Source: a virus
Direction: 5' to 3' (one strand)
Length of the DNA: 64,000 nt
IMG/VR virus record: IMGVR_UViG_3300035698_012970
Span: 24,152 to 88,151 of that record
Shown: positions 1 through 64,000 of the stretch, piece by piece
How the letters are laid out: every line of letters begins with the position of its first letter
Position numbering within the stretch: the stretch's first letter is position 1
Program-made: the position numbers and the translations under genes
The notes under the pieces: generated by a model
What the model was told of the DNA's origin: nothing
Databases searched by the model: none
What the model saw: only the letters and a program-made list of their open reading frames with translations

Positions 1-1
1 A

Positions 2-2722
2 CTATACTTTGGTATATTAGCACCTGGAGAAATAGTAGAACATACATTTGCTCAATCTATAGATATGACAGCAGCAGGTGATTATGAATTAACTTTCCAT
101 GCTAATATCTTAAACGATACATTACAAGTTCAGAATAATACTTTAAATGTAATTGTGACAAGTATTAATATGATAGAAAACTTTCCTTGGGTTGAGCCTT
201 TTGATAGTTTTCCTATTCCTGGGTGGTTTGCCAATACTATATCTGTATGGGTGCCAAATGTAGGACAATCGCCAAGTAATACTTGGTTATCATACGCAAA
301 CACAGCTGTATTTGCTAATATGTATTTTTGGCCTAATGGATGGGCAGATTATAGATCACCTCCAATATTATTAACAGAACATTCAACTTTATTATTTGAT
401 TGGTCAAGTGCATTTAGTCCATTAGGATTAGAAGATGCATTTGAGGTACAAATATCGACAGACTTAGGTGTTACTTGGACAACATTATGGTATCGTCAAG
501 GTATTGATTTACAATCAGAAGATGGCGGAACAAGTCAAGCTCCTGGAACTTATGCTACAGAAAGTTTTGACCTTACACCTTATACTGGTGAAATTGTTTA
601 CATTAATTTTAAAGCAATTACTGGTCATGGTGCTAATATATATGTAGATAATGTGTCGGTGTTACATAAAAACACACTTGATATAGAATTACTAGATATA
701 TACGCAAGTAATGAATGTGAATTAACAAATACTGAACATATTAATTTCTTAATTGATAATGATGGGTTACTACCTATCAATGAGTTTATGATCGTATACC
801 AAGTTAATGGTACATCATATCTTGAGAATGTAAACGCAACAATATTACCAACAGATTCACCATTTGTATACACATCAACTAATGTATTTGATATGTCAAT
901 TGCTGGTGATTATATAATAAGTGCTAACCTTATTTTGGTTGGTGATAATGAAGTAGATAATAAAGTTGAAACAATTCAAAGTATTTATACAATCGATACA
1001 TTCCCGTTTACTGAAGATTTTGAATTAGGGTATACAAACTACTTTTACTTTGGTGAGAATAAACATTCAGAGGTTGAAGTCTTTCAGATTGATACAACAT
1101 TAGCTCAAAGCTGGTATGAATTACAAGCGAACACATATTATAATGGTAACGTTGGTCACTTCGTTAAGATGTCAGCACAAGATGCTGGTGCATTTGGTTG
1201 GGCTGGTAATACATATGAACTAGCTTGGTCTTCAGAGAAACGTATCTCTGAAATATATAGTTGTCCTATTGATGCAACATCATTAACAACACTAGAATTA
1301 AAGGTAGACTTAAAACAATTCTTTAAATATCATACATACTATACTTGGTTTAGAGTATTAGTTAATGATAGTGTAATTGGTGACCTTGGTGGTAATACAA
1401 CGTACCAACCAGGAACTGAATACAGTGACGATCTTATACAGATCACATATAATCTAAACGAACATGCTGGAACAGTATTTAATCTTAAATTTCAAGCTGT
1501 AAATAAGTATGACGAGGACATATACCCAATGGGTAATATGACAACAATAGATAATATCACACTACAAGAGGTACCATTAGTAACTCAAGAACTTGATCTT
1601 AAAACGGGTTGGGGAATGATGTCAACCTACATTGAACCATTAGAACCTAGTTTTGATACCCTATTTGCAAATACAGCATCTGATATAATGTTAATCAAAG
1701 ATGATAATGGTATGGTTTATTGGCCATTATATAGTTTAAATATGATTGGTGATATTAGTATATTTGAAGGTTATCAAATAAAAACATATCATCAAATGAT
1801 GTATGATATGGTAGGTTATGCTGCTATCCCAGAAGAAAATGAATTTACAATTCCTTCAGGTTGGAGTATTATACCTTATATGAGAGATAATCCTGGTGCT
1901 GTTGATTTAGTATTAGCATCAATCACAAATGATATTATATTAGTTGGTGATGAGAATGGAATGGTTTATTGGCCATATTATGGTGTTAACCAAGTTGGTA
2001 ATATGCTTGATGGTGAAGGATATAAGATGAATACATTAAATTCAATTACGTTTACATTCCCATCAAATACAGACCCAGTGATTCTTGCTGGTTCAGGTAG
2101 TAATAAAACAGTAGTGAAGGATATGGTGAACTATGATAAAGTTGAACCGACTAGCAGTAATATGTATATCGCTATTGAATCTGATAAAATGCATTATGGT
2201 GATGAATTAGCGGTGTATTCAAACGATAAATTAATTGGTAGTACTGTTGTTCAGAAAAATGGTGTGGGTATTATAACAGTGTGGGGTAACGATGCTGATA
2301 TAAATGACCAGAAAGTAGCAAATGAAGGCGAAATTTACACGATAGAGCTATTCAGTTATGATGATGGTGCAACAAGTAAACTATCAAATTTGGTCTTTAA
2401 AATAGGTTCTGATGTATATGAAACAAATTCAATTGTAATCATTACAGATTTTTCAATTGAATTCGAAGCCAAACTATATCAAAGCTACCCAAACCCAACA
2501 AATGGTTTAACAACAGTTAAGTTTAGTATAACAAATAAAGACTTTGTTGTTATACAACTTTATGATAATTTAGGTAAAAATGTTTATACAATAGCACATG
2601 GCATGTATACTGAAGGTACACATACTATTGACATTAATATCTCATCACTTAAGCCTGGAAATTATCATTATATTATGACAACTCCTAGCGTTAAGTTACA
2701 GAAACAATTAACAATCATATGA
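2..2722 (+). CDS. Secreted surface protein with T9SS (Por) C-terminal sorting domain, 5' end missing
   Basis: The frame is open to the first codon of the window, so the true start lies outside; the first internal ATG is at 65. The visible part has two jelly-roll, choice-of-anchor-J-like segments (roughly residues 60-220 and 330-520), then a tandem pair of about 70-residue repeats sharing 'GMVYWP' (near residues 575 and 655). The last 80 residues read 'LYQSYPNPTNG...GNYHYIMTTP...KQLTII', the signature of the type IX secretion sorting domain, which directs export across the outer membrane and attachment to the cell surface in Bacteroidetes. It is the only large plus-strand gene here. It could be a phage-encoded surface or secreted protein, or host DNA next to an integrated element; the window cannot decide. 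Confidence 0.85.
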   Translation, partial: LYFGILAPGEIVEHTFAQSIDMTAAGDYELTFHANILNDTLQVQNNTLNVIVTSINMIENFPWVEPFDSFPIPGWFANTISVWVPNVGQSPSNTWLSYANTAVFANMYFWPNGWADYRSPPILLTEHSTLLFDWSSAFSPLGLEDAFEVQISTDLGVTWTTLWYRQGIDLQSEDGGTSQAPGTYATESFDLTPYTGEIVYINFKAITGHGANIYVDNVSVLHKNTLDIELLDIYASNECELTNTEHINFLIDNDGLLPINEFMIVYQVNGTSYLENVNATILPTDSPFVYTSTNVFDMSIAGDYIISANLILVGDNEVDNKVETIQSIYTIDTFPFTEDFELGYTNYFYFGENKHSEVEVFQIDTTLAQSWYELQANTYYNGNVGHFVKMSAQDAGAFGWAGNTYELAWSSEKRISEIYSCPIDATSLTTLELKVDLKQFFKYHTYYTWFRVLVNDSVIGDLGGNTTYQPGTEYSDDLIQITYNLNEHAGTVFNLKFQAVNKYDEDIYPMGNMTTIDNITLQEVPLVTQELDLKTGWGMMSTYIEPLEPSFDTLFANTASDIMLIKDDNGMVYWPLYSLNMIGDISIFEGYQIKTYHQMMYDMVGYAAIPEENEFTIPSGWSIIPYMRDNPGAVDLVLASITNDIILVGDENGMVYWPYYGVNQVGNMLDGEGYKMNTLNSITFTFPSNTDPVILAGSGSNKTVVKDMVNYDKVEPTSSNMYIAIESDKMHYGDELAVYSNDKLIGSTVVQKNGVGIITVWGNDADINDQKVANEGEIYTIELFSYDDGATSKLSNLVFKIGSDVYETNSIVIITDFSIEFEAKLYQSYPNPTNGLTTVKFSITNKDFVVIQLYDNLGKNVYTIAHGMYTEGTHTIDINISSLKPGNYHYIMTTPSVKLQKQLTII

Positions 2723-2781
2723 TAGGAAGGGGATAGTGAAACCGAAGCGTTTAACTATTCTATGGTCTAACATATAGCAAT

Positions 2782-2813
2782 AAAAAAGGTGAGATTAACG
2801 TCTCACCTTTTTT
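2782..2813. terminator. Bidirectional intrinsic terminator
   Basis: A 7-bp stem (GGTGAGA/TCTCACC) with a 6-nt loop is flanked by A6 on the left and T6 on the right, so it works in both directions. It separates the converging plus-strand secreted protein and the minus-strand operon. Confidence 0.9.
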
Positions 2814-2832
2814 ATTCAGTATATTTACTTAT

Positions 2833-2985
2833 CTAGTTTTCACCTTTCGTTTTTCTTTCTTCCTTAGCGATATTCATTGCTTTATATGCACCTTTCTTAG
2901 TTCTATGTAAGCTCATTGTTGCATATGCGCTTTCATAAATACAAGTTGTATATAGAAATTCAAAAATCTCAGTTTTCTCCGTCAT
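2833..2985 (-). CDS. Small hypothetical protein (50 aa)
   Basis: ATG at 2985, TAG at 2833. The product starts MTEKTEIFEFLYTT and ends in a lysine-rich tail (KEERKTKGEN). It sits 3 nt after the 221-aa gene and is the last gene of the leftmost minus-strand run, just before the bidirectional terminator. No family recognised. Confidence 0.6.
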   Translation of the reverse strand: MTEKTEIFEFLYTTCIYESAYATMSLHRTKKGAYKAMNIAKEERKTKGEN

Positions 2986-2988
2986 AAA

Positions 2989-3654
2989 TTATTTATCGTC
3001 TTCTTCAGTTTTAATAAAGATCTTATCAAACTTATAAGCCAAATGCTCATATAAAGGTTTTCCAGTATAAGAGAATCTAGTTAATAAAATTCTAAATTCA
3101 TAGGCATCAAAAATAGTATATGTAAAACCATCCCTGTAATTACCGTTTGAAGATTCTAGTAACTCATCCCACTTAACACCTCTTGCTTCAAAATCCTCGT
3201 CACTAACGCCTTCCGGTGTATCAGTTTGATTCTGATAATGGTAATCCTCAAGTTCTAAGGTTTCCACTATTTTATCAATGATCGTATATTGGTTTCTTTC
3301 ATTAGTAAAGAATTTAATATACCAATAATCAGCATCATAAAAGATCGAACAAGATAAATATGCACTAATATTAATCTTTGATGTTGAGGTTTGATTTTTT
3401 TCAAGCATTGATTCAATCCAAAAATCATCTACGTTACCTTTTTTATGTTCATCAATTGTATATTGAGCCATTGAATTCTTAGGATTATCACTAAGATCTT
3501 TTAACGCTTTTGCAATACTCATTGAATGAACTAAGCGTAGATATGATTCGTCATTAGCTATGACTTCTATTGCGATTTCCTTGCATTTTTTTAATAATGC
3601 TAGAATATCTCTATCCTTTTTAATTCGGTATGCACTATAGATTTTTGTACTCAT
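2989..3654 (-). CDS. Hypothetical protein (221 aa)
   Basis: Soluble, acidic-tailed protein with no signal peptide or membrane segment. Its ATG overlaps the TGA of the upstream macro-domain gene (ATGA), so the two are probably translationally coupled. The central part is rich in aromatic residues (YDADYWYIKFFTNERNQY), which suggests a folded beta-rich domain. No family recognised. Confidence 0.75.
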   Translation of the reverse strand: MSTKIYSAYRIKKDRDILALLKKCKEIAIEVIANDESYLRLVHSMSIAKALKDLSDNPKNSMAQYTIDEHKKGNVDDFWIESMLEKNQTSTSKINISAYLSCSIFYDADYWYIKFFTNERNQYTIIDKIVETLELEDYHYQNQTDTPEGVSDEDFEARGVKWDELLESSNGNYRDGFTYTIFDAYEFRILLTRFSYTGKPLYEHLAYKFDKIFIKTEEDDK

Positions 3655-4136
3655 TTATTATAATTTACGATTGTTACTCTACAATCTTTTAGCTCGTATT
3701 TTATAATGTTTTCGATTTTTGTCCAGTTTCCACCGGCCAAACCTGCACCAATTCTAGGTAATCCAATGTGTTTACCCTTAAATTCTACATTCATTTTTCT
3801 CATACAAAGAATAAGAGCTTCATAATCGATCGGTGAGATGTTATTATTTCGCTTATAATCATATTGAGTATAAGCATTAACTACATAAAAAATTCCACCC
3901 TCATGAGTATAGCCACTTCCATAGTCGATACACCCAAGTTTAAAAATTGATGGCCCACTTTTTTCCATTGGGTATTCGTCACAACCAAAAGCTTTAGCCA
4001 TTTGTGGTGCAAGGCCTTTACCCATTCTGGATAAACAATTGCATCCATGTACAATCACATCGAACTCACCATTTAAGGCGAGTTCGATTAGGTTTCCTGT
4101 TATAGTTGAAAAATTCAGCATTTTTTTAATTATCAT
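3651..4136 (-). CDS. Macro domain protein (ADP-ribose binding/processing)
   Basis: A 161-residue single macro domain. The N-terminal part 'VIVHGCNCLSRMGKGLAPQM' and the late 'GLPRIGAGLAGGNW' are the ADP-ribose phosphate-binding loops of the Poa1/TARG1-like macro domains. Such enzymes remove ADP-ribose from macromolecules or hydrolyse ADP-ribose-1''-phosphate. In this window it may counter host ADP-ribosylation or balance the phage's own ADP-ribosyltransferase-like proteins; that is inference. It overlaps both neighbours by 4 nt, inside a tight operon. Confidence 0.9.
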   Translation of the reverse strand: MIIKKMLNFSTITGNLIELALNGEFDVIVHGCNCLSRMGKGLAPQMAKAFGCDEYPMEKSGPSIFKLGCIDYGSGYTHEGGIFYVVNAYTQYDYKRNNNISPIDYEALILCMRKMNVEFKGKHIGLPRIGAGLAGGNWTKIENIIKYELKDCRVTIVNYNK

Positions 4137-4417
4137 AGTTCCACGTATCTATTCTCTAAAAATTTCTTACTATAAACTCCAAGAACATGCTGATTCTCGT
4201 TATCAAGAATTACATACTCACCTGTGTTAACATATAATTCACGGCTTCCACTACCCATATTATTGGTAATACACATGCAACTTTCGTCATATTGGGTTAA
4301 AGCAACTGAAAGATCTCCATTATAACCTTCTATGGCTTTTTTGATCTCGTCTAACATAGATATAGATCCATCCCATACCCATACTAAAGTTTCTTCTTTT
4401 CTTCTGTATTTTTTCAT
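4133..4417 (-). CDS. Hypothetical protein (94 aa)
   Basis: Small soluble protein with basic start MKKYRRKEETLVWVWDG. It overlaps the macro-domain gene by 4 nt and abuts the large membrane protein upstream. No recognisable domain; possibly an accessory of the upstream membrane module. Confidence 0.65.
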   Translation of the reverse strand: MKKYRRKEETLVWVWDGSISMLDEIKKAIEGYNGDLSVALTQYDESCMCITNNMGSGSRELYVNTGEYVILDNENQHVLGVYSKKFLENRYVEL

Positions 4418-5787
4418 TAGTGGTCGTGTATTTCATTAGTTGAAACCCACATATTAAGACCAAATGAGATAAACAAAGCCAATATGTAAACTAAGACAAT
4501 GTGCCATGTCTTAGGACTTGTTTTTACATAAGAGAATTCTTCGATGAATTGTCTACGTTCAAATCGATGTAGGTTCTTTCCAAGATAATCAGCGTATGCT
4601 TGCCAAGTCTTATCAGTCAATATAGGAGTTTTAGATTTGGTTACCTTCTTAATTTCTTGACCGCCAAGTGGAATAGGTATAATACCTTTAAGATCTACCT
4701 TAACTCCTGTTTGTGCTGTTATATCAGCTAATACTTCATCAGGCATAACAATTGGTGTAATTTTCCTTCCATCAGTTGTTTCTAATGTATACTGATACAT
4801 TTCTAATACCTTAGATGCGGCTTCAGCAGTTAATGCTCCAGACATTGCCCATGAGAATGAATGTGCCCATTGGATTTCGTTACCTTTCTTACCGATACAA
4901 ACAACCAATTCATTTTGGTTACCTTTGACCCAATAGTTTTCTTGGTATTTAGCTATTAAAGGATCTTTATCCTCGAATACTAATATCCACAATCTTAAAT
5001 GTTTACTTACACCAAATTTAGCATTTAGATTTCTAAATATTTCTTGAGTCTCGTGTGATACTTTCGCACCAAGTATTGTAGGACAGTTATACTTATCAAT
5101 CCTGTACTCATATTCAAATAGACCCATACTGTCCGCTTCTTCTTCAGTTACGACTGGTATATTAAAAACCGATAAGTCAGAAGCTTTTACACGATTTTCA
5201 TATCGATGTTCAGTAAAAACTCCTTTTCTACTTTTTTCTACTTTTGGCCAGGTTGTCTTAAATACTCTGGATGTTGGACCTACCCGGGAATTTTGAAACT
5301 TAGTACCAGATGAATACACTGCACCATCTCTTGTTGAGTGATTTTTTCTAGTCTTAGTAACTTTTTTACCAGTTCCATAAATACCTACTAATGAATCATG
5401 TAGATGTTCATTCATACCATATCTATTACCTAAGTCTGTAATACAATACCAACTAGGTCCGTGGTCATCTTGGTAGGAGCAGTCATAGTAACGAGTACAG
5501 TATGTAGTATTACCATCACCATCAGTTCCACACGCATAACTTTCGCTACACGTTTCACTAATCCACTCATTCCAAGGTTCTTCTTCATGAACAGAAACTA
5601 TAGATTCACCCCAATATTCTGTGAATTTTACAGATGCATTGTCCATGATTGCCTTTGCTCCGATGATCAGTAACAAAGTAACAACTAGTGGGACTCCAAA
5701 TTCCCACCACTTATACTCCTTTGGATTTCTTAGATAGAAAACCAAGGTTACTATCAAAACTACTATTAATGCTCCAAATATGATCAT
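4417..5787 (-). CDS. Large membrane protein, possible TPM-like exposed domain, partner of LemA-like protein
   Basis: 456 residues. Two membrane segments at the N-terminus (about 1-20 and 29-50), a Cys-rich exposed stretch (about 80-115) and a C-terminal membrane segment (about 428-450). The middle part (about 255-350, with LWILVFEDKDP and VVCIGKKGNEIQWAHSF) resembles TPM/YgcG-type repair-associated domains, which commonly neighbour LemA in bacteria. It lies 2 nt after the LemA-like gene in the operon from the promoter at 7598-7630. The TPM resemblance is my pattern judgement; membrane topology is clear. Confidence 0.6.
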   Translation of the reverse strand: MIIFGALIVVLIVTLVFYLRNPKEYKWWEFGVPLVVTLLLIIGAKAIMDNASVKFTEYWGESIVSVHEEEPWNEWISETCSESYACGTDGDGNTTYCTRYYDCSYQDDHGPSWYCITDLGNRYGMNEHLHDSLVGIYGTGKKVTKTRKNHSTRDGAVYSSGTKFQNSRVGPTSRVFKTTWPKVEKSRKGVFTEHRYENRVKASDLSVFNIPVVTEEEADSMGLFEYEYRIDKYNCPTILGAKVSHETQEIFRNLNAKFGVSKHLRLWILVFEDKDPLIAKYQENYWVKGNQNELVVCIGKKGNEIQWAHSFSWAMSGALTAEAASKVLEMYQYTLETTDGRKITPIVMPDEVLADITAQTGVKVDLKGIIPIPLGGQEIKKVTKSKTPILTDKTWQAYADYLGKNLHRFERRQFIEEFSYVKTSPKTWHIVLVYILALFISFGLNMWVSTNEIHDH

Positions 5788-5789
5788 AA

Positions 5790-6317
5790 TTAAAATAAAT
5801 CAGGTGAACTATCTACACCGCTTTCAAAAGCTTTTGTAGTAGCATGATTCTTGATAATATTAACCTGCATTGGTTCCCTACTTCCAACAATCATTTTCTT
5901 AGGGAATGTAAGCAACATGTCACGATGCATTTTCTGCATATCCAGCAACTTCTTTTGTTCAATAAAGAATCCATTTCGCTCTCCTTCGATAGAGTTCATC
6001 AACTTTTTATAAAGAGATGAATCAAAATCCGGGTTTGCTTCTTGTATCCATTTCATCATTTCACCACCGGTTGAATAACGACCTTCCATGATACCAAATT
6101 GAATTTCCTTGAATTGCTTAGCATACTCGTTAGTAACACCAGCTTGAGACTTTAGAATCTCCCAAAGCTTAGTATAGAAGAGTTCAGAAACTTCTTGTTG
6201 AGCTTCAACTTTGTTTCGGAGTCTAACTTCATCGTTCGAAACTCCAATTCCTCAGAATATAGAAATTCCGGCAAAAATAGCAACCACTGCTACGATAATT
6301 AAAACTGTCTTTTTCAT
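5790..6317 (-). pseudogene. LemA-like membrane-anchored protein interrupted by in-frame TGA
   Basis: Reading from ATG 6317, the frame runs 175 codons to 5790 with a single in-frame TGA at codon 22 (6252-6254). Codons 1-21 give a typical signal-anchor (MKKTVLIIVAVVAIFAGISIF). After the TGA the sequence is long and helical, ending with a conserved-looking 'FIEQKKLLDMQKMHRDMLLTFPKK' type region that resembles the LemA C-terminus (split here: FIEQKKLLDMQ, then FPKKMIVG). The stop replaces what could be TGG. Either a nonsense mutation, a sequencing error, or readthrough; a shorter product could start at the ATG at 6089. Confidence 0.65.
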
Positions 6318-6332
6318 CTTTTCGAATTTATA

Positions 6333-6602
6333 TTAAATTATAGTTTTACTTTTCTTAGGAATCCAAATCTTTATCCCAATGATAACCAAGATAAGACTAA
6401 CTCCGTAATAGATATAATTAAACATCCTATTTACTCCGGATTGAGTTTTCAGTTCAGTGTAAGCAGCATCATCGTTTAATTGATCAGCAGCTCTAATTGC
6501 ATATTCCTGAGATACTTCATAATTTGCAACGTCCAGTAGGAGAATTCCCCCAGCCACTATGGCCAGGAGTATTAACACTGTATAGATAATTTTTTTATTC
6601 AT
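6333..6602 (-). CDS. Small two-helix membrane protein (89 aa)
   Basis: Two predicted membrane helices (about 5-26 and 62-82) separated by a short polar loop with DQLNDDAAYTELK. It lies between the SPFH lipoprotein and the LemA-like gene with 1-16 nt gaps, so it is likely a subunit of the same membrane module. No family recognised. Confidence 0.75.
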   Translation of the reverse strand: MNKKIIYTVLILLAIVAGGILLLDVANYEVSQEYAIRAADQLNDDAAYTELKTQSGVNRMFNYIYYGVSLILVIIGIKIWIPKKSKTII

Positions 6603-6603
6603 A

Positions 6604-7560
6604 TTATTCGGTTTTTAATCCAAACATTCCTTCTAACATACTTGGTGCCATAACTTTAGGTAAAGTTAATGTTCCTTTTCTAAATCCTTCGGCCATACCG
6701 TTATTAAGATTAGCTTGTGATAGTTTGAGTTCAATATCTACATCAAGTTCTTTCTGAGCTTTAATAGCACTTCTAGCTTCGTTAAATTTATTAGCAGCTT
6801 TCACTTCATTAGATGCGGTAGTAAATTTCATTTCAGATGCAAACTTCTCATTAATAGCAATCTGAATCTTTTCATCAATATAATTAAATCCTCCAGCAGC
6901 ACCAACATTCATAATCTTTACACCCATAGTTTCAAAATATGCGATTGTTCTTACACGCATCGTATCAAAAATGGCTTTTCTATTTGACTGACATCCCGAT
7001 AAATCCAGCACTCCAAATTCACTTGTTAGAATATTTTGAATATAAGCTCTAACGTCATTATCCATTACTTGTGCCAAGGTACGTCCACTATTTAGATATA
7101 AGAATCGTGAAGTCCACTCTTCTGGGATATTACCCGTGGCGGTGATTCCAATACCAAAACCAATTGATTCTTTACTTTCTACTTCAATATCTTCTTTCTT
7201 ATTACCAGATGTTCCTGTTCCATTAGCGGCAGTCCATTCTCTTGTAACTGGAGCACGATTAACTTTAATCACTTTAACTGATGGGATCCATTTACCATCG
7301 TTACTCAATCGACCTTCTTGGTGCCATTGTGTCGGGATTAAAACTCTCTTAGACGCTACTTTCTTACTCTCTAAGTAATCAGCAGATTTAAGTACTTTTT
7401 GTCCAGCTTTATTACCCTGCTCTAATGGAATTACATAAGCAGTCTCATTTGGCTCAACATTTGCGTATATTTGTTCTTGATAAGGTTTACGACAAGATGT
7501 GAAATTGAGTGCTAGTAATGTTACTAGTGCAATCATTAATAATTTTGACATTTTCTTCAT
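6604..7560 (-). CDS. SPFH/band-7 domain lipoprotein
   Basis: 318 residues. The N-terminus is a lipoprotein signal with lipobox 'NFTSC' (Cys about residue 23). The body contains an SPFH (stomatin/prohibitin) pattern: 'TREWT...SKESIGFGIGITATG', 'SGRTLAQVMDNDVRAYIQNIL' (shown as SGRTLAQVMDNDVRAY), then a coiled C-terminal helix (about 240-290). SPFH proteins form rings on membranes. First gene of the operon from the T-tract promoter at 7598-7630, followed by the small membrane protein, LemA-like and large membrane protein genes. Likely a phage membrane-remodelling or envelope-protecting complex (inference). Confidence 0.75.
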   Translation of the reverse strand: MKKMSKLLMIALVTLLALNFTSCRKPYQEQIYANVEPNETAYVIPLEQGNKAGQKVLKSADYLESKKVASKRVLIPTQWHQEGRLSNDGKWIPSVKVIKVNRAPVTREWTAANGTGTSGNKKEDIEVESKESIGFGIGITATGNIPEEWTSRFLYLNSGRTLAQVMDNDVRAYIQNILTSEFGVLDLSGCQSNRKAIFDTMRVRTIAYFETMGVKIMNVGAAGGFNYIDEKIQIAINEKFASEMKFTTASNEVKAANKFNEARSAIKAQKELDVDIELKLSQANLNNGMAEGFRKGTLTLPKVMAPSMLEGMFGLKTE

Positions 7561-7597
7561 TTTTCTTTTTATTAGTTATTACTTTTAAATTGAGTTT

Positions 7598-7630
7598 GCA
7601 ATATAGAATTAATTTTCGTAGTAAAAAAAT
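7598..7630 (-). promoter_or_regulatory. T-tract/TAnnTTTG-class promoter
   Basis: Minus strand: ATTTTTTTACTACG, 11 nt, TATATTGC (two mismatches at the end of the -7 element). Heads the SPFH/LemA operon, 38 nt before its start codon. Confidence 0.8.
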
Positions 7631-7650
7631 TATTACTGATAAATTAAATA

Positions 7651-7866
7651 TTATTCCTCATAATCATCAAGTCCAACATGTGATTCTTCGTTATCAGTTA
7701 AATACCGATCATATTCATGAAGTAAATCATCATCTTTCCACCTTGATTTATCATTTGGATGCATACCATCGTCGGTAAATGTCCACGTATAATAATTATG
7801 ATCATCGTCTTTTTCGAAGTACTTGTCCAACCATTCGTCGAACATTAATTTGTTAGTTTTTTCCAT
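7651..7866 (-). CDS. Small acidic protein (71 aa)
   Basis: Strongly acidic (runs such as FEKDDDHNYY and KWKDDDL-like segments, ending LDDYEE) with no membrane segment. It ends 21 nt upstream of the SPFH promoter and follows the DUF3307 gene by 3 nt. Acidic phage proteins of this size often mimic DNA or bind host proteins, but nothing shows that here. Confidence 0.65.
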   Translation of the reverse strand: MEKTNKLMFDEWLDKYFEKDDDHNYYTWTFTDDGMHPNDKSRWKDDDLLHEYDRYLTDNEESHVGLDDYEE

Positions 7867-7869
7867 ATT

Positions 7870-8265
7870 TTAGTAAATTATTTGATATGCACCCCACATT
7901 AAAAGAAGATGCATCGTATTATCTGTTACTGCATAAACAAATGTAGTAAACCCACCCTTTAATATATGATAGTTATCGGCTTCCCATGATTCTTTAACAA
8001 AACGTTTTAGATTCCTACCTCTGATAAATTCAATATAAATATTAGCTAAACCAAATTTATCAATGAAAAAATGTGATGCAAAGACTGCACCTATCCAAAT
8101 AGGATCAAAATTCCACATAATAAGACAAACACTTGCTGTATATAAAACACAATGTATAATTGCAGCTAACCAACCCATTTTAGTATTTTTACTCTTCATT
8201 AGTGCCATCCACTTATTTTGAAGTAAATAATCACCAACTAAATGTCCTAATAGCATTTCAAACAT
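7870..8265 (-). CDS. DUF3307 family membrane protein
   Basis: 131 residues with three to four membrane segments. The N-terminus 'LLGHLVGDYLLQNKWMALMK' is the conserved DUF3307 opening, and 'ASHFFIDKFGLA' matches the family's second motif. Function unknown; these integral membrane proteins are widespread in Bacteroidetes and phages. Part of the run from the promoter at 8515-8547. Confidence 0.8.
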   Translation of the reverse strand: MFEMLLGHLVGDYLLQNKWMALMKSKNTKMGWLAAIIHCVLYTASVCLIMWNFDPIWIGAVFASHFFIDKFGLANIYIEFIRGRNLKRFVKESWEADNYHILKGGFTTFVYAVTDNTMHLLLMWGAYQIIY

Positions 8266-8276
8266 TGTATTTTATT

Positions 8277-8498
8277 TTAATCTAAATAACCATCACCATC
8301 ACCTTCATAGATCTTACCATTTTCTTTAGCTAATTCCTTAGCATAATCGATAGCACCATCATGATCGTTCCAAAATTCTTTTCTTGATGCTAGAGCATAA
8401 TCAGTGATTTCATATAACATATGCGGAGTTAAACCAACAACTGATATTCGACTTCTGTCGCCTTGCGGATATATGATGAAATAAGTTTCTGTGTCCAT
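8277..8498 (-). CDS. Hypothetical protein (73 aa)
   Basis: First gene after the promoter at 8515-8547, with only about 10 nt of predicted leader. Soluble, acidic C-terminus (YEGDGDGYLD). The phrase 'RISVVGLTPHMLYEITDYAL' gives no family match that I recognise. Confidence 0.7.
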   Translation of the reverse strand: MDTETYFIIYPQGDRSRISVVGLTPHMLYEITDYALASRKEFWNDHDGAIDYAKELAKENGKIYEGDGDGYLD

Positions 8499-8514
8499 AA
8501 TTTATTTTAGAATA

Positions 8515-8547
8515 TAAAGATATAAAAAAATAACGTAATAAAAAAAT
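8515..8547 (-). promoter_or_regulatory. T-tract/TAnnTTTG-class promoter fused to a terminator
   Basis: ATTTTTTTATTACG, 11 nt, TATCTTTA. Its T-tract directly follows the stem of the terminator at 8548-8577, so the same T-run may serve as terminator U-tract and promoter -33 element. Drives 8277-8498 and on. Confidence 0.8.
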
Positions 8548-8577
8548 AAAACCAATATTAATTAAAATATTGGTTTT
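8548..8577 (-). terminator. Intrinsic terminator
   Basis: A 12-nt inverted repeat AAAACCAATATT/AATATTGGTTTT followed on the minus strand by an AT7 tract. Ends transcription of the gene at 8593-9407. Confidence 0.8.
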
Positions 8578-8592
8578 ATTTCATTTGTGTGT

Positions 8593-9407
8593 TTATTGTT
8601 TGGCTATACACTTCATATATTCTAGATATTTCATGGCGTCATCGGCTTTTAATTCCTCGTCATAAATATATAAGCGTATATCTGTAATCTGATGGGTTGA
8701 TAACTTCAATACATCAGATTTGTTTAATCTGACGAAGACACTATATTCATATCCTCGATTATCCCAATCCCCACAATCTACTTCTGTTGTTGGCCATTCT
8801 AGTTTTTCATCATTTTCGAATAATATGATAGCGCCTTTTTCATATAAATTAACCGTACTTCCATATGTAGTAATTCTCATATAAATAGTAGTATCAGATA
8901 CTGTAACGTACTTACTAAATTTTATAGTTTCTAATATCGGACTTCCATATGCGGTCTCGTTTTTGAATTTATCAACCGATTTTTTGATATCTTTACATAA
9001 ATAATCTTCAGGTAATACTAAACCACCAAGTATAGTAAATTCGAATTGTGTTTATATTTAGAATTATATTTAAAGTATAAAACCCCAATCTCATTATTTT
9101 CCAATGTTAGTCTATAATAATGTCCCCTTATAAATTCACATTTTATAACTTTGAAGACTTTATTAACCAGATAGTTATAATTACTTTCTGACTGATCATT
9201 TCCCTTTTTATATCGATCCCCATATTTCATTTCAGGAGTAGAATAGAATTCAGTATAACCTAATTTGTGTAATCCTTCAGAAAGTGTATTTACTTTTAAA
9301 TCCCTTTCTAATAACAAATCTACCGATTCACCAGGAAATTCGAGAGTTTGTGAATATGCCGTTATTGTTAACACCATTGCTAATAAAATAAAAATAATCC
9401 TTTTCAT
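8593..9407 (-). pseudogene. Signal-peptide protein split by a frameshift
   Basis: ATG 9407 opens a Sec-signal protein (MKRIIFILLAMVLTITAYSQ). That frame stops at TAG 9018. A second frame, open from just upstream, continues (…FTILGGLVLPEDYLCKD…) without interruption into the ORF that ends at 8593. The join fits within the A/T-rich stretch around 9040-9065 (AAATATAAACAC), where one base change in length would fuse both parts into about 270 residues. The second half also has its own ATG at 8880. Secreted or periplasmic protein of unknown family; the lesion may be real or an assembly indel. Promoter at 9439-9471. Confidence 0.65.
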
Positions 9408-9438
9408 ATCTCTAAAATTTAGTTATTATTAATTTGTA

Positions 9439-9471
9439 CAAACATAGGGTTATCTTTCGTAATAAAAAAAT
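9439..9471 (-). promoter_or_regulatory. T-tract/TAnnTTTG-class promoter
   Basis: ATTTTTTTATTACG, 11 nt, TATGTTTG (perfect -7 element). About 32 nt upstream of the secreted protein start at 9407. Confidence 0.9.
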
Positions 9472-9519
9472 GAATTCAATTTTTACCATGACAAACCTTA
9501 GGAAAACAGCAAATAATTT

Positions 9520-9527
9520 GATATATA
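9520..9527 (+). promoter_or_regulatory. GATATATA-class (late-type) promoter
   Basis: GATATATA on the plus strand 6 nt before the ATG of the only plus-strand endonuclease gene, in the same relation as at the minus-strand endonuclease genes. Confidence 0.65.
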
Positions 9528-9533
9528 TAACAT

Positions 9534-10490
9534 ATGATAACAACAAAAACAGTAATGCTAAAAATATCAAGTAATCTTCTAAAATATTACAGAGAGAAGG
9601 GATATAATGTTTCAAACCAGAAATATTCGGAGATAAAAGTTAAAGATCTCACTAAAGGATCACACGTCAAAGTTAATGGTCTATGTGATGATTGTGATTG
9701 TGAATTTATAAGAGAATATCGTACAGTAAAGTACATAGATGGGAAGACCTACTGTAAAAAATGCCAAGCGTCGATAAGTGCAAAGAAAAGAATAAAAGAG
9801 GTTGGAAGTAATTTTGGTAAATCTAAAAGTACCCCGTTTTCAAACCCCGAAATACAGAGAAAAATAGCCACAAAGTATTCAAAGAATCCTAAAAAGTTAA
9901 AAGAAATACACAATAAAAGGAAAAAAACAAGATATGAAAAATATGGTGACGAGAACTGGAATAATCAGAAGAAGAAGAAAGAAACCTCTATGATAAAACA
10001 TGGTACTGAAAATTGGAATAATCCAGAAAAGAGAAAGGCAACATGTCTAAAGAAACATGGGAATAAAACATGGAATAACCAAGAAAAGAAAAAAGAAACA
10101 TGCTTAGAAAGATATGGTGTCGAACATACTCAGCATAATGAAGAAATTTTTAATAAAACGCTTAAAAGTGCACATAAGGTTAAAGAATATAAAAATGGAA
10201 TATTTTACCAAGGAAGTTATGAAATGGAATTTTTGGATTTATATTGGGATCGGATGCAAATATTGAATGGTAAAAAATTCATATATATTGGGTTTGATGG
10301 TAATCAGCATGTATATTTTTCAGATTTTTATATTCCATCATTAAACTTAATCGTTGAAATAAAATCCCAATATACCCTTGATTATGATTCAAATTCATAC
10401 TATAAACATACAACGGTTAAAAATAGTGATTATAACTTTATTTGTATTATAGATAAGATATATGACGAGTTTGAATCACTATTAAAATAA
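9534..10490 (+). CDS. Homing-type endonuclease, PD-(D/E)XK fold, with repeat DNA-binding region
   Basis: 318 residues. Positions about 55-80 hold a Cys4 zinc finger (CDDCDCEF, CKKC). The middle (about 125-210) has four repeats of the form 'YG/HG..NWNN..KK.ET', a DNA-reading repeat type known from phage mobile endonucleases. The C-terminal 'SDFYIPSLNLIVEIKS' supplies the D...ExK catalytic pattern. It is transcribed against its neighbours and preceded by its own GATATATA promoter, as expected for a mobile gene. Its 3' end overlaps the converging DUF4326 gene by 9 nt. Confidence 0.75.
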   Translation: MITTKTVMLKISSNLLKYYREKGYNVSNQKYSEIKVKDLTKGSHVKVNGLCDDCDCEFIREYRTVKYIDGKTYCKKCQASISAKKRIKEVGSNFGKSKSTPFSNPEIQRKIATKYSKNPKKLKEIHNKRKKTRYEKYGDENWNNQKKKKETSMIKHGTENWNNPEKRKATCLKKHGNKTWNNQEKKKETCLERYGVEHTQHNEEIFNKTLKSAHKVKEYKNGIFYQGSYEMEFLDLYWDRMQILNGKKFIYIGFDGNQHVYFSDFYIPSLNLIVEIKSQYTLDYDSNSYYKHTTVKNSDYNFICIIDKIYDEFESLLK

Positions 10491-10796
10491 TGCCTTTGGT
10501 AAATTAGCATACTTGAGTAGTATATCCCCGTGACATGATCCCTTGCCGTTAATATCTTTACACCAACATGCAAGTACTTTACCCCTTAGTTCAGGTAAAG
10601 CAGCCATAAGTTCTTCATTACCAAGTAGATATCCTTCATAATTGGCAATAGCTTCGTCTCTGGTTGCTACAATGTATTTAGCTGTAGTTCCTTCTTTGTG
10701 TGTATATGGGTTTCCCCATTTGGATCCACGTCCAATATAAACATCATATTCATCTTTTTTACAGTGTACTACTCTTGGTTTCGGCATCATCTCCAT
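10482..10796 (-). CDS. DUF4326 protein
   Basis: 104 residues. 'RVVHCKKDEYDVYIGRGSKWGNPY' type opening (VYIGRGSKWGNPY), 'GKVLACWCKD' and 'CHGDILLKYAN' are the conserved DUF4326 motifs, with Cys/His residues that could bind metal. The family is common in phages; its activity is not established. Overlaps the upstream gene by 38 nt; a start at the second or fourth codon would reduce this only slightly. Confidence 0.85.
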   Translation of the reverse strand: MEMMPKPRVVHCKKDEYDVYIGRGSKWGNPYTHKEGTTAKYIVATRDEAIANYEGYLLGNEELMAALPELRGKVLACWCKDINGKGSCHGDILLKYANLPKALF

Positions 10797-11313
10797 ATTT
10801 AAAATCTATGTAATGTAAAACCGGGCTTGGTGAAGATAGTGGTTTTACTTCGACCATATCCAAACTCACAGTTTTTGCAAATATCTGTTTAAATTCAGGC
10901 CCGGGCGTTATGGTACCATTTGCAACCCCTTCTTCATATTCTTTCTTTCGTTTTTCTCTCTCTTCTTCCTTAAGTCTAACGTGTTCATCAATCTCTGATT
11001 GTGGTGTATCCCACTCAAAAAGAACAGTTGTACCTTCCGCAGAAATCATCGCTGTCCAAGATTGGTCTTCATTTAATCTAAAATACTTATATCCGTTTTG
11101 TTCTCTTGCCCCGTACGATTTAATTAGACGAAAAAGATTCGTAGAACGTGCATTCTTAGCAAATATTATTTTTGGCTGAGATTTTGGTGAATAGAAACCA
11201 TCCCCATCCATTATATGCATCTCATGACCAACATACATCAAAACATCACCAGTCAAGGGACATTTCATATGGGTTTCTTCCGGTTCTTGTTTACCTCCGT
11301 CGTAATATCTCAT
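10759..11313 (-). CDS. Hypothetical protein with charged helix (184 aa)
   Basis: The N-terminus is Cys/His-containing (MKCPLTGDVLMYVGHEMH); residues about 120-150 form a highly charged helix (RLKEEEREKRKKEYEEG). No family recognised. Fourth in a row of overlapping small genes below the Thg1-like gene. Confidence 0.7.
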   Translation of the reverse strand: MRYYDGGKQEPEETHMKCPLTGDVLMYVGHEMHIMDGDGFYSPKSQPKIIFAKNARSTNLFRLIKSYGAREQNGYKYFRLNEDQSWTAMISAEGTTVLFEWDTPQSEIDEHVRLKEEEREKRKKEYEEGVANGTITPGPEFKQIFAKTVSLDMVEVKPLSSPSPVLHYIDFKYGDDAETKSSTL

Positions 11314-11316
11314 ATC

Positions 11317-11604
11317 TTATTTTTTATACCAAAGTTTCTGTGTAACTGCCTCTTTGTGCCTATATTTTTCTCCGTAGTCACTAATTATCCATTTATCTAA
11401 TCTTTCTCTAGCCTCTTCAAAGCTTTTAAAATACTTGGTAAATATTATCGAATTCCTTATCTCGTGATCTTGTAGTGCATAAAAAGGTAACCCAAATTCA
11501 CTTTCTGCGTTATTCTCTTCCATAGTCGGATTACTTGCAAGTTTATTATGCTTAATAATACTATATCTTTTTCTTATCTTCTTTAATAGTTTAGCTTTCA
11601 TCAA
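11317..11604 (-). CDS. Hypothetical protein (95 aa)
   Basis: Basic N-terminus (AKLLKKIRKRYSIIKHNK) followed by a soluble domain with 'EEARERLDKWIISDYGEKYR'. Overlaps the upstream gene's end by 14 nt. No family recognised. Confidence 0.65.
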   Translation of the reverse strand: MMKAKLLKKIRKRYSIIKHNKLASNPTMEENNAESEFGLPFYALQDHEIRNSIIFTKYFKSFEEARERLDKWIISDYGEKYRHKEAVTQKLWYKK

Positions 11605-11806
11605 CTTCTATATTTCTGGTTAAATGTTTATACATTTCCTCTTTTACTCTTTGAGAAACGTACTCTGCTTTCTCTAAATCTGGTATGATTTCTTTAGGTT
11701 CACACATAAATTCTGGAGTCATTTTTACAATGACCTCAAAATTTGTACCTGTGCTATAAGAAAAATTGTCCTTTTGTATTATTACTACTGTTACTGCTTC
11801 ACTCAT
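11591..11806 (-). CDS. Hypothetical protein (71 aa)
   Basis: I place the start at ATG 11806 (MSEAVTVVIIQKDN), 4 nt after the stop of the upstream gene; the longer frame to 11881 would overlap that gene by 71 nt. Soluble, C-terminus YKHLTRNIEVDES. Unknown. Confidence 0.65.
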   Translation of the reverse strand: MSEAVTVVIIQKDNFSYSTGTNFEVIVKMTPEFMCEPKEIIPDLEKAEYVSQRVKEEMYKHLTRNIEVDES

Positions 11807-11810
11807 TATA

Positions 11811-12128
11811 TTATTCTTTTGAATCTCTATATACTCTTTGGAAATCGTCTTTAAAAAGTTTTCCCATGAAATCTGCTGCATAATGACTTCCTAATGGAGT
11901 CATTATATCTTCACATAATAAAAACGGAACAAATACATTATGTTCTCCTATTTCTTTCATGGTAAACTTTACTTTACAGCCCAATTGTCCATTTGGATAA
12001 CCTTCCATTGGTTTTGTTCTGGATAACTTCTTATCTAAGATTTTACATTTCACAGGTAGCAACCAGTCATTATCCTTAAATGAAGTCTCAATTTTGTTCA
12101 TTGCTAACTTAACTATTTTTGGTATCAT
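11811..12128 (-). CDS. Hypothetical protein (105 aa)
   Basis: Contains 'LPVKCKILDKKLSRTKPMEG' and 'PLGSHYAADFMGKLFKDDF'; soluble. Its ATG overlaps the TAA of the Thg1-like gene (TAATG), indicating coupled translation with it. No family recognised. Confidence 0.7.
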   Translation of the reverse strand: MIPKIVKLAMNKIETSFKDNDWLLPVKCKILDKKLSRTKPMEGYPNGQLGCKVKFTMKEIGEHNVFVPFLLCEDIMTPLGSHYAADFMGKLFKDDFQRVYRDSKE

Positions 12129-12988
12129 TATTCTGCGTTATTTGGTACAAGGTTTCTGATATATTCACGATCCTGTGTGAATGTTGGGGTATCTAGATCT
12201 GTTATCCATTTAGTTCTAGTGCTACCCTCTCCTCTAGTACCAATATTCCCGTCTGGCATTAGACTTGCACTGATTAGCTTATAGTCAATAACCTCAGTCA
12301 CTTTTCTAATAACAGCTCCTCTTTTCTTTCTAATTTCAGCCTTATCCCAATTAACACCCTTTTGAAACATCATTTCCTGCATCTCGTCTGTTTTCTTGCC
12401 ATTTAATTCTTTGTGTGAATATAAACATTGTGCACATGACGAGATTGAATTTCTAACCGCATCTTGTTGTCTCCAAACTAGATAATTTATAACCTCAGTT
12501 AATGTAGGGAGTTGGAAAACCCTTGCATCAAACATAGCTATCTTTTTACTCATATCTTCCATCTCGACCCATTCAAAATTTGGACGCATTGTCTTTTCAT
12601 CAATATGCGCAATCTCTTTTAGCCCTCTAATAAATCTTAGCTGATTAAATTTCGCTGTTGCTAAAGATGCAGCGACAGATGTTATCTTCTGTATAGTCCC
12701 ATCAAACCATGCTTCGGTATTAAGATTATCAAAATCAGTAAGAATTACTGAAATCTCGTCTGATTGGACATAAGCAAGTTTAGCTCCCATGATTTCTTTA
12801 CATAGATATTCAGCAGTTGAATTCATATCTTCTATGAATCCATGATCAAAAGGTCTTATTAAACCTCTTGTATATGTGTGGAATGCTTTACCGTCAATTC
12901 TAATGACAGTATAACTTCTTCTCATTAATTTTTGTTTAGTACGACTTTCGTAGTACGATTTCATTCTATCTCCTAAGTTGTCTTTCAT
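12128..12988 (-). CDS. Thg1-like tRNA 3'-5' polymerase
   Basis: 286 residues, the usual length of tRNAHis guanylyltransferase-like proteins. 'VIRIDGKAFHTYTRG' (metal-binding D32) and 'YVQSDEISVIL' (D77, E78) are the catalytic motifs of the family; 'RNSISSCAQCLYSHKELNGK' region matches the conserved fingers part (NSI). The family adds nucleotides to the 5' ends of tRNAs: G-1 to tRNAHis or 5'-end repair. The phage tRNAHis at 36.6 kb already encodes G-1, so 5' repair of damaged tRNAs is the likelier role. Upstream DNA has GATATAAATA, a possible late promoter variant. Confidence 0.9.
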   Translation of the reverse strand: MKDNLGDRMKSYYESRTKQKLMRRSYTVIRIDGKAFHTYTRGLIRPFDHGFIEDMNSTAEYLCKEIMGAKLAYVQSDEISVILTDFDNLNTEAWFDGTIQKITSVAASLATAKFNQLRFIRGLKEIAHIDEKTMRPNFEWVEMEDMSKKIAMFDARVFQLPTLTEVINYLVWRQQDAVRNSISSCAQCLYSHKELNGKKTDEMQEMMFQKGVNWDKAEIRKKRGAVIRKVTEVIDYKLISASLMPDGNIGTRGEGSTRTKWITDLDTPTFTQDREYIRNLVPNNAE

Positions 12989-13000
12989 TTTATTTACTAG

Positions 13001-13108
13001 TTATTTATATCTATTCTTATGCTTTCCCTTGGGTTGTTTATATTCGCCCATTTTATCAAGTTTTTTAACTACCAGAAAAGCTACCCCGATTGCTATTATT
13101 CCAAACAT
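13001..13108 (-). CDS. Very small membrane peptide (35 aa)
   Basis: ATG 13108 to TAA 13001. One hydrophobic helix (MFGIIAIGVAFLVVKKL) and a basic tail (KPKGKHKNRYK-like). Fits exactly between two genes. Unknown function. Confidence 0.55.
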   Translation of the reverse strand: MFGIIAIGVAFLVVKKLDKMGEYKQPKGKHKNRYK

Positions 13109-13115
13109 GTCTATT

Positions 13116-13352
13116 TTATTTAATTATTTCATCTACGTAATCAAACATAATTAATACTCCAATTAGCCAATATATGTTTATATTTTTACTATACATCGCA
13201 TCACCATTATTATTTGCAACTGCATAATAAGCCTCGGTTATATCCCCATGATGTTGTATAGTAATACTACATCTATCATTCACGAAGTGGTTTTCTTCAA
13301 TCATTTCGAATCCATTCTTTTCTAAAAATGGTTTTATCTCCTTTAATATCAT
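13116..13352 (-). CDS. Hypothetical protein (78 aa)
   Basis: Amphipathic with a hydrophobic C-terminal half (NIYWLIGVLIMFDYV). Its start overlaps the stop of the upstream gene by 1 nt. No family recognised. Confidence 0.65.
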   Translation of the reverse strand: MILKEIKPFLEKNGFEMIEENHFVNDRCSITIQHHGDITEAYYAVANNNGDAMYSKNINIYWLIGVLIMFDYVDEIIK

Positions 13353-13750
13353 TATTTTGCTCGCTTTAATTCATTAATGATTTCATTAATTGTTAGTTTT
13401 TCATATATTAAACACCCAGTGATAATATCAGTACTGTCACCCTCCAGAATTCTCAAAATATCACTCAGTGCACTTATAACTGTTTCTAAGTACACTTCTT
13501 TCACGGTAAAACTATGAAGAGGTTCGGTTTTCTCTCTTGCTATAATCATTGCATCAGCAACTTTATATGCCATTTCAACTTTTTCTCGCAGTAATTCTTC
13601 ACTTGCCTTCTCGGCAGTAAGTTGAATCCATTCTTCCTTTTCTCCCTCCTTAGCAATGTTCTTTCGCTGTCCACCAGTATAAAATGTACTTAATTTATTT
13701 GCACTAATGATCTGTCCTGCTAAATAATCTCTTAGTTTTATATTTTCCAT
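13352..13750 (-). CDS. Conserved phage-type helical protein (132 aa)
   Basis: The pattern 'LRDYLAGQII' near the start and 'AYKVADAMIIAREK' later is a common opening of small phage/prophage proteins of unknown function. All-helical, soluble. Starts on the stop of the membrane protein gene (overlap 1 nt). Confidence 0.65.
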   Translation of the reverse strand: MENIKLRDYLAGQIISANKLSTFYTGGQRKNIAKEGEKEEWIQLTAEKASEELLREKVEMAYKVADAMIIAREKTEPLHSFTVKEVYLETVISALSDILRILEGDSTDIITGCLIYEKLTINEIINELKRAK

Positions 13751-14232
13751 TATATTGTAAATAATCCTATTAAAATACTAATCACTCCAATTATCTCAAT
13801 CCACCATATATGATCCTTCCATTTCCAGATAAGTGCACCAATATAAAATAGTGCAGAGAGCCCACCAAATATAGACAAAGCATACCACGCATCATAATCT
13901 ATACCAAGACCTAATAGCGCTGCGCCTATGCCAATTGCAGCCCCCGTAAAATGAATTATAGGCACTGGTCCTTTCCTAGGTAAGAACTGTGTAGCTCCAC
14001 CAACGAAAATCAATCCCATACCCGATGCAAAAAGCCAAACTGAACTACTATCCCCATTGAAGGTCATGAGTGAACCCAACGCATACATAACTAATGTAAA
14101 AATCCATTGTAAATGAAATGGTTTCAATTTATACCAACTATCCGAGATGGAAGGTAATGGTCTTTTAAATTTTATCAACAAAAATGTGATATAAACAACA
14201 AATATTGTTGTTTGTATTAATGTAATTATCAT
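13750..14232 (-). CDS. Multi-pass membrane protein (160 aa)
   Basis: Five predicted membrane helices spread over the whole length (about 3-20, 40-55, 65-80, 95-130 as a pair, 140-158), short loops, no recognisable catalytic motif. Unknown; located among small soluble genes. Confidence 0.7.
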   Translation of the reverse strand: MIITLIQTTIFVVYITFLLIKFKRPLPSISDSWYKLKPFHLQWIFTLVMYALGSLMTFNGDSSSVWLFASGMGLIFVGGATQFLPRKGPVPIIHFTGAAIGIGAALLGLGIDYDAWYALSIFGGLSALFYIGALIWKWKDHIWWIEIIGVISILIGLFTI

Positions 14233-14240
14233 AATATTCT

Positions 14241-14540
14241 TTATTTCATTCTCTCTATACTATCTCCGTAATTCTTTATTCTCAAAATTGTTAATTCTCC
14301 ATTCTTTTTGGACTTACCTATCTTAAATTCAAAGTCGTCACTTATACTACAACCATCGCCATCCCAATCATATCTTTTTCCTAATCCAGTTCTCATGTTA
14401 TAAACAAGCTTTTCACTTTCTTCCATTTTAATTGTAACGTTACCAGTTAATAAATTAAATCTAGGTTTAACATTCCAGTATTTTCCAATATGAGTTTGCT
14501 CTCTAAAGATTTGCTTGACTTTACTAACTGTTACTTTCAT
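14241..14540 (-). CDS. Hypothetical protein (99 aa)
   Basis: Basic N-terminus (MKVTVSKVKQIFREQTH) and beta-rich remainder; soluble. One nt after the Cys-containing gene upstream. No family recognised. Confidence 0.65.
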   Translation of the reverse strand: MKVTVSKVKQIFREQTHIGKYWNVKPRFNLLTGNVTIKMEESEKLVYNMRTGLGKRYDWDGDGCSISDDFEFKIGKSKKNGELTILRIKNYGDSIERMK

Positions 14541-14541
14541 A

Positions 14542-14898
14542 TTAGTTATTATTAAGTAAATTCTTTTCTTTGCAATGATTTAAACAGTCATCAGTACTAC
14601 CTTCAATCCAAGTTTTAACCATTTCTAGTCCACCTGCTCCCTCACACATACATAATGGACAAAATTCATTTCCATTTGTATCTTTACCAAGCATACCAAC
14701 TCCACCAGCTTTTAAACCAGCAGACCATATTGCATTATTTGCAGCCATTAGTGGATCAAATATTACTAATTCTTCATCCTCTAATTCTTTTACCACGCGA
14801 TTCATTGCATCTTCACCACTTTTGGCCACTAAATGACCCATACCCTTTCTGTCAACCGCTTCTCTGAGCTGTTCCCAGTGTTTAGTACAAATTTTCAT
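14542..14898 (-). CDS. Hypothetical Cys-cluster protein (118 aa)
   Basis: Contains 'FCPLCMCEGAGG' plus 'CTKHW' at the N-terminus and 'CLNHCKEKN' at the C-terminus, together a plausible zinc site. No known family. Confidence 0.65.
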   Translation of the reverse strand: MKICTKHWEQLREAVDRKGMGHLVAKSGEDAMNRVVKELEDEELVIFDPLMAANNAIWSAGLKAGGVGMLGKDTNGNEFCPLCMCEGAGGLEMVKTWIEGSTDDCLNHCKEKNLLNNN

Positions 14899-14907
14899 AA
14901 TTATATT

Positions 14908-15027
14908 TTAAGCGTCCATCATTTTTTTATAACCAGCAAAGTAATACTCAAGCCGATAAACTTCTCCTGTACTAGGATCTTTCTTATAAGTACTACCAGA
15001 CGGATATGCATGCACCCATTTAGCCAT
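14908..15027 (-). CDS. Small protein with YKK-D-TGE motif (39 aa)
   Basis: ATG 15027 to TAA 14908. 'TYKKDPSTGEVYRLEYY' resembles the N-terminal segment of the next two proteins upstream ('YKKDSKTGDAIT', 'YKNSNTGELI'), so the three look like a tandem paralogous set. Confidence 0.6.
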   Translation of the reverse strand: MAKWVHAYPSGSTYKKDPSTGEVYRLEYYFAGYKKMMDA

Positions 15028-15029
15028 TA

Positions 15030-15269
15030 TCAGCAGTTTTTAGTTATTTTCTTTTTCTTTATTTGGCTTTTACCATTTTGTCTTAGTTTTAAAATATTAT
15101 ATTCTAATTTCCTAATTTCGACAAAATCTGAACTTCTTCTTGGTGATATATCTAGTTCATCATTATTAACATCCCAATATTGAATATTACTATAATAGTC
15201 ATCATAATTATCTTCTGCTGTTACTGTAATAGCATCTCCAGTTTTAGAGTCCTTTTTATACCTAATCAT
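15030..15269 (-). CDS. Small paralogue (79 aa)
   Basis: Shares 'YK.S.TG..I' near the start and 'FVEI.K..Y' in the second half with the adjacent 15262-15501 protein; basic C-terminus (KSQIKKKKITKNC). Tandem duplication, function unknown. Confidence 0.65.
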   Translation of the reverse strand: MIRYKKDSKTGDAITVTAEDNYDDYYSNIQYWDVNNDELDISPRRSSDFVEIRKLEYNILKLRQNGKSQIKKKKITKNC

Positions 15270-15501
15270 TTTTGGTAACTTTTAATTGTTTCTTTTTCTC
15301 CCTGGTATACTTCTTTTCTGAAATTTCAACAAATCCTATTAAATCTGGAACTATATCTTCATCGCCATCACCGATCTCTTTACCATGAATATTATAATAA
15401 TGATCAGGAAAATCAATTCTGGTATTATGTTCAAAGATTGATCTTAATATCAATTCTCCAGTATTAGAGTTCTTATAATGTTTTTTAATATGATTTCCCA
15501 T
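15262..15501 (-). CDS. Small paralogue (79 aa)
   Basis: Same architecture and length as its downstream neighbour, with which it overlaps by 8 nt: TG-containing start, 'FVEISEKKY', lysine-rich tail. Function unknown. Confidence 0.65.
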   Translation of the reverse strand: MGNHIKKHYKNSNTGELILRSIFEHNTRIDFPDHYYNIHGKEIGDGDEDIVPDLIGFVEISEKKYTREKKKQLKVTKND

Positions 15502-15734
15502 TATACTTGTGTTAATATTAGATTTCTAAGAAGATTTGCTTTTGTTAAAACAGCTCTACCTGTGATATCTGTTCCCTCGTGTTCATTCCCAATATGAGAT
15601 AATCCATCATCTCTCGATCCTTTCCAAAAATTATAAATGAGTTCTTTTAGTTCTTCATGCGAAATCACATCAAGAGCTAATTTAACTATTTCATTTTCTT
15701 TTCTAATCATTTCATTTTCTGCAGTACTAGACAT
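15501..15734 (-). CDS. Hypothetical protein (77 aa)
   Basis: I prefer ATG 15734 (MSSTAENEM) over the alternative start four codons upstream. Helical, 'EELKELIYNFWKGS'. It still overlaps the end of the DUF932 gene by 8 nt. Unknown. Confidence 0.6.
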   Translation of the reverse strand: MSSTAENEMIRKENEIVKLALDVISHEELKELIYNFWKGSRDDGLSHIGNEHEGTDITGRAVLTKANLLRNLILTQV

Positions 15735-16530
15735 ATTCGTAAGCAAGGTTAAATAGTTCCTTATTGATTTGAATATCTTTGTTGAAATTCATAATCTTTC
15801 TGGCATTTCTTAGTTTACCATTCTTAGTATAATGAAAATTCCCATTAATAAACTTTTCCTGGATTATATTGTAAAGTGCCCATAGGGTATCAGCTTTATC
15901 CTCATCCCTTGTTGGTTTAATAAGCTCATCATAGTCTATACTAATGGATAACATTTCATCTTTTTCAAATCTAATATTAAGTGCTTTCTTTACGAAAGTA
16001 AAAGTAGTCTTAGAATCCATTTTAACATCTTTCATTCTTTCCATTGCTTCGATAGTCACTGAAAGATTTTCGACCATATATTTGATTTTCTCCTGTAGAT
16101 CTTCAAAGTTATATCCCATATGGCGGATCTTAATACTCTTAAATTCCTGGGTCGATATTATTAATCCATTTTCACAGATCATTCTGAATAAACCAGCAAT
16201 AAAAGTAAAACTGCTTCTTCCGTCGTGTGAGTTGACTAATAAAATCTGAGGATAAACCTCTTCACCATCATTTTGTATGATTTTAAGATCCTCGTTCATA
16301 AAAACAATCAAGTGCTTCTGAAATCCAATAGTGTTTCCTTTTCTTGCTTTGACCTGTCTTGCATCAGCAGCATACCAACCTAATGATCTCATATCATTAA
16401 TAAGTGTGGATGTAGTAATGTGTTTGTATAATCGAGAAACAACCTCAGAAGATTCTTCAGTAAAAGCAGAGGGAACAAGTTCCATCAATTCTTCATCGGT
16501 CAATCCTTCGGTAGCAGTTAATCGTAGCAT
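15727..16530 (-). CDS. DUF932 phage/plasmid-like protein
   Basis: 267 residues. 'LVNSHDGRSSFTFIAGLFRM' followed by 'CENGLI' is the hallmark of DUF932, found in phages and plasmids, activity unknown. First gene after the promoter at 16554-16586 and head of a long run of small genes down to the DUF4326 gene. Confidence 0.85.
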   Translation of the reverse strand: MLRLTATEGLTDEELMELVPSAFTEESSEVVSRLYKHITTSTLINDMRSLGWYAADARQVKARKGNTIGFQKHLIVFMNEDLKIIQNDGEEVYPQILLVNSHDGRSSFTFIAGLFRMICENGLIISTQEFKSIKIRHMGYNFEDLQEKIKYMVENLSVTIEAMERMKDVKMDSKTTFTFVKKALNIRFEKDEMLSISIDYDELIKPTRDEDKADTLWALYNIIQEKFINGNFHYTKNGKLRNARKIMNFNKDIQINKELFNLAYEYV

Positions 16531-16553
16531 AATTCTAATTTTAGTTTATACGT

Positions 16554-16586
16554 TAAAAGTAATAATACTTTTCGTAATAAAAAAAT
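16554..16586 (-). promoter_or_regulatory. T-tract/TAnnTTTG-class promoter
   Basis: ATTTTTTTATTACG, 11 nt, TACTTTTA. Lies in the 55-nt gap between purA-like and DUF932 genes; the upstream edge touches the purA-like stop codon. Confidence 0.85.
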
Positions 16587-17695
16587 TATGGGTAATCAAA
16601 AGTTATAGCAAATTCCATATCAAGGAAATCTTTGATATCCTTAACGAATTCAGTTTCTGTTTTGGGTCTATAAACTACACCATTTTTAGTGTAAGCCCAA
16701 TTATCTCTAACAAGATCTAAACATGTTATAACAATTGTTCTTCTCTTTGCATTTCTAATATAAGGATCTTTATTTACAGCGTGTTTTAATAAATCAAGAT
16801 CCAACATAGTTCTTCTGAACTCGCCTTGAAATTTATTACGTATATTTGTTTCGTATGGATTTTTCTTTATATCATATTTAATATGTTCATTTGTCATTGG
16901 TCCATTACCATGACGAGTTTGATACGCTCTTGTAACAAGATATAAATTAACATCACTATCATCACCTTCTAATATTTCAAGAACGTTAGTCATGCCAACG
17001 TTAGATCTAGTAACATGTGGAAAAAATCCATAATGTTGATCAAGTAATAATCCTTGTGAACTTTCAAAAATTAAGTTATTATATTCTTTATGAACATTAT
17101 CTCTAATTTCTATATAAGGACTATCTAACATTTCCTGTACTGCATTCAAGAACATAGTTACTCGATTATCCCTCATGTGAGGTGGCATATTATTATCTAT
17201 GTAATAATATTCCCTAAATAGTTTTATTTTAGTTTCAAGGACATCCCTATTTAATAAATCTCCTGCAGTCAACGAGAAGAATTTTTCTTCTCGTTCAAAT
17301 GTATTACCAACTCCTGTTCCGCATGTTCCATGTTTGGAATTCTCATAATCTATTACCTTATCTAATGGTAAAGTAACAGGAGCATCCGGGCTGATGTATA
17401 ACATAGGTTTAACCCCTTTTTCTAAGAGTAGATGTAGTTCCCTTATAAGACCCATTGGATCTACAGTACAATACTTAGTCCAATAAGTTGGGAGTCCTTG
17501 AAAACTACCAGAACCGAAGTTAGAAAAGATATGATATTCTTCTCCGTCTCTTACTCCGTGCCCAGCTTGTTGTCCCCCAGAGAATCTAATTACAATAGTA
17601 GATCCTTTATAAGCTGCAAGTGCGAGGGCATTGACAGTTCTGCCTTTGCCCTCGTCTCCAAATATTAACCCAATTACAACATCCCTTGTTCTCAT
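16586..17695 (-). CDS. purA: Adenylosuccinate synthetase-like enzyme (short form)
   Basis: 369 residues, against about 430 in bacteria. Recognisable motifs: 'FGDEGKGR' (P-loop-like, with catalytic Asp), 'SGGQQAGHG' (catalytic His), 'HGTCGTGVGN', 'FESSQGLLLDQHYGF', 'VTRAYQTRHGNGP'. PurA condenses IMP and aspartate with GTP on the way to AMP. The retained Asp in GDEGKG argues against PurZ, the diaminopurine-pathway variant in which this position is changed. It follows the first vWA gene without a gap. A phage role in purine supply is likely. Confidence 0.88.
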   Translation of the reverse strand: MRTRDVVIGLIFGDEGKGRTVNALALAAYKGSTIVIRFSGGQQAGHGVRDGEEYHIFSNFGSGSFQGLPTYWTKYCTVDPMGLIRELHLLLEKGVKPMLYISPDAPVTLPLDKVIDYENSKHGTCGTGVGNTFEREEKFFSLTAGDLLNRDVLETKIKLFREYYYIDNNMPPHMRDNRVTMFLNAVQEMLDSPYIEIRDNVHKEYNNLIFESSQGLLLDQHYGFFPHVTRSNVGMTNVLEILEGDDSDVNLYLVTRAYQTRHGNGPMTNEHIKYDIKKNPYETNIRNKFQGEFRRTMLDLDLLKHAVNKDPYIRNAKRRTIVITCLDLVRDNWAYTKNGVVYRPKTETEFVKDIKDFLDMEFAITFDYP

Positions 17696-18595
17696 CTAAA
17701 GCATTGTTGGTGCATCAGTAGGAATAACATCAGTATTAGTATCAAGAACCTCTTCTTGCGGTTCAGTATTTATCGTTGTTGATTCGGGTGCATTAGATGC
17801 TCCTTTAGCAACAATTGTTGAGATTATACCAGATACTTCGGTATGAGATTGTGCAACAATTAGGTTGTCTCCTAAAACTTGTTTCCAACCATTCGAAGTA
17901 GTCTCATTTTTCCCTTGCCAGGTTTCTCCTATGTGAATATGATAAACATCATATTTCTTCATTGCCATTGCTAGCAAACTATCAGCAGTTTCGTCTGAGT
18001 ATTGACCTTCTTCGCCCATAAGTTCTTTTTGAGTCGAAGCAGGTAAAGTCTCTAAGTTTGGCTCATCACCAATTGTAAATAAGAAACCTTTTTTACCTCT
18101 CTTGTCAGCTGCATCATGCTCAGTGTATCGAGCAGCAAAGAACCAAGCAAGTAAATAACTTTCTCCTCCGTTTGCGCCTCCACCTTTTTCAAGGTATGTG
18201 TGTGTTAACCATTTATCCATAAGCTCATCGCTTGATTCAAATTGACCAACCTGAAGCGGTGCATTGTCAGTTTCATGATCTCCAATTCCAACAAAAAGAA
18301 TTTGCGGATCAGGAATTCCAGCTTTTATAACTGAGTCGACAATATGTGGTAGTCCATTTTTTACCAATTGCCCTGGTACAGCTCCCATAGAACCTGTTAG
18401 GTCAAGATTGATAATAATAGGTACAGAATTTGGATGCTCCTTTGAATCTCTCGATTCTCTAAGTGCTATCCCAAGTGGACGCATGTCCTTGTGTATTTCA
18501 CGTTGTGAAAACGTTTTGTGAATCGGTTGATCGTAATAACCAGCGCTCTTAGCTCTGACTGTACGACTCGTGCTATCATATCCTCCGTGTCCCAT
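17696..18595 (-). CDS. vWA-like protein with MIDAS (299 aa)
   Basis: 'INLDLTGSMG' near residue 65 is a DxTxS metal-ion-dependent adhesion site at the start of a von Willebrand A fold; 'FLFTIGDEPN' gives the later Asp. The C-terminal 40 residues are low-complexity and acidic. It sits 2 nt after a coiled-coil gene and abuts the purA-like gene. Function unknown; vWA proteins typically organise protein complexes. Confidence 0.75.
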   Translation of the reverse strand: MGHGGYDSTSRTVRAKSAGYYDQPIHKTFSQREIHKDMRPLGIALRESRDSKEHPNSVPIIINLDLTGSMGAVPGQLVKNGLPHIVDSVIKAGIPDPQILFVGIGDHETDNAPLQVGQFESSDELMDKWLTHTYLEKGGGANGGESYLLAWFFAARYTEHDAADKRGKKGFLFTIGDEPNLETLPASTQKELMGEEGQYSDETADSLLAMAMKKYDVYHIHIGETWQGKNETTSNGWKQVLGDNLIVAQSHTEVSGIISTIVAKGASNAPESTTINTEPQEEVLDTNTDVIPTDAPTML

Positions 18596-18597
18596 AA

Positions 18598-18966
18598 TTA
18601 TGCAGTTGCTGTTTCTGCTACTTCTTCAAACAAATGTTCGAATCTTTCTTTAGCAACATCTAATCTGATTCTTTCGTTGCGAATCTTAACTGCAACTTCT
18701 AAATCTTTTCCGATATAATCATCAGCATTGAAATCACTTGCTAACGTAAGCGATTGAGCGTTAGTCGGAGATAAATCTAGCATGTTTTCCAACTCTCTTT
18801 CCATTTCGACGATCTTTAATTCAAGATCTTCAACTTTTCTGCGATACTTAAGTTCCGCAGTAGTAACGATAGCCATTGCTCTATCGTCTCTGATTTGCTT
18901 ATTGTTTCTCTTCAGAGAAGCTATAAACGCACCATTCTTTGCATTGTTTAGTTTTGTTGTTTCCAT
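18598..18966 (-). CDS. Coiled-coil protein (122 aa)
   Basis: Residues about 40-65 (RKVEDLELKIVEMERELENM) and the C-terminal half form charged helices typical of a coiled coil. Immediately upstream of the first vWA gene, hence a probable partner. Confidence 0.7.
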   Translation of the reverse strand: METTKLNNAKNGAFIASLKRNNKQIRDDRAMAIVTTAELKYRRKVEDLELKIVEMERELENMLDLSPTNAQSLTLASDFNADDYIGKDLEVAVKIRNERIRLDVAKERFEHLFEEVAETATA

Positions 18967-19027
18967 TTTTAAATTTTTAATGGTTAATATTAATATTTTG
19001 CCTCATAGAGGCATCTTTATTTACTAA

Positions 19028-19204
19028 TTAAAATATAAATATACTTGCAATCACAGCAATCTGTCCAATTATAAGTGACCATATTTGAATGCGCCAGACT
19101 AAACGATAATCCTTAAAATCTCCATCACTCCATTCACTAGCTGGTTCCCTGTCCATATGCCAAATCCCTAGAAGTGGAACATATCTCAATTTACTTTTTT
19201 TCAT
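19028..19204 (-). CDS. Small C-tail-anchored membrane protein (58 aa)
   Basis: ATG 19204 to TAA 19028. Polar first 36 residues with several Trp, then one membrane helix (WSLIIGQIAVIASIFIF) at the very C-terminus. Fills the gap between two genes exactly. Confidence 0.6.
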   Translation of the reverse strand: MKKSKLRYVPLLGIWHMDREPASEWSDGDFKDYRLVWRIQIWSLIIGQIAVIASIFIF

Positions 19205-19206
19205 AG

Positions 19207-19773
19207 TTATTCTTTTGGTATAAAATTATATCTAAAATAAGGTTTATCGTAATAACATCTAGTCGCTACTATACCTTTTTCGTTTATTTCTTTAACCATA
19301 TCATATGTTAATTTACTTCTTACCTGTAAACCTAGTGTTCTATTATTCCCGTAATACATACTGACCTTATCATCACCCTCAGATATCAATTCATGCGCTG
19401 GAGGTTGATCTGTACCGCCAACTAAGCATTTTCTATTAATACACCAAATGCATACAGATGGGTTTACCGTAGTTGTAATTTTCCCTGGATCCACACCAAA
19501 ATCATGATATCTTTTTAGTAACTCATTTTCTGGTTCATATTTGGGTTCCATATAACCTATTGACCCACATCCTTTAATAGATGGACTTCCTTTAATAGAT
19601 GGGCTACCTTTTACAATTGGTTCATTAATATATTTTGGTTTATGGTTTTGATAGTGTGTAAAATCCTTTTTAGTTGGAGCTTTATTAACAAAAATAATGA
19701 TTGCAACAAAGATCCCACACATTAAACATGTCCATATAGGATACTCCAATAAAAATTGTATAACATCAGACAT
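19207..19773 (-). CDS. Single-pass membrane protein with GSPSIK repeats (188 aa)
   Basis: One membrane segment (about 9-29), then a repeat 'KGSPSIKGSPSIKGCGSI' and a Cys-containing domain (CIWCINRKC). Probably membrane-anchored with a metal- or disulfide-stabilised domain. Unknown function. Confidence 0.7.
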   Translation of the reverse strand: MSDVIQFLLEYPIWTCLMCGIFVAIIIFVNKAPTKKDFTHYQNHKPKYINEPIVKGSPSIKGSPSIKGCGSIGYMEPKYEPENELLKRYHDFGVDPGKITTTVNPSVCIWCINRKCLVGGTDQPPAHELISEGDDKVSMYYGNNRTLGLQVRSKLTYDMVKEINEKGIVATRCYYDKPYFRYNFIPKE

Positions 19774-19820
19774 ATTATTTTAATTTTACATTCTATATTA
19801 ATACTCGGTTTAGTTTCATA

Positions 19821-20513
19821 TTACTTCTGGTCTGATTCTTTTCTTTGAACCTCATTAAAGTTTAAACTACTATCAAGCTCATCTGTGTTAACTTTACCCT
19901 TACTCTTACTTGCACTAAGTTTAGACGATCTGTAACTCTTTATATTTTTACTTGTTGAGCCAAATGATGCACTAACTCCTCTTGTATTAGCACCATAAGT
20001 CATCGAATTTTGTGAATTAATACCCATACTTCCACCAGTGGTAACTGCATCTTGGTTTGCTCCAAGGAATAAGAATTTCCATCCTTTCTTTTCCATTTCA
20101 GGGATAATTTTTTTGATTGCCTCTCCTGTGTATTCCCGACTTGCATTCTCACATCCATCAGTGATAATAACACAAACAACATCACGATCTGTTTCAAGTT
20201 CGTTGATAGTTTTTCCAATCGCATCATACATCGCAGTCATTCCCCTTGGTACAAAAGTCTCTCTGTAAACAAGATCCTGTACTTCGTTCATTGGAACTGA
20301 TTTGTAATCCATTTGATATTTAGTATCAAATTGTACTAAGGTAAGGAATGCCTCCCCATCAGAGTTTCTCTGTTCATTTAAGAACTCATTAAATCCATCA
20401 ACTGTTACTTGACCAATGGTGGACATAGATCCTGAACGATCTAAGATAATGATAACTTCTGTTTCAACTAATTTTTCTTTAGTTAATTTTTCTTCTTTTT
20501 CTGGTATAATCAT
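19821..20513 (-). CDS. vWA domain protein with classic MIDAS (230 aa)
   Basis: 'IILDRSGSMS' (DxSxS, residues about 22-31), 'RGMTAMYDAIG' (Thr) and 'VCVIITDGCEN' (Asp) complete the metal site of a von Willebrand A fold; the last 60 residues are Ser/Lys-rich and disordered. Second vWA protein within 3 kb; both may belong to one system. TerY-like vWA proteins have this layout. Confidence 0.85.
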   Translation of the reverse strand: MIIPEKEEKLTKEKLVETEVIIILDRSGSMSTIGQVTVDGFNEFLNEQRNSDGEAFLTLVQFDTKYQMDYKSVPMNEVQDLVYRETFVPRGMTAMYDAIGKTINELETDRDVVCVIITDGCENASREYTGEAIKKIIPEMEKKGWKFLFLGANQDAVTTGGSMGINSQNSMTYGANTRGVSASFGSTSKNIKSYRSSKLSASKSKGKVNTDELDSSLNFNEVQRKESDQK

Positions 20514-20528
20514 AATTTCTATTTTGGT

Positions 20529-20906
20529 TTAATTTTTTCCTTTTAGTACCCAGTAATCAGGGCCACTTCTGTTTGGACCATCAAGTCCGTCATCAAAATG
20601 CGTTTCTACTACCCAACCAGCTTTAATATATCTTTTTTCTAACTCTTTTTGCATTATAGCTAACCTTGCTGATTTGTGTTTTTGTATTCCGGTTTCGCCT
20701 GGCAAATCATATTGAAAAGTTGCGTAACCTAATTCAATACTAACTTCATTAAAGTAACCAGTACCGAAATTACTTTTAATCTTTTCATCAATAAAATCTT
20801 CTCTCGACTTAATTAAAGCTAATTCTTCTTCGTTCAAAGGATCAGTTTCGATCTTTTTCTTGAGTTTTTTGTATCCTATAGCCATATCTTCATATTTTAC
20901 TGCCAT
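20529..20906 (-). CDS. Hypothetical protein (125 aa)
   Basis: N-terminal helical part (KKLKKKIETDPLNEEELALI) and C-terminal 'FDDGLDGPNRSGPDYWVLKG'. Soluble. 15 nt upstream of the vWA gene start, probably co-transcribed. No family recognised. Confidence 0.65.
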   Translation of the reverse strand: MAVKYEDMAIGYKKLKKKIETDPLNEEELALIKSREDFIDEKIKSNFGTGYFNEVSIELGYATFQYDLPGETGIQKHKSARLAIMQKELEKRYIKAGWVVETHFDDGLDGPNRSGPDYWVLKGKN

Positions 20907-20945
20907 GATTATTTTATATCATAAAAAGTATCTTTGTTTCGCTGA

Positions 20946-21140
20946 TTAACTAATTCTAAACTCTTTAAATTTTACTAAACTAGTACATCCGCCAACTGAT
21001 GTTGCCCATTCAGGAGCATCCCATGCTTTCTCGTCATCTTCATCGAGTTCACACCATTCATTCCACTCCTTTTGTTTCTCTAACGGTACTACATACCAAT
21101 GGCTCGATTGATCCTGTGATAAATAATATTCTTTACTCAT
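20946..21140 (-). CDS. Hypothetical protein (64 aa)
   Basis: Start taken at ATG 21140 (MSKEYYLSQDQSSHWYVVP), which overlaps the preceding stop by 8 nt; a longer alternative start at 21158 exists. The sequence 'SHWYVVPLEKQKEWNEW' is a common opening of small phage proteins. Unknown. Confidence 0.65.
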   Translation of the reverse strand: MSKEYYLSQDQSSHWYVVPLEKQKEWNEWCELDEDDEKAWDAPEWATSVGGCTSLVKFKEFRIS

Positions 21141-21546
21141 TTTTAAACACTGGTTCATTTGTTTGTTTACTTAAAAACATTACCTCTCTCATTGGTCTTA
21201 CCCATCCCAGCTTACCTTGTAGTCTGGTTGCATAACATTTATCACAAATTGTGTATGGATTTGTAAAACGCTCAACCTGCTTTAATTTACCATCTTCGCA
21301 ATGTGGGCAATCTTGATCTACCCCATAATCACCATTCTTAATTTTAATATACTGTTCTTCAGTAACATCAACTTCTGTTTGATTAAGATTTTCACAAAAG
21401 GTATCAAAATTTAGAAACGGTTCATCTTCATCTTCTCCGATTATAAATCCATCAGCTCCACCACAGTCTAAATCATATTCCTTTTTAAGAAAATCTATCC
21501 AGTTTTGTTCTGGTATCTTTTCAACTTCTTCTATTGTAATTTTCAT
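21133..21546 (-). CDS. Zinc-ribbon protein (137 aa)
   Basis: 'CPHCEDGKL' and 'CDKCYATR', 20 residues apart, form a C4 zinc ribbon in the C-terminal half; the N-terminal half is acidic. Overlaps both neighbours. Unknown function. Confidence 0.7.
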   Translation of the reverse strand: MKITIEEVEKIPEQNWIDFLKKEYDLDCGGADGFIIGEDEDEPFLNFDTFCENLNQTEVDVTEEQYIKIKNGDYGVDQDCPHCEDGKLKQVERFTNPYTICDKCYATRLQGKLGWVRPMREVMFLSKQTNEPVFKNE

Positions 21547-21802
21547 CTAATGCTTTAATTAATGTTTCTAATTTTTCTTCTGTCATATAGCCATCATAAT
21601 CGTAATTATGTAAACAAATAAGATCATCGCAATCCTTTGGACTGTTTGGATTCATCTGACAAATCCATAGCGTTTCATTTGGTGTACCAACACAACCAGC
21701 ACTCAAATGTCTATCTCTACCGATTTGATATAATAGCGCATCTCCTACTGTAAAATGTCCAATTGGTTCGAATCCTAATCTTATGTAATCGTCTCTAATC
21801 AT
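21521..21802 (-). CDS. Hypothetical protein (93 aa)
   Basis: Start placed at ATG 21802 (MIRDDYIRLGFEPIG); the longer version begins with TTG. 'HLSAGCVGTPNETLWICQMN' suggests a small beta-rich domain. Unknown. Confidence 0.6.
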   Translation of the reverse strand: MIRDDYIRLGFEPIGHFTVGDALLYQIGRDRHLSAGCVGTPNETLWICQMNPNSPKDCDDLICLHNYDYDGYMTEEKLETLIKALDENYNRRS

Positions 21803-21835
21803 ATTAAATATCGTCAAATTTTGTTGGTGTAGGAC

Positions 21836-22309
21836 CTACTGTTTCCATGATTTTAATATTTCTTCTCTTAGATTATCAATAAAATCTTTTCTCTGTTTCA
21901 ATAAATGTTTATCATATTCATTAGCTAAATACCTATCAAATGCCCATTGAATTTTATCTTTGATTTCAGTAAGAAATTTTTTCGGTAAAATCAATTCAGC
22001 TGAAAATCTTACGCCCTTTCTATGCCCATCAAAATTATCACCTTCATGAATTACAACATTACAATATAATAACTTATCTTGAATATGAAAATATAAATCT
22101 ACGCATCCATCATAAGTACTCCACGTATTAAGTTCTGATAAATTCAATGGATAGTACTCAGGATGTTCATTTTTCCAACGATCATTCCATTCCTTTTTAA
22201 CTATCTTAACTGAACCGAAATTCTTAACGATAGCACAAACATCACTCCAACGAGAACTGTTAACGCCATCTACTAATTTTAGTAATTTATACAATTCCTT
22301 TGCTTCCAT
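21836..22309 (-). CDS. Hypothetical protein (157 aa)
   Basis: Soluble, with 'FGSVKIVKKEWNDRWKNEHP' and a helical C-terminus rich in Lys/Arg. No family recognised. Followed by a 33-nt gap to the next start. Confidence 0.65.
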   Translation of the reverse strand: MEAKELYKLLKLVDGVNSSRWSDVCAIVKNFGSVKIVKKEWNDRWKNEHPEYYPLNLSELNTWSTYDGCVDLYFHIQDKLLYCNVVIHEGDNFDGHRKGVRFSAELILPKKFLTEIKDKIQWAFDRYLANEYDKHLLKQRKDFIDNLREEILKSWKQ

Positions 22310-22311
22310 AT

Positions 22312-22548
22312 TTATTTTTTAATATAATCCTTAAAAATCAATACCCATTCTTTATAATATACTGTTTTTGTTACGTCAAAAAATATACTAAGAGGTTCTT
22401 CTTTTTCAACGTTTTGGTATTCGTAGACTTTTTCATATCTTTCCCACCAGACTCTGTGTTTATCATCTAACCTTACTGGGAATAATGCAAACCTGATTAC
22501 AGTTTTTTTATCTCCAATCTTAGTTTTTTCTTTTTTATTCCATCTCAT
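22312..22548 (-). CDS. Hypothetical protein (78 aa)
   Basis: Start placed at ATG 22548 (MRWNKKEKTKIGDKK) rather than the TTG three codons earlier; it overlaps the upstream TAA by a few bases less that way. Basic, aromatic-rich. Unknown. Confidence 0.6.
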   Translation of the reverse strand: MRWNKKEKTKIGDKKTVIRFALFPVRLDDKHRVWWERYEKVYEYQNVEKEEPLSIFFDVTKTVYYKEWVLIFKDYIKK

Positions 22549-22549
22549 A

Positions 22550-22861
22550 TTAATCAAATATTGGATCCTGGTGAAATGGTGATTTATAATCTCCTTTTTT
22601 AGCTTTCTTAATCTTTAATTCTTCTGGTAGAAAATCACCAAATTCTCTAACCATGTTTGTTTTAGCGAGAATGTGATACTTCTCTTTTAAATCAAAACCC
22701 TTTGTTAGGATATTCCAAGAAGTACCTTTAGTCATACCCTTATTAACTGAGCTTATTTTTCCCCAGTCCTTAATACCAACCTTAGCTGCTCCAAACATAA
22801 AAGCTATTTGTTCATTGGTTATGGTCTCTGCTATTTTTCTTGCGTCTTTTCTATTCATCAT
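22550..22861 (-). CDS. Hypothetical protein (103 aa)
   Basis: Begins MMNRKDARKIAETITNEQIA, helical, followed by 'GKISSVNKGMTKGTSWN'. Its ATG overlaps the TGA of the class II aldolase gene (ATGA), so translation is coupled. Confidence 0.65.
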   Translation of the reverse strand: MMNRKDARKIAETITNEQIAFMFGAAKVGIKDWGKISSVNKGMTKGTSWNILTKGFDLKEKYHILAKTNMVREFGDFLPEELKIKKAKKGDYKSPFHQDPIFD

Positions 22862-24369
22862 ACAACTTTTGCGATTTCTTTATATCTAAACTTATAATTT
22901 TTTATCATAAACTTAAGCATTTCCAAACTTGAAGCACAGATTATAAATCCATGATTTTTGAGGTTCATAGCAAAACCACTAGTATGTAGGTAATTTCTAT
23001 CTTTAAACTCCCCTATGATAGCGTTATATTCCCTCATATCACCGCATGGATAGTAATCTTTCGTCGTAGGAGTATGAGAAAGATTAGCATGTCCGTGGAT
23101 CATATAATTGATTTTTGGGAAATGCTCATATAACGCTACTTGAATTGGTGTGTCAACAGATGGTTTCTTATCTCCATAATAACCAATTTTATCACCATCT
23201 TTTGTTACACAAACAAAGTCATCTGCTCCCAAATATTCTTTTGGTGCATTTCTTTTTGAAACCCAAATACCCCCTTGTTTTCCTCTTGCAGTAGGAAACA
23301 TTTTTTTACATCGGGTTGATGCATTACCAAAATATCTTCCACCTCTTTCGTTCTCGACTTTTTTAGCAACATTCTTTACAATCTCTGAGAAACTGTTTAA
23401 TGTTTTAGGTGGTTCTATTGGAGCTACGCCACCAAGGTGACTTGATCCTTTACGTATAGATCCTTTAGTCCATCCATAGAATTTAAGGATACTTTTACCC
23501 AATTTATCTATGTCACTAGTAAGTCCCCAACTGTTACCTAAAGCATCAATTAAATTAAATTTATATGGTTTTTGTGTTTTGTCTATTGCAATGACTGCGT
23601 TAGCACCCATTTTGAAGATCCTTGAAACTGCATCACCTAAGGCAGACTCCATTGATTCCATTGAAACCAATCCCTTCTCAGTCACAAGATTTCTTAAAAC
23701 CTTAGTTACTATCATGACTGAGCCTTTAGGTTTCTTTGGATAGATCTTATTAATCGAATTATCAACGTTTGCTCCCCAGATAATTAAATCCTGATCTAAA
23801 TTAGTAGCCAATCTTAATATATCTAGACTTCCGCCATTTACAACATCAGAATTTAACTGTAAACCAAGTTCATTAATTATATTTGATGAATGTGATTTAC
23901 TTAGATCATTATCGAATGTTCCGCCAACAATAATTGGATTTTCTGGTAGTGCATTAAAAACTTCATTACTCAAAGCTTTTTTCAATTCTTTTACTTTAGG
24001 TTTGATTTTCCAAGTATCAATCACTTTTATATTATCTGTCCAAAATTGGATTGCTTGTACCTCTTCCTCTAATCCAAATGCATACATTTTATACCCAATT
24101 TCATGATTAGTTATTATTTTATGTGATACTCTCCAAGCTCTTGGTAACTCTACATAATTAATAGCTAATGCTTGATCCCAAACTTTATACCCAACAAAGA
24201 TAGCTAAGATTGGTCTGCTGATTTCAGAATCATCTTTAATATGTCTAAATAGAATATAGTCACCAAATTTCCATTCAGTATCTACTTCTAGAAAATACTC
24301 AACATTTTCTTTTAATTTTTCATATTTATTAAACCAATGTCGTGCTTGATATATGGCGTCGAATGTCAT
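22858..24369 (-). CDS. Multidomain protein with C-terminal class II aldolase/adducin-like domain
   Basis: 503 residues. Residues about 1-125 form an uncharacterised N-terminal domain. The middle (about 140-300) opens with 'PIIVGGTFDNDLSKSHSSNI' and has Rossmann-like strands (VMIVTKVL, NAVIAIDKT). From about 345 on, 'GGIWVSKRNAPKEYLGADDF', 'PIQVALYEHFPKINYMIHGHAN' (shown as FPKINYMIHGHAN) and 'LKNHGFIICASS' match the class II aldolase/adducin fold with a metal-binding HxH. The substrate is not evident. A three-part fusion of this kind is unusual. Confidence 0.7.
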   Translation of the reverse strand: MTFDAIYQARHWFNKYEKLKENVEYFLEVDTEWKFGDYILFRHIKDDSEISRPILAIFVGYKVWDQALAINYVELPRAWRVSHKIITNHEIGYKMYAFGLEEEVQAIQFWTDNIKVIDTWKIKPKVKELKKALSNEVFNALPENPIIVGGTFDNDLSKSHSSNIINELGLQLNSDVVNGGSLDILRLATNLDQDLIIWGANVDNSINKIYPKKPKGSVMIVTKVLRNLVTEKGLVSMESMESALGDAVSRIFKMGANAVIAIDKTQKPYKFNLIDALGNSWGLTSDIDKLGKSILKFYGWTKGSIRKGSSHLGGVAPIEPPKTLNSFSEIVKNVAKKVENERGGRYFGNASTRCKKMFPTARGKQGGIWVSKRNAPKEYLGADDFVCVTKDGDKIGYYGDKKPSVDTPIQVALYEHFPKINYMIHGHANLSHTPTTKDYYPCGDMREYNAIIGEFKDRNYLHTSGFAMNLKNHGFIICASSLEMLKFMIKNYKFRYKEIAKVV

Positions 24370-24641
24370 TACTTATTCATTTTAGTTCTTACGTAATCGA
24401 CCTTTTCTTCTTCAGTAAGATCTGAGAAAAATTGAACTGCAATTGCCTTTCCTTCAAGTACTAACTTAGCCATTTTTTCACGATCAGATTTACTTGTGTA
24501 TTCAGGATCATAATTAAGAGGCTTTGCAATTTGCCACCCTTCCATTGTAGTACCATCAACCTCAACTGTTATTTGTTCTGAGATGCTCCCATCTTCAGCC
24601 TGTTCTTTTATTAAATTATCAATTAGAATCGCTTTCATCAT
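24369..24641 (-). CDS. Hypothetical protein (90 aa)
   Basis: Shares one base with the aldolase-domain gene downstream (TAATG). Acidic, soluble, 'VEVDGTTMEGWQIAKPLNYD'. Unknown. Confidence 0.65.
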   Translation of the reverse strand: MMKAILIDNLIKEQAEDGSISEQITVEVDGTTMEGWQIAKPLNYDPEYTSKSDREKMAKLVLEGKAIAVQFFSDLTEEEKVDYVRTKMNK

Positions 24642-24653
24642 TTCTTTTATTAA

Positions 24654-25022
24654 TTATTTCAATAAATCTAGTCTACCATTCATAACTTTAGTAAGATTCG
24701 CTTTCTTCCCTGTCCTATGATCTATAACCTCGTTTCTTGGATAGTTATAGGTTTTAATTCTTTTATCACCTTGGATCTGAGATTTTCTTTCGTCGTTAGT
24801 TTCTTCAGCTTTCTTTGTTATTTTTTCCTCTTCTAATCTTTTCTCAATTCTCTCAAGTGCAATATTATAATTTTTAAGTTTACTCCTAGTTTCCTGACAG
24901 GTTTCAGTAAATCCGCTAGGTTTATGAGTGATGGTTACACAGGACTCAGTTTTGTTCTTGTGCTGTCCACCAGGACCACTCCCTTTAGTATAATGAACCT
25001 TTATATCTTTTTTGTTAATCAT
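24654..25022 (-). CDS. GGQ-domain release-factor-like protein
   Basis: 122 residues, essentially only domain 3 of class I release factors. 'GSGPGGQHKNKTESCV' carries the catalytic GGQ (residues 18-20) that triggers peptidyl-tRNA hydrolysis, and the C-terminal 'IKTYNYPRNEVIDHR' matches the RF1/2 segment after it. No codon-recognition domain, so it resembles ribosome-rescue factors (ArfB/ICT1, PrfH type) rather than a stop-codon reader. Overlaps the next gene by 4 nt. Confidence 0.88.
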   Translation of the reverse strand: MINKKDIKVHYTKGSGPGGQHKNKTESCVTITHKPSGFTETCQETRSKLKNYNIALERIEKRLEEEKITKKAEETNDERKSQIQGDKRIKTYNYPRNEVIDHRTGKKANLTKVMNGRLDLLK

Positions 25023-25192
25023 TTTTCTGCCTTTATCATTTCAACATATTTTAATAATCTCTCTATCACCTCAGGTTCTAAAGCTACTACGTGATTCTCA
25101 TGATGATTTACTGCAACATTTATGTTGTAACCATCAAATGATACGTATACTCCATCTCCTAGATGCTGTTGATGTTGATCTTGATCTGCCAT
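25019..25192 (-). CDS. Hypothetical protein (57 aa)
   Basis: Start placed at ATG 25192 (MADQDQHQQHLGDGVYVSFD), sharing one base with the stop of the upstream gene. 'YVSFDGYNINVAVNHHE' resembles a small phage protein type. Coupled to the release-factor-like gene by a 4-nt overlap. Confidence 0.65.
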   Translation of the reverse strand: MADQDQHQQHLGDGVYVSFDGYNINVAVNHHENHVVALEPEVIERLLKYVEMIKAEK

Positions 25193-25668
25193 TATATGTC
25201 CTCCTGTCCTCTTAGTTTTCTTAGAAACGCCCTGTCTGCTTTGGTGAGTTGAATAGGGCTTATATACCAATATCGGAAACTAAATCCCCATGAATCTTTC
25301 CGTTCCTTTGCTTTACGATTGAATGCTTCCTTACATAAAGGATGTTCTTTAGCAAGTTTCAATTCTTTAGTTACAGTTTTCATAAGTCGCTTAGCAATTC
25401 GATCATAACCACGTTCGTTTGATGTCTCACTACTTTTAGCAGCATCAGAAAGTAATTTCCTATATTTCTTTATATTTCTAACCTCTTCTTCTTTCATTCC
25501 AGTTTCTGACATTATTCTCCTAAGAAGTTTACTTTCTTCTTGATTTGGTATATGCGGATCGTTTTTACCCATACCATATTTCAATTTTCTAGGATATTTT
25601 GTGTTTGAACGCGAACCTAACATTTGTTCCTCGTAATCCATAGTAAAATCATGATCTTCGTAACTCAT
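25192..25668 (-). CDS. Hypothetical basic protein (158 aa)
   Basis: Start placed at ATG 25668 (MSYEDHDFTMDYEEQ), just after the CCA-enzyme stop. The body is rich in Lys/Arg helices (AKRLMKTVTKELKLAKEH, RAFLRKLRGQ), compatible with nucleic-acid binding. Lies between the CCA-adding and release-factor-like genes, so it may also act in translation (inference). Confidence 0.6.
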   Translation of the reverse strand: MSYEDHDFTMDYEEQMLGSRSNTKYPRKLKYGMGKNDPHIPNQEESKLLRRIMSETGMKEEEVRNIKKYRKLLSDAAKSSETSNERGYDRIAKRLMKTVTKELKLAKEHPLCKEAFNRKAKERKDSWGFSFRYWYISPIQLTKADRAFLRKLRGQEDI

Positions 25669-25670
25669 AA

Positions 25671-26429
25671 TTATCTTTTTTCGAATGTTGGTTTTAACCA
25701 CATTCCATTTCCAAATACTAACTTAAGAAATCCAGGAATCATTGAATCAACAGTGCTAAGAAGCTCGATGGTTCCGATGGTATCATGCTTCATCATTTTA
25801 ATAACTTCTTCTCTGATTCTTTCACCACTTACTGTGTTCCCAAGCTTCTCTAAAATCTCTTCCTGTCTCATAGCGGCCCAAATGTCATCATGAATCATGA
25901 AACCTTTGGTGATTGAGAATCTAAGAGCTCTCAAAATTCTTAAAGGATCATCCATCATTGTTTGTTTTGCAGGTAGTGGTGTTCTTAAAACTCCTCTGCC
26001 ATTCTTAAGATCTCCAATCCCGTTGAATAAATCAATGATAGTTCCATCTTCTGCTTTTGCTAAAGCGTTTAGTGTGAAGTCCCTTCTAATAAGATCATCT
26101 TCTAATGTACCTAATACTAAGATAGGATGTCTTGTATTCTCGATATAGCCAACTTCTTTTCTGGCCATTACAAAGTCTGCAACCAAACCTTCATTCTTAT
26201 CTCCTTTTGGAAATTTTGCTCTGATCGTAAACATTTTAGGGGTTGATAAGAAGATTTCAAATCCTCTTTCTGTCATCCAGGTTTCCATGAAAGCAAATCC
26301 TTCTTCAACTGTTTTGTTTAAATCGTCCATCACAAAAGTGAAATCGATATCTTTGGAACTAATTCCTAAGATTCCATCTCTAATACATCCGCCAACGCGA
26401 TATAGTTTTGGCTCTTTGCTATCTGTCAT
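25671..26429 (-). CDS. cca: CCA tRNA nucleotidyltransferase
   Basis: 252 residues, shorter than bacterial enzymes. 'LYRVGGCIRDGILG', the catalytic 'DIDFTF', 'RRDFTLNALA' and 'DPLRILRALRF' are the class II nucleotidyltransferase motifs in the correct order. It adds or repairs the CCA 3' end, which most of the phage tRNAs in this window do not encode. First gene from the promoter at 26453-26485. Confidence 0.92.
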   Translation of the reverse strand: MTDSKEPKLYRVGGCIRDGILGISSKDIDFTFVMDDLNKTVEEGFAFMETWMTERGFEIFLSTPKMFTIRAKFPKGDKNEGLVADFVMARKEVGYIENTRHPILVLGTLEDDLIRRDFTLNALAKAEDGTIIDLFNGIGDLKNGRGVLRTPLPAKQTMMDDPLRILRALRFSITKGFMIHDDIWAAMRQEEILEKLGNTVSGERIREEVIKMMKHDTIGTIELLSTVDSMIPGFLKLVFGNGMWLKPTFEKR

Positions 26430-26452
26430 TTTTGTTTATCTTTAATTAAATA

Positions 26453-26485
26453 CAAATATATTAAATCCATGCGTATTAAAAAAAT
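26453..26485 (-). promoter_or_regulatory. T-tract/TAnnTTTG-class promoter
   Basis: ATTTTTTTAATACG, 11 nt, TATATTTG. 24 nt upstream of the CCA-enzyme start; probably drives the translation-related run 26429 to about 16.6 kb. Confidence 0.9.
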
Positions 26486-26487
26486 GT

Positions 26488-27228
26488 TTATATAGTTTTT
26501 AATTTACAATTATCAAAATGCCATCTATTCATATTACCAACATCACCAATTTTCCCACAATGTGGACAAGTTATTTTCTTTGTGTTTAACTTAATGTTTT
26601 CCCACCTTTCTATTGCGATCTTTCGTTTTATAGGATCTTTATGTTTTATACAGTTATCAAAATGCCTACCGTTCATAATATTTAAAGCACCAATTTTTCC
26701 ACAATGTGGACATTCAACTCTTTCCATGTTCTTGAGTGCAACACTTAGGTTTTTTCTTGCGGTTTCAGATTCCCATTTCTTTTTCATCAGTTTCCCATGC
26801 TCTTCTTTTTTCCCTATATTCCCCCACGTTTCTATATTTGAGTTTGTAACCTTTTTTCTATAGGAATCGTCCTCCCATAATTTTAAATTCCTTTTAGATG
26901 ATTTAATAAAAGCTTCTGGTGTACTTAAAGCTTTGCTAATATATGCCCCGGCTTCACCAATAGCACCCCCGGGTAAAATATTATACCCTATATCTGGATT
27001 CATTGAATTATAAAACTCTATCCAATAAACCTCAGCTTCATTTAATTCATCAGAGGAAGAGCACTCTTGTATAACTTCTTTTGTAAAGTTGCTTTTTGAG
27101 TGCTTATCGATAGCATGTTTAAGTTTTTTACCTGAGCCGATGTAGTTTTTCGTTGATTCAATAGATCTAGCACATTGACCTATGTAAATAAAGCCATTGG
27201 TTAGATCTGTAGTTTTATAGATATACAT
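26488..27228 (-). CDS. GIY-YIG homing endonuclease with C2HC-like zinc fingers
   Basis: 246 residues. 'YIYKTTDLTNGFIYIGQ' is the GIY-YIG signature, with 'YIGSGKKLKHAI' and the catalytic Glu in 'EAEVYWIEFYN'. The C-terminal part has two copies of 'CPHCGKIG....N....HFDNC' (about 180-205 and 225-245), DNA-binding zinc modules. Its own GATATATA promoter lies at 27243-27250 and it stands between two unrelated operons, typical of a mobile gene. Confidence 0.9.
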   Translation of the reverse strand: MYIYKTTDLTNGFIYIGQCARSIESTKNYIGSGKKLKHAIDKHSKSNFTKEVIQECSSSDELNEAEVYWIEFYNSMNPDIGYNILPGGAIGEAGAYISKALSTPEAFIKSSKRNLKLWEDDSYRKKVTNSNIETWGNIGKKEEHGKLMKKKWESETARKNLSVALKNMERVECPHCGKIGALNIMNGRHFDNCIKHKDPIKRKIAIERWENIKLNTKKITCPHCGKIGDVGNMNRWHFDNCKLKTI

Positions 27229-27242
27229 AAAATGTTTTATTT

Positions 27243-27250
27243 TATATATC
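27243..27250 (-). promoter_or_regulatory. GATATATA-class (late-type) promoter
   Basis: Minus-strand GATATATA followed by AAATAAAAC, 14 nt before the GIY-YIG gene start. Confidence 0.7.
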
Positions 27251-27285
27251 TATAAAGAGGCTGCGTTACCGACAGATCTAGAGGT

Positions 27286-27519
27286 TTATTTTCTACTTCT
27301 TAATTTATCACTTGATACTGCTGCTAGTGCGGATAAGAATATTAATGGACTAACCATTCCATAAAAAATTATCATCCAAACCCACCATAGAATATTATGG
27401 TTTTCATAGTGTGATCTTCGAACCTTATAAAGAATAAGAAATCCTATTAGACCACAGCCGAACCAGATAAATCTGGAAAGCATTAAATTTGCATTTATTA
27501 AATCAAGTAATCCTTGCAT
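27286..27519 (-). CDS. Two-helix membrane protein (77 aa)
   Basis: Two membrane helices (about 15-32 and 45-66) with a charged hairpin (KVRRSHYENHN). 15 nt downstream of the promoter at 27535-27567 and apparently its only target before the endonuclease. Confidence 0.75.
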   Translation of the reverse strand: MQGLLDLINANLMLSRFIWFGCGLIGFLILYKVRRSHYENHNILWWVWMIIFYGMVSPLIFLSALAAVSSDKLRSRK

Positions 27520-27534
27520 ACATTTTAATTTTTA

Positions 27535-27567
27535 TAAAAGTAAGTATATTTTACGTAACAAAAAAAT
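27535..27567 (-). promoter_or_regulatory. T-tract/TAnnTTTG-class promoter
   Basis: ATTTTTTTGTTACG, 11 nt, TACTTTTA. Confidence 0.85.
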
Positions 27568-27624
27568 TATATTAAATGAATTTCCAATGTTTTTTAATGA
27601 TATCCACATTCAGTACATCTCATT

Positions 27625-27966
27625 TTAATATAGGTTTTCTGAAATTAACATTGATTTTACTTCTCCTTCGATACCTAACCATTTATTTAATTCTGGATCA
27701 TCGTGATCTGATGCTTCCAAACCATAAAAGATTTGACCTCTTTCCTTAGCTATCTTCCAAGCTTCTTCTCGACCAATATATCTGTTAGTAGATGTTAGAA
27801 ATCCTTGTTTATCTCTATTAGGTAGCTTATCAGTGTCTATCTTACCAATTAAAGCTTCTAGTGTTTCGTAACAATCTCCATGTCTATGACCACAAACAAT
27901 AGTACCATTATAATCTATTGCAGCGCATAAAATAAATTCTTTTTGCATATTAGTATAATTTAACAC
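27625..27966 (-). CDS. Hypothetical protein (113 aa)
   Basis: 'FILCAAIDYNGTIVCGHRHGDCYETL' type opening (split: FILCAAIDYNGTIVCGHRHG) with conserved-looking Cys/His; 'RYIGREEAWKIAKERGQI' follows. This resembles a small family common in phages of unknown function. Confidence 0.7.
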   Translation of the reverse strand: MLNYTNMQKEFILCAAIDYNGTIVCGHRHGDCYETLEALIGKIDTDKLPNRDKQGFLTSTNRYIGREEAWKIAKERGQIFYGLEASDHDDPELNKWLGIEGEVKSMLISENLY

Positions 27967-28210
27967 CAGATATTTTAGCTAGTTTTACATCAATATCTCT
28001 ATAGTGAAGTTCACACACTACTCCAGTTTCACACCAAGTTACCTCAACAACCTCTAATTTTATTGGAAGTTTTTTATCCCTGAATATTTTAACAAAGTCA
28101 TCAGCTATTTTTATATTGTCACTTATTCTAGGTACTCCATCACGAGAACTTATATGAGGCCATCTAACTCCTTGGTAATGATCAATGTTTGTTCTAAATG
28201 TTATTGTCAT
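27950..28210 (-). CDS. Hypothetical protein (86 aa)
   Basis: Overlaps the downstream gene by 17 nt. Beta-rich, 'LEVVEVTWCETGVVCELHYR'. Directly follows the truncated sirtuin gene by 24 nt. Unknown. Confidence 0.65.
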   Translation of the reverse strand: MTITFRTNIDHYQGVRWPHISSRDGVPRISDNIKIADDFVKIFRDKKLPIKLEVVEVTWCETGVVCELHYRDIDVKLAKISGVKLY

Positions 28211-28234
28211 ATTCTATTATTTTTTAAGAATTTT

Positions 28235-28540
28235 TTAATAGCTTCTCTCGTGTAAGTCATCAACATTTTGGGTAACGATTTGAACATCGAAATGTTCTTC
28301 AAGCTCTGCTAATCCAATATGAGCTTTATTCGGTTCACAACCAGCAAGTTGCATTCTCCTTTCATTATAGAATTTCAAAACCAATTCTGGATCTTCGTTC
28401 CATCCTTGTGGTGTAGCTACTTTATTAACATCGTACTTTTCCCAAAGTCCTCCACTATCTCTGAATGTTTGTATTCCAGATTCAGCACTTATTCCAGCAC
28501 CGCTGAATACAACTATTTTCTTTTTATCTTGGTATATCAT
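28235..28540 (-). CDS. Truncated sirtuin (N-terminal NAD-binding part only)
   Basis: 101 residues against about 230 for a full Sir2 protein. 'VVFSGAGISAESGIQTFRD' and 'VTQNVDDLHERSY' are the first two conserved Sir2 blocks (NAD binding). The protein then stops (TAA) before the catalytic His and the zinc-binding module, and the next gene begins 24 nt later, so no hidden remainder follows. It is either a decayed deacylase or a kept NAD-binding fragment. Confidence 0.85.
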   Translation of the reverse strand: MIYQDKKKIVVFSGAGISAESGIQTFRDSGGLWEKYDVNKVATPQGWNEDPELVLKFYNERRMQLAGCEPNKAHIGLAELEEHFDVQIVTQNVDDLHERSY

Positions 28541-28559
28541 AAGGTCTACCTATATTTTT

Positions 28560-28889
28560 TTAAGAGTTTTCATTCTTCTTTTTAATTTGCCATGTATGTC
28601 CACCATATCCACTGAATGTTAGCCAGCCTTCTTCTCCAATACCACTTCCAATGCCACCAACGCTAACATCAAATCCGCAGTCAAAATCTTCACCAAGCAC
28701 ACTAAAGAATGCTGAGTCTTCGCCATTTGGTCTTAGTTCAATACCTTTGATTTTTGTGGACATTCCACCTTTACCAAACATTGCTCTGTCCATAGAATCA
28801 CCAGAATCATGTAATGTTCCACCAATCCATTCTTCTTGTCTTTCTATAAATTGTTCCCACATAGGGTACGTTTTTCCGTTAACTTCCAT
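28560..28889 (-). CDS. Hypothetical protein (109 aa)
   Basis: Gly/Asp-rich, beta-sheet protein ('FDCGFDVSVGGIGSGIGEEG', 'GYGGHTWQIKKKN'). No family recognised. 19 nt upstream of the sirtuin fragment. Confidence 0.65.
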   Translation of the reverse strand: MEVNGKTYPMWEQFIERQEEWIGGTLHDSGDSMDRAMFGKGGMSTKIKGIELRPNGEDSAFFSVLGEDFDCGFDVSVGGIGSGIGEEGWLTFSGYGGHTWQIKKKNENS

Positions 28890-28895
28890 ATTTTT

Positions 28896-29123
28896 TTATT
28901 TACATGGTTCTTCTGAATGATCAAATCCTACTCCTTGATTAGCTGGTAATTTCATCCACGCAACTACATCAAGGATCTCACAAGCATAATCTCTCATAAA
29001 CTTGCCCTTATAATAAAAACCAACAAATTCACCATATTTTCTGGTGCTTATCCATAATTGTTGGAAATGTGGCCACTCTTTTAATTCTTCTGGTTTTTCA
29101 AACCTTGCATCTATAAATTCCAT
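28896..29123 (-). CDS. Hypothetical protein, DUF551-like (75 aa)
   Basis: The pattern 'W...LPEE-like...W...V..W..' is present as 'EWPHFQQLWISTRKYGEFVG' and 'VVAWMKLPANQGVGFDHS', resembling DUF551-type phage proteins that end with an 'AWMPLPEPP' motif. Function unknown. Confidence 0.55.
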   Translation of the reverse strand: MEFIDARFEKPEELKEWPHFQQLWISTRKYGEFVGFYYKGKFMRDYACEILDVVAWMKLPANQGVGFDHSEEPCK

Positions 29124-29125
29124 TG

Positions 29126-29368
29126 TTAATCTTTTAATTTATGAATTACTGTTTTAATTGGTTTTTGTATATCAACCTTATGGTTATCGATTCTTCTCAT
29201 CGCGTCATCAAAACTACCAAATTTCTTCCTTATCCAATTACCATGCAACCAATGACCGAAATAGTCCCAACCTTCGTCGTCTGACGTGTTGGCTTCAAAT
29301 GTATGTTGGGCAAAAAACTCTGATGGACCATTAAACACATCTTCTACAATTCTATATTTATATGTCAT
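29126..29368 (-). CDS. Hypothetical protein (80 aa)
   Basis: Aromatic-rich start (MTYKYRIVEDVFNGPSEFF) and 'WDYFGHWLHGNWIRKKFGSF'. Soluble. Overlapped by the 59-aa gene upstream. Unknown. Confidence 0.65.
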   Translation of the reverse strand: MTYKYRIVEDVFNGPSEFFAQHTFEANTSDDEGWDYFGHWLHGNWIRKKFGSFDDAMRRIDNHKVDIQKPIKTVIHKLKD

Positions 29369-29537
29369 TTTCTAAAAATTTATTAACCGCTTCCATTACT
29401 TGAAGCGGATCTATCATATGTCTATAATGTGGTGTTACACAACCCCAAGCATCACATGGGTCCTCTATTAATCTTGTTGGTAACTCTTCAAGAATTCCTG
29501 CAAGATCTTTTAGTTTAATCGTCGTTTTCTTCCCCAT
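29358..29537 (-). CDS. Small protein (59 aa)
   Basis: ATG 29537 to TAA 29358; overlaps the genes on both sides (23 nt and 11 nt). 'LKDLAGILEELPTRLIEDP' suggests a helical domain. Too short for most gene callers. Confidence 0.55.
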   Translation of the reverse strand: MGKKTTIKLKDLAGILEELPTRLIEDPCDAWGCVTPHYRHMIDPLQVMEAVNKFLENDI

Positions 29538-29823
29538 TGTTTATTTGTCTATGAATCTCATTACCATTTTCATCCACTGTCTTAATGCCATATGTTATTG
29601 GTCCAGGTGTTGAATCAAGGACAATTTTAGGCATTGGAATACCTTTTTTATCAAACTCTTCCTTAACTCCTTTCCACATCTCTTTGAACATATTACCCCA
29701 TTCTTCAACATCCTTCGGGTTATTTGGATCAAATCCTTTCAGATCTTGACCAATAGTTCTTGCTGCTATATTCTTTACAATAGGAAATTGAAACCCATTA
29801 AACACATTACTTTCTTCCGGCAT
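29515..29823 (-). CDS. Hypothetical protein (102 aa)
   Basis: Soluble; 'PNNPKDVEEWGNMFKEMWKG' and an Asn/Asp-rich tail. No family recognised. Confidence 0.65.
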   Translation of the reverse strand: MPEESNVFNGFQFPIVKNIAARTIGQDLKGFDPNNPKDVEEWGNMFKEMWKGVKEEFDKKGIPMPKIVLDSTPGPITYGIKTVDENGNEIHRQINNGEENDD

Positions 29824-29827
29824 ATCT

Positions 29828-30097
29828 TTAATGTATTGGTGCTGATTTACTTTCTGCTCCTGGATCTTCTACTATTACCTCTGATTTTTCGACTGCACTA
29901 TCACCGATATTAACTCTTCCTTCATCAAGCCAAGCTCCTGTTCCAATAGCACCTTCTTTATTTACTTTCGGTGTAATCCATAATTGAGCACAACCATAAA
30001 GATCAAAGCTCACTGAAGTAACTACTCCTACGAAACCAGTAATTTTATCAGTTGCATTTTTTCCTAGTTTATCTAAAACTCTTTTTTCTTTTTCCAT
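29828..30097 (-). CDS. Conserved small beta protein (89 aa)
   Basis: 'DKITGFVGVVTSVSFDLYGC' with 'AQLWITPKV' and 'AWLDEGRVNI' matches a small protein type common in phages and their hosts, function unknown. Starts on the stop of the 59-aa gene upstream. Confidence 0.7.
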   Translation of the reverse strand: MEKEKRVLDKLGKNATDKITGFVGVVTSVSFDLYGCAQLWITPKVNKEGAIGTGAWLDEGRVNIGDSAVEKSEVIVEDPGAESKSAPIH

Positions 30098-30276
30098 TAT
30101 TTTTTTATTTTTATTTTTGGTTTATCCATCGGGACCTCAACTAACTTAAACTTTCGGTTAGTACTATACTTTTGAGGTCTAACATAAGGTCCTTGGACCC
30201 AATCATCTTCGGTGTTACCATTACATACAAAATAGATAAATTCTGGTAAACCTTTAGCATATCTTCCACCACTCAT
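30097..30276 (-). CDS. Small basic protein (59 aa)
   Basis: ATG 30276 to TAA 30097, sharing a base with both neighbours (TAATG junctions). 'MSGGRYAKGLPEFIYFVCNG' then a lysine-rich tail (KPKIKIKK). Unknown. Confidence 0.6.
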   Translation of the reverse strand: MSGGRYAKGLPEFIYFVCNGNTEDDWVQGPYVRPQKYSTNRKFKLVEVPMDKPKIKIKK

Positions 30277-30686
30277 TACTCTTTTCCGTTTATAGTTTCT
30301 ATTGTATACATTTCAAATAATAATCTTTCTGGTACATCATCATGTCCTGGAGTTTCTGCATAAGTTCTGGCTTCATCTTCAGAATAAAAAATACGTTTTA
30401 TAACTGTATCATAAGTTTTATTTCCAGCGTCACCTTTATAAACTGAACCTCTTGTTCCCTGATGAACCATAATATAATAAAGTGTTGGCTGTTCAAAACC
30501 AAGTTCCTCAAGACATTTGAAAGTGTAATCTAGCAATAAAGGATTTTTGTCTATACTTCTAATCTCTTTAAGAACCTCATTGGCTTTATCGCAACCATCT
30601 TCGTAGTGGTATTCCCAGAATTGTTCTTTATAAATCTTTTCTCCGAGATCTACTATTGCACATTTTACTGGTTCTTTATTTTTCAT
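30276..30686 (-). CDS. Hypothetical protein (136 aa)
   Basis: Helical N-terminal half, then 'YYIMVHQGTRGSVYKGDAGN'. Soluble. No family recognised. Overlaps the next upstream gene by 11 nt. Confidence 0.65.
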   Translation of the reverse strand: MKNKEPVKCAIVDLGEKIYKEQFWEYHYEDGCDKANEVLKEIRSIDKNPLLLDYTFKCLEELGFEQPTLYYIMVHQGTRGSVYKGDAGNKTYDTVIKRIFYSEDEARTYAETPGHDDVPERLLFEMYTIETINGKE

Positions 30687-30861
30687 CTTCTTCAGTATAT
30701 AAAATGTAAATTATTCTTCCTCTACTAGTCAATGTAGCTCCAGTAGATATTATTTGTGAATCTGCTCTTTCAATTTTCCAACCTGCATCAAGTAATTCTT
30801 TGAGTTCCTCTGCATCACTAGTATCGTAATAGGGAAAAATGTGGTATACTCTATTTTTCAT
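30676..30861 (-). CDS. Small paralogue with LLDAGW motif (61 aa)
   Basis: Shares 'L..LL.AGW.I.R.D.Q' with the adjacent 30863-31045 product: 'LKELLDAGWKIERADSQI'. Tandem duplicates of the small phage 'AGW' type; function unknown. Confidence 0.65.
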   Translation of the reverse strand: MKNRVYHIFPYYDTSDAEELKELLDAGWKIERADSQIISTGATLTSRGRIIYILYTEEDEK

Positions 30862-30862
30862 A

Positions 30863-31045
30863 TTATTCCTTAAATTTCATTAAAACGTAAAACACTCCAC
30901 CTTCGACTTCCTGATTGTAATTATTTGCAGTAGCAACCATTTGACAATCGGATCTTTGGATTTCCCAACCAGCATTCAGAAGCCCCTCTAATTTACGCCC
31001 GTCTGAATCATCTTTCGCTAAAATAACCTTGTAATCATGTTGCAT
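30863..31045 (-). CDS. Small paralogue with LLNAGW motif (60 aa)
   Basis: 'LEGLLNAGWEIQRSDCQMVA' aligns with the downstream neighbour over its central 20 residues. Ends 1 nt before the neighbour's start. Confidence 0.65.
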   Translation of the reverse strand: MQHDYKVILAKDDSDGRKLEGLLNAGWEIQRSDCQMVATANNYNQEVEGGVFYVLMKFKE

Positions 31046-31071
31046 TATAAACCTTTTATTAAATTAATATA

Positions 31072-31794
31072 TTAGTCATCATAGAACCTATTTTCATGAT
31101 TCGGAATGGTGTAACTTCTTCTTATTAGATTCACGACATCCTTTGCATCATCTAAAGCATCATGGGTTACAATACCTTCAATACTAGCTCTTCTTTTGCA
31201 TTCTGCAAGGCCAGGAGGTGCTATATCGTTGTCCCAATCAACAAACAATATTGCAGGATCAATGATCCTTCTGCGTATCGCTATGACCTGCTTCCACCTT
31301 GGTAACTTCTCTAGAAATAACTGATCAAAAGAAGCAAAGTTTTTACCAGCAACAGTAATATATGTCTTTGGCATATTAGACGTAAGTGATGGATATTTTT
31401 CAGTTGATGGTGGATGTGTTACCCTGTTTTGGAAAGTATATTTCTTTCCATCCTCAGCTCTTATACCATTGTCATATAAGAATTGGAAAAATGCTTCAGT
31501 AACTTTATCTTCTCTAAGAAACTGATAACCCGTGGTGTCTTCCAGTGCTTCTTTTAGTGCTTTACTTTCTGTTGTTTGCCATTGAACCATACTTTCTATG
31601 ATATCTTTATTCATATTAATGGCAAAAGCACTACCTTTGAATCCTTCTCTCACTATAAGGGCATGAAAACTTGGTAATTCATTTATTGGTATTTCAGGGT
31701 GTAGTGTATCCTCAATTACCGCACCAATGGTAAGGACCTCGTGACTATTGTGATCCAAACCAGTGCATTCTATATCCACCGACACATATATCAT
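31072..31794 (-). CDS. DnaQ-like 3'-5' exonuclease (DEDDh)
   Basis: 240 residues. 'YVSVDIECTGLD' (exo I, DxE), 'AGKNFASFDQLFLEKL' (exo II) and 'HDALDDAKDVVNLI' (exo III, HxxxxD) give the full DEDDh catalytic set. Such enzymes trim DNA or RNA 3' ends (RNase T, oligoribonuclease, proofreading). No polymerase lies nearby, so a stand-alone nuclease. Confidence 0.88.
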   Translation of the reverse strand: MIYVSVDIECTGLDHNSHEVLTIGAVIEDTLHPEIPINELPSFHALIVREGFKGSAFAINMNKDIIESMVQWQTTESKALKEALEDTTGYQFLREDKVTEAFFQFLYDNGIRAEDGKKYTFQNRVTHPPSTEKYPSLTSNMPKTYITVAGKNFASFDQLFLEKLPRWKQVIAIRRRIIDPAILFVDWDNDIAPPGLAECKRRASIEGIVTHDALDDAKDVVNLIRRSYTIPNHENRFYDD

Positions 31795-31810
31795 CTTATT
31801 AACTTTTAGT

Positions 31811-32401
31811 TTATATTTTTCTTTCTGCCCACCATTTTTTAATAGCTTCGCTTTTTCTTTTTTTAACTTCTTCAGAATCAGGTTTTCTTATTTCCCAGGC
31901 TTTTCTTAATTTTTCTTTAGTTTCCTCAGTTGATTTAGAACCTCTCATAAAAGTATTACCTTTTTTACTTTCCCCTATTTTTTTACATCCATCAGGAGAT
32001 ACTTTTGTACCCTTTTTATTCGTATTTCCCATTTGAGCTTTTGACATCCTTTCCCTGGTTTTTTCACTAAACTCGTAACCATTATCAACTAAATCTCTAG
32101 AGTTTTTTAGATCACATGTTTTCCGATATTCAGCTATTAACTCCATTTCCCGATCTTTTATTATTTCCTTATTCTCATATTCATATAAGGTCTCTATAAT
32201 TTCCATTATTGGTTTAAGCTCTTTGTCTAACAAACTACAAATCCATGCTGCTTTTTGGTTCTTATGCCCATGTTTTCTTCCTGAATATATGTGTTGCTGG
32301 TATCTTTTTTTGGGTTGTACGGATCTACCAACATATTTTACATCTAAACTAATAGGATCCTTAAGTACGTAAAAATGAATAGGTTTTTTCATAAAAGACA
32401 T
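31811..32401 (-). CDS. GIY-YIG homing endonuclease with NUMOD3-like repeats
   Basis: 196 residues. 'IHFYVLKDPISLDVKYVGRS' is a degenerate GIY-YIG motif with Arg following; from about residue 110 short basic repeats ('SEKTRERMSKAQMGN', 'KIGESKKGN', 'EETKEKLRKAW') match NUMOD3 DNA-binding motifs. GATATATA promoter at 32411-32418. Confidence 0.88.
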   Translation of the reverse strand: MSFMKKPIHFYVLKDPISLDVKYVGRSVQPKKRYQQHIYSGRKHGHKNQKAAWICSLLDKELKPIMEIIETLYEYENKEIIKDREMELIAEYRKTCDLKNSRDLVDNGYEFSEKTRERMSKAQMGNTNKKGTKVSPDGCKKIGESKKGNTFMRGSKSTEETKEKLRKAWEIRKPDSEEVKKRKSEAIKKWWAERKI

Positions 32402-32410
32402 ATTTTAATC

Positions 32411-32418
32411 TATATATC
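32411..32418 (-). promoter_or_regulatory. GATATATA-class (late-type) promoter
   Basis: Minus-strand AAAGATATATAG, 9 nt before the GIY-YIG gene start. Confidence 0.7.
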
Positions 32419-32455
32419 TTTAATTTATTCATTTTTTCGATGGAAACGTACTTCA

Positions 32456-32929
32456 TTACAGCATCTCGTTATCAGAGAATTTAATCTGGGTAGTACCCAT
32501 TCCTGATAGATTGTACATGGCACTATATTCACCTGATGATCCTGATGCTCCCTTTACTCCTGCAGATCCTGATGTACCATATGCTTGGTTACTCATATAT
32601 GAGTTTTGGAAAGAAGATTTCCAGTGCCATTCATCATTTACTAATTGGTTGAATTCATTATGATCTAATTCAATAACTTCTTCAATCGCCATTTCAAGCA
32701 TTTTAATCTTTAGGTCGTATTCTTTTAAATATGACTGTGGTTTATTAGCTTCGTAAAAATTTAGATCAAATTCTTTTCCATTAACTACATCATCCAATTT
32801 TTTTGCTAATAAATCAGCAGCTTTTATACGATAAGCTTTAATTGATTCTGAATACTCTTCAGCATGTTTAGCTCTGTTAGTTTTTAGGATTGCTAATAAT
32901 TCCTCTTTTTTTACTTTAATCGTGTCCAT
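32456..32929 (-). CDS. Helical protein with Gly/Ser collagen-like tail (157 aa)
   Basis: Residues 1-105 are helical and charged; residues about 115-140 are a flexible low-complexity stretch 'GTSGSAGVKGASGSSGEYSA' before a short conserved end. A structural or linker protein is possible. No family recognised. Confidence 0.65.
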   Translation of the reverse strand: MDTIKVKKEELLAILKTNRAKHAEEYSESIKAYRIKAADLLAKKLDDVVNGKEFDLNFYEANKPQSYLKEYDLKIKMLEMAIEEVIELDHNEFNQLVNDEWHWKSSFQNSYMSNQAYGTSGSAGVKGASGSSGEYSAMYNLSGMGTTQIKFSDNEML

Positions 32930-32939
32930 TTTATTATTT

Positions 32940-33146
32940 TTAATTTTTCTTTGGTTTAACGTGGGCGTGGATCATTCTTGGTGGTTGAGGTTCACAATTT
33001 TTACAATAATATACAATTTCAAAATGATCGTCATCTTTACCATTACAACAAGTACATTTGATATCATATCGATAATATTTTCTACCTATATGTACTCTTG
33101 GTGTTTTACATATGTCGCAATGACCTACTTCTATTTCTCCACTCAT
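32940..33146 (-). CDS. Zinc-finger protein (68 aa)
   Basis: Start taken at ATG 33146 (MSGEIEVGHCDICKTPRVH), sharing a base with the upstream stop. Three Cys pairs: CDIC, CTCC, CKNC, enough for one or two zinc sites. Function unknown. Confidence 0.65.
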   Translation of the reverse strand: MSGEIEVGHCDICKTPRVHIGRKYYRYDIKCTCCNGKDDDHFEIVYYCKNCEPQPPRMIHAHVKPKKN

Positions 33147-33583
33147 TATTTTACTACTTTCATTTGATCTGGATCCCAACCTTCTGGTCTACAGAACATA
33201 TTAGGTTTTCTATCCAATTTTTCTATGAAATCAACTTCCATTGGATATGTTTGTGCAAATTTACTCATACGGAACGCATCACCATAAGAATGTCTGTGTA
33301 TCTGTCCAGCTTGACAAATATACGCTTTTGTTACCATATGTCTTGCGGTTTCTTCGTCAAGTGCTTCAACTATTACTTCACCTTTGCCTGAGAATTCAAG
33401 CTCAACTCTAAATAGGAATGTTTCAGGTTCTTTTGGTGGTTTAGGAGGTTCTGGGATTAATGCTAAAGCATCTTTCAACTCTTTATAGGTTTCTTTACTT
33501 CTAGCTTTACCAGTATCTACCTTATCAATAAACTTCTCAGCAGCTAATTTGAGTGCTACATAAGCTTCGTTATTATTACCCAT
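33146..33583 (-). CDS. Hypothetical protein (145 aa)
   Basis: A helical N-terminus, a Pro-rich hinge 'PEPPKPPKEPE' and a C-terminal beta domain with 'FRVELEFSGKGEVIVEALDE'. This last pattern recalls small phage domains with alternating strands. Unknown function. Confidence 0.65.
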   Translation of the reverse strand: MGNNNEAYVALKLAAEKFIDKVDTGKARSKETYKELKDALALIPEPPKPPKEPETFLFRVELEFSGKGEVIVEALDEETARHMVTKAYICQAGQIHRHSYGDAFRMSKFAQTYPMEVDFIEKLDRKPNMFCRPEGWDPDQMKVVK

Positions 33584-33592
33584 TTTATTCTT

Positions 33593-33931
33593 TTAGTTTA
33601 TGAATTCAGGATCTAAAATTAAGACCCCTATACATTCTTCTAAATTCTCTTCTATTGATTCTATTTCAATTTGACTATCATCAAAGTGTATATCAAATCC
33701 TGTTAAAAATTGCCATTTAGCAGCACCATTTGTTATTTGTATTCTTTCTCTTGGTATATTTAAGTCCTTTGCTACCCTATATAAATCTGCATTCCATTGT
33801 GGCCTACCTAATTCATCATCTACCCTACTAGTGGTTATCCAAATTTCATGCCCTTCTTGAATTAGCTTTTTAGCAAGCCTTTGTGTTCGTTCTTCTGCTA
33901 ATGTGCTATCGAAATCAAAACTTATTTTCAT
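33593..33931 (-). CDS. HAD-superfamily phosphatase-like protein (112 aa)
   Basis: 'ISFDFDSTLAEE' is the HAD motif I (DxDxT), 'WITTSR' motif II (T/S), 'GAAKWQFL' a plausible Lys site and 'IHFDDS' motif IV. Minimal size, no cap domain. Possible nucleotide or polynucleotide 5'/3' phosphatase; substrate unknown. Confidence 0.8.
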   Translation of the reverse strand: MKISFDFDSTLAEERTQRLAKKLIQEGHEIWITTSRVDDELGRPQWNADLYRVAKDLNIPRERIQITNGAAKWQFLTGFDIHFDDSQIEIESIEENLEECIGVLILDPEFIN

Positions 33932-33967
33932 TTTAATTTATAGTAATGGTAACGAAATGGGTTTCGC

Positions 33968-34303
33968 TTATTTATTAGGATATCCATCCTCTAATTTCTT
34001 CAGATCTCCAGCAAGTCTTTTTACCAGACTTTCATCCCCGTCATCACCTGAAAGGAACTAATCTATCCTTTGTGCAAATATAGCTGCTCGTTTAAGTTGA
34101 TGTACAGCTTCTTGCATAACAATATTTATCTCTTTAGAATACTTAATATGAAACTTCTCTTCAGGATATTTTTCGTAATACTCGTCACTAGACCATAATT
34201 CATCCTTATCTTTCTCCCTACCTTGTTTGGTAATTACTCTTTCTATTTGGTCCGCAATCTCATCTATCTTATATTGACCATAATCAAAATATCCTCCGCT
34301 CAT
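33968..34303 (-). pseudogene. Conserved small phage protein interrupted by in-frame TAG
   Basis: ATG 34303; the frame stops at TAG 34058-34060 after 81 residues ending '...AAIFAQRID'. The same frame continues 29 codons to TAA 33968, reading 'FLSGDDGDESLVKRL...'. In the known family (opening MSGGYFDYGQY), 'QRIDWLLSGDDGE' is continuous, so the stop sits where Trp is expected (TGG to TAG). Either a nonsense mutation, an assembly error or readthrough. Confidence 0.75.
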
Positions 34304-34308
34304 AATAT

Positions 34309-34581
34309 TTAAGTTTTATAATTATAATAACGTTTCTTATAATCTTCAAAAGCATTATATACAGTATCACCAATTCCATAATAATTTGGAAATACATTTT
34401 TATCTATCCATTTTTCCAAATCATAATGGGGTTCTTCAAGCTCCTGAAGATCTTGGATAACACTATTCTCAGCAATTGTATTAGCTATAACTATTTTACC
34501 ACCATATCTCATGCTAATAATAGTTAATGGATAAATATCCTCAATCTTTTCAACCTTAATCTTTTTATTCATCAATTTCAC
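34309..34581 (-). CDS. Hypothetical protein (90 aa)
   Basis: Lys-rich start, then 'EPHYDLEKWIDKNVFPNYYG'. Overlaps the upstream gene by 17 nt. Unknown. Confidence 0.65.
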   Translation of the reverse strand: MKLMNKKIKVEKIEDIYPLTIISMRYGGKIVIANTIAENSVIQDLQELEEPHYDLEKWIDKNVFPNYYGIGDTVYNAFEDYKKRYYNYKT

Positions 34582-34966
34582 TTTGTAATAAGTCTATAAA
34601 ATCACTACCCGACCATTCTTCGCCTTCTGTATTACCATATAATAAAGAATCCAATTCTTCTTTAAATCTAGTAGCATCAAATGTCACATACCCACAATCA
34701 CCTATCCCAGGATCTGCCTGTACGTCATATTCTCTATCATCGACCTTTAAAATACAGCTACCAGTACATGATGAACACTCGTCTTTTTTATAACCTGATG
34801 TCTGAAGATATCCATCATTACTCAACCATTTATGCTTATAATATAAGCGATGTAAATTATCTATTTTACATAGTAGTTTTTTAGCTGATTTAGCATATTG
34901 TAAAGAAGGCATTTTAGGATTGGGTATTTCACTAATATCCATATCAAATAGGTCATCTACTTCCAT
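34565..34966 (-). CDS. Hypothetical Cys-containing protein (133 aa)
   Basis: Contains 'KKDECSSCTGSCILKVDD' (three close Cys) and 'ADPGIGDCGYVTFDA'; acidic termini. First gene downstream of the palindrome cluster at 35.0 kb, so possibly controlled by it. Confidence 0.65.
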   Translation of the reverse strand: MEVDDLFDMDISEIPNPKMPSLQYAKSAKKLLCKIDNLHRLYYKHKWLSNDGYLQTSGYKKDECSSCTGSCILKVDDREYDVQADPGIGDCGYVTFDATRFKEELDSLLYGNTEGEEWSGSDFIDLLQSEIDE

Positions 34967-35000
34967 AGTTTATAGATTTATATTAAACTATAGATAGGAA

Positions 35001-35090
35001 GTTTCGCTATTGTATAAGGAAAGTTGTTTCGCTACTATAGTAGCGAAAATTGATAGTTTATAGTGATTTTAGCTACTCTGGTAGCGAAAA
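35001..35090. promoter_or_regulatory. Palindrome cluster (operator-like)
   Basis: A perfect 22-nt inverted repeat (TTTCGCTACTA and its complement, 35027-35048) is flanked by a half-site TTTCGCTAT at 35002-35010 and an imperfect copy TTTTAGCTAC/GTAGCGAAAA at 35066-35090. No T-run follows, so a protein-binding operator is likelier than a terminator. Sits between tRNA-Cys and the 34.9-kb gene. Confidence 0.6.
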
Positions 35091-35093
35091 TTG

Positions 35094-35174
35094 AGGCAGC
35101 GGAGGGATTCGAACCCTCGAAGCTTTCGCAGTAGATTTGCAATCTACCCCCTTTGGCCACTCGAGAACACTGCC
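35094..35174 (-). tRNA. tRNA-Cys (GCA), long-variable-arm (Tyr-like) body
   Basis: Anticodon loop TTGCAAA (GCA), acceptor GGCAGTG/CGCTGCC, T-loop TTCGAAT. Variable region TGCGAAAGCTTC and D-arm 'CGAGTGGCCAAAGGG' look like a bacterial tRNA-Tyr. The base after the acceptor is T (U73), the CysRS identity base. CCA not encoded. Confidence 0.85.
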
Positions 35175-35261
35175 ATTTTAATAGATAAAGAGGATCTCGA
35201 CTTCTCTTTCCAATTCCTAAACAGAGTTTCACCCCTCGAAGTACACATTATCTATTATTTG

Positions 35262-35348
35262 AAGAGAGTAACGGATTCGAACCATCGAGCCCCGTGAAGG
35301 GCTACCTACTTTCCAGGCAGGTGCCTTAAGCCACTCGGCCAACTCTCT
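35262..35348 (-). tRNA. tRNA-Ser (GGA)
   Basis: Class II; anticodon loop CTGGAAA, acceptor AGAGAGT/ACTCTCT, long variable arm AGCCCTTCACGGGGCTC. Confidence 0.92.
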
Positions 35349-35365
35349 AGTTATCAATAAGTTAG

Positions 35366-35452
35366 CGGAAGATGAGGGATTCGAACCCTCGGGACGCTTT
35401 CGCGCCCACTGGTTTAGCAAACCAGCCATTTAAGCCACTCATGCAATCTTCC
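35366..35452 (-). tRNA. tRNA-Ser (GCT)
   Basis: Class II; anticodon loop TTGCTAA, acceptor GGAAGAT/ATCTTCC, G73, long variable arm GGGCGCGAAAGCGTCCC. Confidence 0.93.
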
Positions 35453-35461
35453 AGTTTTGGA

Positions 35462-35547
35462 GGAAGGAGGTGGTCTTGATCCACACCCGATCTAACGAGA
35501 CCTGGTTTTCAAGACCAGTCGGAGCACCCGCCCCTGCTTCACCTTCC
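35462..35547 (-). tRNA. tRNA-Ser (TGA)
   Basis: Class II; anticodon loop CTTGAAA, acceptor GGAAGG/CCTTCC. The T-loop is ATCAAGA instead of TTCGAAT-type, an unusual loop. Confidence 0.85.
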
Positions 35548-35554
35548 AAATTTG

Positions 35555-35636
35555 TATCTCAGGTGGGACTCGAACCCACACTCCTTTCGGAACTAGGCCC
35601 TCGACCTAGCGCGTCTACCAATTCCGCCACTGAGAT
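35555..35636 (-). tRNA. tRNA-Leu (GAG)
   Basis: Class II; stem CTAGG/CCTAG with loop TCGAGGG (C at position 33 instead of U), acceptor ATCTCAG/CTGAGAT, A73. Confidence 0.88.
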
Positions 35637-35658
35637 ATATTTAATTTTAATGTTAAAA

Positions 35659-36330
35659 CTAATTATGTAAACTATGACAATTTGGACATAACATTTGTAA
35701 ATTATTTAACTTATGATTTCGGTTATTACCATCAATATGATGTAATTCTATACATAATTCTACCCTTTGCCATATACTTATTCCACATCTTTCACATTTA
35801 TTTTCTTTTATACCTTCCTTTAGCAATCTTTTCTTTAGTTTATGTGTTTGATAGTTTGGGTGTTTTCCTTCTAGAATTTCTTTCAGTTGAATTTTTCTGA
35901 AACTTTTCCTTCTAGTCCCCTTTAGTCCAACATTAGGTTGATAAACACCAAGATTCTTAGCTCTTTTTCTAAGAGTTAAAAAAGAAACCCCTAATGATTC
36001 TGCTGCTTGACCCATACTTAAACTTTCTTTACATGATTTGATTATTTCATCATCACTAACTTTCATATTATATTTTGCAACACACGTTTGACTACAAAAT
36101 TTGGGATTTTTGTTTGTTTTACTACCAGTAAAATATTCATTACAATATTTACACTTTACAGTTAGTCCTTCTTTAGTTATTCCTCTTTCTTTAAAGGTGT
36201 TACTTACTTTTTCGTTAATTTCCTTTCTGTTCTTTTTAGTCGAAAAGCATCTAGCACATTTTGTTGAACAAAATCTACCAGAGCCATATTCTCCCTCGTG
36301 CTCAATGCCACAATTTTCACAAATTCTCAT
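35659..36330 (-). CDS. HNH homing endonuclease with YGSGRFCS zinc finger
   Basis: 223 residues. N-terminal zinc finger 'CENCGIEHEGEYGSGRFCS' with a second CxxxC, shared with two other endonucleases here; a second Cys4 knuckle (about 58-85) and a helix-turn-helix-like part follow. The C-terminal 40 residues carry the HNH site: 'CERCG', 'LCIELHHIDGNNRN', 'LCPNCH'. It separates tRNA-Leu(GAG) from tRNA-Leu(TAA) and has its own GATATATA promoter, so it is a mobile insert in array A. Confidence 0.9.
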   Translation of the reverse strand: MRICENCGIEHEGEYGSGRFCSTKCARCFSTKKNRKEINEKVSNTFKERGITKEGLTVKCKYCNEYFTGSKTNKNPKFCSQTCVAKYNMKVSDDEIIKSCKESLSMGQAAESLGVSFLTLRKRAKNLGVYQPNVGLKGTRRKSFRKIQLKEILEGKHPNYQTHKLKKRLLKEGIKENKCERCGISIWQRVELCIELHHIDGNNRNHKLNNLQMLCPNCHSLHN

Positions 36331-36346
36331 GATAATAGTTTTATTC

Positions 36347-36354
36347 TATATATC
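36347..36354 (-). promoter_or_regulatory. GATATATA-class (late-type) promoter
   Basis: AGTTCGAATTGATATATAG, 16 nt before the HNH gene. The AGTTCGAA part recurs before the same element at 50.2, 51.8 and 60.95 kb. Confidence 0.7.
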
Positions 36355-36421
36355 AATTCGAACTGTTGTTTTATGGTCCATTATTGATATACTTCAAAAA
36401 TGGACCATAAATTCATCATAA

Positions 36422-36432
36422 TTTCAAAGAAC
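36422..36432 (-). promoter_or_regulatory. Weak boxA-like element
   Basis: Minus-strand GTTCTTTGAAA, one mismatch from the boxA-like core at 52.1 and 61.6 kb; just downstream of tRNA-Leu(TAA). Confidence 0.35.
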
Positions 36433-36438
36433 GCATCG

Positions 36439-36518
36439 TGATCCGGGAGGGACTCGAACCCTCAATCCGAAGAAATAGGGCTTAAACCTATCGTGTATGC
36501 CAATTTCACCACCGGACC
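36439..36518 (-). tRNA. tRNA-Leu (TAA)
   Basis: Class II; anticodon loop TTTAAGC, acceptor GGTCCGG/CCGGATC, A73. Confidence 0.93.
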
Positions 36519-36527
36519 TTTTAATCG

Positions 36528-36601
36528 TACTCCTGGAGGGACTCGAACCCTCAAAAACATGTGCCTAAAACATGCGCGTATACCAATTCCGCCACAGGAG
36601 C
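36528..36601 (-). tRNA. tRNA-Leu (TAG)
   Basis: Anticodon loop TTTAGGC, acceptor GCTCCTG/CAGGAGT, A73; short variable region for a Leu tRNA. Confidence 0.92.
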
Positions 36602-36612
36602 TTTAATTTTTG

Positions 36613-36684
36613 GGTGTTATTTGGGAATTGAACCCAAATTACTTGGACCACAACCAAGCGTCTTACCATTAGACCAATAACACC
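36613..36684 (-). tRNA. tRNA-His (GTG) with encoded G-1
   Basis: Anticodon loop TTGTGGT, acceptor GTGTTAT/ATAACAC, C73 opposite an encoded G at position -1. First tRNA of array A, directly after the terminator at 36691-36722. Confidence 0.95.
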
Positions 36685-36690
36685 ATGTAA

Positions 36691-36722
36691 TAAAAAAGGT
36701 CCTTCGGAATTACCGAAGGACC
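36691..36722 (-). terminator. Intrinsic terminator before tRNA array A
   Basis: 10-bp stem GGTCCTTCGG/CCGAAGGACC, 5-nt loop, then T6 on the minus strand. Lies between the 28-codon ORF and tRNA-His. Confidence 0.9.
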
Positions 36723-36755
36723 TTTTAGTTATGTATTATTAACTTTAACTTAAGC

Positions 36756-36842
36756 TCAGCAAATCCTTATATCGTTCCTACCATGTAAATGGGAGAGCGA
36801 ACTTAGACAGCTTAATAGACTTATGTTAATTATGTTTTTCAT
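36756..36842 (-). CDS. 28-codon leader ORF or small RNA upstream of tRNA array A
   Basis: ATG 36842 to TGA 36756, preceded by both promoter classes (36891-36923 and 36857-36864) and followed by the strong terminator at 36691-36722. The peptide begins MKNIINISLLSCLSSLSH. The whole transcript is about 190 nt, so a non-coding RNA is equally possible. Confidence 0.4.
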   Translation of the reverse strand: MKNIINISLLSCLSSLSHLHGRNDIRIC

Positions 36843-36856
36843 TGTTTCTTATAGAT

Positions 36857-36864
36857 TATATATC
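36857..36864 (-). promoter_or_regulatory. GATATATA-class (late-type) promoter
   Basis: Minus-strand TTGATATATAATC, 14 nt before the 28-codon ORF and downstream of the T-tract promoter. Confidence 0.55.
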
Positions 36865-36890
36865 AATTTTGTTTCGTTTTTTATTTAATA

Positions 36891-36923
36891 CAAATATAGA
36901 TCTTATTTACGTAATAAAAAAAT
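36891..36923 (-). promoter_or_regulatory. T-tract/TAnnTTTG-class promoter
   Basis: ATTTTTTTATTACG, 11 nt, TATATTTG; followed by AAAAAACGAAAC as at 52.37 kb. Heads the leader of tRNA array A. Confidence 0.9.
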
Positions 36924-37672
36924 TAAAAGCCAAGTTTTTCCAAATCAAAATAAATATCTAATCCTTCTCTATATTTTTCAGGTATTATTAATTTATTCTT
37001 CATTCTTTGGAAAAAAGCTTCATCCCATACATTTCTAAGTATTTTCATAGTTTGTAAAGGATTTTTTTCTATTTCACTATTAAAATAATCAGCATTTAAT
37101 ACTGTCATTGCTAGTTTCTTAGCTTCAATTCTACCTTTATACTTAAGTACATTTTTGAATCCTTTTGGATATGGATTATACCAGCCCCCACCTAATATCT
37201 CGAATTCACTACAATTAAAATAACTCTCTAATTTTTTAGGAGCCCCTTTTACACTAGTAAGCTCATTACCTAAAACATTATAAGAACCTGTAACCTCTTT
37301 TGGCCCGCCACGAAGATCCTTTAGTTTGTTTGACTGACATCTAAAATCGCCAGTTTTCTTTGGTCCTCCTTTAAGGGTAGTTAATATATTATGATCACAA
37401 TTAAATTCACGGGTAACTTCTTTAGGAGCACCTTCGAGTGTAGCTAAGATATTATGAGAACAATTGAAGTTACCAGTTACTTTATTAAAAACAATTCCAT
37501 TAAAATCACTTAATTCAGACTTAGAGCAATCAAAATCGCCTATAACGTCGATCATACCTTTTATGGTTTCCTTCCATTTACCAATAGTATACTCATTTAA
37601 GAAATCAACTTGCTCTTCGGTTATAGTACTTTCAGATTCATTTAGCTCGTTAAAATATTTTAGATGCTCCAT
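36923..37672 (-). CDS. Repeat protein with capsid-targeting-like N-terminus (249 aa)
   Basis: Starts MEHLKYFNELNE, matching the leader seen on seven proteins here. Residues about 45-160 contain 20-23-residue repeats of the form 'F.C..N.L..L.GAPK.V', a leucine-rich-repeat-like type ('LATLEGAPKEV', 'LTTLKGGPKK', 'LKDLRGGPKEV', 'LTSVKGAPKKL'). The C-terminal 80 residues are helical. First in position of a four-gene block 36.9-39.1 kb whose products share the leader. Probably a head-packaged protein (inference). Confidence 0.7.
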   Translation of the reverse strand: MEHLKYFNELNESESTITEEQVDFLNEYTIGKWKETIKGMIDVIGDFDCSKSELSDFNGIVFNKVTGNFNCSHNILATLEGAPKEVTREFNCDHNILTTLKGGPKKTGDFRCQSNKLKDLRGGPKEVTGSYNVLGNELTSVKGAPKKLESYFNCSEFEILGGGWYNPYPKGFKNVLKYKGRIEAKKLAMTVLNADYFNSEIEKNPLQTMKILRNVWDEAFFQRMKNKLIIPEKYREGLDIYFDLEKLGF

Positions 37673-38182
37673 CTATTTTTTAAAATATTTATCGTACATC
37701 ATTTCACCAATATATCTAATTCTCTTTCCTTGTAACCAAATTTCGTTTGCTTCCTCACACATTGCTTCGGTCATATCATTTCTAACCATATTAATGACAT
37801 TATCATATGCATCAAATGCTTTCTCGCTTATTCCTTTCTCATCTGTAATGATCCCAATAATCTCATTCTCTATTCTTTTTCTGAAAGCTTCTACATGAGT
37901 AACTGCTCTACCAAAAAAATCTTCATAAGACATATCAGATTCATGGATTGGTCTTTTAATAGGATTACCAATACCTCTATCTCTATGTATGGTTTTAATA
38001 TATTGTGCTACGTGCTTGATACTTTCCAATGCAGATTTATCATCTACGTTAAATTGTGTCTTGATCTTAGCTATTAGGGCATCAAAGAGCTCATAAGTTT
38101 TATCATATACCTTTGTAGATGGTAAAATACTTAGTCCTACTCTTTCGTTCATGGATGAATCATATTCTTTTAAGTTTTCCAT
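37673..38182 (-). CDS. Helical protein with capsid-targeting-like N-terminus (169 aa)
   Basis: Starts MENLKEYDSSMNE, then a mostly helical soluble body (about 25-160). It abuts the repeat protein gene with no gap and overlaps its upstream neighbour by 1 nt. No family recognised beyond the leader. Confidence 0.65.
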   Translation of the reverse strand: MENLKEYDSSMNERVGLSILPSTKVYDKTYELFDALIAKIKTQFNVDDKSALESIKHVAQYIKTIHRDRGIGNPIKRPIHESDMSYEDFFGRAVTHVEAFRKRIENEIIGIITDEKGISEKAFDAYDNVINMVRNDMTEAMCEEANEIWLQGKRIRYIGEMMYDKYFKK

Positions 38183-38754
38183 TATTTAATCTCCAAAAAA
38201 GATTTGTTAGGAACTACTGCTGAAATAGATCCTTCATCTTCTCCTATATTTTTATAATAATAACCACTTTTAGCATTACCCATTTTTAAATTCCTCATCA
38301 TCATGATATTTGCTTTTTCGTCAGTATGCGGATTATTTGTGGTATTAGTCATTTGACCTATGATTCTAACCGGGAATACTATTGGCTTAGAATCAAAAGG
38401 GATTTGATTATTATCAGAATAAACGGCTCTATAATTTCTATCTGTCGTATAGTAATCATCCTCGGGCACATCGCTTCCACAATTATATCCACTATCACAA
38501 TAGTACCCTAATTCATCTTTTTTCCTCTTTAGTGCTTCTTTGCCAGCTAATAATGTTTTCCCATATTCTCTAGTTCCATCCCATTCACCTTCGGCAGGAA
38601 CTCCAATTCTTGCTTGTAATGCTTGTGTTGCAGCTAATTTAGTTCCGATATGAATACCTTTCTTACCACTTAGATCCTTATTTGCCGAGCCGTGATAAAA
38701 TCCTCGACTTCCACTATAATTTTCATTTAAGAATTGTTCCCAATTATTGATCAT
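38182..38754 (-). CDS. ADP-ribosyltransferase/2'-PT-like protein with capsid-targeting-like N-terminus
   Basis: Starts MINNWEQFLNE. Directly after it, 'GFYHGSANKDLSGKKGIHIG' followed by 'TKLAATQAL' resembles the first motif (YHG...GIHIGT..AA) of phage ADP-ribosyltransferase/RNA 2'-phosphotransferase-fold proteins; the C-terminal 'GYYYKNIGEDEGSISAVVPN' could supply the Tyr and Glu. Catalytic identity is uncertain. Overlaps neighbours by 1-4 nt in the leader-gene block. Confidence 0.55.
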   Translation of the reverse strand: MINNWEQFLNENYSGSRGFYHGSANKDLSGKKGIHIGTKLAATQALQARIGVPAEGEWDGTREYGKTLLAGKEALKRKKDELGYYCDSGYNCGSDVPEDDYYTTDRNYRAVYSDNNQIPFDSKPIVFPVRIIGQMTNTTNNPHTDEKANIMMMRNLKMGNAKSGYYYKNIGEDEGSISAVVPNKSFLEIK

Positions 38755-39092
38755 CCTGTTGAATCTATAAATTTGATCTCCTTAGCGGTAATACCGTCTG
38801 GCTTTTCGTGGGATTTACTACGCCCACGGTGTGTATGTATAAAATATCCATTCTTGTCAATACCCATATCAAACCCATTTGGGTAATTGCCTTTACTGAT
38901 TTTCTTTTTAAGGTCTGGGTGTAGATTAAGTCCTGAGATTATTCCATTTTTGGCTCTTGAATATTCCTTACATAAAGAAACAGCAACCTCTTTAAGTTCT
39001 TTGGAAATTCCTTTTAGATATTTAATTGATTTTTCGATTGGTACGCTATCGTCAATCTGCTTAAAATTTTCGTAAAGTTCTAAATGTTCCAT
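38751..39092 (-). CDS. Hypothetical protein with capsid-targeting-like N-terminus (113 aa)
   Basis: I place the start at ATG 39092 (MEHLELYENFKQ), because the longer frame begins with TTG and ATG fits the leader pattern and the 16-nt spacing from GATATATA at 39109-39116. Basic, helical, with 'YFIHTHRGRSKSHEKPDG'. First gene of the leader block. Confidence 0.65.
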   Translation of the reverse strand: MEHLELYENFKQIDDSVPIEKSIKYLKGISKELKEVAVSLCKEYSRAKNGIISGLNLHPDLKKKISKGNYPNGFDMGIDKNGYFIHTHRGRSKSHEKPDGITAKEIKFIDSTG

Positions 39093-39107
39093 ATAATGCA
39101 ATTTGCA

Positions 39108-39302
39108 CTATATATCTTTTTCCTTTAGTACCTTTATTGCTTTTATATAGCTCTTGATTTTCTCATTCGCCTCATCAATCCATTTTTGGTATCGATCTTT
39201 AGCATACTTAGGGTCATCTTCTTGTAGTTTTTCAGTAAAAATTTTTGCTGTTCTAATTTCCTCTTTCAAGTAATCCATCAATAACTCAATCGAATGTCTC
39301 AT
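39108..39302 (-). CDS. Helical protein (64 aa)
   Basis: Start placed at ATG 39302 (MRHSIELLMDYLKEEIRTAK), after the stop of the upstream gene at 39307. Charged helix throughout. Its end coincides with the late-type promoter at 39109-39116. Confidence 0.6.
   Translation of the reverse strand: MRHSIELLMDYLKEEIRTAKIFTEKLQEDDPKYAKDRYQKWIDEANEKIKSYIKAIKVLKEKDI
39109..39116 (-). promoter_or_regulatory. GATATATA-class (late-type) promoter
   Basis: Minus-strand AAAAAGATATATAGTGC, 16 nt before the first leader-bearing gene; the only promoter seen for the 36.9-39.1 kb block. Confidence 0.7.
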
Positions 39303-39306
39303 AATT

Positions 39307-39681
39307 TTATTTTTTGATAATAGAAGAATTTGGTATATCATCTAAGTTAATATCCTTATTGACATATTCATCTATGAATGGCGGAATGTGACTTATAGTA
39401 CCGATCTTTCTATTGTCGAACCAAATACTCTTAAGACTGTCAATCCTACAGATCTTTTTTATTCTTTCAATCTCGCCAGGAATAGGTAATGGTTTCCATT
39501 CAAGTCTTATCCCCTTAAAACGATCTACTAATTCACGATTAATGAGATATATGGTTTTACTGTTGTTAGTAGTTTCTTTATAAAAAACCTCATAATACCA
39601 TAAAATATTGGATAGATGTTGATGGTCTATATCATTAATAGGCTTTCTTTCGCCCATACTAGTTTGCCAAATTAATGTCAT
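39307..39681 (-). CDS. Hypothetical protein (124 aa)
   Basis: 'MTLIWQTSMGERKPINDIDH' and 'HQHLSNILWYYEVFY' recall a conserved small phage protein type with a helical core. Function unknown. Confidence 0.65.
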   Translation of the reverse strand: MTLIWQTSMGERKPINDIDHQHLSNILWYYEVFYKETTNNSKTIYLINRELVDRFKGIRLEWKPLPIPGEIERIKKICRIDSLKSIWFDNRKIGTISHIPPFIDEYVNKDINLDDIPNSSIIKK

Positions 39682-39684
39682 AAT

Positions 39685-39891
39685 TTAATCCTCGATTATC
39701 CAACGATTAAGTTCTTGACCTGGCATCTTAGGACCAAAATCAGCTTCTCCCATATCAGTAACGGGAACACAAAATTCAACTCTATCCTTAGCTAAATCTG
39801 CATAATAATATGCATTGCCCATTCTAATAAATCTAAAATGTGCTAATGGCTTCTGTCTGTATAATTCTTTTTTAGTTTCTGTTGTTGTCAT
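39685..39891 (-). CDS. Hypothetical protein (68 aa)
   Basis: Soluble, 'HFRFIRMGNAYYYADLAKDR'. Overlaps the upstream gene by 4 nt (ATGA). Unknown. Confidence 0.65.
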   Translation of the reverse strand: MTTTETKKELYRQKPLAHFRFIRMGNAYYYADLAKDRVEFCVPVTDMGEADFGPKMPGQELNRWIIED

Positions 39892-40112
39892 TTTTCCTTT
39901 ATTTGATGCGTTATTTCTTCTATATCTACACTAAAACATTCTGCAAACCATTCTATACGCTTTACTGCTGCTCCATAAGTCTCGGATGGAGTACTCATTA
40001 ATCCTGAAGTATGCACACAATTCCATCCATGATTACAAGCAGTTTGGTTGTCACAATACCATTCAGGAGCAAACTCTGATTTACTTTTATTTTCAACTAT
40101 TCTAAAATTCAT
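39888..40112 (-). CDS. Hypothetical protein (74 aa)
   Basis: Three Cys and several His/Trp in 'EWYCDNQTACNHGWNCVHTS' suggest a metal or disulfide site. Unknown. Confidence 0.65.
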   Translation of the reverse strand: MNFRIVENKSKSEFAPEWYCDNQTACNHGWNCVHTSGLMSTPSETYGAAVKRIEWFAECFSVDIEEITHQIKEK

Positions 40113-40136
40113 GGTTTTATGTTTCTTACAATTATA

Positions 40137-40559
40137 TTACTTGTTTTCTTTCTTCCATTCTTCAGGTTCGTAATAATTAAGTGACTCATAATAGTCATCC
40201 ATTACAGTATCCATTAATTCATTGAAGTAATTCTTTTTAAGAAGTCCTCTGGCATTTTGTATACATACTTCTTCTCCGTTATCACTTACTTCAATGATTT
40301 TTATGTTTTCTGGTTTTATATTAAATCTTTTAGCTAGATCTTTTGGTAAATCAGGATTTTTCATTACTATATTTCTTGCAACTAAATTATTTGCATAATA
40401 AGTTAAGAATTCAGTAGCGTTTCTAATGGTTATATCCTTTTCTTTTAAAACTAACTCCATCATCCTACATTCATCGGAATAATTATCAAGATAATGATGA
40501 TTAAGATAATCTACTGTTTTAAAATCTGGGTTTTTCCCAATTTTTATTATTATTTCCAT
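40137..40559 (-). CDS. Hypothetical protein (140 aa)
   Basis: Helical; N-terminus 'IIIKIGKNPDFKTVDYL', C-terminal acidic tail. No family recognised. Confidence 0.65.
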   Translation of the reverse strand: MEIIIKIGKNPDFKTVDYLNHHYLDNYSDECRMMELVLKEKDITIRNATEFLTYYANNLVARNIVMKNPDLPKDLAKRFNIKPENIKIIEVSDNGEEVCIQNARGLLKKNYFNELMDTVMDDYYESLNYYEPEEWKKENK

Positions 40560-40585
40560 GTTAATTTTTAAAATCTATCTTATAG

Positions 40586-40828
40586 TTAAACCTGACTTAA
40601 AGTATATTTTATGATATGCTCATTAACAACATGTTTAGTAATAATTACATTTTTTCCAAAAGCATAATCATTAAAACCTTTTTCAAATAACATTAACTCA
40701 GCTAAAGATCCTATGTGATTTAAATTAAGATAAAGTGTGCTCATATTTGTCCTCATATTAGATGTATTTGGAGTACTATTGTACGCATCTATTTGAGATT
40801 TATAATTATCTTTAGTTACTTTATTCAT
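40586..40828 (-). CDS. Hypothetical protein (80 aa)
   Basis: Asn/Ser-rich N-terminal third, then 'LYLNLNHIGSLAELMLFEKG'. Soluble. Unknown. Confidence 0.6.
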   Translation of the reverse strand: MNKVTKDNYKSQIDAYNSTPNTSNMRTNMSTLYLNLNHIGSLAELMLFEKGFNDYAFGKNVIITKHVVNEHIIKYTLSQV

Positions 40829-40849
40829 GATTTTATGATATTTAGTTTT

Positions 40850-41083
40850 TTATACACTCAATGCTAATTTCTGAATATTTGCTTTAAACATTTTTCTGTT
40901 AAAAAGATATAGCATTGATTCCCACCAGACACTCATGAATACATATGCATAATGAACTATAATTATAAGTAATATAAATACCCAACCAATAACTTTAGTT
41001 ACACCTTTGAATTCAGTCCACATTCTTCCCATTCTTTTCCAATGTGTAATCTCTTTTTTCCAGACTATTTGTGCAAGTGTCAT
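40850..41083 (-). CDS. Single-pass membrane protein (77 aa)
   Basis: One strong membrane helix (VIGWVFILLIIIVHYAYVFM), basic flanks. Follows two other membrane protein genes in the operon starting at 43171. Confidence 0.7.
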   Translation of the reverse strand: MTLAQIVWKKEITHWKRMGRMWTEFKGVTKVIGWVFILLIIIVHYAYVFMSVWWESMLYLFNRKMFKANIQKLALSV

Positions 41084-41086
41084 ATG

Positions 41087-41704
41087 TTATAAGGATATTA
41101 AATTAGGATTAACTGTTAATATATAATATTCAGCAATAGTTGGGTATGATGCATCGAAAACCCAATTACCATTACTGGCGCATACAGTAGATACCATTTC
41201 GTATGTATTGGCTTCTCCTGTATATGCAATTGCAGTTAGTTCTATTTCTAGTAGTTCTCTTTCTTCATTCCAGAAATATATTATAGTATCATTATCTGTA
41301 ATATAACTATATAATACTATAGTAGAATCTTCTAATGTTAATTCATTTATTAAATTAGCAAAAAGATCTTGTTCAGTTGTATCAAATTCAATCGGTCCTA
41401 ATATAGGAGGTTGTATGGAATTGAGATTTATCCAGGTTTTCTGATCTACATCAAAGACGAAAGTTTTATCATCACCATTTGAAATAGTATCATTTATAGA
41501 AACTCTATAAATACCTCCAGTTTCGGTTATTAAATTCACTGTTCCAACACTAGTGTAAGTTACTAATGCAAGAGTAAAATAACCTGCAAATGAAACACCA
41601 ATGAATATTAAGAGTACTGCGATTCTGTTTTCCCATAGCTTCTTACCGTAGAGACATGTTCCTACAATAAAAGCTAAAATTGCTGATAATATGAATGTAT
41701 ACAT
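41087..41704 (-). CDS. Membrane-anchored protein with external domain (205 aa)
   Basis: Two membrane helices at the N-terminus (about 2-20 and 28-50), then about 150 residues of beta-rich, acidic, presumably periplasmic domain. Unknown family. Confidence 0.7.
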   Translation of the reverse strand: MYTFILSAILAFIVGTCLYGKKLWENRIAVLLIFIGVSFAGYFTLALVTYTSVGTVNLITETGGIYRVSINDTISNGDDKTFVFDVDQKTWINLNSIQPPILGPIEFDTTEQDLFANLINELTLEDSTIVLYSYITDNDTIIYFWNEERELLEIELTAIAYTGEANTYEMVSTVCASNGNWVFDASYPTIAEYYILTVNPNLISL

Positions 41705-41738
41705 CTTTATATGATTTAAGTTAATATTTAATCTTATT

Positions 41739-43139
41739 TTATTCTACGTCTGTCCATTCAAGACCTGGACAATAGTCTTTCTTACTTGCACTAAAGTATT
41801 CACCAAATATACCAAAACTACTACCAAGTATATTTAATATTGCAAGTCCAATGAAGCCTAAAAATATTCCAGTTGGTCTTAATATAATAAGATAAAGGCA
41901 TGTGTAAATGATAAACTCTAAAGGTTTATATAATCCATATAATACACTATAATAAATTCCTTTACCAAGAAGAACTAATGGAGTCCAGAAAATGTTGATA
42001 ATTAAAGTTAGATACCAAACAGGTTTACCTTCCTTATATTGCTTTAATCCTACTTCTACCTTATTATAAATTACTATAACAAGTATAACAGCTAAGCCTG
42101 CAGCTAATATAACTAAAGCACCAATACCAATTTCAGTACCATAATTTATAAACAATTCTTTAATTGCGCCTATAAGATAGATAAGACCCCTTGTTAATAT
42201 AATAATAAACCCTGATGTAACACCAAGAATAGCAGTACTTATTAAGAATCCCAAAAAGTTTTTTGTACCTTTGATTAATTTAGTTGTATCAAAACGTAAA
42301 CCATCAACAAAGTTTCCCATAGCATTAAAGAATGGTTCCATTTTAAGCGCGATTCTTTCATTTCTAGCATCAATTTTTGCTTCTCTTTCATTTCTTTTTC
42401 TACGTTCTTCTAAAGATTTTTCTGCTAATTGGAGTTCTAACTTATTTCTTTTTTGACGAAGTAAATCTTGTTTTTTTATATATACATCTCTTATTGCTTC
42501 TTTCTTTGCCTGATATATTACATTTTCCTTATCACTAAGATGCCAATAATTGGTTGGTATTTTATATTTCTTAGTAATATAATAATCAAGACCATTTAAA
42601 TTTTTATTTTTTAGGTATTTCCTAGTAATATAAGGGATTTTATGATTTGACATATCATATGCCTTATAATCATCTAAATCATCAAAGTAATTATTTACTA
42701 TTGATTCCATCCATAGATGTATACCATTTGGAATAAGCATAAAGATAAATCCAATAGCTTGTGCTAATAATTTGAATGGTATAAACAATAAACAGAAAAT
42801 AAGTAACCAAGCATATGGACACCCATTTTGCATTGTTTTAGGGGTTGGTGTACTATCAACCAAAACATATCTCATTAACCTATAATGCCAGGATTTCATG
42901 CTCACCTTCATAAGTTTAGGTGTTTCAGCATATTTAATGTGCTTATTAGCATTAGTATTAAGATCGAATCTACGCTCTTCTAATGCTTCTTCCTTTGTGC
43001 CTTTGAAAACTGCAATTGGTTTAATATAAAAGACACTAGAATCATGGTCATCATTAAATAGATAACCTTTTAAGTGAATCTTCCCGTTATTAAACTCAAC
43101 CAATTTGTTAACTAGTGCAATAAGTTTGTCATTTTTCAT
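41739..43139 (-). CDS. Large multi-pass membrane protein with coiled coil (466 aa)
   Basis: Residues about 110-140 form membrane helices, residues about 225-265 a charged coiled coil (LELQLAEKSLEERRKRNERE), and residues about 290-450 four or five further helices. First gene from the promoter at 43171-43203, followed by two smaller membrane proteins, so probably one envelope complex. No family recognised. Confidence 0.7.
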   Translation of the reverse strand: MKNDKLIALVNKLVEFNNGKIHLKGYLFNDDHDSSVFYIKPIAVFKGTKEEALEERRFDLNTNANKHIKYAETPKLMKVSMKSWHYRLMRYVLVDSTPTPKTMQNGCPYAWLLIFCLLFIPFKLLAQAIGFIFMLIPNGIHLWMESIVNNYFDDLDDYKAYDMSNHKIPYITRKYLKNKNLNGLDYYITKKYKIPTNYWHLSDKENVIYQAKKEAIRDVYIKKQDLLRQKRNKLELQLAEKSLEERRKRNEREAKIDARNERIALKMEPFFNAMGNFVDGLRFDTTKLIKGTKNFLGFLISTAILGVTSGFIIILTRGLIYLIGAIKELFINYGTEIGIGALVILAAGLAVILVIVIYNKVEVGLKQYKEGKPVWYLTLIINIFWTPLVLLGKGIYYSVLYGLYKPLEFIIYTCLYLIILRPTGIFLGFIGLAILNILGSSFGIFGEYFSASKKDYCPGLEWTDVE

Positions 43140-43153
43140 TATTAATAATTTAA

Positions 43154-43441
43154 TTAATTATCTTGAATTGCAAATATAGATCTAAAAATCGTAGTAAAAA
43201 AATATTTTAGTGTAAATTTCCTTTTTTCTTTCGTTAACCAGCGAGTAGTTCTAATTAAAGTCTTCTGATCATCATTGAATTGTACTTTTTCGCCATCCCA
43301 AGTACCTACTAATTTAATGACAACTTTTTTCTTATCAATCCTTCGTGGATCAAGATAACTTACCAGATCACCTTTTTTGATGTCTGGCCAAGGTATTGAT
43401 TTTAATACCCCATAGTCGTCATAGGCGTTAATTGTTATCAT
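43154..43441 (-). CDS. Hypothetical protein (95 aa)
   Basis: 'KKGDLVSYLDPRRIDKKKVV' suggests a small beta-barrel domain; the C-terminus is basic. The promoter for the next operon (43171-43203) lies inside its last codons. Overlaps the upstream gene by 14 nt. Confidence 0.65.
   Translation of the reverse strand: MITINAYDDYGVLKSIPWPDIKKGDLVSYLDPRRIDKKKVVIKLVGTWDGEKVQFNDDQKTLIRTTRWLTKEKRKFTLKYFFTTIFRSIFAIQDN
43171..43203 (-). promoter_or_regulatory. T-tract/TAnnTTTG-class promoter
   Basis: ATTTTTTTACTACG, 11 nt, TATATTTG; embedded in the 3' end of the 43154-43441 gene, 32 nt before the 466-aa membrane protein start. Confidence 0.9.
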
Positions 43442-44144
43442 GTTTCTCCTTAATTTCTAAGTTAACTAAATCGATAATTTTTTTTACTGGTTCTTTTAGT
43501 TCACGAAACCAAATATCCTTTTTGTTGGTAATTACAGGACTTATTTCATAATTCCTTAGCTCTTCATAGTCGCCCTCTGGGTTCTTAATATATAGCGAAT
43601 CAAATATAATTCCATCCCACCATATTGATTGGTTTGGATGACATTTAGCGTTATCATCAAATTGGTGATGTGTTGCCATGTCCCTATAACCAAACTTAAG
43701 AGCATATTTTGCATATTTTCCTTTAAGGTTATCTAATACCTTTTGTTGGAATATTCGATATGCTGAGTTTTTCATAGCAACTAATTCATCATAATCCTTA
43801 TACTTCCATGACGCATTTTGCGCCCAGAAAGGCATAGAATCTTCCCCGTACATAAATCTAACCCTGAAATGATATCTGTTGCTAACTGAATCTACAGATT
43901 CTTGGAATCTTCCCATTGACGGGTGGAAATTAAGATCTCTACCATCGAAATATGCACTTAATTGAGTGTCATCAGCATTTTTAAATTCTGCTTTATCTAT
44001 ATCACAAATCTCAAGATATAGTAAATAAGCTCCTTTTATCTGATTTGTAAATGTAAAAAGCGTATTCTTAGATATTGAATATCCATCTTCTAGCCCGAAC
44101 ATTTCCTTAAATTCTGCTTCTGTTATTACATATTTTTCTATCAT
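43428..44144 (-). CDS. Hypothetical protein (238 aa), probably leaderless mRNA
   Basis: Soluble, aromatic-rich ('FRVRFMYGEDSMPFWAQNAS', 'CHPNQSIWWDGIIFDSLYI'). No family recognised. The -7 element TACATTTG ends 5 nt before the ATG, so transcription should begin at or next to the start codon. Confidence 0.7.
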   Translation of the reverse strand: MIEKYVITEAEFKEMFGLEDGYSISKNTLFTFTNQIKGAYLLYLEICDIDKAEFKNADDTQLSAYFDGRDLNFHPSMGRFQESVDSVSNRYHFRVRFMYGEDSMPFWAQNASWKYKDYDELVAMKNSAYRIFQQKVLDNLKGKYAKYALKFGYRDMATHHQFDDNAKCHPNQSIWWDGIIFDSLYIKNPEGDYEELRNYEISPVITNKKDIWFRELKEPVKKIIDLVNLEIKEKHDNN

Positions 44145-44148
44145 GATC

Positions 44149-44181
44149 CAAATGTAATTAAAACAACCGAGATAAAAAAAT
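44149..44181 (-). promoter_or_regulatory. T-tract/TAnnTTTG-class promoter
   Basis: ATTTTTTTATCTCG, 11 nt, TACATTTG; directly abuts the start codon at 44144. Confidence 0.85.
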
Positions 44182-45131
44182 TATCTATATGCGTAAATAA
44201 ATCCAATATCTACTATTTCCTTTTCGTCGTGAATGCTCAATCCACAATTTTTAAATTTCTCAGTTAAAAATAAACCAATAACTTTTGTGTGGTATTGCAC
44301 AAAGATCTTTTGTATCTTAGCTATATTGGAATTTGTTATAGTAGCAAACAAATTTAATTCACCTCCCTCACAATTAATTTTCATAAAATCAACAATATCT
44401 ATTGATTTTTCTTCGAAAAGAGTATTTATATTAATAGTTTCAACCTCACTAGTATCTGCTGGAAGTCCCATAGTTGCGAATGTTTCTATTGATTCGAGTC
44501 TATTTGCTATCGAAGTACCAGGATAAGATAAAAATGTTTCTTTACCATCAATATAACCTATCGCCTTATTGATAATTTCTATGTTTTCTGTGTTTTCTAT
44601 ATTCACAACCAAACATGCATAGACCTCTGGTGATGGTTCTACTGCTATGATCCTTTTAGCCCCTATTTCGTTTGCATGAATACTAAAAAATCCATAACTC
44701 GCTCCAATATCCAATATTACATCACCAGGAAAAATATCAAGTGGTCCTTTTTTATATTCTTCTAATACTCTTATTAGTAAAAAATCACCAAATTCACCTT
44801 CACCTTCTATTATAAGGGGTTTAAAAATAGCACCATTTACAAGGAATGGAGTCGATTTACCATTCATTGGGATTTCATATTCACCCAAATCACTATCAGA
44901 AAAACAAAGAATAAGCTTCTCCAAATTCAAAGAAGCATTTTTATAAATTGAAATCCACCAACCACAATTGGGTACTAAATCCCATTTTGCACTATTTGCG
45001 ATTAGCCCTGTCAATGGATCCTTTAGGTAAGCGTATGTATTTTTTCTAATCTCTTCTCCGTGATAAGAAAAATTTACAATAAACCCCTTATCATTTTCCT
45101 CTAGTTCATTTACGTTAATTAGCATATCCAT
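44181..45131 (-). CDS. FkbM-family methyltransferase
   Basis: 316 residues. 'PGDVILDIGASYGFFSIHAN' is the SAM-binding motif I, 'IIAVEPSPEVYACLVVNIEN' motif II and 'DIVDFMKINCEGGELNLF' the FkbM signature. These enzymes O-methylate sugars or natural products, so a role in modifying surface or virion glycans fits the sugar genes at 56-59 kb. N-terminal 110 residues form an extra domain. Confidence 0.88.
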   Translation of the reverse strand: MDMLINVNELEENDKGFIVNFSYHGEEIRKNTYAYLKDPLTGLIANSAKWDLVPNCGWWISIYKNASLNLEKLILCFSDSDLGEYEIPMNGKSTPFLVNGAIFKPLIIEGEGEFGDFLLIRVLEEYKKGPLDIFPGDVILDIGASYGFFSIHANEIGAKRIIAVEPSPEVYACLVVNIENTENIEIINKAIGYIDGKETFLSYPGTSIANRLESIETFATMGLPADTSEVETININTLFEEKSIDIVDFMKINCEGGELNLFATITNSNIAKIQKIFVQYHTKVIGLFLTEKFKNCGLSIHDEKEIVDIGFIYAYR

Positions 45132-45166
45132 ATTACTAAAAAAATCATTTATTGTTTCGATTTATT

Positions 45167-45448
45167 TCATTTTTGTCTTCGGAAATTATTCTTACCCACA
45201 TGATATCCTTCACAATGTGCACATTTATATGCTCTGAAAATACCCTCATATTTTTTCTCCATACTTACTGCAGCTCTTACTGCAGATTTTCTGGTGTTAT
45301 ATTTTACCTTTTCCTTTCCGTTATCTGCTCTCCTATGAGAATTCTTGTGAAATAATCCCCATGCGTTCCTGGTAATAACAAAATTACGGAATGCTCGCTT
45401 AAAGGGTCCTTGATCCTTTAAAGCTAAATATAGATTTCTCAGTTTCAT
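45167..45448 (-). CDS. Basic protein with CxxC...H motif (93 aa)
   Basis: Highly basic, with 'YKCAHCEGYHVGKNNFRRQK' at the C-terminus, a common ending of small phage proteins that probably binds zinc. Nucleic-acid binding is likely. Follows the structured RNA region at 45.49-45.6 kb. Confidence 0.7.
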   Translation of the reverse strand: MKLRNLYLALKDQGPFKRAFRNFVITRNAWGLFHKNSHRRADNGKEKVKYNTRKSAVRAAVSMEKKYEGIFRAYKCAHCEGYHVGKNNFRRQK

Positions 45449-45484
45449 AATATAATTACTTTAGTAATCATGTTGGTAATTAAA

Positions 45485-45615
45485 ATAAGATCCTACTCGG
45501 CGATAACGTCGCATCGGCATGGTATTTTTGCATTTTAAAATTCCGCCTCACCCCACGGCGCGAGTACTTGTCCGAAATTATACCAGCGTCCTGGTTTAAC
45601 TACATAGGATCTTAT
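45485..45615 (-). ncRNA. Candidate structured RNA closed by an 11-bp helix
   Basis: ATAAGATCCTA and TAGGATCTTAT pair perfectly around 109 nt of GC-richer DNA containing hairpins CCAG/CTGG and CGAT/ATCG; T4 follows. No long ORF fits; short ones (19 codons or fewer) exist. Class unknown. Confidence 0.35.
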
Positions 45616-45616
45616 A

Positions 45617-45710
45617 GCGACCAGAGAGTGATTCGAACACCCCACGCAGCAGGGGCTTCCTGCCTCATTGTCCACGGTATCAATCAAGTGTGCACTACTT
45701 AAAAGGTCCC
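45617..45710 (-). other. tRNA-like element (non-canonical)
   Basis: Has a T-arm (GGGTG, loop TTCGAAT, CACTC) and possible acceptor GGGACC/GGTCGC with one mismatch, plus a 4-bp D-like hairpin AAGT/ACTT, but no 7-nt anticodon loop with U33. A decayed tRNA or another RNA. Confidence 0.3.
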
Positions 45711-45740
45711 TTGTTCCATGTCAAGGCCATTTTTTAAAAA

Positions 45741-45985
45741 GAAGAATAATAGCCAGAATCCTGTATTTAACTAATCATTTGTCTTATTGCCTCACACCAC
45801 ACTATCTTTGAGCTGTTCATCCTCTAAGTGAATTTGAGTTGCATCCTCGACAGTACAAAGGTGAGTGCCATGGTGGATCTAATCCTTTAATAAATGGCAT
45901 TGGCCGTTTAACCATTTCCTACCTTCTCCTGTCTTAAACAGTAATGTTCTGAGCTTCCTCTCCGTAGAGCGATTAGCTGTTCTTC
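45741..45985 (-). other. GC-richer intergenic segment, weak RNase P RNA resemblance or tiny ORFs
   Basis: The two ends can pair (GAAGAA/TTCTTC and AGCTA/TGGCT), and 'GACAAATGATTAGTT' then 'ACAGGATTCTGGCTA' recall the 3' end of RNase P RNA. The universally conserved P4 bases are not matched. Alternatively a 32-codon ORF (ATG about 45911) with AGGAG 12 nt upstream encodes MVKRPMPFIKGLDPP.... Undecided. Confidence 0.25.
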
Positions 45986-46458
45986 TTTTGTGCTTTCTTA
46001 TAAGCATTATTAGCTCTTTGTCTCCTGACCCCATTGTCTATTAGGACAAGACGATCTAGAAATGTGAATCTATATACATCAAAGTATACGTCATCCTTTT
46101 TGTAGTTTGAATATCCATTATCATACGTGGCCTGAGCTAATACTTGGCCAAGTCCATTTCTGGTATTCCTACAATCATTAGCTTTATATACAGAATCTAG
46201 TTTTTGTTTCCCAGAATCTAACCAATGTGCTTTACCGTACTTCTTAGTTAAAGTGTATCTTTTAGCAGCAAATCTATCTCTAGATAATGAACCAAATGAA
46301 TCTGTGCTATATCCAACTGTAAAACCTTTAACGTGTTGTAATCTTAAACTTCTGGTTCTGGCGAAGAAATCATAAAATGCACCTCCATACCAATCCCAGC
46401 GAAACTTATGCTTCAATCTATGAAACGAAAAGCCCCTTTTTCTTTTCTTTGTTCTCAT
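45973..46458 (-). CDS. Very basic protein (161 aa)
   Basis: Lys/Arg-rich throughout (MRTKKRKRGFSFHRLKHKFR; RVRRQRANNAYKKAQKK-like end), many Tyr/Asp. Nucleic-acid binding is likely, for instance a DNA- or RNA-packaging protein. It stands alone between two structured intergenic regions. No family recognised. Confidence 0.65.
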   Translation of the reverse strand: MRTKKRKRGFSFHRLKHKFRWDWYGGAFYDFFARTRSLRLQHVKGFTVGYSTDSFGSLSRDRFAAKRYTLTKKYGKAHWLDSGKQKLDSVYKANDCRNTRNGLGQVLAQATYDNGYSNYKKDDVYFDVYRFTFLDRLVLIDNGVRRQRANNAYKKAQKKNS

Positions 46459-46700
46459 TTTCTTAAATTTTAAAAAGTGATAGGGCTTGTGCCCAATTAC
46501 GAAAGTTACCTTTTCCTAATTCGGGTCATTGAGGTATAACAATGACAATTACATCGGTTCCATAATCATAATTCCTATGTTTTAAGTTAAAAAATATCCC
46601 TACTTTACTACACAACTAAACGTACGTTAAATTAGCCTAATGTCGATCGTTAAATCGCTGCTTTCTAGATAGGCAAGCCCACGGACATTTCAGAATATTG
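46459..46700 (-). other. Non-coding stretch with possible RNA structure
   Basis: No convincing ORF. Minus strand carries a 7-bp hairpin GTCATTG/CAATGAC, a long pairing CCCGAATTA/TAATTGGG and a small GGGC/GCCC hairpin followed by T5 near 46.49 kb, which could end a transcript. GGGCTTG/CAAGCCC could close the segment. Confidence 0.3.
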
Positions 46701-46825
46701 CGGAAGTAGATGGACTCGAACCAACAAGCAACTAAGTGTTCCCTTACTCCTAGAATAATCGATTGGTTGCACAACTGAAAATCCCGTGCTCTGATTAGAT
46801 CTCGCACTTTAGGGCTAATACTTCC
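46701..46825 (-). other. tRNA-like element, 125 nt
   Basis: Perfect 7-bp acceptor GGAAGTA/TACTTCC with G73 and a T-arm with loop TTCGAGT, but the middle is too long: a GTGC/GCAC hairpin, the tRNA-like run AGAGCACGGGATTTTC, then GCAAC/GTTGC around 33 nt. An interrupted or decayed tRNA. Confidence 0.4.
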
Positions 46826-47247
46826 ATATTAAAAAAATCAAGGGTAGCGTCTTATAAGAGTCGATCATCTACCAGCTTCTCCCAGCTATTAACGAGTCAG
46901 CTTAACTCACTGTTAATCTTGATCCAGATTGTTTAAAAATAAATTGGAGTTACTTACCAGCCTTATACTGGAAAAACACAATAGAACCTAATCTATATTC
47001 CCTACTTCCAAGGTTGTGTACGTCTCGGAGAGAATTTTTTTGATAAACTACAATAAAAATACTGCATTGCACGTCGCTCATCGAGATTCTCCAAAAGATG
47101 GTTTTTACCCATCTACAGAACGTAAGTTGTCTGTTCCCATCCCATAATAACTCCTGATCATTCGTGGATGGCAATCCTAAATGATCATTTAAAGTTTCTC
47201 TGATCTTGCCAGCATTGAGAAAACTAGTAAAAATATATGCTTATATT
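46826..47247. other. Gap without a recognised gene
   Basis: A 74-codon minus frame (46950-47174) begins with TTG and has no family resemblance; I do not call it. The DNA is GC-richer than average and contains a second GGAAGTA near 47.01 kb. Nothing else convincing. Confidence 0.3.
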
Positions 47248-47460
47248 TTAAAATTCAAGTACATTATCGAAGCATTCATTTTCTACACATAATTTCTTTG
47301 CTTCTGTAAATGTGTAGCATCTATCAACATGATCTTGATTTTTGTTATTCTTAAAAACCTCATACTTACCTACAAGTTGTGGGTGTTCTGATTCTTGGAT
47401 AAAACAACCTTTATAAAGCCATTCACCAACTTCTATTTGTTTTGGTTTTTCTTTAGCCAT
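47248..47460 (-). CDS. Hypothetical protein (70 aa)
   Basis: 'IEVGEWLYKGCFIQESEHPQ' and 'CYTFTEAKKLCVENECFDNV' suggest a small fold with three Cys. Last gene of the run from the promoter at 48245-48277. Confidence 0.65.
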   Translation of the reverse strand: MAKEKPKQIEVGEWLYKGCFIQESEHPQLVGKYEVFKNNKNQDHVDRCYTFTEAKKLCVENECFDNVLEF

Positions 47461-47463
47461 GAT

Positions 47464-47811
47464 CTATAGTTTAGTTTTATTTCTTATAAAATCAAAGATC
47501 GCTAATGTATCACCTCTTGAGTATTCATATTTATGTAGCATCTCAACTGCATCTCCTATGATTGCTCTTTTCTTTCTGTGCTTAAATCTTTCTTTTGTTG
47601 TCCTTATTCTTTTTTCGTGCTCTTTTTCAAGCAATTCTAATGCAATTTTTTTACATCTGACACACTCTATATACTCTAAAGTGATGCCATGCGAATTCCA
47701 CTGGAATTTTTTATCTTTCGAAATATAACAACCACACATTGGCTTACTATAACTATCAACTAAATGAACCTTAGTATCTGTCTTTGTATCTGCGAAATAT
47801 CCTGTTTGCAT
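47464..47811 (-). CDS. Hypothetical protein (115 aa)
   Basis: 'GYFADTKTDTKVHLVD', a CGCYI/CVRCKK Cys set (possible zinc site) and a basic helix (KEHEKRIRTTKERFKHRKKR). Likely nucleic-acid binding. Unknown family. Confidence 0.65.
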   Translation of the reverse strand: MQTGYFADTKTDTKVHLVDSYSKPMCGCYISKDKKFQWNSHGITLEYIECVRCKKIALELLEKEHEKRIRTTKERFKHRKKRAIIGDAVEMLHKYEYSRGDTLAIFDFIRNKTKL

Positions 47812-47815
47812 ATCT

Positions 47816-48034
47816 TTATTTTGTTCGTTTTGAAATAAAATAACCTTTTCTTGATAAAATTTTTATATTATTGACTGCTTCATTAAAATTACAATCAAAT
47901 ACTCTTGCAAATCCATGGGGTGAAATTCTTGAATCAAACAAGCTATTTTTCACAGTTAAAAAAGCAACTTGAATACTATCATTAATTATCACTGTATATC
48001 TTTTCCTACCTTTTTTACTTTTAAGTATTTTCAT
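47816..48034 (-). CDS. Hypothetical protein (72 aa)
   Basis: Basic N-terminus (MKILKSKKGRKRYTVIINDS). Soluble. Unknown. Confidence 0.65.
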   Translation of the reverse strand: MKILKSKKGRKRYTVIINDSIQVAFLTVKNSLFDSRISPHGFARVFDCNFNEAVNNIKILSRKGYFISKRTK

Positions 48035-48038
48035 AACC

Positions 48039-48224
48039 TTATTTGATATAATTATCTATCGGTTTCTCTAAATCTTTTTTCAATCCTGTTGGTTCTTCTA
48101 TACTATAAACTTGCTGTATAGTATACCCAAACTCATCGACTAACGCCCATAATGGCATCTCGAACTTCTTACCTTTATTCTCAAAGGTAAGTGTGTGTTT
48201 CATTTTTATGATTGTGACTTTCAT
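48039..48224 (-). CDS. Hypothetical protein (61 aa)
   Basis: First gene from the promoter at 48245-48277. The internal ATG at codon 8 (MKHTLTFENKGKKFEMP) is an alternative start. Unknown. Confidence 0.6.
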   Translation of the reverse strand: MKVTIIKMKHTLTFENKGKKFEMPLWALVDEFGYTIQQVYSIEEPTGLKKDLEKPIDNYIK

Positions 48225-48244
48225 TGTATTATTATTTTATTTAG

Positions 48245-48277
48245 CTAATATAAGGTTATCTTTCGTAGTAAAAAAAT
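48245..48277 (-). promoter_or_regulatory. T-tract/TAnnTTTG-class promoter
   Basis: ATTTTTTTACTACG, 11 nt, TATATTAG; 10 nt after the terminator at 48287-48319. Confidence 0.85.
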
Positions 48278-48286
48278 AATACTACA

Positions 48287-48319
48287 TAAAAAAGGTTCTT
48301 TAACAAACTAAAGAACCTT
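48287..48319 (-). terminator. Intrinsic terminator
   Basis: 11-bp stem AAGGTTCTTTA/TAAAGAACCTT then T6 on the minus strand, ending the leader-bearing gene at 48341-48811. Confidence 0.9.
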
Positions 48320-48340
48320 CTATTATCGAATTGAATATTA

Positions 48341-48811
48341 TTAGTTATAATATTCATTATATCGATCAATAAAAGTTTCATATGAAAAATCCTCATCCTC
48401 ATAATCCGAATATATTAATTCCCAGATATTCGGATCCCTTTTATATAATTCAAGATTTGTAACATGAGGTGCTAAAACATTAAATACAAAATCATCTAAT
48501 ATTCGTGGATTACTGTCAACCTGAGATTTTTGAAATAGTTTTAGAAATTTTTCCTTCTCAATATCGGAAATCGGAAATTTATCAACTTCTTCTTTTGTGA
48601 AATCTTGATCTAAAACATGAAATTCTTCCTCGTCTCCAACGAACCAACATCTAATCATATAATCAATTGTATTGTCATCATTAGTAAAGTTTTTTACCAT
48701 TTCTGTAAATTCACCTTTAAGTAATGGTATATCAAACCCTACATTTCTCAGATCCTTTACTAAATCGGAATTCTCATCTTCAAAGATTTCATAGCTGTCT
48801 ATATGTTCCAT
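48341..48811 (-). CDS. Acidic protein with capsid-targeting-like N-terminus (156 aa)
   Basis: Starts MEHIDSYEIFEDE, close to MEHLELYENF and MEHLKYFNEL of the 36.9-39.1 kb block. The rest is acidic and helical ('FTKEEVDKFPISDIEKEKFL', ending in Tyr/Asp-rich sequence). Has its own GATATATA promoter and terminator, so it forms a single-gene late-type unit inserted next to tRNA-Met. Confidence 0.7.
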   Translation of the reverse strand: MEHIDSYEIFEDENSDLVKDLRNVGFDIPLLKGEFTEMVKNFTNDDNTIDYMIRCWFVGDEEEFHVLDQDFTKEEVDKFPISDIEKEKFLKLFQKSQVDSNPRILDDFVFNVLAPHVTNLELYKRDPNIWELIYSDYEDEDFSYETFIDRYNEYYN

Positions 48812-48829
48812 TAACTATTGTTTTTTATA

Positions 48830-48837
48830 TATATATC
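48830..48837 (-). promoter_or_regulatory. GATATATA-class (late-type) promoter
   Basis: AAGATATATATATAAAAAAC, 18 nt before the leader-bearing gene and 7 nt after the end of tRNA-Met. Confidence 0.65.
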
Positions 48838-48844
48838 TTATCTG

Positions 48845-48920
48845 TAGCGAGAGTGGGAATCGAACCCACGACCTCAGCATTATGAGTGCTGCGCTCTTAA
48901 ACCAACTGAGCTACCTCGCC
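48845..48920 (-). tRNA. tRNA with CAT anticodon (Met or Ile2)
   Basis: Anticodon loop CTCATAA, acceptor GGCGAGG/TCTCGCT, A73, T-loop TTCGATT. Elongator type; whether C34 is modified to lysidine cannot be seen. Confidence 0.92.
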
Positions 48921-48921
48921 A

Positions 48922-49146
48922 TCACTTCCATTGGGTTTTTCTATTATGTTTCCAAGTTCGGTACATACGTATTTGGTAACTGTATATCTGTTTTCTAGGA
49001 GGTTTAGCTCCTCTTGTTTTCAATCTAGGATATAGATTGATACACTCATCCCAATATAAGGGAAATTCTATTTTTAACCAGATTTTCTTATATTCCTGGT
49101 TGTTGTTTGCTTTGTTCAGTTTTCCTCTGTATCTATTTATGCTCAT
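48922..49146 (-). CDS. Basic protein (74 aa)
   Basis: 'YRGKLNKANNNQEYKKIWLK' and 'IYSYQIRMYRTWKHNRKTQW': very basic and aromatic, likely RNA-binding. One nt after tRNA-Met's 5' end, inside tRNA array B. Confidence 0.65.
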   Translation of the reverse strand: MSINRYRGKLNKANNNQEYKKIWLKIEFPLYWDECINLYPRLKTRGAKPPRKQIYSYQIRMYRTWKHNRKTQWK

Positions 49147-49203
49147 AATTTTAGGTTTAGTTTTAACTATACCTAATGAGCGTCAAATTTCTTTTTCATT
49201 TTA

Positions 49204-49368
49204 TTAAGATTTTACTAATTCATTCCACCATTGTATTTTTGGTCTTATATACGATCTATGAAAGTGAACCCTATTAAGAGTAACCAAAAAATATGGGAAA
49301 GCATATTTAGGATTCCCATTATGCTTTTCTTTGTATTCTTCATACAATTTAGAATATGATTTTTCCAT
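49204..49368 (-). CDS. Small basic protein (54 aa)
   Basis: ATG 49368 to TAA 49204. 'KLYEEYKEKHNGNPKYAFPY' and 'RSYIRPKIQWWNELVKS'; similar composition to the 74-aa neighbour. Inside array B between tRNA-Ile and tRNA-Met. Confidence 0.6.
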   Translation of the reverse strand: MEKSYSKLYEEYKEKHNGNPKYAFPYFLVTLNRVHFHRSYIRPKIQWWNELVKS

Positions 49369-49457
49369 AATTAATTTTAAAGATCATTTAGTTTGTAAAT
49401 AGAGATCAAAATCCATGAAATATGATCCACAAAACATGGATTGATGATCTACAAATG

Positions 49458-49533
49458 TTGGAAGAGGGGGACTTGAACCCCCGAAACCTCTACATTATCA
49501 GTGTAGCGCTCTAACCAACTGAGCTACCTTCCA
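49458..49533 (-). tRNA. tRNA-Ile (GAT)
   Basis: Anticodon loop CTGATAA, acceptor TGGAAGG/TCTTCCA, A73, T-loop TTCAAGT. Confidence 0.94.
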
Positions 49534-50179
49534 AAGTGTTTATTATATTAGTAATTGATTCTATGATATTATCATCTGGCCATTTTATTCGATAAACTTT
49601 CCATCCTTGTGATTTCAATTTGGAATCTTTTTCTATATCAACTTTTTTTCTTTCTGGTTTATTGTGTTGTTGTCCATCAATTTCAATGACAATCTTATCT
49701 TCATGTAGTGCAAAATCAGCAAAATATTTACCAAATTTCCATTCATATTCATATTCTATACCCAAGCTATCTAACGTTCTAATTGCTATAGATTCTGGAT
49801 AAGACGGCTCTAGTTTTTTTCGAGTTTTCCAACCAAAAGAGACGTCACCATCAGCATGTCTTTTCTTAGCCATTATTGAATTCTTTTCTGCAATTTTTTC
49901 TTTGTAACCTGGTGTTTTCCATTTCAATTCAGCCGAACATGATCTAGAGCAAGTTTTCTGATTTTTTTTTCTCCATTTTACTTCAAACTCTTCCTTACAG
50001 TTCTGACAAATTAACTTTATTTTACCAGGTCCTTTATTAAACAACGTATCGGATACTTTCTTATTGAGATCTTCTCGATTTACTTTAGTAGCAAACCCTC
50101 TAGCGCATTTTATAGAACAAAATCTTCCGGAACCATAAGATCCATCATGTTTAACCCCGCAATTTTCACAAATCATCAT
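49511..50179 (-). CDS. VSR/DUF559-type homing endonuclease with YGSGRFCS zinc finger
   Basis: 222 residues. The first 40 residues repeat the zinc finger of the 35.7-kb HNH enzyme ('CENCGVKHDGSYGSGRFCS'); a second Cys4 unit follows (about 57-85). The C-terminal part has the very-short-patch-repair-like nuclease pattern: 'PESIAIRTLDSLGIEYEYEW', 'YFADFALHEDKIVIEIDGQQ', 'GWKVYRIKW'. Its 3' end overlaps tRNA-Ile by 23 nt. GATATATA promoter at 50198. Confidence 0.9.
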   Translation of the reverse strand: MMICENCGVKHDGSYGSGRFCSIKCARGFATKVNREDLNKKVSDTLFNKGPGKIKLICQNCKEEFEVKWRKKNQKTCSRSCSAELKWKTPGYKEKIAEKNSIMAKKRHADGDVSFGWKTRKKLEPSYPESIAIRTLDSLGIEYEYEWKFGKYFADFALHEDKIVIEIDGQQHNKPERKKVDIEKDSKLKSQGWKVYRIKWPDDNIIESITNIINTLEGSSVG

Positions 50180-50197
50180 ATTTTAGATACTTTCTTC

Positions 50198-50205
50198 TAT
50201 ATATC
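50198..50205 (-). promoter_or_regulatory. GATATATA-class (late-type) promoter
   Basis: GGTTCAAATGATATATAGAA, 18 nt before the endonuclease. Confidence 0.7.
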
Positions 50206-50235
50206 ATTTGAACCTGTGACTTTTTAGTTATGTCG

Positions 50236-50311
50236 GCAAAGAGGGATTTGAACCCCCGTGTGACCAGCTAACCTTTCTACCGGATATCAGCCGGAGGGTA
50301 TACTTGCCGAT
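50236..50311 (-). other. tRNA-like element with a possible GAT anticodon
   Basis: Acceptor CGGCAAG/TTTGCCG and a T-arm (GGGGG, loop TTCAAAT, CCCTC) are intact. The D-arm is missing and the anticodon region (CCGG, CTGATAT..., CTGG) carries about 16 extra bases. A damaged or interrupted tRNA. Confidence 0.45.
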
Positions 50312-50347
50312 GGTCCAGGGGATTTGATGCTGTCAAACTATCAAACT

Positions 50348-50440
50348 CTAAGGAGTGACGTTATCGCCCCGGATGTTTTCTTTGTGCTTTTGTCGATGTT
50401 GGGGCACTGCCAAAACAGTAAAAACCTTACTATAACCCAT
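50348..50440 (-). CDS. Possible tiny gene (30 aa)
   Basis: ATG 50440 to TAG 50348, product starts MGYSKVFTVLAVPQHRQKHK. Sits between two tRNA-type elements; a GCCCC/GGGGC hairpin inside the ORF also fits a non-coding spacer. Confidence 0.3.
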   Translation of the reverse strand: MGYSKVFTVLAVPQHRQKHKENIRGDNVTP

Positions 50441-50441
50441 G

Positions 50442-50529
50442 CTCTTGGGGTAGGATTCGAACCTACGATGGAACTTTCGCTCACCGGATTAACAGTCCGG
50501 ACCGTTCGGCCAACTACGGCAACCCAAGA
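50442..50529 (-). tRNA. tRNA-Asn (GTT), long-variable-arm body
   Basis: Anticodon stem CCGGA/TCCGG with loop CTGTTAA, acceptor TCTTGGG/CCCAAGA, G73 (AsnRS identity base). Variable arm GTGAGCGAAAGTTCCATC is of class II length, abnormal for Asn. Confidence 0.8.
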
Positions 50530-50541
50530 ATTTTATTTTAG

Positions 50542-50614
50542 CGCTCATAGAGGGATTCGAACCCCCAACCCTTACGTTAACAGCGTAGCGCTCTACCATT
50601 GGAGCTATATGAGC
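50542..50614 (-). tRNA. tRNA-Asn (GTT)
   Basis: Ordinary class I cloverleaf; loop CTGTTAA, acceptor GCTCATA/TATGAGC, G73; one C-A mismatch at the end of the anticodon stem. Confidence 0.9.
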
Positions 50615-51291
50615 TAGTGTATAAACTTATATGCTTCTTGTATCCAATATTTCGGATTATTAAACATATCTTTCCATTTTATTCTCAAAATTTGCCAACC
50701 TTCTTCTATTAAAGATTGGTCTTTTCTTTTGTCTCGTTCAATATACTCTTCGAATCTTTGATGCTGTTCCCCATCAATCTCTATAGCTTTCTTTTTGTTA
50801 ACCCAAGCAAAATCTATAGCATATATTGAAACTGGATATTCAGTTTCGTACTCTTTATCCAGGAAATTATTTTCTATTACTCTTTCAAAAAATTCTTCTG
50901 GGTATGATTTTTCGTTATTCCACCTACTTTTACCTATATTCCAAGCCCTTCCATCTTTATGAGCTTTTTCCATTGATTCGCTAATCAAACTTTTACTAAA
51001 TTCACTATGTTTTCTCCCAATTCCAGATTTAGCAATTTTTGCTAGCCTTTCTTCTCTCTTTGGGTTCATCTTACATAACGTCTTATGTCCTCCTAGTTTC
51101 CACCCATTACTAAATTCATTTCCACAGTATTCACAAATCCAAGGACCTTCAGACTTTTTCCTAATCCTCTTTGATTTACCTTTACTTCTACCTTTCTTAT
51201 AACTTTCTCCTCTGTTGTGTGATGATACATGACCACCTAAAGATTCTTTCTTATCAAACTTTTTACCACAAATTTTACATTGATGTTTCAT
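50614..51291 (-). CDS. VSR/DUF559-type homing endonuclease with two zinc fingers
   Basis: 225 residues. Two C2H2-type fingers (CKICGKKFDKKESLGGH and CEYCGNEFSNGWKLGGH), a basic linker, then the VSR-like nuclease: 'SYPEEFFERVIENNFLDKEY', 'YAIDFAWVNKKKAIEIDGEQ', 'GWQILRIKW'. The nuclease part resembles that at 49.5 kb but the DNA-binding part is different. Its stop abuts tRNA-Asn. Late-type promoter 4 nt upstream. Confidence 0.9.
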   Translation of the reverse strand: MKHQCKICGKKFDKKESLGGHVSSHNRGESYKKGRSKGKSKRIRKKSEGPWICEYCGNEFSNGWKLGGHKTLCKMNPKREERLAKIAKSGIGRKHSEFSKSLISESMEKAHKDGRAWNIGKSRWNNEKSYPEEFFERVIENNFLDKEYETEYPVSIYAIDFAWVNKKKAIEIDGEQHQRFEEYIERDKRKDQSLIEEGWQILRIKWKDMFNNPKYWIQEAYKFIH

Positions 51292-51295
51292 ATGT

Positions 51296-51303
51296 TATAT
51301 ATC
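51296..51303 (-). promoter_or_regulatory. GATATATA-class (late-type) promoter
   Basis: GAGGTGATATATAACATATG: the element is only 4 nt from the start codon, suggesting a near-leaderless mRNA or use of a later start. Confidence 0.65.
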
Positions 51304-51360
51304 ACCTCAATGTCGCGAAACCAGCGAACTGTGTGAATAAAGTACGAAAATGCGTCATTG

Positions 51361-51434
51361 CACGCCTGGTAGGATTCGAACCCACGACACCTGGTGTTGG
51401 AGACCAGTGCTCTAGCCAGCTGAGCTACAGACGT
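51361..51434 (-). tRNA. tRNA-Trp (CCA)
   Basis: Anticodon loop CTCCAAC, acceptor ACGTCTG/CAGGCGT, G73. Confidence 0.93.
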
Positions 51435-51533
51435 GTATATTTTCCGATTCACCGATTACCCCAATTACGGTGTCTACCGGCTTCATCGCCGGAATGCTAT
51501 TTTTGCTCGAGGATTACATTAAATCGGGAGCAG

Positions 51534-51607
51534 CAACTATGACCGGACTCGAACCGGCGACCTCCTGGGTGACAGCCAGGGATTCTAACCAACTGAACTA
51601 CATAGTT
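51534..51607 (-). tRNA. tRNA-Asp (GTC)
   Basis: Anticodon loop CTGTCAC, acceptor AACTATG/CATAGTT, G73. Confidence 0.93.
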
Positions 51608-51628
51608 GTATATTTTATAATGTAGAAA

Positions 51629-51757
51629 TTAATTCTTGATAACTATAATAGGATCTCCATTTATGATTGCTTGTGGATTTTCTATGTGTTTATTAAGAAA
51701 ATATAAATTATTTTTATTATAGCAATTATCTATAGAAAAAATGTATTTTTCCCCTAT
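51629..51757 (-). CDS. Small ORF without ATG start (about 42 aa)
   Basis: A clean frame reading 'IGEKYIFSIDNCYNKNNLYF...' ends at TAA 51629. It begins just after the GATATATA element at 51769-51776, but the codon at the expected start is ATA (51757). Either ATA initiation or a lost start codon. Confidence 0.4.
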   Translation of the reverse strand: MGEKYIFSIDNCYNKNNLYFLNKHIENPQAIINGDPIIVIKN

Positions 51758-51768
51758 CTTATTTATTC

Positions 51769-51776
51769 TATATATC
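51769..51776 (-). promoter_or_regulatory. GATATATA-class (late-type) promoter
   Basis: AGTTCGAGTTAGATATATAG, the same AGTTCGA-containing version as at three endonuclease genes; 11 nt before the ATG-less ORF. Confidence 0.6.
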
Positions 51777-51819
51777 TAACTCGAACTTGGATTTTATCAA
51801 ATCTCTCGTTTAAAACTAG

Positions 51820-52094
51820 TACCCCCGGAGAGACTCGAACTCTCAACCTACGGCTTAGCTTACCAGCTACAGTTTTCACTGCCACATATGTGTTTGTGGT
51901 CTGGACTATCCCTTCATCATATTAATTTAACTTAGATGACCGCCGTCTAGTCTCTACACCTTCCTATCGCTAGGCTTGGCTCGGGATTACCATTTTAAAG
52001 GCTTCCCCGAATTTGACGGTTTACATTTTATAAATTTCTCTATAAAAGCTCCTATTCGAAGGCCGTTGCTCTTAATCCATTGAGCTACAGGAGC
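51820..52094 (-). tRNA. tRNA-Arg (TCT), interrupted by a group I intron
   Basis: Exon 1 52059-52094 ends ...ACGGCCTT; exon 2 51820-51858 begins CTAAGCCGT. Joined, they give anticodon stem ACGGC/GCCGT with loop CTTCTAA (TCT), acceptor GCTCCTG/CGGGGGT and T-loop TTCGAGT. First tRNA of array B, 5 nt after the boxA-like element. Confidence 0.92.
51859..52058 (-). ncRNA. Group I intron in tRNA-Arg anticodon loop
   Basis: 200 nt, between positions 34 and 35 of the tRNA, the site used by tRNA-Leu(UAA) group I introns. Core motifs in order: 'AAACCGTCAAATTCGGGGAA' (P3/P4), 'GTAATCCCGAGCCAAGCC' (P6), 'GTGTAGAGACTAGACGG' (P7/P3), 'GAAGGGATAGTCCAGACC' (P7 3' strand). Last intron base is G, as required. 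No ORF inside, so it depends on endonucleases in trans or is fixed. Confidence 0.93.
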
Positions 52095-52099
52095 AAATT

Positions 52100-52118
52100 A
52101 CCAACATGTCAAAGAACT
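52100..52118 (-). promoter_or_regulatory. boxA-like antitermination element
   Basis: AGTTCTTTGACATGTTGGT on the minus strand, identical over 19 nt to 61642-61660. AGTTCTTTGACA resembles the rRNA boxA (E. coli TGCTCTTTAACA), where NusB/S10 bind. Confidence 0.7.
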
Positions 52119-52158
52119 TGTCAATTTTTGTTTTGGTTGACATTCCAAAAGTTTACTT

Positions 52159-52192
52159 ATAAAAAAATAGGTTCCATTTCTGAAACCTATTT
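52159..52192 (-). terminator. Intrinsic terminator before tRNA array B
   Basis: AATAGGTT/AACCTATT stem extended by imperfect pairs, then T7 on the minus strand. Lies between the 28-codon ORF and the boxA-like element. Confidence 0.85.
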
Positions 52193-52217
52193 GTATATTA
52201 TCGTTACTGTTTTAAAG

Positions 52218-52304
52218 TCACGTTTGATGCAATAGGTTACATGGATTCATATCCCAGATAAAATCTGATCTAAAATTATTAATATTTCTTCCTTGTTCTA
52301 ACAT
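52218..52304 (-). CDS. 28-codon leader ORF or small RNA upstream of tRNA array B
   Basis: ATG 52304 to TGA 52218; product starts MLEQGRNINNFRSDFIWD. The promoter at 52382-52414 and the terminator at 52159-52192 enclose it as a transcript of about 200 nt. Same arrangement as at 36.8 and 61.8 kb, though peptides are not similar. Confidence 0.4.
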   Translation of the reverse strand: MLEQGRNINNFRSDFIWDMNPCNLLHQT

Positions 52305-52381
52305 TGTACTTTAAATTTGTTACCTTATATATACTTTTAAATTTCAAAAAGTTTCGTTTTTTGTATTTTATTTTGATAATG

Positions 52382-52414
52382 TAAGAATATATCTTTTATA
52401 CGTAATAAAAAAAT
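52382..52414 (-). promoter_or_regulatory. T-tract/TAnnTTTG-class promoter
   Basis: ATTTTTTTATTACG, 11 nt, TATTCTTA (one mismatch). Followed by CAAAAAACGAAAC as at 36.88 kb. Heads the leader of tRNA array B. Confidence 0.8.
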
Positions 52415-52434
52415 GAAATATGATTTATTTTTTA

Positions 52435-52800
52435 TTACTTACGCATTTTTTCAAGTTCCTTAATAGACTTTCCTTTTAATACTTCACCTTGTTTTTCAGC
52501 AATCAATTCATCAATATGATTGTTATGACGCTTTATCTCAGAAGCATTTGATAACTTCTCAGCCTCATCTACTTTACTGTTAAGTATGTCAAGAACTATA
52601 TCAAATCTTAGCTTCAAGTCTGCATCTTTTTTAGATTTTTTAACTAAGAAAGATTTCCGTCCACTTACTTCATACTCAGCTTCAAGACTTATTGCTAATA
52701 CATCTAAATCAGCTTGGGATAAGTCCCATAATTGTTCTACGGAAAGGTTACCTCTGTTTGTTGTAATTCTTAATTTTTGTTTACTTGCTTTTTTGTACAT
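52435..52800 (-). CDS. Helical protein (121 aa)
   Basis: 'LWDLSQADLDVLAISLEAEY' near the start and charged helices later. Its basic N-terminus and compact helical layout recall small phage proteins that partner the large gene upstream, from which it is 18 nt away. Function unknown. Confidence 0.7.
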   Translation of the reverse strand: MYKKASKQKLRITTNRGNLSVEQLWDLSQADLDVLAISLEAEYEVSGRKSFLVKKSKKDADLKLRFDIVLDILNSKVDEAEKLSNASEIKRHNNHIDELIAEKQGEVLKGKSIKELEKMRK

Positions 52801-52818
52801 AATATTATTTTTTAATGT

Positions 52819-54945
52819 TTAAAATTTAATCTTTACTACTCTCTTAAAATTACCTGTAAGCTTAACTATTACCTCGTCACGTACAGTCGAATTGAAACCC
52901 AATCCTGTTAATTGCTTATCTACAGGTTCCAGCATAGAACTATTTCCTAGTACTTCCATTACCTTTTTATGTTTCAATAAATCTTGTATTAGATTCTCAT
53001 TATGGAAACCCCTTATTTTGTTTGGAGTTTTACAATTATCAAGCATAAACATATAATGCTTATTACCAACCTGATTCTCACCCCAATGATTTGGTGAAAG
53101 ACACATAAGATTTACTTTGTGGAATTGGTTAGTTTCAAGTCCATATATCTCTTTAGATGATGCAGTTTCCGGTAATTTATGATTGATTGAAAACTCACCA
53201 TTCTTTAGTGTTACTTCTGCTATTGGAACATTTCCTTTTACCGCATTGTTATATTCATATGAATATAATTCACCACCAAATTCAATTTCAGCTCTAAATC
53301 CTTTAGAACCACGGGAAGCAAATTGGTTTATCCAAAACTTATATACACCATCTGGCATTCTAGATAAAGTACCCCATGTGATGTTTTCCACAATATCTCT
53401 ATTATTGAATCTATTTGGAGTTGTGATATCAACATCTAAATTACCTAATGTGTTAGGATCACGTTTATTTGAATATCCTATAGATTTACAGTTTGGTTGC
53501 ATACACCAAGCATCCAAATCTGAATTATCGCTAGGATCATTCTCTCCCCACATTATACTAAACCTAAGTACTCCATCGACTTTTCCACCCTTGGTTTTAA
53601 CTGCTTCCTTAATCTGGCTTTTACCAGCTAGGTTACCATTAAACGTCCACGAGTAATTGTTATTCCATTTAAAAATAGGTTTACTTTCCCCATTTTTAGT
53701 GGTTGTCATTGTAACCAGGTTATTTTCGTGAGAGTTCTTTAACAATACCTCTATTGAACTACATCCTGGTAAAATATCTTTCATGAACTTATCAATTTGA
53801 ACTTCCTCAACATTATCAAATTCATTTCTTTTATGGCGTGATTTAGAGGATTTAACATTGTCAAATATAGATACTTTTTTAACCTCACCATCCCCGACAT
53901 TACTATGTAAAATTTCAGATACCTTAATGTCATCAATCGTAGCAAACCTTCTATCAAATGATTCAAGGAAATTGTTATCCTCGACGAATTTTTGTGCCTC
54001 TTCTATTTGTCTCTTAGTAATAGGAGCAACTGCTTTATGATAATTTGCAGGATCTACTCGTTTGTTCCAACTAAGACAAGCTTTATTAAGTTCTTCTCCT
54101 TCTGCTAACTCTGTGCATAGTACACCAATAAGATTGTTCTTAAACTTAGCAATAGTTTCTGGCATTTCATAGGTAGATACCCAAAGCCAATTATCTCTTT
54201 TGGCATTAGTTAGTAAAGTATATTCTTTCTTTGATTTGATTGCAGCATCAACGGAATGTAAATGTGATGTTCCATTAAGTAAGCTATCTTGATTAATAAG
54301 ATCTTTTACTAATTCCAAAGTATCTAATGGTATTTCGACCATAGCTCTTTGGAATACGTTTTTCTTATCCCTATAATCAGCCATAATAGCTTCAACTGAT
54401 CTTCCAGAATTACTTACAAATTTCTTTGGTAAATCTAAATGGAAATGGTCAAAAGTTCTTATCTCGTTTGGTTTTACTACTCCATATAATTCTGCTTCGT
54501 CTTTAGTATACCTTTTAACGTTTCTTGCTGTTCCAAGTCTAAACACTTTGTTATTCTTAGTACAAGATTCATAAGGTAAACTGTTTAACTCATTATATGT
54601 TTCAAAAAATACTTCTTTTATCTTAGAAGTTTTGATTCCGATAGAAAGAGCTTTTGCTGAATCCATATACTCTATATCAGTTTCAACATCAAATAATGAA
54701 ATAGTATTGTAATCGGAATCGATTGCTACTATATTACCATATCTCCTGATGAAATTTTTACAGTGATTACAATTATGAGTACTGCTTTCTGGGTCTCTAA
54801 AAATTGGGTTATTTTCTTTACTGAATGAAGAAATGTATAAATCCCACACTTCCCTACCTGTCAGTTCTACTCTGAATAGTTTACCTGTTTTTAACATTTT
54901 AGTAAACTGTTTTTGTATTACATCATTAAATTTTGATATTCCCAT
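52819..54945 (-). CDS. Large protein with C-terminal DUF2135/YfaP-like domain (708 aa)
   Basis: Second-largest gene here, first from the promoter at 54978-55010. Residues about 1-440 are uncharacterised, with a CNHC pair near 59 and a helical linker about 320-400. Residues about 455-600 read 'LRFSIMWGENDPSDNSDLDA', 'IGYSNKRDPNTLGNLDVDIT', 'IVENITWGTLSRMPDGVYKF', 'AEIEFGGELYSYEY', a pattern of the DUF2135/YfaP-like beta domain often paired with vWA proteins. Two vWA proteins at 17.7 and 19.8 kb may be partners (inference). Function unknown. Confidence 0.7.
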   Translation of the reverse strand: MGISKFNDVIQKQFTKMLKTGKLFRVELTGREVWDLYISSFSKENNPIFRDPESSTHNCNHCKNFIRRYGNIVAIDSDYNTISLFDVETDIEYMDSAKALSIGIKTSKIKEVFFETYNELNSLPYESCTKNNKVFRLGTARNVKRYTKDEAELYGVVKPNEIRTFDHFHLDLPKKFVSNSGRSVEAIMADYRDKKNVFQRAMVEIPLDTLELVKDLINQDSLLNGTSHLHSVDAAIKSKKEYTLLTNAKRDNWLWVSTYEMPETIAKFKNNLIGVLCTELAEGEELNKACLSWNKRVDPANYHKAVAPITKRQIEEAQKFVEDNNFLESFDRRFATIDDIKVSEILHSNVGDGEVKKVSIFDNVKSSKSRHKRNEFDNVEEVQIDKFMKDILPGCSSIEVLLKNSHENNLVTMTTTKNGESKPIFKWNNNYSWTFNGNLAGKSQIKEAVKTKGGKVDGVLRFSIMWGENDPSDNSDLDAWCMQPNCKSIGYSNKRDPNTLGNLDVDITTPNRFNNRDIVENITWGTLSRMPDGVYKFWINQFASRGSKGFRAEIEFGGELYSYEYNNAVKGNVPIAEVTLKNGEFSINHKLPETASSKEIYGLETNQFHKVNLMCLSPNHWGENQVGNKHYMFMLDNCKTPNKIRGFHNENLIQDLLKHKKVMEVLGNSSMLEPVDKQLTGLGFNSTVRDEVIVKLTGNFKRVVKIKF

Positions 54946-54977
54946 TTGAAATTATTTAAGATTAACTTATTAGAATG

Positions 54978-55010
54978 CAAATATAGATTTAATATACGGG
55001 ATAAAAAAAT
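54978..55010 (-). promoter_or_regulatory. T-tract/TAnnTTTG-class promoter
   Basis: ATTTTTTTATCCCG, 11 nt, TATATTTG; 32 nt before the 708-aa gene. Confidence 0.9.
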
Positions 55011-55024
55011 GAAATGTGATTTTA

Positions 55025-55324
55025 TTATGAATACCTTTCTATAAAAGCCTCAAATGAATCGTAATATCTTTCCCAGTTATTGGTGTCATATGTACCCCAA
55101 TCAGGATCTACGTTACATGGACTCCATCCGCTTTGTCTGATTCTTCCATCTTCTAGTTTTTGTGTACTAAAACCAGAAAAATCACCATATCCAGAAAGCT
55201 TAATATTCTTTCTCTCGATAAGCCATTCTTCAGTTTTAGTAAATGGTATAGATTTAGGAATTGTTCTTCCTCCTTCCGGTTCTCTGTACGCATCCGGAGG
55301 TTGTCCACTATCTAATTCTGACAT
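55025..55324 (-). CDS. Hypothetical protein (99 aa)
   Basis: N-terminal Pro/Gly-rich part (SGQPPDAYREPEGG) and aromatic C-terminus (DPDWGTYDTNNWERYYDSF). Soluble. Unknown. Confidence 0.65.
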   Translation of the reverse strand: MSELDSGQPPDAYREPEGGRTIPKSIPFTKTEEWLIERKNIKLSGYGDFSGFSTQKLEDGRIRQSGWSPCNVDPDWGTYDTNNWERYYDSFEAFIERYS

Positions 55325-55326
55325 AA

Positions 55327-55596
55327 TTACTCCTTTCTATTTTTATGTGAATCCCTAGCTTTAACTATCATATCAACTACATCATCTACCCTAAATATAT
55401 CCCAAGTAATTTTATTATGAATCATTTTAAATCCGCATTTAGAATCTGCTACTTCAGGATTTGGTATACTACCAATAAGTTCTATATCATGGGAATTAAG
55501 TTTATTTACTATCTTTGCATATTTATTGAAACTTTCAAGAAAAGTTGAATTGTCAGTGAGCCTTTCTGAAACGCTATCGTAATTATCCAATGACAT
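55327..55596 (-). CDS. Hypothetical protein (89 aa)
   Basis: Soluble; 'GFKMIHNKITWDIFRVDDVV'. Two nt gap to each neighbour, one operon with the coiled-coil gene upstream. Unknown. Confidence 0.65.
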   Translation of the reverse strand: MSLDNYDSVSERLTDNSTFLESFNKYAKIVNKLNSHDIELIGSIPNPEVADSKCGFKMIHNKITWDIFRVDDVVDMIVKARDSHKNRKE

Positions 55597-55598
55597 AA

Positions 55599-55976
55599 TT
55601 ACTCTCCTACCTTTCCTATAAAATCAAGTACAGATCTAATGTTTCTTTGTTGGTTAGAAAGTTCTTCGATGTCCATTTTATACTCAGAAACAACTTTTTG
55701 TATAGCATTATACTCCTCTTTACGATTATGAAGTTCTTCATTACTATCTGACATTTCCATAAATGCAGCCTTTCTTGCAGTGTCGTTTGAATATAATTTT
55801 TTCCCATTCTCTCCAATCTCAGCATCAATCTCAGATTTAATTACTGATTCTAATGCTTGGGTCTTGTTTAAAACCTCTTGTGCTTGCTCACTATAATTAA
55901 GTAACTCTAGTTGTAAATTTTTAACTTCTTCTGGCATACGTAATAACTCGTCTGCCAATTCTCTAAATTTTTCCAT
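55599..55976 (-). CDS. Coiled-coil protein (125 aa)
   Basis: Almost entirely helical with heptad-like spacing ('LQLELLNYSEQAQEVLNKTQ'). No promoter of either class is visible just upstream. Probably a structural or adaptor protein. Confidence 0.7.
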   Translation of the reverse strand: MEKFRELADELLRMPEEVKNLQLELLNYSEQAQEVLNKTQALESVIKSEIDAEIGENGKKLYSNDTARKAAFMEMSDSNEELHNRKEEYNAIQKVVSEYKMDIEELSNQQRNIRSVLDFIGKVGE

Positions 55977-56028
55977 TCTTTAATTTATTGGTTTAAAGTT
56001 CTTATAGAGGGCAGATGACGAATTGTTT

Positions 56029-56748
56029 CTAAAGTCTATTTGCTAATTCAATTCTTAGTTCGTCTGTGATTTTATTAAGTTCTTCTCCATCTATCGATGA
56101 AAAAATACCATTTTCATGTATCCTATAAATCCCTCCAGGAAAATCTAGATATTTTATTGGTCCATATTTAGAGATCTTGAAGTTCATGCACCAATCAAAA
56201 TATAATTTATCCATCATCCACTCTTCTATAATACCATCCATGTTTCTGAAAACTCTACCATATGTAGCCCAATTACTATTTAATAGATCCTGTTGTGTTA
56301 TATCATTATCTATAAATTTATTAGGTAAGCAAAGCCAACTATACGAAGAATCTGGGTTGTACATACCATTGAGCTTTTTCATCCAATGCCCAGTAAATGT
56401 CATGGAATAACTAGGATTTGTATCTAAAAAATCTACTTGTTTCTGTAGTTTATATGGATCTAACCAATAATCATCACCATCTAAATATGCTATGTATTCA
56501 CCATTTGCCCTTTCTGTAAGGAACTTTATGTTTTTATTAGCACCAAGATTTTTATCATGTTTAAAAACTTTTAGATCTTTATAGATGTGTGCAACCCTTT
56601 CTATGTTATCAACTGACCGATCGGTTGATGAGTCATCACCTATTAGTATTTCAATTTCGAAATTTGTTTTCTGTCCTATTGCAGATAATATTGATTGTTC
56701 AATATAGGTTTCGAAATTATAACATGGTATAATTACACTAACTTTCAT
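56029..56748 (-). CDS. Family 2 glycosyltransferase
   Basis: 239 residues. 'VSVIIPCYNFETYIEQSILS', 'ILIGDDSSTDRSVD' and 'YIAYLDGDDYWLDP' (the metal-binding DxD-type motif) define a GT-A fold family 2 enzyme. It transfers a sugar from a nucleotide-sugar to a glycan or lipid. Overlaps the acyltransferase gene by 4 nt; part of the sugar island. Confidence 0.92.
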   Translation of the reverse strand: MKVSVIIPCYNFETYIEQSILSAIGQKTNFEIEILIGDDSSTDRSVDNIERVAHIYKDLKVFKHDKNLGANKNIKFLTERANGEYIAYLDGDDYWLDPYKLQKQVDFLDTNPSYSMTFTGHWMKKLNGMYNPDSSYSWLCLPNKFIDNDITQQDLLNSNWATYGRVFRNMDGIIEEWMMDKLYFDWCMNFKISKYGPIKYLDFPGGIYRIHENGIFSSIDGEELNKITDELRIELANRL

Positions 56749-57359
56749 ATTTCTTCTATTCTTGTTATCTTAGCAAAAATATTACCAATAATTTTAGGTG
56801 GTGTACCTACATATGTTCCTCCTGGGATCATTAAATGCCTAATTACTCCGGAATTCATACCAATTGTAACATCTCTAGTTATTTCTATTTTTTCTTTTAT
56901 GTTTGCCGCACTTCCTAGATAAACTCTATCTCCAATATTTACATTTCCTCCAACTATTGCTCCCGGCATTGCGCTAAAAAAATCACCTATTCTGCAATCA
57001 TGTCCTATTTGGTTTGCTCTATTTAAAATAGCATGTTTTCCTATCTGAATATTTGTTGTTAATATTGAATATGCTCCGATAAAAGAACCTTCACCTATTT
57101 CTATATTATCCATTAATAATGATGTGGAGTGAACGAAAGTAAAAAATTTAATATCTTTCGGTAACCTTTTGGTAATTTCACTTCTTTTTTGAGGATCTGC
57201 AATTGCTACCATTACCTCATATTTTTTATGATCTAATTCTGAAATTGGTTTAGTGTGTTCATTAACATATTCATCATCAACAAAGAATGTAACGGGTGTA
57301 CCCATTTGAGCTGCTACTTCTCTAGCATGCCCACCATAACCAATTATTGCTTTTTTCAT
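56745..57359 (-). CDS. NeuD/PglD-like sugar O-/N-acyltransferase
   Basis: 204 residues. 'KAIIGYGGHAREVAAQ' is the N-terminal Rossmann motif of the NeuD/PglD family; from about 85 hexapeptide repeats (IEIGEGSFIG, IQIGKHAILN, NIGDRVYLGS) form a left-handed beta helix, with the catalytic His in 'QIGHDCRIGD'. It would acetylate an amino-sugar, e.g. the product of the adjacent aminotransferase. Overlaps neighbours by 4 nt. Confidence 0.92.
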   Translation of the reverse strand: MKKAIIGYGGHAREVAAQMGTPVTFFVDDEYVNEHTKPISELDHKKYEVMVAIADPQKRSEITKRLPKDIKFFTFVHSTSLLMDNIEIGEGSFIGAYSILTTNIQIGKHAILNRANQIGHDCRIGDFFSAMPGAIVGGNVNIGDRVYLGSAANIKEKIEITRDVTIGMNSGVIRHLMIPGGTYVGTPPKIIGNIFAKITRIEEI

Positions 57360-57985
57360 TTCTTGTATATTTCAAAGTTTGATAAATCAGGATATGGGAT
57401 TTCCAAATCTTTATTAGTTTTCTTAGTACCATCAATGTTATAAAATTGATTCATCAATAATAATCCTCTAGCAGCTAATTCTGGCATCATATAGAAATTC
57501 CAACCGAGCATATCAAAATGATCGTCGTGATAAGAGGTCTCACGTCTACCACTATATCTTGCTCGCTTAAACCATAGATATGCCTGATAATTATCAGTTA
57601 GTATTGCTCCGCCCTTGCTCAATTTAAAGTGCTTATATGGACCAGTAAATGAGACACACATGTGGGTATTTGGTTTATACATATCTGCAGTAAACATTAA
57701 TGCTGAATCCCACACCTTAGTTGGTTCTAATTGATATGCACCCTTTAGTGTTTTTCCTTTTGTTGGCTTGAATTTAACTTTACCCCCTGCGTGTATTATC
57801 TCACAGGGTACAGATGGATATGTTCTAGAAGGTATAGTTACTTCTGAATCTTTAATGTTTTCATACATAAGGGATAAAAAAATAGCATTAGATGCATTAT
57901 CTACCGTTACTACGTATGGTGCTCCTGTATAATCACTTAAAGCTTTTTCAAAATTCTCAGTTATCTGGTATACCCCGTTCGCCAT
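57356..57985 (-). CDS. DegT/DnrJ/EryC1-type sugar aminotransferase (short)
   Basis: Start placed at ATG 57985 (MANGVYQ), preceded by GAGGAAATTAAAA, a Shine-Dalgarno-like sequence, rather than the upstream codon at 58009. About 209 residues, against about 370 usual. 'YVVTVDNASNAIFLSL' and 'VTIPSRTYPSVPCEIIHAGG' are the fold's opening motifs; 'SFTGPYKHFKLSKGGAILTD' holds the PLP-binding Lys region. It transfers an amino group to a keto-sugar. The C-terminal domain is abbreviated. Confidence 0.82.
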   Translation of the reverse strand: MANGVYQITENFEKALSDYTGAPYVVTVDNASNAIFLSLMYENIKDSEVTIPSRTYPSVPCEIIHAGGKVKFKPTKGKTLKGAYQLEPTKVWDSALMFTADMYKPNTHMCVSFTGPYKHFKLSKGGAILTDNYQAYLWFKRARYSGRRETSYHDDHFDMLGWNFYMMPELAARGLLLMNQFYNIDGTKKTNKDLEIPYPDLSNFEIYKK

Positions 57986-58403
57986 TTTTAATTTCCTCGT
58001 CTGTTGCAAGTCTTATTGGTACGAATAGTGCAAAACCATCGTCATCCTCAAAGTGATTGCAAGTATCAATAAATGTGTTTCCAAACTTATAGCGGGTATA
58101 TTTGAATTGTTTCTCCTTGTTATCCCATTTTGCAATGGTTGCAATTCTATGCTCTCCATAGTAATGTTGACCATCAATAAGATCAACCTTAGGAACTGCT
58201 CCAGCATTGATTAATCTGGGCACATAGAAGCTTTTCCAAACCTCCGGTTCGGCTTGTGGTAAATTAGGAACATCAACGGTTTTTACAAACTTAGGTAAGT
58301 TATCCCAAGCTTCTTCTTGTTTTTTAACACGAGCTTCTTTATCCTTTCGTATAACAGCTCTAAATTCCGCTATTTGTTCTTCTGTTGGTTTCTTCTTTTC
58401 CAT
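57957..58403 (-). CDS. Hypothetical protein (148 aa)
   Basis: Start placed at ATG 58403 (MEKKKPTEEQIAEFRAVIRK); the two-codon longer start uses TTG. Helical N-terminus, then 'IDGQHYYGEHRIATIAKWDN' and 'FIDTCNHFEDDDGFALFVPI'. Overlaps the aminotransferase by 29 nt. Unknown function. Confidence 0.65.
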   Translation of the reverse strand: MEKKKPTEEQIAEFRAVIRKDKEARVKKQEEAWDNLPKFVKTVDVPNLPQAEPEVWKSFYVPRLINAGAVPKVDLIDGQHYYGEHRIATIAKWDNKEKQFKYTRYKFGNTFIDTCNHFEDDDGFALFVPIRLATDEEIKNGERGIPDN

Positions 58404-58417
58404 AAGCAAAAGTTTAG

Positions 58418-58489
58418 TACGTCTAAGAAGATTCGAACTCCCATCTCCCGGGCCGTAACCGGGTGTTCTATCCGTTGAACTATAGACGC
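58418..58489 (-). tRNA. tRNA-Arg (ACG)
   Basis: Anticodon loop TTACGGC, acceptor GCGTCTA/TAGACGT, A73. Leftmost tRNA of array C. Confidence 0.93.
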
Positions 58490-59146
58490 TTATGTTTTAT
58501 ATATTATAAATGATCCAGTATACTCATTAGTAACTGTTCCTGTTAGATCGTGTTCTTCACAGAATTCATCAACTGCAGGATTAACTCCAAATACTCCAGT
58601 ATAATTATAATCTCCATCCGGTTTATTATTATCTCTAAACCACATATGTTTATCTATACCATTTTCATGCATTGGATTTGTTGAATCATACCAATCCAGA
58701 CTTAAATAATCATGTCCCATTAATAAACCTCCTTGTTTTATCTTAGGGTACCAAAGTTCGATGTCCTCTTTGACGTATTTATATGTATGATTTCCATAAA
58801 TATAAACAAAATCTAGAGATTCATCGGAAAACAAATCGACTAATTCATTACTTAGTCCTCTTAACATAAAAGCTCTATTTTCAAAACCTTTTATATTATC
58901 TATTGCTTCTTGATAAGCATTAAGATGATTCTTATGATTTGATGCATCCATATATTCATTACCTAAAGGTCTCCAAGGATCTATCATATAAAGTTTACCA
59001 TCCCAGTTTTCCATTATATGTTTACTAAACTGACCTTTGAAAACCCCAATCTCAACTCCTACCTTAGCATTTTCTCTATTTAAGATCCTAGGTATCTCAG
59101 AATCTCTATCAGCATCAATTGATGTAAGCATTTTTCTTTTTATCAT
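58490..59146 (-). CDS. Class I SAM-dependent methyltransferase (Methyltransf_24 type)
   Basis: 218 residues. 'AKVGVEIGVFKGQFSKHIME' is motif I; 'LDFVYIYGNHTYKYVKEDIE' and 'GGLLMGHDYLS' follow the pattern of sugar/hydroxyl O-methyltransferases. Fits the neighbouring sugar genes and FkbM enzyme. Its stop abuts tRNA-Arg. Confidence 0.82.
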   Translation of the reverse strand: MIKRKMLTSIDADRDSEIPRILNRENAKVGVEIGVFKGQFSKHIMENWDGKLYMIDPWRPLGNEYMDASNHKNHLNAYQEAIDNIKGFENRAFMLRGLSNELVDLFSDESLDFVYIYGNHTYKYVKEDIELWYPKIKQGGLLMGHDYLSLDWYDSTNPMHENGIDKHMWFRDNNKPDGDYNYTGVFGVNPAVDEFCEEHDLTGTVTNEYTGSFIIYKT

Positions 59147-59169
59147 ATTATCTATAGATTACATAAAAG

Positions 59170-59248
59170 TGGGAGTGGAGGGATTCGAACCCCCAATGCC
59201 GAAGCCATAGATTTACAGTCTACTAGGCGACCATTGCCCAACACTCCC
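59170..59248 (-). tRNA. tRNA-Tyr (GTA)
   Basis: Class II; stem GTAGA/TCTAT, loop CTGTAAA, acceptor GGGAGTG/CACTCCC, A73. The normal Tyr tRNA against which the Cys tRNA at 35.1 kb can be compared. Confidence 0.92.
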
Positions 59249-59256
59249 TTATTGTT

Positions 59257-59568
59257 TTATATATTTGGATTTTTCATTAATGAAAATACCTTTTTATCCC
59301 TTTCTTCCCTTACATAGAAATCATTAAAAGGTGCATTAATTGCTTTAATCCTATTATCATCCTCTAAATACCATTCTGCTAATTCTAAAGCTGCATACAT
59401 TACATCACCAAATTCACCAAATTCATGATTGTCTCCATACCAACCAGTTTGTTCACCATAGTCTCTAAACTCTATAGAAAAACAAGCATTGCTGCCGTTT
59501 TTATAATGTTCTGGCTCTATATGTATGAAAACATTCTTTAATTGTAATTTATTAAGTCTTTCTCTCAT
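59257..59568 (-). CDS. Hypothetical protein (103 aa)
   Basis: 'RLNKLQLKNVFIHIEPEHY' and 'GDVMYAALELAEWYLEDDNR'; soluble. Its start shares one base with the stop of the upstream gene. Unknown. Confidence 0.65.
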   Translation of the reverse strand: MRERLNKLQLKNVFIHIEPEHYKNGSNACFSIEFRDYGEQTGWYGDNHEFGEFGDVMYAALELAEWYLEDDNRIKAINAPFNDFYVREERDKKVFSLMKNPNI

Positions 59569-60209
59569 TATGAAATATATTCATGTTTATTAATTAGTTC
59601 CAATTCGTCAGAATTAATTTCCTTCCCTTCCCATTTTATAGAATCTATAATTAATTTAGTGTTTTTAAATAACCTAATTTCTTTTTCTTCATTAAAAGAT
59701 TCATGCTCTAGGTTCAATCTAAGGGTTTCTATCCAATCGATATGTTCTTGTTTAACTGTGGTTTCGAATAATATTATAGCTGTTTTATTGTCTTGATTGT
59801 GTCCCCAATGTGCTTCCGCAGAATCTTCATCATATGTCCAATATCTGCCAATTCTTTTTACCTTACCAGATTTTAATTTTTCCAAATAATCATCACCAAC
59901 TTTCATTTCTCGATAAAGAGTAATTTGGCTACCTAAGTGAGTAAACATATCTTTTAAATTATCAAACCTGTTTTCTAATTCATACTTAAGCCATTCTTTA
60001 AAATCCTCAGATTGGGTAATTTTATAAACCTCATCTTCATCATCAGGATCTAAATTTTCTCTATGTTCCTCCCAACTATATTGAGCTGCATACGGATCAA
60101 GAAATCCTTTTTCATCTTGTAGTTCGATAAATTTTTTATTTATAACCTCTGATGCACTAATGAAAGATAAACTTTTTTCGAATAAACGAAATGTATTAAT
60201 ATTAATCAT
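59568..60209 (-). CDS. ADP-ribosyltransferase-like protein with capsid-targeting-like N-terminus
   Basis: 213 residues. Starts MININTFRLFEK, a loose version of the leader. The body has the order of an R-S-E ADP-ribosyltransferase: 'ITLYREMKVG' (Arg), 'RIGRYWTYDEDSAEAHWG' (central motif), and 'ESFNEEKEIRLF' (ExE). T4 packages and injects such an enzyme (Alt), which modifies host RNA polymerase. Target here unknown; the central Ser-Thr-Ser is replaced, so activity is uncertain. Confidence 0.6.
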   Translation of the reverse strand: MININTFRLFEKSLSFISASEVINKKFIELQDEKGFLDPYAAQYSWEEHRENLDPDDEDEVYKITQSEDFKEWLKYELENRFDNLKDMFTHLGSQITLYREMKVGDDYLEKLKSGKVKRIGRYWTYDEDSAEAHWGHNQDNKTAIILFETTVKQEHIDWIETLRLNLEHESFNEEKEIRLFKNTKLIIDSIKWEGKEINSDELELINKHEYIS

Positions 60210-60212
60210 AAA

Positions 60213-60935
60213 CTATATATTTGAAATTATCTTATTTTTAAATTCTTTCAGTGTATAAATTACGCTGAAATTAAGGTTTAATTCCTTATATAAATCTAAT
60301 TTATTGAGCCAATATTCATAATCCTTGCCCAACCACTTCTTCCTTTTCTCCCTGTTAATACCATCCAATTCGATCCACTCATCGCTTTCTAACAAATATA
60401 CATCAGATACCTTAGCAGATTCTGGGATTGGTTTATGTGCTTCGAATAGAATCTGATTATCTTCCAATAGTTCATAACATTCTTTTTCCAGAATGGATTC
60501 ATACCTAGTTCCACCCTTTGTTATCCCTTTAGTTCCAAATCCTCCCTTTCTTCCAATCTCTCTTAACCTTTTTCTTTCTTCTATATTCTCACACTGCTTT
60601 TTCTTAGCGATTGATATTTTTTCTCTAGTCTCTGGTAGTATCTCTCTATTCTTCATAAACTTGGAGATATCTTTTCTACGTTCATCAGTAAAGGAGTTTA
60701 ACACGCTATTCTTTATTTTCTCCCTGACCTCTTGTCTATGTGATCCATTATTTATAGACATCCTCTCTTTCTGACTTTCGGTAAGTGGTCTACCCTTTAA
60801 ACTTTTGCTAACTTTTTGGTTAATCTCCTTTCTTTTAGATTTAGTGCTAAACCCTCTAGCACACTTTGGTGAACAGAATCTACCAGATCCATATTCTCCA
60901 CTATGTTCGCTTTCACAATTTTCACAAATTCTCAT
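60213..60935 (-). CDS. PD-(D/E)XK-like homing endonuclease with YGSGRFCS zinc finger
   Basis: 240 residues. Third member with the shared N-terminal finger ('CESEHSGEYGSGRFCSPKCA'). Then NUMOD-like basic repeats (about 45-130), and a third kind of nuclease: 'TRYESILEKECYELLED', 'KVSDVYLLESDEWIELDG' (D...ExD). GATATATA promoter at 60949. Confidence 0.85.
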   Translation of the reverse strand: MRICENCESEHSGEYGSGRFCSPKCARGFSTKSKRKEINQKVSKSLKGRPLTESQKERMSINNGSHRQEVREKIKNSVLNSFTDERRKDISKFMKNREILPETREKISIAKKKQCENIEERKRLREIGRKGGFGTKGITKGGTRYESILEKECYELLEDNQILFEAHKPIPESAKVSDVYLLESDEWIELDGINREKRKKWLGKDYEYWLNKLDLYKELNLNFSVIYTLKEFKNKIISNI

Positions 60936-60948
60936 GATTGTTTTATTT

Positions 60949-60956
60949 TATATATC
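60949..60956 (-). promoter_or_regulatory. GATATATA-class (late-type) promoter
   Basis: AGTTCGAATGATATATAAAA, 13 nt before the endonuclease. Confidence 0.7.
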
Positions 60957-60985
60957 ATTCGAACTCATGACTTTTTGTTTGCTTG

Positions 60986-61071
60986 TAGGACCACCCGGAC
61001 TCGAACCGGGATTATACTTCTCGTCTCCACCATGTAAAAGTGGGATGTTTATCCAGTTACACCATGGTCCT
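60986..61071 (-). tRNA. tRNA-Val (TAC), long variable region
   Basis: Stem CCACT/GGTGG (with a T-G pair) and loop TTTACAT (TAC), acceptor AGGACCA/TGGTCCT, A73 (Val). About 86 nt because of the extended variable region AGACGAGAAGTATAAT. Confidence 0.8.
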
Positions 61072-61099
61072 ATATAATAACAAAAGTGATTTCTTGCAA

Positions 61100-61185
61100 C
61101 CATGCCCATCACGGAGTCGAACCGCTCTGGTTGGGGTCCTGACCCCCGCTTCACTCACCCCCTACTACCACTTCAGGAACTTTTG
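61100..61185 (-). other. tRNA-like remnant
   Basis: T-loop TTCGACT and an anticodon-like hairpin (GGGGG, TCAGGAC, CCCC) are visible, but no 5' strand pairs with the 3' acceptor GATGGGC. Probably a decayed tRNA, perhaps Leu. Confidence 0.35.
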
Positions 61186-61199
61186 TATTTGTTATTGTG

Positions 61200-61267
61200 G
61201 GATAGGAGAGACTCGAACTCTCCAAGGCTGAGGGTTTACAATCCTGGCCAGTATCCTTTCACATCCC
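61200..61267 (-). other. tRNA-like element, weak anticodon stem
   Basis: Acceptor GGGATGT/CTATCCC (five good pairs plus G-T) and T-arm GAGAG/CTCTC are good. The anticodon stem CAGGA/CCCTC has two mismatches around loop TTGTAAA (GTA if read as Tyr). A divergent or decaying tRNA. Confidence 0.5.
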
Positions 61268-61273
61268 ATATTA

Positions 61274-61384
61274 CTAAGATTTGCCTTTGTGTTTGGCTTT
61301 CCTAGTATACTTCTTCTTGTTGCGTTGGATATTAGGCTTAACTGCCGCCCAGATATCCTGCATTGTCATTTCTACTTTTTTCAT
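61274..61384 (-). CDS. Small basic protein (36 aa)
   Basis: ATG 61384 to TAG 61274. Starts MKKVEMTMQDIWAAVKPN and ends with a run rich in Lys/Arg (KYTRKAKHKGKS). Between two tRNA genes of array C; probably RNA-binding. Confidence 0.6.
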   Translation of the reverse strand: MKKVEMTMQDIWAAVKPNIQRNKKKYTRKAKHKGKS

Positions 61385-61400
61385 GATTTCTAATAATTTG

Positions 61401-61495
61401 TGACCCCTCTGGGGCTCGAACCCAGGACCCCCTGATTAAATCTTGATATTTCTTAACTAAAGTCAGGTGCTCTAAGCCAACTGAGCTAAGAGGTC
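61401..61495 (-). tRNA. tRNA-Lys (TTT) with 20-nt insertion in the anticodon loop
   Basis: Acceptor GACCTCT/AGGGGTC, stem CCTGA/TCAGG, T-arm CTGGG/CCCAG. Without 61439-61458 the loop would be CTTTTAA, a normal Lys loop. The inserted 20 nt (AGTTAAGAAATATCAAGATT on the minus strand) is too short for a group I intron. Confidence 0.75.
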
Positions 61496-61561
61496 AATCC
61501 TACTAACTTGTTTCCATTGAAGCAAGTTTTTCTAATTTTTTTCTTTCTCTATATGCTTTAG

Positions 61562-61635
61562 TACCCTGTGCCGGAATCGAACCGAGCATTTGGGGAGTGA
61601 AAGTCCCCCGTACTGAACCGTTATACGAACAGGGT
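61562..61635 (-). tRNA. tRNA-Glu (TTC)
   Basis: Stem GGGGA/TCCCC, loop CTTTCAC, acceptor ACCCTGT/ACAGGGT. First tRNA of array C, 6 nt after the boxA-like element. Confidence 0.93.
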
Positions 61636-61641
61636 ATAGTA

Positions 61642-61660
61642 ACCAACATGTCAAAGAACT
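61642..61660 (-). promoter_or_regulatory. boxA-like antitermination element
   Basis: AGTTCTTTGACATGTTGGT, identical to 52100-52118 and in the same place between terminator and first tRNA. Confidence 0.7.
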
Positions 61661-61693
61661 GTAAATTTGAGGTATTTACAAAACCTATATCAA

Positions 61694-61726
61694 CAAAAAA
61701 GCCTAAATCTTTTGGATTTAGGCTTT
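61694..61726 (-). terminator. Intrinsic terminator before tRNA array C
   Basis: 12-bp stem AAAGCCTAAATC/GATTTAGGCTTT, 5-nt loop, then T-rich tract on the minus strand. Confidence 0.9.
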
Positions 61727-61745
61727 ATCATTATAGTAATTATTA

Positions 61746-61856
61746 TTACATGATATTATGTAAAGCCCAAAATCCTCCCTCTTCATACTTCTTATAGTAT
61801 GCTACCACGACAGAGCGTGAAGAGTTGTTTACAGTATTTAAGCTATTCAAATTCAT
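61746..61856 (-). CDS. 36-codon leader ORF upstream of tRNA array C
   Basis: ATG 61856 to TAA 61746; 'MNLNSLNTVNNSSRSVVVAY' start and 'YKKYEEGGFWALHNIM' end look protein-like. Both promoter classes lie upstream and the terminator 20 nt downstream. Third copy of the promoter / tiny ORF / terminator arrangement in front of tRNAs. Confidence 0.5.
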   Translation of the reverse strand: MNLNSLNTVNNSSRSVVVAYYKKYEEGGFWALHNIM

Positions 61857-61877
61857 TATTTCTATTTGTTTGAGTAT

Positions 61878-61885
61878 TATATATC
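61878..61885 (-). promoter_or_regulatory. GATATATA-class (late-type) promoter
   Basis: AAAAGATATATAATACTC, 21 nt before the 36-codon ORF. Confidence 0.6.
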
Positions 61886-61905
61886 TTTTCCTTTTAAAGT
61901 TTCAC

Positions 61906-61938
61906 CAAATATAGGAAACTTTTACGTTATAAAAAAAT
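61906..61938 (-). promoter_or_regulatory. T-tract/TAnnTTTG-class promoter
   Basis: ATTTTTTTATAACG, 11 nt, TATATTTG; just after the end of the 61-aa gene. Confidence 0.9.
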
Positions 61939-61948
61939 TTATTTAATG

Positions 61949-62134
61949 TTATTTTAAAATTTTTTCTGCTTTTGCATATTCTCGGTATACATCTTTATCT
62001 TTTTCTGCATTGTTTTTGATTGCTTTTTCTATCGCATCTTCTTTACTTAGTGCAAAAAATGTACCTAATTCTTTTACCCCTTCTTCCTCTGTACCCCATT
62101 GGAAGAATACCCGAAATTTAATTCCTTTATTCAT
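61949..62134 (-). CDS. Hypothetical protein (61 aa)
   Basis: 'IKFRVFFQWGTEEEGVKELG' then a charged helix (AIKNAEKDKDVYREYAKAEK-like). 28 nt downstream of the Cys-rich protein gene. Unknown. Confidence 0.65.
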   Translation of the reverse strand: MNKGIKFRVFFQWGTEEEGVKELGTFFALSKEDAIEKAIKNNAEKDKDVYREYAKAEKILK

Positions 62135-62162
62135 ATTTTTAATTTGATGGATTAAAATATTA

Positions 62163-62498
62163 TTATTTCTTATTCATCTTCTTTATGATAGCAGCTTGTA
62201 ACGCTTCAGGCAATTTCTTTTGCTTAGCACTTAAACCATTAGGTTTATCGTCCTTCTTATCAGCACATTTGCATTTATCAGCACATTTACATTTACCTTT
62301 ACCAGTACACTTACATTTCTTAGCACATTCACATTTGCTAGCAGCTTTAGCATCAGCTTTACTGTCCTTCTTAGCAGGTTTCTCGCCTTGCTTCTTTAGA
62401 ATAGCATCTTGTAAAGCTTCTGGTAATTTTTTCTGCTTAGCACTTAATTCTTCATTAAGGAATTCATCATATGTGTATACTTTTCTTACTTTTGTCAT
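62163..62498 (-). CDS. Metallothionein-like Cys/Lys-rich protein with capsid-targeting-like N-terminus
   Basis: 111 residues. Starts MTKVRKVYTYDEFLNE, the clearest form of the leader. A 19-residue block 'LSAKQKKLPEALQDAILKK' appears at about 18-36 and again, nearly identical, at about 90-108. Between them lie eight Cys arranged as four CxC pairs in a Lys-rich setting (KCECAKKCKC, GKCKCADKCKC). CxC pairs bind soft metals in metallothioneins. Late-type promoter 24 nt upstream. No known family; metal storage or a head-packaged basic protein are guesses. Confidence 0.7.
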   Translation of the reverse strand: MTKVRKVYTYDEFLNEELSAKQKKLPEALQDAILKKQGEKPAKKDSKADAKAASKCECAKKCKCTGKGKCKCADKCKCADKKDDKPNGLSAKQKKLPEALQAAIIKKMNKK

Positions 62499-62522
62499 AA
62501 TTTCAAAATAATATATTTACTA

Positions 62523-62530
62523 TATATATC
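62523..62530 (-). promoter_or_regulatory. GATATATA-class (late-type) promoter
   Basis: TTTAGATATATATAGTAAAT; overlaps the stop codon of the recombinase gene. Confidence 0.65.
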
Positions 62531-63330
62531 TAAATTGGGGTTTCAATTTTATTTAGAAGATCACAACTTACATGTGTGTATATTTCAGTAGTTTTACTTG
62601 ATTTGTGACCAGCAATACTTTGTATAATCCTTAAATTAACACCAGACTCAACCATTGAGGTAAAACAACTATGTCTTAATAAATGCATATGATATTGTTC
62701 TCCTAAATGTTTTTTAACTATTCTATTACATGACGAAGCTGTATATTGTTTTTTCGTTTGTCCATTAAATAGAAAATTCACTGGACGATATTCACTAAAA
62801 TATTCACGTAATAATTTTAATACATAATTTGATAGTGGAACAATTCTATCTTTCCGTCCTTTCCCATTTTTGATATAAATAACCATTCGATTCGAATCAA
62901 TATCAATGATTTTTAAGTTTATTAGTTCAGAAACCCTTATCCCAGTAGAATAACATAATGTAATTATTGACTTGTGTTTTAGATTTTTAATTTTAGCTAT
63001 GGTTGTTAAAATATGCTTCCTAGAAATAACCCGTGGAAGTTTACTTTCTCCCTTTGGTCGATCGAATTTTAACTTATTGTATTTTTTATTTAGAACCTTA
63101 TTATAAAAAAATTTAATTGCACTTATGATTTGGTTCTGTTGTGAAATTGATGTGAAATTATATTCATCAAGATATTTCTGAAAATCCAAAGAAATGATAT
63201 GTTGCGGATATTTATTAGTATTAATCAGAAATTTTTTAATGTAATGCAAATATATTTCTATAGACCGATTTGAATAATTATAATATTTAAGTTTTTGTTT
63301 AGAGATCTCTAAAATTCTATCGTGCTTCAT
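62530..63330 (-). CDS. Tyrosine recombinase (XerC/D-like integrase)
   Basis: 266 residues with N-terminal SAM-like core-binding domain (about 10-85) and a complete catalytic set: R132 in GIRVSELINL, Lys in GKGRKDR (about 157-160), H216-R219 in HLLRH, H242 in GHKS and Y251 in EIYTHV. It cuts and rejoins DNA at specific sites; roles include integration or resolution of genome multimers. No attachment site could be recognised near it. Confidence 0.92.
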   Translation of the reverse strand: MKHDRILEISKQKLKYYNYSNRSIEIYLHYIKKFLINTNKYPQHIISLDFQKYLDEYNFTSISQQNQIISAIKFFYNKVLNKKYNKLKFDRPKGESKLPRVISRKHILTTIAKIKNLKHKSIITLCYSTGIRVSELINLKIIDIDSNRMVIYIKNGKGRKDRIVPLSNYVLKLLREYFSEYRPVNFLFNGQTKKQYTASSCNRIVKKHLGEQYHMHLLRHSCFTSMVESGVNLRIIQSIAGHKSSKTTEIYTHVSCDLLNKIETPI

Positions 63331-63379
63331 GTTAATAATGAATGAATTATGTTAGGTGTCTTATATATGATAGTTATAG

Positions 63380-63556
63380 TTAATGATGTATATCATTTAT
63401 ATTAATCATTAGTGGTTCTCCACATTTTTCACACTTACCAATTTCAATTAGTGGTTCAATAACATCACTAACTATAACACCAGATAAACTGAATTTTTTC
63501 AGTTCCTCTTTGGTAGGTGTCTTTAATTTTACTTCTATTCCACTTGGTAATTTCAT
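63380..63556 (-). CDS. Small protein with CxxC (58 aa)
   Basis: ATG 63556 to TAA 63380. 'MKLPSGIEVKLKTPTKEELK', then 'IGKCEKCGEPLMI'. The opening resembles small phage tail-assembly-type proteins, but the size fits none. 50 nt upstream of the recombinase. Confidence 0.6.
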   Translation of the reverse strand: MKLPSGIEVKLKTPTKEELKKFSLSGVIVSDVIEPLIEIGKCEKCGEPLMININDIHH

Positions 63557-63673
63557 ATCTTTTAATTTAGTTAAAAACTCAGCTTATCTGTAATCGTTAT
63601 ACTCCATGCCTTAGTTCAGTTCTTCGATTTAACATTTGTGATGAAAAACAAAAAGATTTTTTCCAACGCACAT

Positions 63674-64000
63674 TTAATATAGATTTTCAATATCATCATC
63701 ATTGAATTTATTAAATAAATCACTTGCATCCATAACACTTACAATGCAATCATCACTAATTGGATAATCAACATAAATTCCATGAACAAATAAAGTGTCT
63801 TCTTCATATCCAGCATCAACACAATTTGATTTTACCTTTAAAATAGAGTATTCTTCATTATCTTTATAAGAACCAAAGTTTACTGATAAATCATAAGCAG
63901 CAATTAATGATGTTGCAAAATATAATCGGTTTTTAAACGGTTTATTATTTATCGCAATACCATCTTTAGGTACAAATCCATTTTTCTTTATTTGTGAAAC
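63674..64000 (-). CDS. Partial gene at right edge, possible ART/2'-PT-like fold
   Basis: The last 108 codons of a gene that starts beyond the window; stop TAA at 63674. 'KPFKNRLYFATSLIAAYDLS' followed by 'YSILKVKSNCVDAGYEEDTL' and 'VHGIYVDYPISDDCI' resembles the phage domain of ADP-ribosyltransferase/RNA 2'-phosphotransferase fold ('R.YF.T....A...A', later 'Y.......I....I'). Only the C-terminal part is visible. Confidence 0.55.
   Translation of the reverse strand, partial: VSQIKKNGFVPKDGIAINNKPFKNRLYFATSLIAAYDLSVNFGSYKDNEEYSILKVKSNCVDAGYEEDTLFVHGIYVDYPISDDCIVSVMDASDLFNKFNDDDIENLY

What the first reader, a model, noticed from the sequence alone, without database searches (positions are those of the whole stretch)
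51820..52094. Group I intron inside a phage tRNA-Arg(TCT)
All core group I motifs appear in order, the last intron base is G, and exon joining restores a perfect anticodon stem-loop. Insertion is between positions 34 and 35, the place used by the tRNA-Leu(UAA) introns. Introns in tRNA genes of phages are rare. It lacks an ORF, while VSR-type endonuclease genes lie within 3 kb and could act in trans.
Basis: partly seen in the sequence, partly recalled or inferred. Interest (0 to 1): 0.82.

Follow-up and report, generated by a model that had tools for sequence, protein, structure and literature searches.

The report
Self-splicing intron in phage arginine tRNA
A phage arginine-tRNA gene is split in its anticodon by a 200-base self-splicing RNA intron of a type known from bacteria; a 2014 review knew of none in phage tRNA genes, yet a search of public virus sequences finds many.

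Summary
Confirmed. Window 52094-51820 (minus strand) is a tRNA-Arg(UCU) gene split between U34 and C35 by a 200-nt group I intron (52058-51859). Rfam Intron_gpI scores 81.5 bits. A covariance model I built from other viral tRNA introns, without this sequence, scores 214.9 bits (E 6.5e-48) over its full length. [quoted passage not shown] Splicing itself is inferred, not shown. The claim that phage tRNA introns are rare is not supported. A second motif found 57 viral tRNA-Arg(UCU) candidates. Unannotated copies sit in tRNA-Leu of Agrobacterium phage Atu_ph07 and of 595-kb and 735-kb phages. Bacteria carry the same tRNA-Arg(UCU) intron (known in Beggiatoaceae), so this is a new member of a known kind in a host type that a 2014 review called empty. 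Trans-homing by the neighbouring Vsr-like endonucleases has no support: each abuts another tRNA. Homologues of a different, HNH endonuclease in this window are encoded inside related phage tRNA-Arg introns.

The parts
52059..52094 (-). 5' exon of tRNA-Arg(UCU), ends ...C32 U33 U34
   Evidence: sequence; ARAGORN on the spliced form
51859..52058 (-). group I intron (IC3-like), 200 nt, no ORF, last base G
51820..51858 (-). 3' exon of tRNA-Arg(UCU), begins C35 U36 A37; no CCA encoded
52049..52051 (-). internal guide sequence GAG, pairs with C32-U33-U34 (P1); U34.G wobble at the 5' splice site invariant in 30 of 30
52052..52054 (-). UAG, pairs with the 3' exon CUA at 51858-51856 (P10)
51943..52019 (-). 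P3 (52019-52015 with 51947-51943) enclosing P4, P5, P6, P6a
51904..51952 (-). P7 (51952-51948 with 51908-51904), pseudoknotted with P3; P8 lies between
51862..51900 (-). P9.0/P9 domain: ACCA (51900-51897) with UGGU (51865-51862), holding two hairpins
50614..51291 (-). zinc-finger plus Vsr-like (DUF559/MTES_1575) endonuclease gene, abuts tRNA-Asn; putative free-standing homing endonuclease
49511..50179 (-). zinc-binding plus Vsr-like (DUF559) endonuclease gene, its stop codon inside tRNA-Ile
35659..36330 (-). HNH endonuclease gene inside another tRNA cluster; homologous to HNH ORFs inside phage tRNA-Arg introns
25671..26429 (-). tRNA nucleotidyltransferase-like gene that could add CCA to the phage tRNAs

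Best explanation
It is an ORF-less, subgroup IC3-like group I ribozyme inserted between U34 and C35 of a phage-encoded tRNA-Arg(UCU). In the pre-tRNA the intron's GAG guide pairs with C32-U33-U34 (P1, U.G at the splice site), P7 binds a guanosine cofactor that attacks after U34, and the terminal G of the intron then directs attack by U34 on the 3' junction, with UAG pairing to CUA (P10). Exon joining restores the anticodon loop CUUCUAA. The ends are then trimmed and CCA is added by host or phage enzymes. The mature tRNA reads AGA/AGG, about 80% of the arginine codons sampled in this phage. The element is probably a neutral passenger that has lost, or never had, its homing endonuclease. Shown: anatomy, conservation, covariation. 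Inferred: splicing, charging, neutrality.
For: RF00028 81.5 bits; independent model E 6.5e-48; pair conservation and covariation, with invariant P1 U.G and P7 co-varying A-U/U-A; P10 first pair follows exon base 35 (A with U 46 of 48, C with G 21 of 21, U with G 4 of 4, G with C 2 of 3), a link between intron and 3' exon expected only if splicing is under selection; cloverleaf restored; many relatives at the same site in viral and bacterial tRNAs; AGA+AGG 239 of 300 Arg codons in 27 sampled ORFs.
Against: No RNA data. The acceptor stem has three G.U pairs and P2, P5 and P6a are short, so efficiency could be low. The tree of about 207 columns is poorly resolved, so the origin is open.
Confidence: 0.9

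Rival explanations
1. A decayed group I intron that no longer splices, so the tRNA-Arg gene is a pseudogene.
For: No ORF; three G.U pairs in the acceptor stem; a nearby tRNA-Lys body carries a 20-nt anticodon-loop insertion that looks non-functional.
Against: Every catalytic-core position invariant in the alignment is intact here, all drawn helices pair in this sequence, and it scores among the best family members. The exons form an intact tRNA.
Confidence: 0.06
2. The intron homes in trans through the Vsr-like endonucleases encoded 0.5-2.6 kb away.
For: Two such genes lie in the same tRNA array.
Against: They abut tRNA-Ile and tRNA-Asn, not tRNA-Arg; a homologue in L313 abuts another tRNA, as expected of free-standing homing genes. 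Endonucleases within phage tRNA-Arg introns are PDDEXK_5 or HNH. The window gene related to those is the HNH gene 15.5 kb away.
Confidence: 0.08
3. The intron is kept because an unspliced anticodon loop cannot be cut by host anticodon nucleases, or because splicing times tRNA release.
For: The insertion splits the anticodon; phage tRNAs are known to evade tRNA-targeting defences by anticodon-loop changes (title and abstract of PMC10264068).
Against: The same introns occur in bacterial tRNAs at the same site, where that reason does not apply directly; no sequence test available.
Confidence: 0.04
4. The contig, or this gene, is bacterial rather than phage.
For: Bacteroidota genomes carry such introns (17 of 297); a T9SS-sorted protein lies at 65-2722; the terminase hit in this record is weak (E 4.1e-6).
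Against: An 88-kb IMG/VR record with 19 tRNA hits, several homing endonucleases and phage-type genes; the gene next to the tRNA (52819-54945) has 496 phage records with homologues, best 61% in a 462-kb phage and 51-53% in Cellulophaga phages.
Confidence: 0.03

Closest known systems
Bacterial tRNA-Arg(UCU) group I introns (Beggiatoaceae: Thiomargarita, BOGUAY; PMC4853749)
   Same: Same tRNA, and on my alignments of other bacterial copies the same 34/35 site, P1, P10 and core; Gammaproteobacteria, Bacilli, Bacteroidota and Chloroflexi copies found here.
   Different: Found in bacterial chromosomes; many carry a PDDEXK_5 ORF. The paper reports them as interruptions without structure.
Cyanobacterial and chloroplast tRNA-Leu(UAA) introns (subgroup IC3; own knowledge)
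   Same: Same site after U34, same CUU/GAG P1. By identity the nearest introns found here are viral tRNA-Leu introns, 79% over 189 columns.
   Different: Different tRNA and a phage host.
Azoarcus tRNA-Ile(CAU) and Agrobacterium tRNA-Arg(CCU) introns (IC3; own knowledge)
   Same: Very similar core sequence (recalled, not aligned here).
   Different: Other tRNAs, host chromosomes.
Phage introns in protein genes with a related core (capsid of Pelagibacter phage HTVC120P and of KM23-C739; DnaB of Kolpuevirus)
   Same: The tRNA-intron model matches them full length at 69-166 bits.
   Different: Inserted in protein genes.

Membership tests
Group I intron | Conserved catalytic core with P3/P7 pseudoknot, P4-P6, P8, P9 | tested here: met
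[quoted passage not shown]
   30 of 30 U.G
Group I intron | Intron ends in G | tested here: met
   G at 51859
Group I intron | P10 pairing with the 3' exon | tested here: met
   UAG/CUA; covaries with the anticodon
Group I intron | Guanosine-dependent self-splicing | not testable with these tools
   needs RNA
Subgroup IC3 tRNA introns | tRNA anticodon-loop host and no P5abc-type extension | tested here: met
   34/35 site; P5 is a 3-bp hairpin; IC3 lacks P5a-d (PMC11835236)
Subgroup IC3 tRNA introns | Best match to an IC3-specific covariance model | not tested
   subtype models were not on hand
Mobile intron with its own homing endonuclease | Endonuclease ORF in a peripheral loop | tested here: not met
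   no ORF in the 200-nt intron; ORFs exist in relatives L050, L157, L176

The most novel reading that the evidence does not exclude
Phage tRNA genes hold a large, largely unannotated population of IC3-like group I introns at 34/35 in Leu(UAA), Arg(UCU), Lys(UUU), Thr(UGU) and other U34 tRNAs. It has moved between isoacceptors by retuning P10 and passes between phages and bacteria, with phages as a main carrier behind the patchy bacterial distribution.
Probability: 0.4. Interest if true: 0.65.

Novelty: new member of a known kind. Interest (0 to 1): 0.5.

Why it matters
A 2014 review states that all phage introns known then were in protein genes despite many phage tRNA genes (PMC3984707). The sequences here show that phage tRNA introns exist in number and had escaped annotation, including in the cultured phage Atu_ph07. 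[quoted passage not shown] Counts of phage tRNAs, and arguments about missing Leu, Arg or Lys tRNAs in phages, are therefore biased. The pairing between intron and anticodon gives a testable rule for how one ribozyme can enter different tRNAs.

Tried and rejected
Megablast of 48-64 kb against phage records: no match. Tree of intron cores: virus and bacteria labels cluster (5 changes against 37.5 shuffled), but the two sets were gathered with different motifs, a constrained search found a better tree than the free search, and AU tests reject neither one origin of all Arg introns nor the window grouping with bacterial Arg introns; I therefore claim no origin or isoacceptor switch from the tree. 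Search for relatives of the tRNA-Lys insertion: none. The two Vsr-like genes had few relatives (4 and 3 loci), none seen inside a tRNA intron; ARAGORN's intron mode gave implausible calls there. My first P10 count mis-chose the guide sequence and was redone, which kept only one bacterial row. Literature searches found no report of group I introns in phage tRNA genes, but the library holds open-access papers only.

Full report
CHECK. On the minus strand 52094-51820 reads as a tRNA whose anticodon loop is interrupted. Removing 52058-51859 leaves GCTCCTG TA GCTC AATGGATTAA GAGC A ACGGC CTTCTAA GCCGT AGGTT GAGAG TTCGAGT CTCTC CGGGGGT A, which ARAGORN calls tRNA-Arg(tct) and ViennaRNA folds as a cloverleaf. 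ARAGORN without intron mode does not list it. Rfam Intron_gpI covers its full model at 81.5 bits, E 3.6e-19, and is the only such hit in the 88,151-base virus record.

STRUCTURE. I aligned 30 viral introns with their exon edges and counted pairs for P1, P2, P3, P4, P5, P6, P6a, P7, P8, P9.0, P9a, P9b and P10. 88.8% of cells pair; slid controls give 28-43%. The 5' splice-site U.G is invariant. P7 is paired in all rows, with one pair switching A-U to U-A in 11. P10 pairs covary with the anticodon: UA 19, GC 6, CG 1, GU 1 at the first pair. A separate count links the base before the GAG guide to exon base 35 (A:U 46 of 48, C:G 21 of 21, U:G 4 of 4). A covariance model from 22 introns without the window scores the window 214.9 bits, E 6.5e-48, end to end, and finds nothing else in the record.

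RELATIVES IN VIRUSES. A 20-base core motif reached the 120-locus limit in IMG/VR. ARAGORN intron mode put 84 in tRNA genes: Leu(UAA) 59, Arg(UCU) 7, Met 5, Lys(UUU) 3, Thr(UGU) 2 and single others, some of which are frame-shifted calls of the same site. A second motif ending in the Arg 3' exon gave 57 viral loci, 49 called tRNA-Arg(tct) directly. Of 47 records searched (G000, 40 with the Arg motif, six others), 17 carry a terminase match, about ten of the Arg-motif records strongly. Among named phages, ARAGORN finds intron-bearing tRNA-Leu(UAA) in Agrobacterium phage Atu_ph07, and in the 735-kb (LR756501) and 595-kb (LR756511) phages. None is annotated; the Atu_ph07 paper does not mention introns. 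Rfam at gathering misses these three while the new model scores them 175, 225 and 105 bits respectively (the 735-kb copy, L303, was among the model's training rows, the other two were not). The nearest introns to the window by identity are viral tRNA-Leu (79% over 189 columns), Thr and Arg.

RELATIVES IN BACTERIA. The same Arg motif also reached the limit in GTDB genomes, 85 called tRNA-Arg(tct) directly, mostly Gammaproteobacteria and Bacilli. 17 of 297 Bacteroidota genomes carry such introns, in Leu and Arg tRNAs among others. Beggiatoaceae cases were reported earlier. The kind is therefore known in bacteria. The tree does not settle the direction of transfer.

ENDONUCLEASES. The window intron has no ORF. 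Related phage tRNA-Arg introns carry PD-(D/E)XK (L157) or antisense HNH (L050, L176) genes; L176's contig also has a terminase. The two Vsr-like genes near the intron abut tRNA-Ile and tRNA-Asn. The window's HNH gene at 35659-36330 resembles the L176 and L050 ORFs (29% over 163 aa, E 1e-8), so it is the better, still weak, candidate for action in trans.

FUNCTION. AGA and AGG are 239 of 300 arginine codons in 27 sampled ORFs. The record also encodes a tRNA nucleotidyltransferase and a tRNA-His guanylyltransferase, so its tRNAs are likely matured. Splicing is required for the phage to gain from this gene, but was not observed.

NOVELTY. Mechanism, site and structure are known. Phage tRNA genes as hosts were reported as absent in 2014, and I found no later report in the open-access library. 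I file it as a new member of a known kind, with the wider phage population as the point of interest.

Noticed in passing
window 61400-61495 (-): A well-formed tRNA body whose anticodon loop (CTTTAGTTAAGAAATATCAAGATTTAA) would be tRNA-Lys(UUU) with about 20 extra bases at or near 34/35; too short for a ribozyme, possibly a collapsed intron; no relative in IMG/VR.
   Followed up: partly
window 49511-50179 and 35659-36330 (-): Two endonucleases share a 49% identical 90-residue N-terminal zinc-binding domain but carry different nuclease domains (Vsr-like and HNH), suggesting domain swapping among tRNA-associated homing genes.
   Followed up: partly
window 50233-50309 (-): A weak, D-arm-poor tRNA-like sequence (26.7 bits) just upstream of the Vsr-like gene.
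   Followed up: no
window 16586-17695 (-): Adenylosuccinate synthetase-like gene; PHROG names it 2-aminooxy adenylosuccinate synthetase, but the NCBIfam PurZ model matches only weakly (29 bits, cut-off 300), so a diaminopurine genome is not shown.
   Followed up: partly
window 65-2722 (+): 885-aa protein with a type IX secretion sorting domain, pointing to a Bacteroidota host.
   Followed up: no
L309 753-1114; L303 920-1210; L305 923-1709: Unannotated intron-bearing tRNA-Leu(UAA) genes in Atu_ph07, LR756501 and LR756511; the last intron holds a probable HNH ORF.
   Followed up: partly
L307 949-1126 and 1662-1835; L302 949-1161: Introns in or beside phage capsid genes match the tRNA-intron model end to end (93-166 bits), suggesting one intron family in both gene types.
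   Followed up: no
L063: One viral contig carries two intron-bearing tRNAs in a row, Arg(UCU) and Leu(UAA).
   Followed up: no

What the first reader, a model, noticed from the sequence alone, without database searches (positions are those of the whole stretch)
59568..60209. Injected ADP-ribosyltransferase candidate
The product has the R / central / ExE order of T4 Alt/ModA-type enzymes (LYREMK, RYWTYDEDSAEAHWG, NEEKEIRLF) on a leader-bearing protein. If correct, it could modify a host target immediately after infection. The usual Ser-Thr-Ser is altered, so it may have a different acceptor or be inactive.
Basis: partly seen in the sequence, partly recalled or inferred. Interest (0 to 1): 0.7.

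Follow-up and report, generated by a model that had tools for sequence, protein, structure and literature searches.

The report
New phage ADP-ribosyltransferase family, probably head-packaged
This gene of a large bacterial virus encodes an enzyme-like protein of the ADP-ribosyltransferase fold, from a widespread but unnamed virus family, with a start peptide that looks like the tag T4-type viruses use to load proteins into the head and inject them, so it may chemically modify a host molecule at the start of infection.

Summary
The ORF is real (213 aa, minus strand). It belongs to an unnamed phage family: 53 distinct domains collected from IMG/VR contigs and one Rhizobium plasmid, plus phi92 gp246 and its Eowyn and CB7 relatives in cultured phages. 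No Pfam, NCBIfam or PADLOC model matches; PHROGs only marginally.

With a 51-row alignment AlphaFold2 gives a confident model (pLDDT 91, pTM 0.86). The 50 PDB entries realigned to residues 93-211 are known ADP-ribosyltransferases or ART-like folds (Z 3.7-6.1). R100 falls at the catalytic arginine of R-S-E toxins by range offset. R100, W124, T162 and E175-x-E177 are invariant where present. The 'altered' Ser-Thr-Ser is the family's own signature, W-[STA]-[WYF], not decay.

Short relatives start with a T4-like capsid-targeting leader ending in [LIVM]xE, here MININTFRLFE. All eight contigs over 200 kb with the short or fused form carry a T4-type capsid gene; none of three polyvalent-only contigs does. 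Sequence homology to T4 Alt/ModA was tested and not found.

Best reading: a mono-ADP-ribosyltransferase of a new family, packaged in the head and injected. Fold and residues are well supported; packaging is inferred; activity and target are unknown.

The parts
59568..60209 (-). the gene: 213-aa ART-fold protein, ATG start
   Evidence: homologues
60177..60209 (-). leader MININTFRLFE (residues 1-11), T4-type capsid-targeting-like, putative LFE cleavage site; low-confidence in the model (mean pLDDT 51 for residues 1-10)
   Evidence: T4 Alt is cleaved at ITE-6 (PMC5694885)
59934..60176 (-). N-terminal helical region (residues 12-92), shared with the short relatives and several fused ones; left out of the alignment for the polyvalent copies
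59589..59933 (-). ADP-ribosyltransferase-fold domain (residues 93-207)
   Evidence: 50 of 50 listed PDB entries are ART-superfamily or ART-like folds
59910..59912 (-). R100, catalytic-type Arg on the first strand of the ART domain
59835..59840 (-). W124-T125, family form of the Ser-Thr-Ser strand
59679..59687 (-). E175-K176-E177, the E-x-E motif
38182..38754 (-). second leader-bearing protein (MINNWEQFLNE|N) of the same phage, YHGS motif; 50% identical to part of a large ORF in L070, a locus that also holds two domains of the present family

Best explanation
The gene encodes a mono-ADP-ribosyltransferase of a new, R-S-E-like family. It is made late, tagged for the head by an N-terminal T4-type leader, trimmed after LFE-11 by the prohead protease, packaged with the DNA and injected. 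In the cell it binds NAD+ with R100 and the W124-T125 strand, and E177 (with E175) activates NAD+ and transfers ADP-ribose to a host macromolecule to favour the phage early in infection. Shown here: gene, family, ART fold, invariant catalytic-type residues, leader pattern in relatives. Inferred: packaging, cleavage, injection, catalysis. Unknown: target and bond.
For: Fold: AF2 with 51 homologues, pLDDT 91.4, pTM 0.86. Realigned PDB matches over residues 93-211 are all ARTs or ART-like folds: TreTu, TreX, pertussis S1, Vis at 21% identity, PltC, cholera A1, LT, KptA/Tpt1, diphtheria toxin, CARDS, PARPs, pierisin and the ART-like IcmQ and CNFy domains. Model 94 pairs with cholera A1 residue 1 and model 93 with pertussis S1 residue 2, so on the ungapped first strand R100 falls on R7 and R9, their catalytic Arg (established knowledge; offset reading). 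Residues: R 51/51, W 52/52, S/T 48/52 after it, T162 53/53, E175 and E177 53/53. Leader: 18 of 18 hand-read N-termini have [LIVM]xE with E at positions 5-15, against 34.5% of ORFs in the same loci, with clear cases such as MKFHQFINE, MFKSYRNWLNE and MKSFRLWLTE. Heads: all 8 contigs over 200 kb with the short or fused form have Gp23 and 7 have Peptidase_S77; 0 of 3 polyvalent-only ones do. Two proteins of this phage have relatives at 48-61% identity in the 462-kb phage LR756500.1, which has both T4-type genes. T4 Alt itself is head-packaged and cut at ITE-6 (PMC5694885).
Against: No activity data. Z-scores are middling (best 6.1), and Foldseek against PDB gives nothing under E 0.1. No detectable sequence homology to Alt/ModA/ModB. 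The window's own leader is weaker than those of relatives, and the 88-kb fragment has no head or protease gene. Start codons of the 18 N-termini were chosen by eye, the proteins are related, and L079, whose start is ambiguous, was left out. The leaderless cousin CB7_141 is not in the CB7 virion list.
Confidence: 0.62

Rival explanations
1. It is an ART that is not packaged: like T4 ModA/ModB it is made in the cell after infection, and the leader-like N-terminus is incidental.
For: The gene lies among tRNA, homing-endonuclease-like and sugar/methyl-transfer genes, not head genes. Its leader fails the strict pattern. The cousins phi92 gp246 and CB7_141 show no obvious leader, and CB7_141 is not in the CB7 virion list (PMC7344957).
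Against: The short relatives share the leader and live in phages with T4-type heads. T4 alt too lies away from the capsid genes, between tail genes and DNA ligase. The related domains in polyvalent proteins are of a class held to be injected (PMC5512222).
Confidence: 0.25
2. It is an ART-fold enzyme that destroys or remodels NAD+ (NADase or NAD+ phosphorylase) or acts on a small molecule rather than transferring to a macromolecule.
For: Some ART families do this (RES; PMC9503650). The strand-2 motif W-[ST]-[WYF] is unusual. The phage also carries a Sir2-domain fragment, so it touches NAD+ metabolism.
Against: Both Glu of E-x-E are invariant; E-x-E is typical of macromolecule-modifying R-S-E enzymes, and in RES the conserved S and E are substituted (PMC9503650).
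Confidence: 0.08
3. An ART-like fold without enzyme activity, used for binding (as in some degenerate ARTs).
For: Altered Ser-Thr-Ser; Ala replaces the Ser/Thr after Trp in 4 of 52 domains.
Against: R, W and E-x-E are invariant across highly diverged members, which is hard to explain without catalysis.
Confidence: 0.05

Closest known systems
Escherichia phage phi92 gp246 (YP_009012579.1), with Klebsiella phage Eowyn YP_010644766.1 and Pectobacterium phage CB7_141
   Same: Same family: hhalign 97.6%, E 4e-12; family profile finds phi92 and Eowyn at E 3e-14 and 1e-13. Eowyn's protein is also the best structural match in BFVD (E 1e-6, 193 columns). G-K-Y-W-[ST] and E-x-E are present.
   Different: No obvious leader; annotated as hypothetical; CB7_141 not in its virion protein list.
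T4 Alt (head-packaged ART) and ModA/ModB
   Same: Order R ... [ST] strand ... E-x-E; Alt also has a short leader cut at an IxE site and is injected (PMC5694885).
   Different: No detectable sequence homology; W-[ST]-[WYF] in place of S-T-S; Alt is 682 aa with other domains.
ART domains of polyvalent proteins (Tox-ART-HYD2-like, H-Y-D active site; Iyer et al. 2017, PMC5512222)
   Same: The family occurs in up to four copies within giant multidomain ORFs of the kind described there (L004, L006, L073, L075).
   Different: Active-site pattern here is R-[ST]-ExE, not H-Y-D.
R-S-E toxins with solved structures (Vis, cholera A1, pertussis S1) and Rhs toxins TreTu/TreX
   Same: ART fold over residues 93-211, Z 4-6.
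   Different: Sequence identity 7-21%; different delivery.

Membership tests
ADP-ribosyltransferase superfamily, R-S-E clade | ART fold | tested here: met
   Confident model; the 50 entries listed after realignment are ARTs or ART-like folds, Z 3.7-6.1. Middling Z, so the consistency of the list carries the weight.
ADP-ribosyltransferase superfamily, R-S-E clade | catalytic Arg on the first strand | tested here: met
   R100 on strand 95-104, conserved 51/51; range offset to cholera A1 and pertussis S1.
ADP-ribosyltransferase superfamily, R-S-E clade | Ser (S-T-S) on the second strand | tested here: inconclusive
   W-[STA]-[WYF]: Ser or Thr after Trp in 48 of 52, Ala in 4; which residue takes the Ser role was not superposed.
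ADP-ribosyltransferase superfamily, R-S-E clade | E-x-E before the last strands | tested here: met
   E175 and E177, 53/53; strand 177-180.
ADP-ribosyltransferase superfamily, R-S-E clade | NAD+-dependent ADP-ribose transfer | not testable with these tools
   needs protein and assay
T4 Alt / Mod families | detectable sequence-profile homology to Alt, ModA or ModB | tested here: not met
   Family profile silent in T4 at E<=10; hhalign 3.1% (Mod alignment) and 0.9% (Alt), no better than unrelated window proteins.
T4-type head-packaged (ejected) proteins | short N-terminal targeting leader ending at an [LI]xE-type protease site | tested here: met
   LFE at 9-11; [LIVM]xE in 18 of 18 hand-read members. 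Met as a sequence pattern only; weak in this protein alone.
T4-type head-packaged (ejected) proteins | prohead protease and T4-type capsid in the same phage | tested here: inconclusive
   Absent from the 88-kb fragment; protease in 7 and capsid in 8 of 8 large contigs with the short or fused form, and both in the related LR756500.1.
T4-type head-packaged (ejected) proteins | present in the virion | not testable with these tools
   no proteomics for this phage; leaderless CB7_141 not listed in CB7 virions (PMC7344957)
Polyvalent-protein ART (H-Y-D) | His on strand 1, Tyr on strand 2, Asp on strand 5 | tested here: not met
   Arg, W-[ST], E-x-E instead.
phi92 gp246-like proteins | profile homology over the ART region with the G-x-Y-W-[ST] and E-x-E positions | tested here: met

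The most novel reading that the evidence does not exclude
A previously unnamed ART family with its own active-site signature R / Y-W-[ST]-[WYF] / E-x-E is used by many large phages as an injected effector, both as single leader-tagged proteins and as repeated units of polyvalent proteins, and its unusual second strand reflects an acceptor not yet known for phage ARTs (for example a nucleic acid or a host-defence component).
Probability: 0.3. Interest if true: 0.7.

Novelty: new variant of a known kind. Interest (0 to 1): 0.5.

Why it matters
Phage ARTs act on early events of infection: Alt modifies RNA polymerase, ModB attaches RNA to host proteins, and AcrIF11 blocks CRISPR. A family that no model in Pfam, NCBIfam or PADLOC catches, and PHROGs only marginally, yet is spread over contigs of up to 608 kb and present in cultured E. 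coli, Klebsiella and Pectobacterium phages, gives direct experimental access through phi92 gp246. It also puts R-[ST]-ExE ARTs into polyvalent proteins, where the 2017 survey described H-Y-D ones and said the Alt family was not found, and it suggests a readable rule (leader ending in [LIVM]xE) for predicting other injected proteins of T4-type huge phages.

Tried and rejected
Single-sequence AlphaFold2 gave a useless model (pLDDT 38); not used. A direct tblastn of the protein found no phage record, and the first viral scans with one or two sequences gave nothing; relatives came only through the Rhizobium plasmid hit and then the polyvalent protein in L004. Weak Pfam, NCBIfam and PDB-sequence hits (DUF5412, Ubiquitin_5, SecA, CD2) were judged chance: each hits one or two members of 14 or is an unrelated fold. 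phrog_35613 matches 5 of 14 members at best E 0.0016 and may be the family's PHROG; not proven. The idea that the altered Ser-Thr-Ser means decay was dropped. The overlapping downstream 103-aa gene was considered as a partner: it has no counterpart in the relatives' loci. Both genome-contig scans were empty, so spread in bacteria was not measured. The phi92 genome paper is not in the library. The Bacillus plasmid hit (H1) lies inside a topoisomerase gene and was ignored.

Full report
THE OBSERVATION. It begins 3 bases after the preceding gene (60213-60935, HNH-like) and overlaps the start of a 103-aa gene downstream. The window is part of an 88,151-base IMG/VR virus record at 32.5% GC. A type IX secretion sorting domain in the protein at 65-2722 and the closest named relatives of another window protein (Cellulophaga phages) point to a Bacteroidota host.

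FINDING THE FAMILY. By itself the protein has no convincing relative in Pfam, PHROGs or PDB sequences and none in 50,697 phage records. One plasmid hit (Rhizobium leguminosarum pRlX5, E 1e-4; 27% over 157 aa) gave a two-sequence profile. That found a 2,300-aa ORF with three copies of the domain, and a five-domain profile then opened the family. With two rounds of IMG/VR scans I collected 53 distinct domains, the window's own included. They come in two forms: short proteins of about 185-240 aa (sometimes fused to other parts, such as an acetyltransferase-like stretch in L053), and repeated units in giant multidomain ORFs (three copies in L004 and a fourth in the next ORF; four in L073). In cultured phages the family includes phi92 gp246, its Eowyn relative and CB7_141, none with an assigned function. 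Profile comparison with this group is strong (97.6%, E 4e-12), and the family profile recovers phi92 and Eowyn when their genomes are searched (E 3e-14 and 1e-13).

FOLD. A first model without an alignment failed. With 51 homologues AlphaFold2 reached pLDDT 91.4 and pTM 0.86. Foldseek against the PDB is weak (best E 0.12, PARP13), but realignment of its candidates gives a list in which all 50 entries shown are ADP-ribosyltransferases or domains with an ART-like fold: TreTu/TreX, pertussis S1, Vis, PltC, cholera A1, LT, KptA/Tpt1, diphtheria toxin, CARDS, PARPs, pierisin, IcmQ, CNFy (Z 3.7-6.1, residues 93-211). That IcmQ and CNFy count as ART-like is from my own knowledge. The Z-scores are in the range where caution is advised, so I rely on the uniformity of the list together with the residues. 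In that list model residue 94 pairs with cholera A1 residue 1 and residue 93 with pertussis S1 residue 2; along the uninterrupted first strand this puts R100 at R7 and R9, their known catalytic arginines. This is an offset reading, not a superposition of side chains.

ACTIVE SITE. Across the family R100 is conserved in 51 of 51 domains that include it, G121 and W124 in 52 of 52, T162 in 53 of 53, and both glutamates of E-x-E in 53 of 53. The residue after W124 is Ser or Thr in 48 of 52 and Ala in 4. Invariance of Arg and both Glu in such diverged domains argues for activity.

LEADER AND HEAD. The first 10 residues are the low-confidence part of the model (mean pLDDT 51). Short relatives begin with strikingly T4-like leaders, for example MKFHQFINE|SS (L061), MFKSYRNWLNE|GY (L029) and MKSFRLWLTE|SI (L081); neighbouring genes in several loci do too. 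All 18 N-termini that I read have [LIVM]xE with the Glu at positions 5-15, against 34.5% of ORFs in the same loci. Starts were picked by eye, the proteins are related, and L079, with an ambiguous start, was not counted, so the formal probability should not be taken literally. Published work shows that T4 internal proteins and Alt enter the core by a targeting sequence and are cut by gp21, Alt at ITE-6 and LTE-619 (PMC5694885). Among contigs over 200 kb, all eight with the short or fused form have a Gp23-type capsid gene and seven have Peptidase_S77; none of the three with only polyvalent copies has either (Fisher P 0.006). The present record is a fragment without head genes, but two of its proteins match the 462-kb phage LR756500.1 at 48-61% identity, and that phage has both genes. 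Against packaging: this protein's own leader is weak, and the leaderless cousin CB7_141 does not appear in the published list of CB7 virion proteins (PMC7344957).

MECHANISM PROPOSED. Packaged by its leader, trimmed after LFE-11, injected, then NAD+-dependent mono-ADP-ribosylation of a host molecule. The fold and residues are shown computationally; packaging is inferred; catalysis and target are untested. The main rival is an ART made after infection, like ModA.

KNOWN OR NEW. Head-packaged and polyvalent-protein ARTs are an established theme (PMC5512222, PMC9503650). The present family differs from Alt/Mod by sequence (profile silent in T4 at E<=10; hhalign 3% or less) and from the H-Y-D ARTs of polyvalent proteins by its active site. 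It is not covered by NCBIfam or PADLOC. I therefore call it a new variant of a known kind.

OTHER NAD-RELATED GENES. The same phage has a second leader-bearing protein with a YHGS motif (38182-38754), 50% identical to a stretch of a large ORF in L070 whose locus also holds two domains of the present family, and a Sir2-domain fragment. This fits a phage that works on NAD+ or ADP-ribose at several points, without proving it.

Noticed in passing
window 38182-38754 (-): Leader-bearing 190-aa protein (MINNWEQFLNE) with a YHGS start, 50% identical to part of a large ORF in L070; looks like another injected ART-like effector, no Pfam or PHROG match.
   Followed up: partly
window 36923-39092 (-): Cluster of adjacent genes with similar N-termini (MEHLKYFNELNE, MENLKEYDSSMNE, MINNWEQFLNE, MEHLELYENF): possibly a block of head-packaged proteins. 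Also 48341-48811 (MEHIDSYEIFE) and 62163-62498 (YDEFLNE).
   Followed up: partly
window 28235-28540 (-): 101-aa protein matching only the first half of the Sir2 domain (PF02146, E 3e-22); truncated or split sirtuin.
   Followed up: no
window 3651-4136 (-): Protein with a macrodomain-looking HGCNC..GKG motif but no Pfam match at 1e-3.
   Followed up: no
window 16586-17695 (-): Adenylosuccinate synthetase relative (PF00709, E 2e-44); phrog_1211, named 2-aminooxy adenylosuccinate synthetase, is among the window's PHROG matches, so it may serve modified-purine DNA.
   Followed up: no
window 65-2722 (+): 885-aa protein with a type IX secretion C-terminal sorting domain in a phage record; hints at a Bacteroidota host or a host-derived gene.
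   Followed up: no
window 35093-61635: 18 tRNA genes in three groups (one with unclear anticodon, 61400-61495), with homing-endonuclease-like genes between.
   Followed up: no
window 52819-54945 (-): 708-aa unnamed protein matched in 496 phage records: 61% identical in a 462-kb huge phage, 52% in Cellulophaga phage phi17:2.
   Followed up: partly
L002 3842-4528 (+): Rhizobium leguminosarum plasmid member of the family without an obvious leader; the record is unannotated and the gene's neighbourhood was not studied.
   Followed up: no

Follow-up and report, generated by a model that had tools for sequence, protein, structure and literature searches.

The internal proteins of bacteriophage T4 have a conserved targeting sequence in common but otherwise vary widely, their leader is cut off by the head protease, and of their positively charged residues only lysines have been seen contacting DNA phosphates (PMC3012670, PMC5694885). 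Specifically, IPI, IPII and IPIII are small, basic proteins with variable bodies behind a short N-terminal leader, K-x-Y-x-E-F-[IL]-x-E; the genes for IPII and IPIII, both of which start MKTYQEFIAEA (sequences from NC_000866), lie beside gene e and denV. A second relevant group, the bacterial (SmtA/BmtA, PF02069) and eukaryotic metallothioneins, is marked by closely spaced CxC pairs among many lysines. The spacing CxC-x5-CxC-x3-CxC, which recurs in the protein described below, is found in the animal beta domain and in the Neurospora copper thionein. An initial annotation of this DNA held that a metallothionein-like protein with a targeting leader and a late-type promoter was not known from phages, and among the open-licence literature we found no paper on a phage metallothionein.

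The locus described here recalls both groups. It lies in a stretch of 64,000 nucleotides (the window) within an 88,151-bp IMG/VR virus record, itself a fragment, and encodes a 111-aa protein whose parts are listed in Table 1. Like the T4 internal proteins it is small and basic behind a short leader, its VYTYDEFLNEE resembling MKTYQEFIAEA; past the leader no similarity was seen, and we know of no Cys array in any T4 internal protein. Like the metallothioneins it has dense CxC pairs among lysines, but it contains no His, and its leader and blocks are without counterpart in them. We favour, at a probability of roughly 0.4, an accessory Lys-rich protein, possibly packaged in the phage head, whose Cys array would bind metal; packaging and metal binding are the parts of this reading that we infer.

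Table 1. Coordinates (positions in the window) of the 111-aa protein, its parts and its upstream neighbour.
Feature	Position	Strand	Remarks
ORF	62163-62498	minus	111 aa, ATG start; leader first, then the Cys array flanked by blocks 1 and 2
N-terminal leader MTKVRKVYTYDEFLNEE	62448..62498	minus	residues 1-17; T4 IPII/IPIII-like; possible LxE cleavage site (between LNE and E)
Block 1 LSAKQKKLPEALQDAILKK	62391..62447	minus	residues 18-36
Cys array KCECAKKCKCTGKGKCKCADKCKC	62265..62336	minus	residues 55-78; four CxC, eight Cys
Block 2 LSAKQKKLPEALQAAIIKK	62178..62234	minus	residues 89-107; near C-terminus, like most relatives
Tyrosine recombinase (PF00589, PF13495)	62530..63330	minus	266 aa; upstream neighbour, not part of the protein

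The minus-strand ORF is a real, unusual accessory phage protein. It is overlapped by an antisense ORF of 108 aa, as might be expected if there were no real gene here, the region being either a low-complexity stretch or coding on the antisense strand. This is highly improbable: many contigs keep the block in the same minus-strand reading frame despite the overlapping ORF, and the codon differences between the two blocks are mostly synonymous (six, with two non-synonymous), so that the minus strand rather than the antisense ORF looks coding and the block looks selected. The protein contains 31 Lys and carries a net charge of +17, with a Lys/Ala-rich linker between block 1 and the array, a short linker before block 2 and a Lys-rich end after it. 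Cysteine makes up 7.2% of the residues against a mean of 1.3% over the minus-strand ORFs, and when the record's eight ORFs richest in Cys are compared, its four C.C motifs are the highest count. A structure model computed from the single sequence reached a pLDDT of 57, which is low confidence and too weak a basis for comparing folds, and at that confidence predicts helices at residues 27-37 and 98-108. Our best reading is of a mostly disordered Lys-rich protein assembled from exchangeable modules.

The two 19-residue blocks do flank the array as first annotated, but they are nearly rather than fully identical: 17 of the 19 residues agree, as do 49 of the 57 nt; the repeat was also recovered blind, as a 57-nt family. 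The block had moreover been treated as private to this protein, whereas pattern and profile searches find it widespread on phage contigs, as a common motif lying mostly near the C-terminus of small Lys-rich proteins. One search took KQKKLPExL as a pattern at the DNA level; the other, based on a profile, gave at least 600 pattern matches, a figure that is not the true member count, and 30 confirmed loci. The consensus is GL[TS]xxQKKLPxALQxAILKK. Both copies fit the block alignment, in which QKKLPE and an Ile are invariant, partly through the construction of the search pattern; the profile from this alignment (A2) matches 9 of 12 records tested, most of which had given rows to it. Judged by sequence, then, the 111-aa protein belongs to a phage block family with a QKKLP core followed by a putative Lys-ended helix. 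The small phage proteins with a C-terminal block share with it the block itself, the Lys-rich context and the C-terminal position, but they carry one block, lack a CxC array and in many cases lack a leader.

Several small contigs have the block gene among other small basic genes, and in two (L055 and L073, the latter with a PHROG match) it is close to a terminase-like gene. One block protein (L207) matches a virion structural PHROG at residues 220-347; its block is near residue 119, outside the match, which therefore says little on the block. To judge by eye from its other ORFs, contig L063 may come from a large virus of eukaryotes, and near the block gene of viral contig L181 a UV-endonuclease, UvdE (PF03851), is encoded at 4125-5144. 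The search of phage databases with the protein, suggested in the initial annotation, gave one weak block match (LR756502) among annotated phages, and the L205, L207 and L136 proteins as queries found no homologues there. The near-identical blocks, under apparent selection, and the two predicted helices would also suit a two-headed linker, in which a Cys-rich hinge, locked by metal or disulfide during head assembly, connects two binding helices that are nearly identical. We regard such a linker as improbable, as the relatives read have a single block and its partner is putative.

Eight Cys in four CxC pairs were confirmed on reading the ORF: all eight, at residues 56, 58, 62, 64, 70, 72, 76 and 78, are paired, giving CxC-x3-CxC-x5-CxC-x3-CxC within 23 residues, a metallothionein feature. 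To that extent the label 'metallothionein-like' stands. Neither Pfam nor PHROGs gave a metallothionein match, the full protein and the Cys segment both lacking any Pfam match, and there was no metallothionein among PDB matches up to an E-value of 10; the filters of such profile and PDB searches may lose short biased sequences. No other block protein in the fetched loci has two or more CxC, so the array is a single case, without a conserved homologue and with no conservation to compare. Membership of the 111-aa protein in a metallothionein family is not supported by its sequence and was rejected on the absent profile and PDB matches; metal binding by the array is what we infer from the sequence. 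The array coincides with an 18-nt tandem repeat, which, with the net charge and the wide occurrence of the block on small Lys-rich phage proteins, would fit a basic protein that binds DNA or a partner through its two blocks, the array between them being a flexible, lysine-rich spacer that arose by repeat expansion and has no part in metal binding. This seems unlikely to us, given that all eight Cys are paired as CxC at a regular 3-5-3 spacing and that the other fetched block proteins are without such an array.

CxC arrays are not unique to this protein among viral contigs, where three pattern scans found many, a considerable share being short simple repeats. In three contigs (L045, L136, L170) an MK(K)CKC...KKCKC protein is encoded between the portal gene and that of the head protease, with genes ordered alike in all three, a head link for CxC arrays that favours our preferred reading; both neighbours were identified by PHROGs in L045 only, and the gene order and starts of the other two were read by eye. 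Two CxC pairs, a Lys-rich stretch and a phage head-gene context liken it to the 111-aa protein, from which it differs in an N-terminal array of two rather than four CxC and in a remainder that looks unrelated. Another three contigs (L141, 595-732; L172, 3817-3954; L176) encode a 45-aa metallothionein-like protein, MTKCECEDCKCKCTGDCEDCKCKRTY..., with no Pfam match. Long (CK)n arrays occur in larger ORFs that by eye look like tail fibres (L021, L034, L038, L040, L046), some of them followed by WSD-x-KLK/RLKEN-like chaperone motifs, and CxC-rich segments lie within larger viral ORFs in L155 (10945-14031), L167, L122 (2544-3989), L102 (2591-4219) and L042 (2991-3740).

An SmtA query had one good match in annotated phages, in Microcystis phage MaAM05 (MW495066; our L178), where positions 2498-2719 encode a PF02069 metallothionein (E 5.6e-12). 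Because fliM, fabI and engB adjoin it, the record may be bacterial DNA submitted under a phage name, and we do not take it as proof of a phage metallothionein. Capture of the array from a bacterial genome was likewise set aside: a tblastn-confirmed search of genome contigs was empty, and the exact pattern led to planctomycete arrays only.

The gene lies directly downstream of a tyrosine recombinase. Homologues of this recombinase in two relatives (G013 and G021) precede different genes, which speaks against a conserved neighbourhood; the homologue in G013 (L247, 3208-3870) contains an in-frame stop. The late-type promoter of the initial annotation was not borne out, as TATAAATA precedes 2 of 157 ORFs, where 1.5 would be expected, and is absent upstream of this one. 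Neither it nor TAnnTTTG is enriched upstream of ORFs, and the region has no more sigma-70-like sites than shuffled sequence. Elsewhere in the window are 18 tRNA genes in several minus-strand clusters (35093-61635; one anticodon unresolved) and a weak similarity to HNH or homing endonucleases (60213-60935; phrog_15471, E 0.012). A 708-aa protein of unknown function (window 52819-54945, phrog_1735) has matches in 496 phage records from many hosts; among annotated phages it is matched best, at 61% identity, by the 462-kb uncultured phage LR756500, and next by the Cellulophaga phages phi17:2 and phi4:1. In the most informative comparison with relatives, we took as near relatives viral contigs at 50-66% identity to this protein, several of whose records are fragments. 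Their whole records contain no convincing block, and leaders are almost absent from the stretches read, so the gene looks accessory and the packaging signal is not lineage-wide.

The 'targeting leader' first annotated here exists as a sequence like that of T4 IPII and IPIII, but neither this phage nor those closest to it show an enrichment of its motif. The motif, written after sight of this protein and some relatives, is strongly enriched in two genomes related by protein architecture: it occurs in 5 of 82 ORFs of one (G001; 0.30 in shuffled sequence) and in 9 of 94 of the other (G002; 0.33), counts that none of 300 shuffles reached in either case. Both genomes encode block proteins, and in G002 the leader stands on the same protein. 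In the phage's own 88-kb record, counted with the window joined to the record's other stretches, it occurs in 1 of 157 ORFs against 0.25 expected, which 70 of 300 shuffles reach and which is therefore chance level. The profile of a T4-type head protease (phrog_207) found members in G001, LR756502, LR756500 and the near relative G013, and none in the phage's own record, a fragment. Capsid targeting by the leader is plausible from its sequence, and the 111-aa protein is possibly a T4-type internal, head-packaged protein.

The chance-level motif count in its own genome and the near absence of the leader from the nearest relatives would also agree with a metal or redox buffer that acts unpackaged in the infected cell, its leader resembling those of T4 by chance. 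Planctomycete genomes encode similar CxC-x3-CxC arrays in secreted-looking proteins with signal-peptide-like starts (L249, L251; exact-pattern scan), which would fit as well. We think an unpackaged buffer somewhat unlikely, since the pairing of leader and block is repeated elsewhere. A leader, a variable middle and the block are combined in two adjacent genes of L003 and in L180 and L205, the last two reading FESFINEE ... DLDKDGDKEE ... GLSAKQKTLPKALQAAILKK; L002 and L004 have a looser form of this architecture, with less exact starts (MKHLTKFEKF and MKLRYLKTFENF). In L002 (DLDKNKKISKYE), L180 and L205 an EF-hand-like loop takes up the middle; L004 has the Cys motif CPCGTDGCPAC there, and L003 a charged filler. 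Such middles may tend to bind cations, to go by a handful of sequences read by eye.

If the protein is, as we prefer, a packaged accessory protein with a metal-binding array, the leader would pull it into the prohead core, where a T4-type head protease may remove the leader. The two basic blocks, each with a short helix predicted at low confidence, would bind either DNA or a partner common to phages. When reduced, the array would take up some two ions of Zn(II) or several of Cu(I), and would serve as a metal or redox store travelling with the DNA. With leader, blocks and array in these roles, the protein would work most like a T4 internal protein bearing a metallothionein-like segment. A bolder version, which we consider distinctly unlikely, is that a metallothionein is packed into the phage head and that its thiolates, delivered along with the DNA, act as a metal or redox buffer, the protein being one member of a head-protein family with the same leader and block and a swapped cation-binding middle (EF-hand-like loop, CPCG...CPAC or CxC array).

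The block is a frequent motif, apparently without a name so far, and the architecture of leader, middle and block represents a modular phage protein set, whether or not the array handles metal. If the bolder version is true, there would be metal- or redox-buffering proteins inside phage heads, and phage entry would be linked to host metal stress.
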